Positions 1 to 10,742 of a DNA stretch of 10,742 nt are shown piece by piece. The position numbers and the translations under genes are program-made. Within the stretch, counting starts at the first letter, position 1; every line of letters starts with the position of its first letter. This stretch comes from Endomicrobium sp. (GTDB taxonomy: Bacteria; Elusimicrobiota; Endomicrobiia; Endomicrobiales; Endomicrobiaceae): assembly GCA_031273885.1 (NCBI GenBank), contig JAISRA010000138.1:1-10742 (forward strand), written 5' to 3'. A model generated the notes under the pieces. The model did no database searches and had not been told where the DNA came from. It worked only from the letters and a program-made list of their open reading frames with translations.

Positions 1-519
1 TACAATAAGTTGCCGTTAATGCTGAGTAAAAGTCTTGAATCTACTGGAACGGAAAAAATATTAAATCTTGAAGAAGTTTTGAAATACATACCTCACAGAT
101 ATCCATTTTTGATGATAGATAAAGTAAAAATGAATTCAGCTGATCCTACAAAAGCAGTAGGTTATAAATGCGTAAGTGGTAATGAAAGCTTTTTTCAAGG
201 GCATTTCCCAAACGCGCCTATAATGCCAGGAGTTTTAATTGTTGAAGCGATGGCTCAGACATCGTGCGTTATGTTTCTTTCAAGACCTGAAATGAAAGGA
301 TGTCTTGCTTATTTTATATCTATAAATAAAGTGAAGTTTCGCAGAATTGTAAAACCCGGTGATGTTCTTGAATTGCGTGTGGAAATTATAAAAGACAGTG
401 GTAGGCGTGGAAAAATGAAGGGTGAAGCTTATGTTGACAGAAAATTAACAACTGAAGCTGAATTTATGTTTATCATTGTAGATAAGGAGCAATATGATAC
501 ATCAGACAGCAATAATTGA
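1..519 (+). CDS. fabZ: 3-hydroxyacyl-ACP dehydratase FabZ (5'-partial; possibly C-terminal domain of an LpxC-FabZ fusion)
   Basis: FabZ dehydrates (3R)-hydroxyacyl-ACP to trans-2-enoyl-ACP in cytoplasmic type II fatty acid synthesis. It competes with LpxA for the same hydroxyacyl-ACP pool. The hot-dog fold signature is plain: PHRYPFLMIDKV near the start, then GHFPNAPIMPG with the catalytic His codon at 202-204, and VEAMAQ carrying the catalytic Glu. The frame is open to the first base (YNK precedes the first possible starts, TTG at 10 and ATG at 19), and neither start has a Shine-Dalgarno. The gene may therefore continue upstream. LpxC-FabZ fusions are known in Bacteroidetes and, as I recall, in Elusimicrobiota, and a fusion would fit this operon. 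A stand-alone FabZ starting at 19 (about 166 residues) is also possible, because the region before the domain is only a little longer than in E. coli FabZ. The 3' end overlaps lpxA by 26 bp. Confidence 0.93.
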   Translation, partial: YNKLPLMLSKSLESTGTEKILNLEEVLKYIPHRYPFLMIDKVKMNSADPTKAVGYKCVSGNESFFQGHFPNAPIMPGVLIVEAMAQTSCVMFLSRPEMKGCLAYFISINKVKFRRIVKPGDVLELRVEIIKDSGRRGKMKGEAYVDRKLTTEAEFMFIIVDKEQYDTSDSNN

Positions 520-1267
520 TGATGATGCAATTATCGAAGATAATGTAGAGATAGGCCCATATGCAGTTATAGGACATGAAACAACTATAAAAAGTGGTAC
601 AAGAATACATGGACAATGCGTAATTGAGCACGCTGAAATAGGCAGCAACTGCGAGATTTTTAATTTTTCATCGGTTGGTAAACATCCTCAAGATTTAAAA
701 TATAAAGGAGAAAAGACAAAAATTATAGTTGGTGATGGGACTGTTATAAGAGAATGCGTTACATTGAACAGAGGGACTACGGCACTAGGACAAACCGTCA
801 TTGGAAAAAATTGTTTGCTTATGTCGTGCGCGCATATCGCGCATGACTGTATAATAGGGAACGGAGTAATAATTGGCTATTCGACGGGTATTGCCGGACA
901 TGTCGAAATAGGGAATTATGCAATTTTAAGTGCAGGTATAGGCGTTCACCAGTTTTGCAAGATCGGCACGTCCGTAATGATAGGTGCAGGTGCAATGGTT
1001 AGTATGGATATTGTTCCTTATGTAACAGCGCAAGGCGATAGAGCTGTTCTTGCAGGATTAAATCTTATCGGTCTAAAAAGAAGGAAAATAAAACTTTGTG
1101 AAATTGAAGATATAAAATCTGCTTACAAAATATTGTTTATGTCTAAACTAACATTGGAAGATGCAATGTTAAAACTTAAAGATTCACAGTCCACTTACGT
1201 TAAAGATATAACAGCTTTTATAAAAAATTCCCAAAGAGGCATTGCAAGACCGAGAATTGGAAAGTAA
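494..1267 (+). CDS. lpxA: UDP-N-acetylglucosamine O-acyltransferase LpxA, copy 1
   Basis: LpxA carries out the first step of lipid A synthesis: it moves a 3-hydroxyacyl chain from ACP to position 3 of UDP-GlcNAc (or UDP-GlcNAc3N). The 257-residue protein is close to E. coli length. It has a left-handed beta-helix of hexapeptide repeats (IGPYAVIG, IGNGVIIG, VEIGNYAI), then a helical C-terminal domain. Visible motifs are PQDLKY (65-70), AHIAHD with the catalytic-type His117, AGHVEIG with His136, VHQF with His152, GDRA (181-184) and GLKRR (193-197). The position matching E. coli ruler residue Gly173 is Ala165. The start ATG has AAGGAG at 484-489, four bases upstream and inside the fabZ coding region, so translation is probably coupled. 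It is followed 43 bp later by a second lpxA. Catalytic residues are complete, so it should be active; the exact acceptor sugar and chain length cannot be read directly. Confidence 0.97.
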   Translation: MIHQTAIIDDDAIIEDNVEIGPYAVIGHETTIKSGTRIHGQCVIEHAEIGSNCEIFNFSSVGKHPQDLKYKGEKTKIIVGDGTVIRECVTLNRGTTALGQTVIGKNCLLMSCAHIAHDCIIGNGVIIGYSTGIAGHVEIGNYAILSAGIGVHQFCKIGTSVMIGAGAMVSMDIVPYVTAQGDRAVLAGLNLIGLKRRKIKLCEIEDIKSAYKILFMSKLTLEDAMLKLKDSQSTYVKDITAFIKNSQRGIARPRIGK

Positions 1268-1296
1268 TATATGAAATTGATGAACAACGTAAATGC

Positions 1297-1303
1297 AAGA
1301 GAG
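1297..1303 (+). promoter_or_regulatory. Ribosome binding site that fixes the lpxA copy 2 start
   Basis: AAGAGAG lies seven bases before ATG 1311. An in-frame upstream ATG at 1293 has no such site and would add six residues (MQESFI) before the conserved MIHQTA start shared with copy 1. The site therefore supports 1311 as the true start. Confidence 0.6.
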
Positions 1304-1310
1304 CTTTATT

Positions 1311-2117
1311 ATGATACATCAGACTGCTGCAATTGATAAGACAGCTGTTATAGGAGATAATGTACAAATCGGCGCTTATACCGTAATAGGGAAAGACGTT
1401 GTAATTGGCGACGGTACAGTAATAGGCTCAAACGCTTATGTTGAATATGCTGAAATAGGTAAAAACTGTAAAATTTACAATTCAGTATCAATTGGCACAC
1501 CACCTCAGGATTTGGGTTATAATAATGAGCCTTCAAAAGTTTATGTTGGTGGTGGTACTACGGTCAGAGAATTCGTAACTTTTAACAGAGGTACAAAAAA
1601 AACCGGTAAAACCATAATAGGTAAGAATTGTTATTTCATGATATCGTCGCATGTGGCACATGATTGCTGTATTGGCAATAATGTTATTATGGCAAATTGT
1701 TCTGCGGCGGCTGGGCATGTTGAAATAGGAGAAGGTTCTTTTATAAGCGGGCTTGTTGGTATTCATCAGTTTACAAAAGTTGGCAAGGGTACAATGGCAG
1801 GAGTTGGTTCTGTTGTTACTATGGATATAATCCCGTACGCTTTGTGCACAGGGGACAGAGCAAGACTTGTTGGTTTAAATTTAGTTGGTATGAAAAGAAA
1901 AAAAATATCGCTTGAAGAAATTAATGCTATAAAAGACGCTTACCATGTACTTTTTATGTCAAAGCTTTTGCTTAAAGATGCCTTGATAGAGATAGAAAGT
2001 AGTAAGTCTATTTGTGTGCAGGAAATAGTGAATTTTATAAAGAATTCCAAAAGAGGAATAGCGCGACCTGAGCGAATAATAAAGAGTAAAGAGAAAAATA
2101 TTAAATGGAAGATATAG
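1311..2117 (+). CDS. lpxA: LpxA paralogue, copy 2 (UDP-GlcNAc/GlcNAc3N acyltransferase)
   Basis: This is a second complete LpxA-type acyltransferase of 268 residues, placed in tandem after copy 1. The two align without a gap over 257 positions with 139 identities by hand count (about 54%), so the duplication is old or the copies have separate origins. The beta-helix repeats and active-site set are kept: SHVAHD with His117, AGHVEIG with His136, IHQF with His152 and GDRA. Two substrate-region differences stand out. The motif PQDLGY has Gly69 where copy 1 and E. coli (Lys76) have Lys. The ruler position (E. coli Gly173) is Val165, against Ala165 in copy 1. A bulkier residue there shortens the acyl chain in characterised LpxA enzymes. 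The C-terminus runs about eleven residues past that of copy 1 (IIKSKEKNIKWKI tail) and overlaps lpxI by 13 bp. Acyltransferase family is certain; the division of labour is inference. Confidence 0.94.
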   Translation: MIHQTAAIDKTAVIGDNVQIGAYTVIGKDVVIGDGTVIGSNAYVEYAEIGKNCKIYNSVSIGTPPQDLGYNNEPSKVYVGGGTTVREFVTFNRGTKKTGKTIIGKNCYFMISSHVAHDCCIGNNVIMANCSAAAGHVEIGEGSFISGLVGIHQFTKVGKGTMAGVGSVVTMDIIPYALCTGDRARLVGLNLVGMKRKKISLEEINAIKDAYHVLFMSKLLLKDALIEIESSKSICVQEIVNFIKNSKRGIARPERIIKSKEKNIKWKI

Positions 2118-2905
2118 GACTTATCGCTGGGAACAATAGATTTCCTTTTTTGGTTGCCGAAGAGATAAAAAGAAGTGGCAATAAAGTTATTTGTATTGCA
2201 TTAAAAGAAGAAGCGGATTCCGAGTTATGGAAAATTTGTGACAAAATTTATTGGATTTCTGTCGGAAGATTCCAGAAAATCATAGATGCCCTAAAAAGTG
2301 AAAAAGTAAAAACTGTTATTATGGCAGGGCAAGTAAAACATGTTACAATTTATTCTGCAATAGGTATGGATTGGCGAGCGATAAAGGTGATGGGGGGTGT
2401 GATTAATAAAAAAGCAGATACTATTTTAAAAACTATTGCTAGCGAGTTTGAAAAAGACGGAATGAGTTTAATCCCGTCACATACCTACCTAAAGCATTTG
2501 CTTGCTCCAAGAGGTTTGATTTCGGGCAAAAAACTTTCTACAAGTGAGAGTAAAGATGTTGAATTTGGATATAAAATAGCGAAAAGCATTTCTGGTTTTG
2601 ATATTGGACAAACGGTTGTTGTAAAAGATAAGTCTGTCCTTGCAGTTGAGTCGGTAGAAGGCACCGATGAATGTATTAAGCGTGCATACAAACTTGGTGG
2701 AGAAAATTCTATAGCTGTTAAGGTTGCAAAACCAAATCAAGATTTCAGATTTGACGTACCTGTAGTAGGCGTTAATACAATCGACATTCTGGAAGAAAAT
2801 AAAGTTAGGGCAATGGCAATAGAGGCTGAAGCGACATTAATATTGGATAAAAATGAAGTTGTGGAAAAAGCAAAAAAAGCCGGTGTAACTATGATTGGAA
2901 TATAA
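2105..2905 (+). CDS. lpxI: UDP-2,3-diacylglucosamine pyrophosphatase LpxI (DUF1009)
   Basis: LpxI hydrolyses UDP-2,3-diacylglucosamine to 2,3-diacylglucosamine 1-phosphate (lipid X) and UMP. It replaces LpxH in bacteria such as Caulobacter. The 266-residue protein has the family features: an N-terminal start GLIAGNNRFPFLVAEE (5-20), the MAGQVKH segment (73-79), a C-terminal half with AVESVEGTDE (180-189), and QDFRFDVPVVG (212-222), which matches the DxRFDxP motif holding the conserved acidic residue of the active site. ATG 2105 lies inside the end of lpxA copy 2, with AAAGAG at 2088-2093 upstream at a rather long 11-base spacing. Its place between lpxA and lpxB fits the pathway order. The product would feed LpxB together with the remaining UDP-diacyl sugar. 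Identification rests on several motifs over the whole length and is firm. Confidence 0.95.
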   Translation: MEDIGLIAGNNRFPFLVAEEIKRSGNKVICIALKEEADSELWKICDKIYWISVGRFQKIIDALKSEKVKTVIMAGQVKHVTIYSAIGMDWRAIKVMGGVINKKADTILKTIASEFEKDGMSLIPSHTYLKHLLAPRGLISGKKLSTSESKDVEFGYKIAKSISGFDIGQTVVVKDKSVLAVESVEGTDECIKRAYKLGGENSIAVKVAKPNQDFRFDVPVVGVNTIDILEENKVRAMAIEAEATLILDKNEVVEKAKKAGVTMIGI

Positions 2906-2978
2906 TTGCCTGCGTGCTAAAAGTTAATATTTATAATATTATAGCTTATATGTATAATTATATGCAAAAAGAGAAAAA
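2906..2978 (+). promoter_or_regulatory. AT-rich gap with possible internal promoter before the aminotransferase gene
   Basis: This 73-bp gap interrupts an otherwise tight operon. It holds two TATAAT hexamers (2932-2937 and 2953-2958), but neither has a good -35 at 16-18 bp. AAAGAG at 2968-2973, five bases before ATG 2979, is the likely ribosome binding site. An internal promoter is possible, but TATAAT-like words are common by chance in DNA this AT-rich. Confidence 0.25.
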
Positions 2979-4067
2979 ATGATAAGTATGACTTACCCAA
3001 TTATTGGGAAAAGAGAAAGACAGTGTATTAAAGAAGTTTTAGATTCAAGAATTCTTGCAAGTGGTAAATATGTCGCTCAGTTTGAGCAATCTTTTGCAAA
3101 ATATTCAGGGACAAGGTTTGGCATCGCAAATGCAAACGGAACAACTTCTCTTCATACCGCTTTGTTAATGTGTGGCGTTAAAGCTGAAGATAAAGTTGTT
3201 ACAACACCTTTTTCGTTTATAGCAACTTCAAATTCTATTCTTTTCTGCGGTGCCAAGCCTGTTTTTGTAGATATTGATCCTAAAACTTTTAATATAAATC
3301 CTGTTGAGCTTGAACAAATATTGAGAAAAGAAAAAAATGTGAAAGCTGTTCTGATAGTTCATTTGTATGGATTACCTTGCGATATGGATGCAATTCTTAG
3401 ACTTAAGAAGAAATATAAATTTAAACTTATAGAAGATTCTTGCCAGGCACACGGCGCTGAATTTAAAAGTAAAAAAGTAGGGTCTTTTGGAGATGCATCC
3501 GCGTTTTCGTTCTATGCTACGAAAAATATGATGACTGGTGAAGGTGGAATTATTCTTACAAATGATACTAGAGCTAATAAATTTGGAAGGCAAATTATAA
3601 ATCACGGCAGAAACGGACATTGTACGCATACTATTCTTGGGTATAATTATAGACTTACCAATCTTGCCGCGGCAATAGGGATAGCTCAGCTTGAACAGCT
3701 TGAAGATTGGATTGCAAAAAGAATTGCAAATGCTAAAAAATATAACGAAGCTCTTAAAGATTTGGATTTTTTGCAAATACCTTTTGTTCCAAAAAATTAT
3801 AAGCATGTTTTTCATCAGTATACTGTAAGAATTGCAGCAAAAGAAAAGAGAAAATTTATTAAATATCTTGCAAAAAACGGGGTAGGCAGTGGAATTTACT
3901 ATAATTCTGTAATATATAAGCAGCCGTTTTATAAACAGTTAGGATATAGGGTGGGTTTATGCAAAAATGCTGAAAAGATCGCTCGAGAAGTATTGTCTCT
4001 TCCGGTGCATCCTTCTCTTACGAAAACCGATACCGATAAAATAATTGAAGTAATAAAAGGTTATTAA
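2979..4067 (+). CDS. DegT/DnrJ/EryC1/StrS-family PLP-dependent sugar aminotransferase, GnnB-like
   Basis: This is a fold-type I aminotransferase of the family that aminates nucleotide-linked keto-sugars. Seen in the 362 residues: NANGTTSLHTAL (51-62), which binds the cofactor phosphate; TPFSFIATSN (76-85); IEDSCQAHGA (151-160) with Asp153, expected to hold the PLP ring nitrogen; and FSFYATKNMMTGEGG (176-190) with Lys182 as the Schiff-base lysine. No key residue is missing. It is followed after 2 bp by an NAD-type sugar dehydrogenase, and the pair sits between lpxI and lpxB. In Acidithiobacillus ferrooxidans and Leptospira, GnnA (dehydrogenase) and GnnB (aminotransferase) make UDP-GlcNAc3N, and in A. 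ferrooxidans they lie between lpxA and lpxB. The inferred reaction is therefore transfer of an amino group, probably from glutamate, to UDP-3-keto-GlcNAc. The broad family is certain; the GnnB role is context-based, and an O-antigen amino-sugar role is the alternative. Confidence 0.9.
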   Translation: MISMTYPIIGKRERQCIKEVLDSRILASGKYVAQFEQSFAKYSGTRFGIANANGTTSLHTALLMCGVKAEDKVVTTPFSFIATSNSILFCGAKPVFVDIDPKTFNINPVELEQILRKEKNVKAVLIVHLYGLPCDMDAILRLKKKYKFKLIEDSCQAHGAEFKSKKVGSFGDASAFSFYATKNMMTGEGGIILTNDTRANKFGRQIINHGRNGHCTHTILGYNYRLTNLAAAIGIAQLEQLEDWIAKRIANAKKYNEALKDLDFLQIPFVPKNYKHVFHQYTVRIAAKEKRKFIKYLAKNGVGSGIYYNSVIYKQPFYKQLGYRVGLCKNAEKIAREVLSLPVHPSLTKTDTDKIIEVIKGY

Positions 4068-4069
4068 AA

Positions 4070-5005
4070 ATGGGCATAAGGACAGCCGTAATTGGAGTAG
4101 GTTCTTTAGGTCAGTATCATGCAAGAATTTTGGCTCGACATTCTAATTCTAAATTAGAATTTGTTGTTGATACGGATAAAAAAAGAGCTGAAAAGATCGC
4201 AGAAGTAAATAAAACAAATTATTTAACAGATTTTAACGAGCTTATAGGAAAAGTTGATGCAGTCGTAATTTCTGTACCGACACATTATCATTACAAGATT
4301 GCAAAGCCTCTTTTGCAAAGTGGAATACATTGTCTTGTTGAAAAACCTTTTACTTTAAGTGTTAAAGAAGCACAAATACTTATAGAAATAGCAAAAGTTG
4401 GAAATTTGGTTTTACAGGTTGGACATGTTGAGAGATTTAACCCAGCAGTAATTGCTGCAGCTCCGTTTGTAAACGGTCCAAAGTTTATAGAAGTTAGCAG
4501 ATTAGGCCCTTATGATCCGAGAATTAATCACGTCGGTGTGGTGCTGGATTTAATGATACACGATTTAGATATTTTATTTTTTCTTGTAAGGGATAAAGTT
4601 GTTTCTTTTGAAGCCCACGGCGCAAAAATACTTTCTGACACTGAAGATATTGCAAAGGTCAGATTAAAATATGCAAATGGTTGTATAGCGGATGTTTCTG
4701 CAAGCAGAGTTTCAATGGAAAAATATAGAAAAATAAGAATTTTTCAACCTGATAGTTATATTTCTATAGATTATGCCGGAAAAAATCTTAAAGTTTATGC
4801 AAAAAAAAATGGAAAAGAAAAAATAACTTCTCTTCTTGATATAGATATAAAAAAACCTAAACTGCCATCAAACGAACCTCTTTTTTATGAACTTGATAAT
4901 TATTTAACCAACGTAATTGAAGGTAAAAAACCTATTGTTTCTGGTGAACAAGGAAGAGATGCCGTGGAACTTGCTATTAATATTCTAAAAAACATGGCTT
5001 TTTGA
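4070..5005 (+). CDS. Gfo/Idh/MocA-family sugar oxidoreductase, GnnA-like
   Basis: This cytoplasmic NAD(P)-dependent dehydrogenase has 311 residues. The N-terminal Rossmann fold shows GVGSLG (9-14) and an acidic residue after strand two (VVDTD, 32-36), which favours NAD over NADP. VEKPFTL (90-96) carries the conserved Lys92 of the EKP motif. LDLMIHDLDI (159-168) supplies the Asp/His catalytic region of the C-terminal domain, typical of family members acting on sugars. ATG 4070 is 2 bp after the aminotransferase stop, with AAAAGG at 4055-4060 as Shine-Dalgarno, so the two genes are almost surely co-translated. By comparison with GnnA, the inferred reaction is oxidation of the 3-hydroxyl of UDP-GlcNAc to a ketone, which the neighbouring aminotransferase then aminates. 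Family assignment is firm; substrate is inferred from the lipid A operon. Gfo/Idh/MocA genes also occur alone in lpx clusters of other phyla. Confidence 0.9.
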   Translation: MGIRTAVIGVGSLGQYHARILARHSNSKLEFVVDTDKKRAEKIAEVNKTNYLTDFNELIGKVDAVVISVPTHYHYKIAKPLLQSGIHCLVEKPFTLSVKEAQILIEIAKVGNLVLQVGHVERFNPAVIAAAPFVNGPKFIEVSRLGPYDPRINHVGVVLDLMIHDLDILFFLVRDKVVSFEAHGAKILSDTEDIAKVRLKYANGCIADVSASRVSMEKYRKIRIFQPDSYISIDYAGKNLKVYAKKNGKEKITSLLDIDIKKPKLPSNEPLFYELDNYLTNVIEGKKPIVSGEQGRDAVELAINILKNMAF

Positions 5006-5023
5006 TGAAACATGTAATTAAAA

Positions 5024-5054
5024 TTGAAATAATGCAATAAATATTGGCTATTAT
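5024..5054 (+). promoter_or_regulatory. Candidate promoter in the 136-bp gap before lpxB
   Basis: TTGAAA (5024-5029) and TATTAT (5049-5054) each match the sigma-70 consensus at five of six bases, but their 19-bp spacing is longer than ideal. The gap from 5006 to 5141 is unusually long for this operon and shows no gene. If real, this would give lpxB its own transcript. Confidence 0.25.
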
Positions 5055-5141
5055 GTTCAAATGACTGTATCTGGGATTTGTGTTGTCTGTTGTTTTTATG
5101 TCAAACAAAGTTTTTAATTACAAAGAAAAGATAAGATAATA

Positions 5142-6224
5142 ATGATAAATAATAAGATATTCGTTTCTGCTGGCGATTTGTCGGGTGAGATACATGCCTC
5201 AAATCTAGTAAAAGAGATAAAAAACATCAATCCTTTGTGCCGTATTTCCGCAGTTGGTGGTAATAATTTGAAATCCATAGCTGATGATTTCCTTGAAGAT
5301 ATAGTAAATATACATGCTTTCGGATTTTTACCTATAAAACAAATAGTTTATTTAAAAAAAGTTTTTAAAAAAATAGAAAACCATTTTAGTAAAGACCGGC
5401 CTGATAAGATTATACTTGTTGATTATTACGGATTCAATATATATATTGCAAGGTTTGCAAAAAAAATAAATATTCCAGTTTATTATTATATTAGTCCTCA
5501 AGTTTGGGCATCTCGTAGTGGAAGAATAAAAAAACTGGCTGCTACTGTAAAGAAAATGCTTGTTATTCTGCCTTTTGAGGAAAAATTGTATAAAGATAAC
5601 GGCATTGATGCAGTTTTTGTTGGCAATCCTTTGATAGACAGAGTGCCTGAAAAACAAAAAATCGATATATTAAATCCTCCTCCTATTATTGGATTATTTC
5701 CGGGCAGCAGAAAGAGTGCGATTAAACGCCATATGCCGATAATTATTGAAACTGCGAAAATACTTAAAGAAAAAATAAATGCAAAATTTATAATATTTAG
5801 CACCACAGATGCTGAGTTTAATTATAATTTACCTAAATATATTGATTTAGATATTTCAGGTAGTTTTGAAAAAAGAAAAACTGTTGATTTTGCAATTTGT
5901 TCATCAGGTACTGTCAGCCTTGAAAATGCTTTAATGGGTATCCCGATGGTTGTAATGTACAAATTGTCATATTTTAATTATTTTTTGATAAGAGCGATTA
6001 TAAAAATAAAATATATATCTATAGTAAATATCCTAGCGAATAAAGCCATTGTGCCTGAATTTATACAGTTTGACGCAAATTCTAGTAAAATCGCCTTATC
6101 AGTAATAAAACAGTTAAAACCAGAAAAATACATGCCAAAAGTCAAAGAACTTCTTTTATTTAGGGATATGCTTGGAATAATTGGTGTAAGTAAAAGAGCA
6201 GCTGAAATTATTTTAAATGATTAA
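5142..6224 (+). CDS. lpxB: Lipid-A-disaccharide synthase LpxB
   Basis: LpxB is a membrane-associated GT-B glycosyltransferase (family GT19). It joins UDP-2,3-diacylglucosamine to lipid X, giving the beta-1,6 disaccharide of lipid A and UDP. The 360 residues are somewhat shorter than E. coli LpxB (about 382). Motifs in order: SAGDLSGEIHAS (9-20), the N-terminal nucleotide-sugar loop; LVDYYGFN (92-99) with the conserved Asp94; ISPQVWASR (117-125); GLFPGSRKS (184-192); CSSGTVSLENALMGIPMVV (253-271), the donor-binding region; and NILANKAIVPEF (296-307). The acidic pair in the first motif is GD..GE, where most LpxB proteins have GE.SGD; this conservative swap should not abolish function. The ATG has only a weak purine-rich upstream tract (AAGATAAGATAATA). 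It is the last recognisable gene of the lipid A cluster. Confidence 0.96.
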   Translation: MINNKIFVSAGDLSGEIHASNLVKEIKNINPLCRISAVGGNNLKSIADDFLEDIVNIHAFGFLPIKQIVYLKKVFKKIENHFSKDRPDKIILVDYYGFNIYIARFAKKINIPVYYYISPQVWASRSGRIKKLAATVKKMLVILPFEEKLYKDNGIDAVFVGNPLIDRVPEKQKIDILNPPPIIGLFPGSRKSAIKRHMPIIIETAKILKEKINAKFIIFSTTDAEFNYNLPKYIDLDISGSFEKRKTVDFAICSSGTVSLENALMGIPMVVMYKLSYFNYFLIRAIIKIKYISIVNILANKAIVPEFIQFDANSSKIALSVIKQLKPEKYMPKVKELLLFRDMLGIIGVSKRAAEIILND

Positions 6225-6772
6225 AATTTCATTGTCCGTTAAAAAATACAAATGGCTATAACACTAACTTGAAGTTGTAATAACTATGTTAGACAGTTAG
6301 TGAATTCTTCAAAATATTCTGTCGCTATTTATCAGATAATTTTTTTGTTTAAATTTTAAAAATGATATATCTATGTTTATAAAGATTTTAACTTGGCTTT
6401 TGATTGGAATAAACATTTTTATCGTTTTGGAAATTTGAGAATAAAGATAAATTTTAGACAAAATAATTTGTTTAAGAATTGAGTTTATTGAGCAATTCTA
6501 ATACTTGCGGCGTAGCTGAAAATAAATTTTTAAAATATATAGTTTCTATAAAAGAATATATAGTGTGAAAGATTTATAAAAAAATATTACCTTGTCAAGC
6601 GACAATCTCAAAACTGCAAAGACTTGCGATATGTGGTTCATATCAGATTAATATAACGTGCATACTGTGTAGAGAAAAAGCTTATAAAAGGCTGAGGATA
6701 GCTACAAAAACCACCTACAAAAGTCCAACCTTTACGAGCATAAACCTTATGGAATTTTGGTTTTCAGACCTG
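6225..6772. other. Long spacer without a convincing gene between lpxB and rpmB
   Basis: These 548 bases lie between the convergent lpxB and rpmB genes. By hand count GC is about 18-20% over 6301-6480 and 22-27% over 6481-6600. It then rises to 35-37% over 6601-6780, the level of the genes. The poor part holds only very short frames. One at 6373-6438 gives 21 mostly hydrophobic residues (starts MFIKILTWLL) and has no ribosome site. The richer part holds a + frame open over 6569-6796 and a - frame open over 6641-6763, neither with a credible start. No tRNA, rRNA or CRISPR pattern was seen. The spacer looks like gene decay or an unrecognised RNA. Confidence 0.6.
6262..6302 (+). repeat. Inverted repeat (stem-loop) downstream of lpxB
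   Basis: CACTAACT (6262-6269) and AGTTAGTG (6295-6302) form a perfect 8-bp inverted repeat around a 25-base loop, starting 37 bp after the lpxB stop. The loop itself can form AGTT/AACT. No T-run follows, so it is not a standard intrinsic terminator. It could be a processing or 3'-end protecting hairpin of the operon transcript, a degenerate terminator, or chance. Confidence 0.4.
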
Positions 6773-6964
6773 CTATATTGTTTTTCTTACTTTGTTTGAC
6801 TTAATACAAGAAGTGCAGACGTATTCACGAGTTTTTTTACCGTCCAAAATAATGTTTAAACTTTGAAGATTAGGTCTAAAAAGTCTCTTTGAAGCTTTAT
6901 TTGAATGACTTATTGTATTTCCTGATGTGGACCCTTTGCCACAAACTATACATTTGTAAGACAT
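6773..6964 (-). CDS. rpmB: 50S ribosomal protein L28
   Basis: This small basic protein of the large ribosomal subunit has 63 residues, the usual size for bacterial L28. It opens with YKCIVCGKG and contains [16 protein letters not shown], the characteristic L28 core. CxxC at 5-8 (CIVC) and a second CxxC at 50-53 (CTSC) form a probable zinc-ribbon site, so this is the C+ version of L28. ATG 6964 (reading down) has a strong Shine-Dalgarno, GGGAGG, ten bases upstream. An ATG inside that spacer is followed at once by a TAA stop, so it cannot be the start. The gene stands alone, divergent from recG and convergent with lpxB, and has its own promoter. No clear terminator was found after the TAG at 6773-6775. 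Confidence 0.97.
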
Positions 6965-6974
6965 TTTTTACATA

Positions 6975-7027
6975 CCTCCCAATACCATAACTTAAAAATT
7001 ATACTTTATTTGTCAGTTTTTAGTCAA
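6975..7027 (-). promoter_or_regulatory. rpmB promoter and ribosome binding site
   Basis: Read on the - strand: TTGACT at 7027-7022 (-35), an 18-bp spacer, TATAAT at 7003-6998 (-10), then GGAGG at 6979-6975 before the rpmB ATG. The -10 is a perfect match and the -35 matches five of six. The leader is short, about 30 bases. The -10 overlaps TATACT on the + strand (7000-7005), which could serve a divergent start toward recG, although no good + strand -35 is seen. Confidence 0.7.
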
Positions 7028-7051
7028 ATCTTTATTTTGTATGATGCTGGT

Positions 7052-9157
7052 ATGTTAAATTTGGACTACGAAATACGATATCTAAAAAATATTGGACTAA
7101 AACGTTCTCAAGCATTTGCGAAACTAGGAATTAAAACTGTAGAAGATATTATCACTTTTTTCCCTGTTAAGTATCAGGACAGGAGAAAAATTGTTTCTAT
7201 AAAAGATGCTTATAAATACTTGCAGGAATGTTGTTTATTTGTAAAAATCGGCAGATCTTATGAAAAAACGCTTTCCCATGGATTATGTATATTAGATGTA
7301 GAGATATTTGATGATGCTTCCATGTCGTATGTTCGCTTTCTCAGAAAAAAAAAACAATATTCAAACATGGATATTTTTATTCCTATAAAAAAGGCTTTTA
7401 AGTTAGGAACATGGGCATACATATACGGTAGCGCAAAACTAAAACGTGATAACAGATTTATAGTAGTAAGTGATTATGAGATTGTCAAAAATAAAAACGA
7501 TAACCCTATATCTTTTAATAAAATTATACCCATATATCCAGCAACAGAAGGATTAAATCAGAGATTTATAAGAGAAACAGTTAAAACTGTTTTAGAATCT
7601 TCATGCGAACTGTATCCTGAACTATCTGCCTTAATCCCTAATTTTAAAAATATTCCTAAATTGAACTCTTCAATTGCAATCCGAAAGATTCATTATCCAA
7701 ATACTTTAGAAGACGCTGAAAATGCAAGAAGATTTTTTGCTTTACAGGAATTTTTTGTTTTGGAAACAGCTTTATATTTAGCGCGCTATAATGTCAAAAA
7801 AAATCTTAAAATACAAAAATATACAATACAAAAAACGTTACTTACTACTTTTAAAAATAAATTAAAGTTTGAATTTACAAAGGATCAGAAAAAAGCGATA
7901 AACGATATTTTTGCTGATATGCAAAGTATCTATCCTATGAACAGAGTGCTTATGGGTGATGTGGGTTCCGGAAAAACCGTTGTTGCATTAAGTGCTATTT
8001 TACTTGCCGCTGAAAATGATTATCAAGCAATGATTGTCGCTCCGACAGAAATTTTAGCCGAACAGCATTATCGTGCGATATCTAATATGCTTTCAGGAAT
8101 TAATATTAAAACTGTCCTAGCTACCTCTCATACATTAAAGAAAAAAAATGTAAGGGAGAAACTACTTGCCGGTTTTGCAACAGGTGATATAAAAATCATA
8201 ATAGGAACGCATTCGTTAATAGAAGATAGAATAAAATTTAAAAACTTATCATTAATAATATTAGATGAACAACATAAATTTGGGGTTATGCAAAAATTAT
8301 TAGCGCTGGACAAAGCCGTATCTCCTGATGTTTTAATGATGACGGCAACTCCTATTCCAAGAGCGCTTTCAATAACCTTGTATGGTGAAATGGATATGAC
8401 TACCATAACACATTTACCATCGGGAAGAACTCCAGTAAAAACCTATTCTTCAAATGAACAATTTGCTTACACAAATGCAATAAAAGAATTGAAAAACGGG
8501 AATCAAGCGTATGTTGTGTACCCTATTATAGATGAGTCAGATAAACTTGCTCTAAAATCTGCAGTGCAGGAGTCGGAGAAATTATCAAAGACTTGGTTTA
8601 AAGATTTTAAAGTCGGACTTTTGCATGGAAGAATGACTTCGCCAGAAAAAAATAAAATAATGCAAAAATTTAAGAATAAAGAATTCAATGTTTTAATATC
8701 CACATCTGTTATTGAAGTAGGCATAGACGTTCCTGATGCTACAATTATGATAATACAACATGCAGATAGATTTGGTTTGTCAGCACTTCATCAGTTAAGA
8801 GGAAGGATAGGCAGAAGTGCTAAGCAGTCTTATGCTTATCTTATAGACAGTTCAAACAGTGAGGCATCTTGTAAAAGACTGTCAATTATGACATCTACAA
8901 ATAGTGGCTTTAAAATTGCAGAAGAAGATTTAAAGATGCGCGGTCCCGGCGAAATAATGGGTACAATACAGCATGGTTTTCCTGGATTTAAGGCAGTTGA
9001 CTTAATAAAAGACATCGATATTATTGAATTTACTAGAAAAATTGCCACAGAAGTTATAGAAAGGGATCCTACTCTTTCTAAAAATGAAAATACTGTATTA
9101 AAAAAAGTGATATACAAACGCTTTTTAAATAAAACAAAGTTTATTAATGTGCGCTAG
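7052..9157 (+). CDS. recG: ATP-dependent DNA helicase RecG
   Basis: RecG is a double-strand DNA translocase that reverses stalled replication forks and drives branch migration in recombination and repair. From ATG 7052 the product has 701 residues, normal for RecG. The N-terminal part carries the helical/wedge region (LKNIGLKRSQAFAKLGI, then TFFPVKYQDR), followed by the superfamily 2 helicase core: GDVGSGKT (302-309, Walker A), DEQHKFG (405-411, RecG's DEQH box), TATPIPRALS (431-440), HGRM (525-528) and QLRGRIGR (581-588, motif VI). The C-terminal segment after motif VI contains the RecG-type MRGPGEIMGTIQHG (629-642). A TTG at 7010 would add 14 residues, but that stretch overlaps the rpmB -35 and lacks RecG similarity, so 7052 is preferred. 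The ribosome site before 7052 is weak. The gene is followed by a probable terminator. Confidence 0.96.
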   Translation: MLNLDYEIRYLKNIGLKRSQAFAKLGIKTVEDIITFFPVKYQDRRKIVSIKDAYKYLQECCLFVKIGRSYEKTLSHGLCILDVEIFDDASMSYVRFLRKKKQYSNMDIFIPIKKAFKLGTWAYIYGSAKLKRDNRFIVVSDYEIVKNKNDNPISFNKIIPIYPATEGLNQRFIRETVKTVLESSCELYPELSALIPNFKNIPKLNSSIAIRKIHYPNTLEDAENARRFFALQEFFVLETALYLARYNVKKNLKIQKYTIQKTLLTTFKNKLKFEFTKDQKKAINDIFADMQSIYPMNRVLMGDVGSGKTVVALSAILLAAENDYQAMIVAPTEILAEQHYRAISNMLSGINIKTVLATSHTLKKKNVREKLLAGFATGDIKIIIGTHSLIEDRIKFKNLSLIILDEQHKFGVMQKLLALDKAVSPDVLMMTATPIPRALSITLYGEMDMTTITHLPSGRTPVKTYSSNEQFAYTNAIKELKNGNQAYVVYPIIDESDKLALKSAVQESEKLSKTWFKDFKVGLLHGRMTSPEKNKIMQKFKNKEFNVLISTSVIEVGIDVPDATIMIIQHADRFGLSALHQLRGRIGRSAKQSYAYLIDSSNSEASCKRLSIMTSTNSGFKIAEEDLKMRGPGEIMGTIQHGFPGFKAVDLIKDIDIIEFTRKIATEVIERDPTLSKNENTVLKKVIYKRFLNKTKFINVR

Positions 9158-9179
9158 GGTGGCAAGGTAAAATATTTGC

Positions 9180-9218
9180 GAAATAAACTATAGTTTTGTA
9201 CTACGGTATTATTTTTTT
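9180..9218 (+). terminator. Probable intrinsic terminator of recG
   Basis: A long AT-rich hairpin starts 22 bases after the recG stop. The left arm is 9180-9193, the loop TTTTGTA is 9194-9200, and the right arm is 9201-9215 with one bulged A (9208) and one A-C mismatch. A run of seven T (9212-9218) forms the end of the arm and the tail. Placement and T-run fit Rho-independent termination; the weak AU-rich stem lowers confidence. Confidence 0.55.
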
Positions 9219-9459
9219 AAGCATAGTATTCCTTATATCTTCAATGCTTTTTACCTCTTTGGCAGTGGAGAGGGTTGGTTGTATGTATAAAATTGTTATT
9301 TCTTAGAATAGTTGCGACTGATTTAGTAGTTACAATTGCGATTACGCATTTCAAAGATTTGTTAAGCGTGACTATGTTGTTGGTTTTTAGCTTGTTAAAA
9401 TATATAAAATCGAAACAATTGATGATGTGGACATATATTAATTAAGTCTTCATACTTTT

Positions 9460-9468
9460 TGATATAAT
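9460..9468 (+). promoter_or_regulatory. Extended -10 promoter for the MATE gene
   Basis: TGATATAAT is a perfect extended -10 element (TGn followed by TATAAT at 9463-9468). No good -35 lies 16-18 bp upstream, which extended -10 promoters tolerate. Transcription would begin near 9475, giving a leader of about 60 bases before ATG 9537. It is placed where the MATE gene needs a promoter, after the recG terminator. Confidence 0.5.
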
Positions 9469-9536
9469 GTACTTTCTAATGAGTACTATTATACATAAAT
9501 ACAATCGAAATTAAATGAATGCAAAGTAATTGAGTT

Positions 9537-10742
9537 ATGATAACTAATATCTTTAACAGTGTAAAAAGACAATATAATACTTCTGGAGGGTATAGAGAAT
9601 TTCTAACAATAGCCGTTCCTCTTGTTATTTCCACAGGTATTGGGGCTGTTCAACTTCTTATTGACAGAACTTTTCTTTCCTGGTACTCTCAAAATTCTTT
9701 TGTAGCTGCAACTTCTGCTGGTATTCTTAATTGGGTAATTGAATGTTTTTTCTTTGGGACTCTTGCATATATGGATGTTTTTGTAGCGAGGTATTATGGT
9801 GGAAAACAATATCACTCGATAGGTCCTGCAATTTGGCAAGGTGTTTATTTGGCTTTAGTTTCCGCTTGTATAGTTCTGTGTATTTCTTTTTTCGCTGAGC
9901 CATTCTTTATGAATGTGGGACATTCAGAGATTGTTGCGATTGAAGAAGTAAAGTTTTTTAAGGGTTTGTGTTATGGTGCTTTCCCATGTGTTGCTGAAGG
10001 GACATTAGCAGCTTTTTATTCTGGAAGAGGTAAAACCAAAGTAGTTTTGTTAGTAAGTTTTTGCGGAGTAATTTTAAATATTGTTTTGGATTTTTGTTTG
10101 ATTTTTGGTAATTTTGGATTCCCTAAAATGGGAATTTCTGGCGCCGCTTTGGCAACTAATGTAGCATTAACTGTCGTATGTATAATTTATATGATTTTGA
10201 TTATAACAAAAAAAAATAGTGATGTTTATAATACAAGATGTATGGAATTTGATTTTGATTTTATGAAAAAATTATTACGTTACGGCGTGCCAAACGGAGC
10301 AGAATTCTTTTTTGATATGCTTGGATTTGGAATTTTTATGGTTATTATTGGCAGTCTTGGTGGAACAGAACTTGTTGCAAGCAATATAGTTGCAACTATA
10401 AATCATACGTTTGTTATGCCTATTGTCGGGTTTGGTATGGCTACATCGGTAATGGTTAGCAATTATTTAGGAAAGAATCAAGTGGAACTCGCAAAAAAAA
10501 GCGTTAGATCTGCAATACACATAGCATATGCTTACGTTGCGTTTGCTGTCTTTGCTTTAGTTTTTTTGCCAAATCAGCTTATTTATCCATTTTCAGGAGA
10601 AGGGCAGGCTGACTTAGAACATACAAAACTGATGATCAAGAGGCTTTTAATAATTTTAGCAGTATATCTGATGTTTGACACAGGAAATATAATTTTTGCA
10701 TCGGCCATTAAAGGCACGGGTGATACGGTGTTTGTTATGAAA
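9537..10742 (+). CDS. MATE-family multidrug/solute exporter (3'-partial)
   Basis: This inner-membrane antiporter of the MATE family expels organic cations or metabolites using a Na+ or H+ gradient. The frame runs uninterrupted for 402 codons to the window end; MATE proteins are usually about 450 residues, so some 50 residues are missing. It is strongly hydrophobic with many predicted membrane helices. Family signs are YREFLTIAVPLVISTG (19-34), LIDRTFLSWYS (41-51), SGRGKTKVVLLVSFCGVIL (162-180) followed by IVLDFCLIFG (182-191) and GISGAALAT (199-207). The second half has RYGVPNGAEFFFD (248-260) and AIKGTGDT (390-397), which mirrors the first-half repeat. A TGA codon lies two codons before ATG 9537, so this is the first possible start, although the Shine-Dalgarno is poor. 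GGAGG at about 9585 is not followed by an in-frame start codon. Substrate cannot be predicted. Confidence 0.9.
   Translation, partial: MITNIFNSVKRQYNTSGGYREFLTIAVPLVISTGIGAVQLLIDRTFLSWYSQNSFVAATSAGILNWVIECFFFGTLAYMDVFVARYYGGKQYHSIGPAIWQGVYLALVSACIVLCISFFAEPFFMNVGHSEIVAIEEVKFFKGLCYGAFPCVAEGTLAAFYSGRGKTKVVLLVSFCGVILNIVLDFCLIFGNFGFPKMGISGAALATNVALTVVCIIYMILIITKKNSDVYNTRCMEFDFDFMKKLLRYGVPNGAEFFFDMLGFGIFMVIIGSLGGTELVASNIVATINHTFVMPIVGFGMATSVMVSNYLGKNQVELAKKSVRSAIHIAYAYVAFAVFALVFLPNQLIYPFSGEGQADLEHTKLMIKRLLIILAVYLMFDTGNIIFASAIKGTGDTVFVMK

What the first reader, a model, noticed from the sequence alone, without database searches (positions are those of the whole stretch)
2979..5005. GnnA/GnnB-like pair in the lpx operon predicts GlcNAc3N-type lipid A
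A Gfo/Idh/MocA dehydrogenase and a DegT-family aminotransferase, 2 bp apart, sit between lpxI and lpxB. GnnA and GnnB convert UDP-GlcNAc to UDP-GlcNAc3N, giving lipid A with amide-linked chains at position 3; in A. ferrooxidans they lie between lpxA and lpxB. Linked with the doubled lpxA, this suggests a dual-sugar pathway: one LpxA for the ester substrate, one for the amide.
Basis: partly seen in the sequence, partly recalled or inferred. Interest (0 to 1): 0.75.

Follow-up and report, generated by a model that had tools for sequence, protein, structure and literature searches.

The report
Lipid A operon with two LpxAs
A termite-gut type bacterium carries, inside its operon for the lipid anchor of its outer membrane, a dehydrogenase and an aminotransferase that probably build a variant sugar, next to two diverged copies of the first enzyme of the pathway, so it may make a mixed-sugar membrane lipid that can be tested in a cultured relative.

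Summary
A DegT aminotransferase (2979-4067) and a GnnA-like Gfo/Idh dehydrogenase (4070-5005) lie 2 bp apart between lpxI and lpxB, in an operon with two lpxA genes, in an Endomicrobium-like Elusimicrobiota. The dehydrogenase looks like GnnA and is an old lpx-operon gene in this phylum, often with no aminotransferase beside it. The aminotransferase does not group with gnnA-linked proteobacterial GnnB; it lies on the perosamine-synthase side of the family. Still, it directly precedes gnnA in 54 of 54 related loci that hold both. The two LpxAs stem from one duplication inside the family; both are under purifying selection. LpxA2 lost the sugar-pocket lysine (E. coli K76) in 39 of 39 copies scored; LpxA1 keeps it in 45 of 45. 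A strict split (LpxA1 for GlcNAc, LpxA2 for GlcNAc3N) is contradicted: a subclade without lpxA2 keeps gnnA and the aminotransferase under purifying selection, and gnnAB-linked LpxAs elsewhere keep K76. The two-lpxA explanation of a hybrid lipid A is already in print for Capnocytophaga canimorsus. The cultured Endomicrobium proavitum has the same operon, so analysis of its lipid A would decide.

The parts
1..519 (+). 3' part of an LpxC-FabZ fusion gene (FabZ domain), cut by the contig end
   Evidence: best NCBIfam match PRK13188 profile positions 317-463; the open frame with the FabZ match is 450-451 codons long in G083 and G086
494..1267 (+). lpxA1: acyltransferase paralogue 1 (keeps K76)
   Evidence: TIGR01852 289.7 bits, cut-off 231.05; in LpxA1 clade; K at site 76
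1293..2117 (+). lpxA2: acyltransferase paralogue 2 (G at site 76)
   Evidence: TIGR01852 288.2 bits; in LpxA2 clade; best PDB matches 3r0s and 3hsq; G at site 76
2105..2905 (+). lpxI: UDP-2,3-diacylglucosamine pyrophosphatase
   Evidence: PF06230 and PF17930 over cut-off; NCBIfam LpxI model 140.7 bits, below its cut-off of 400
2979..4067 (+). DegT/DnrJ/EryC1/StrS sugar aminotransferase; proposed GnnB function, not grouping with GnnB
   Evidence: PF01041 389.4 bits; motif SFYATKNMMTGEGG with PLP lysine; tree; AlphaFold pLDDT 91.5 and sugar-aminotransferase fold
4070..5005 (+). gnnA-like Gfo/Idh/MocA dehydrogenase (UDP-GlcNAc 3-dehydrogenase type)
   Evidence: PDB 7bvj E 7e-54, next hit 5e-17; best NCBIfam NF040723 UDP-GlcNAc 3-dehydrogenase 219.2 bits, below cut-off 450; EKPF and DLMIHDLD kept
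5142..6224 (+). lpxB: lipid-A-disaccharide synthase
   Evidence: TIGR00215 206.9 bits, cut-off 190.25

Best explanation
The GnnA-like enzyme oxidises C3 of UDP-GlcNAc and the neighbouring aminotransferase aminates the 3-keto sugar, giving UDP-GlcNAc3N that enters lipid A in the same operon. The aminotransferase came to this position independently of the proteobacterial GnnB, next to a GnnA that was probably already in the lpx operon. The ancestral LpxA (K76, single copy) worked beside this pair. It was duplicated once in the Endomicrobiaceae; LpxA1 stayed able to serve the pathway alone, and LpxA2 changed its sugar pocket and acyl tunnel. The most likely product is a lipid A with at least some GlcN3N (amide-linked chain at position 3), perhaps a mixed GlcN3N/GlcN backbone. 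Shown: genes, order, phylogeny, selection, residue changes. Inferred: the two reactions, their regiochemistry, the role of each LpxA, and the lipid A structure.
For: GnnA: one outstanding solved relative and active-site motifs. Pairing: in 54 of 54 fetched loci that hold both genes the aminotransferase is the next recognised gene before gnnA on the same strand, including G080, G083, G084, G088, G090, G091, G092 and G097, where the pair lies away from lpxA-lpxI. Selection: median dN/dS among g1 genomes (pairs with dS 0.05-1.0) lpxA1 0.137, lpxA2 0.178, aminotransferase 0.169, gnnA 0.146, lpxI 0.138, lpxB 0.201. Linkage: hand tally, two full lpxA in 39 of 83 genomes of the order, all 39 with an operon-type aminotransferase match (partial in G062, G077 and G082). 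One duplication: LpxA1 44 rows 100/99, LpxA2 38 rows 100/100, sisters 99/87. Precedent: C. canimorsus has lpxA, lpxA', gnnA and gnnB and a >95% GlcN3N'-GlcN backbone (PMC3342949, passages). Elsewhere a second lpxA directly follows gnnA-gnnB in G136 and G141.
Confidence: 0.6

Rival explanations
1. The two LpxAs divide acyl chains, not sugars: both accept the same UDP sugar or sugars but load 3-hydroxyacyl chains of different length.
For: Positions in or near the E. coli acyl tunnel differ between the copies: 156 (LpxA1 mostly S/G, LpxA2 mostly L/N/T), 171 (mostly I/V against T/V/A), 173 (A/G against V/S/G/A). G173 and H191 affect chain length in E. coli (PMC6286764, passages). It fits lineages that keep either copy alone with gnnA and the aminotransferase.
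Against: It does not explain the loss of the sugar-contacting K76 in 39 of 39 LpxA2.
Confidence: 0.4
2. Strict dual-sugar split: LpxA1 acylates only UDP-GlcNAc, LpxA2 only UDP-GlcNAc3N, giving an ordered hybrid backbone.
For: LpxA2 of the window scores higher to 3hsq and 3r0s (186.8 and 189.9 bits) than LpxA1 does (165.2 and 172.8), and LpxA1 scores higher to 1lxa (199.4 against 176.5); I recall these chains as Leptospira, C. jejuni and E. coli LpxA. Site 76 is G in 3hsq and S in 3r0s. C. canimorsus precedent.
Against: G001, G013, G027 and G063 have only lpxA1 yet intact gnnA and aminotransferase with dN/dS 0.12-0.23. Single-copy LpxAs scored beside the pair have K76, and gnnAB-linked LpxAs of G121, G136 and G141 keep K76. 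Non-K76 LpxAs occur with no gnnB nearby. Single-copy LpxAs score as high to 3hsq and 3r0s as LpxA2 does (medians 177-188.5 and 186-190 against 173 and 179), so LpxA2 moved away from the E. coli type rather than towards 3hsq.
Confidence: 0.15
3. The pair makes a different amino sugar (for example a C4-amino sugar, or one for surface polysaccharide) and lies in the lpx operon by chance.
For: The aminotransferase groups with GDP-perosamine synthase; public sources name it dTDP-4-amino-4,6-dideoxygalactose transaminase or perosamine synthetase.
Against: GnnA is a 3-dehydrogenase type and an old lpx-operon gene; in the window no sugar dehydratase and no glycosyltransferase other than lpxB was recognised, and none in the six loci read by eye (no family search there); WbpB-like Gfo/Idh proteins are a separate clade.
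Confidence: 0.18
4. LpxA2 is a surplus copy kept by dosage or drifting towards loss.
For: It evolves faster than LpxA1 (dN higher in 191 of 210 genome pairs), three copies have V at the H160 position and one has Y at H144, and one subclade has lost it.
Against: Median dN/dS 0.178, catalytic H122, H125, D126 and G143 unchanged in 39 of 39 scored, and presence in nine genera of the family (g1, g21-g28).
Confidence: 0.15

Closest known systems
GnnA/GnnB pathway of Acidithiobacillus ferrooxidans (Sweet et al. 2004; known here from citing papers PMC8036547 and PMC5644692, passages)
   Same: GnnA-type dehydrogenase next to a sugar aminotransferase among lpx genes (their place between lpxA and lpxB in A. 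ferrooxidans is recalled; G121 has the order lpxA-gnnA-gnnB-lpxB)
   Different: The aminotransferase is from another branch of the family (judged from gnnA-linked proteobacterial GnnB, not from the A. ferrooxidans protein itself); gene order is aminotransferase then dehydrogenase, after lpxI; two lpxA
Capnocytophaga canimorsus lipid A genes (PMC3342949, passages)
   Same: Two lpxA genes plus gnnA and gnnB; the authors link two lpxA to the hybrid GlcN3N'-GlcN backbone and to the different acylation of positions 3 and 3'
   [quoted passage not shown] another phylum; here the genes are in one operon and lipid A is unknown
WbpB/WbpE of the Pseudomonas O-antigen pathway (PMC10622841, passages)
   Same: C3 oxidation, then C3 amination by a PLP enzyme, on a UDP sugar
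   Different: Different clades for both enzymes; acts on the uronic acid, for O-antigen
Leptospira LpxA (3hsq; selectivity for UDP-GlcNAc3N recalled; Robins 2009 seen only as a title in a reference list)
   Same: No lysine at site 76; Y and F at 116-117 as in most LpxA2
   Different: LpxA2 arose by duplication inside Endomicrobiaceae; selectivity untested

Membership tests
GnnA (UDP-GlcNAc 3-dehydrogenase) | Closest solved relative is a GnnA, apart from WbpB and inositol dehydrogenases | tested here: met
   7bvj 7e-54 against 5e-17 for the next; three WbpB-like rows apart, 100 SH-aLRT. That 7bvj is GnnA is recalled; no call names it
GnnA (UDP-GlcNAc 3-dehydrogenase) | Groups in a tree with GnnA that is paired with GnnB | tested here: inconclusive
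   7bvj on a long unplaced branch; L069, L080, L094, L102 GnnA fall in a set of 12 with unpaired genes of other lineages, not with the window's
GnnA (UDP-GlcNAc 3-dehydrogenase) | EKP lysine and histidine motif | tested here: met
   EKPF and DLMIHDLD aligned with 7bvj
GnnA (UDP-GlcNAc 3-dehydrogenase) | Passes the curated cut-off of the archaeal model NF040723 | tested here: not met
   219.2 bits against a cut-off of 450
GnnA (UDP-GlcNAc 3-dehydrogenase) | Oxidises C3 of UDP-GlcNAc with NAD+ | not testable with these tools
   needs enzyme assay
GnnB (UDP-3-keto-GlcNAc aminotransferase) | PLP-dependent DegT enzyme with catalytic lysine | tested here: met
   PF01041; SFYATKNMMTGEGG; K182 among the invariant columns of 33 sequences
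GnnB (UDP-3-keto-GlcNAc aminotransferase) | Groups with gnnA-linked GnnB and WbpE | tested here: not met
   other side of a 100/99 branch, 40 rows; four gnnA-linked GnnB from other phyla used, the A. ferrooxidans GnnB itself was not available
GnnB (UDP-3-keto-GlcNAc aminotransferase) | Encoded next to gnnA | tested here: met
   window and 54 of 54 fetched loci that hold both
GnnB (UDP-3-keto-GlcNAc aminotransferase) | Fold nearest to C3 rather than C4 enzymes | tested here: inconclusive
   7b0d 49.3, PerA 49.0, QdtB 48.6, DesV 48.1 (Z); PerA first in Foldseek
LpxA | Equivalog cut-off and catalytic residues | tested here: met
   both copies over 231.05 bits; H122, H125, D126, G143 and H144 kept in both window copies
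UDP-GlcNAc3N-selective LpxA (Leptospira type) | Residue change in the sugar pocket at site 76 | tested here: inconclusive
   non-K in 39 of 39 LpxA2, G in 3hsq, S in 3r0s, but K in gnnAB-linked LpxA of G121, G136, G141
C. canimorsus-type hybrid lipid A system | Two lpxA, gnnA and gnnB in one genome | tested here: met
   gnnB by position only
C. canimorsus-type hybrid lipid A system | GlcN3N-GlcN backbone in the lipid A | not testable with these tools
   needs mass spectrometry or NMR

The most novel reading that the evidence does not exclude
Endomicrobiaceae make an asymmetric GlcN3N/GlcN lipid A by a self-contained operon in which an aminotransferase of the perosamine-synthase branch was recruited as a second, non-orthologous GnnB onto an ancient orphan GnnA, and in which a duplicated LpxA then specialised for the new sugar (LpxA2) beside a broad-range LpxA1.
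Probability: 0.3. Interest if true: 0.65.

Novelty: new variant of a known kind. Interest (0 to 1): 0.5.

Why it matters
GlcN3N lipid A has been described in scattered groups. If confirmed it would extend to Elusimicrobiota, show that the GnnB step arose more than once, and give a cultured organism (E. proavitum) in which to ask what two LpxAs are for. The lpxI-gnnA-lpxB arrangement without an aminotransferase, seen in several phyla, becomes an open question of its own: what the dehydrogenase does there.

Tried and rejected
K76 as a marker of GlcNAc3N use was my best lead. It failed as a general marker: gnnAB-linked LpxAs of G121, G136 and G141 keep K, and many LpxAs without gnnB nearby lack it. 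NCBIfam ranking of the aminotransferase as PseC-like was rejected as uninformative, because gnnA-linked GnnBs also rank PseC first. By sequence alone the best solved match of the aminotransferase is 7b0d (252 bits), which lies on the GnnB/WbpE side of the tree, and QdtB (227) scores near perosamine synthase (237), so the grouping rests on the tree and the motif, not on the top hit. The motif is not perfect either: L271 on the GnnB/WbpE side has YGEGG, and two rows there have no match to the pattern. Similarity of LpxA2 to 3hsq and 3r0s is weak support only. Structure comparison did not separate C3 from C4 enzymes. Ten neighbouring ORFs of second lpxA copies gave no clue. A conserved stretch after lpxB looked like an RNA; Rfam gave nothing and it proved to be rpmB on the other strand (one search was read in a wrong frame). 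Literature: no paper was found by the searches for Elusimicrobia with lpxA and lipopolysaccharide or for at least four of lpxI, lpxB, Gfo Idh MocA, oxidoreductase, gnnA and operon; Robins 2009 is not held.

Rows dropped before counts: G019, G066, G043, G046, G051, G053 and ORFs under 215 aa were left out, and one of the two G035 copies (one search shows K in both G035 copies and in G046, G051 and G053, R in G043). In one search G019 and rows under 215 aa were left out, and the window's own LpxAs were added only (quick method). In the DegT tree 17 of 61 operon aminotransferases were used. One search used 28 g1 genomes and, for the medians, pairs with dS 0.05-1.0. One search counts open frames scoring 150 bits or more in the 98 loci.
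Full report
WHAT IS THERE. The window is one whole contig (C61) of a 0.92 Mb, 143-contig genome. Best named matches of its dehydrogenase are Endomicrobium and Endomicrobiia records at 81-85% identity, so it is an Endomicrobium-like Elusimicrobiota. The + strand reads: end of an LpxC-FabZ fusion gene, lpxA1, lpxA2, lpxI, DegT aminotransferase, GnnA-like dehydrogenase, lpxB, recG, a MATE transporter. The lpx genes are packed: fabZ and lpxA1 overlap, lpxA1 and lpxA2 are 25 bp apart, lpxA2 and lpxI overlap, and aminotransferase and dehydrogenase are 2 bp apart. lpxK is elsewhere in the genome. The LpxC domain was not found in the assembly, as expected if the gene is cut by the contig end.

THE DEHYDROGENASE. 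Its one outstanding solved relative is 7bvj/7bvk (7e-54; next 5e-17). I recall this entry as GnnA of A. ferrooxidans; the record calls it only an NAD-binding oxidoreductase, and no held paper mentions it. The best curated family is UDP-GlcNAc 3-dehydrogenase (archaeal model), below its cut-off. EKPF and DLMIHDLD are shared with 7bvj. In a 53-row tree (quick method, SH-aLRT only) it lies with lpx-linked relatives from several phyla and far from three WbpB-like proteins; 7bvj itself sits on a long branch whose place is unsure, and GnnAs paired with proteobacterial GnnB are no closer to it than unpaired ones. Within Elusimicrobiota the gene sits before lpxB in genomes with and without the aminotransferase: of the fetched loci, all 14 from outside the order and those of G036, G039 and G040 have gnnA with no aminotransferase. 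So it was in the operon first, or the aminotransferase was lost several times.

THE AMINOTRANSFERASE. It is a DegT enzyme with the PLP-lysine motif SFYATKNMMTGEGG. Four aminotransferases next to gnnA in other phyla (L069, L080, L094, L102), WbpE and QdtB carry the form SF(F/Y)PxKxLxxxGDGG. In a 40-row tree the 17 operon enzymes form one clade (100/100), joined with GDP-perosamine synthase and four other Elusimicrobiota DegT proteins (some PseC- or ArnB-like by motif, recalled), across a 100/99 branch from the gnnA-linked GnnB, WbpE and QdtB. L069 GnnB scores 318 bits to WbpE, 309 to QdtB and 214 to perosamine synthase; the window enzyme scores 185, 227 and 237, and 252 to 7b0d, a chain on the GnnB/WbpE side. 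No GnnB/WbpE-type enzyme was found in the window's genome at 1e-70 (genome 87% complete). An AlphaFold model (pLDDT 91.5) matches C3 and C4 sugar aminotransferases about equally. So by descent it is not a member of the GnnB group tested here; that it works like GnnB is inferred from its partner. The partnership is strong: in 54 of 54 fetched loci that hold both, the aminotransferase directly precedes gnnA among the recognised genes, on the same strand. The pair stays together in eight genomes where it lies away from lpxA-lpxI (G080, G083, G084, G088, G090, G091, G092, G097), and the neighbours read in G080, G083, G088 and G092 did not look like a polysaccharide cluster (judged by eye from sequence starts, not by family search).

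THE TWO LpxAs. Both are full LpxAs with intact catalytic residues. One duplication in the family explains them: LpxA1 44 rows (100/99) and LpxA2 38 rows (100/100) are sisters (99/87), nested among single-copy relatives; the window's own copies fall in these clades. G035, in another family, has a separate tandem pair. Diagnostic changes: LpxA2 has no K at site 76 in 39 of 39 (S 32, G 4, N 2, C 1), LpxA1 has K in 45 of 45 and single-copy LpxA K in 25 of 25 scored. In E. coli, K76 contacts the glucosamine ring oxygen (PMC6286764, figure legend) and is listed among essential residues (PMC4322802, passage). LpxA1 has its own changes, for instance at 45-46, 65, 70-71, 137, 140 and 156. Both genes are under purifying selection; LpxA2 is faster.

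THE NATURAL EXPERIMENT. One subclade (G001, G013, G016, G027, G028, G063; 98/97) has lpxA1 and no lpxA2 that was found. In five of them the matched ends of lpxA1 and lpxI are only about 12-150 bp apart, too short for a gene; G028 has a contig break there and stays unsure. In G001, G013, G027 and G063 gnnA and the aminotransferase are intact, with pairwise dN/dS of 0.12-0.23, like their lpxI and lpxB. So the pair has work without LpxA2. In G016 both gnn-type genes have decayed while lpxA1, lpxI and lpxB remain. In G023 lpxA1 is in pieces in three frames while lpxA2 and the pair are intact. Thus LpxA1 can serve alone with or without the pair, and LpxA2 was seen alone only with the pair (one case). 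That contradicts a strict split and fits a broad LpxA1 with a more specialised LpxA2, or an acyl-chain split.

WIDER PATTERN. Two full lpxA occur in 39 of 83 genomes of the order, all 39 with the operon-type aminotransferase; 28 have one lpxA match (in G002 and G028 a partial one), 21 of these with the aminotransferase (hand tally; G019 with broken copies not counted). These are not independent: they trace to two duplications. Among 49 further genomes reached through the loci (other Elusimicrobiota and other phyla), 9 have two lpxA; in two of them (G136, G141) the second follows gnnA-gnnB directly, with another lpxA beside lpxB elsewhere. Both linked copies keep K76, as does the single LpxA of G121 in the order lpxA-gnnA-gnnB-lpxB.

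WHAT IS KNOWN. GnnA and GnnB convert UDP-GlcNAc for GlcN3N lipid A in A. ferrooxidans, and loss of gnnA and gnnB in C. jejuni changes TLR4 activation and peptide sensitivity (PMC8036547, passages). The two-lpxA explanation of a hybrid backbone was published for C. canimorsus in 2012 (PMC3342949, passages); of the two papers listed only this one holds the words 'two lpxA'. [quoted passage not shown] the words lpx, lipid A and gnnA do not occur in its main text (PMC11257099, passages). The E. proavitum announcement gives 1,588,979 bp and says that LPS biosynthesis, interrupted by pseudogenes in the endosymbiont, is intact there (PMC4505116, passages). G070 has the same length, and its aminotransferase is listed under E. 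proavitum on a 1,588,979-base contig.

VERDICT. Observation confirmed; interpretation partly supported. The pathway prediction (GlcN3N-containing lipid A) is plausible, about 0.6 (lowered from 0.62 on checking, for the LptD report and the unplaced 7bvj); the strict two-sugar split is unlikely, about 0.15.

Noticed in passing
L036-L112 and G036, G039, G040 and 14 Elusimicrobiota loci L143-L156: A GnnA-like dehydrogenase without a neighbouring aminotransferase lies beside lpxI or lpxB in loci of Acidobacteriota, Aminicenantota, Nitrospirota, Planctomycetota and others, and in Elusimicrobiota outside the aminotransferase-bearing lineages. G040, G054 and G114 lack a GnnB/WbpE-type enzyme at 1e-70. 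What it does there is unexplained.
   Followed up: partly
L241, L243 (G136, G141): Betaproteobacterial module gnnA-gnnB-lpxA with a second, unlike LpxA that has E where E. coli has H144, beside a normal lpxA-lpxB elsewhere in the genome.
   Followed up: partly
L245, L246, L250, L252, L254, L256: Second LpxA copies in six genomes all lack K76 and have no gnn genes recognised nearby; neighbours give no hint.
   Followed up: partly
window 6773-6964 minus: rpmB (ribosomal protein bL28, 63 aa, TIGR00009 66.9 bits) between lpxB and recG, missed by ORF length cut-offs.
   Followed up: yes
L163 (G016), L157 (G026), L166 (G066), L165 (G019), L127 (G023): Decay of the operon in related genomes: gnn-type genes decayed but lpxA1-lpxI-lpxB intact in G016, lpxA1 alone broken in G023, lpxA-lpxI-gnn-lpxB in pieces in G066, lpxA absent and gnn and lpxB decayed in G026, broken lpxA pieces in G019.
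   Followed up: partly
L137 (G035): An independent tandem lpxA pair, both with K76, in another family of the order that also has the aminotransferase.
   Followed up: partly
L113, L117, L126 (LpxA2 of G025, G022, G011): The H160 position is V in three related LpxA2 copies although the genes are otherwise intact.
   Followed up: no
G005 (C11, C15) and G073 (C8, C111): Two copies of gnnA (G005) and of the aminotransferase (G073) on different contigs; mixed strains or true copies.
   Followed up: no
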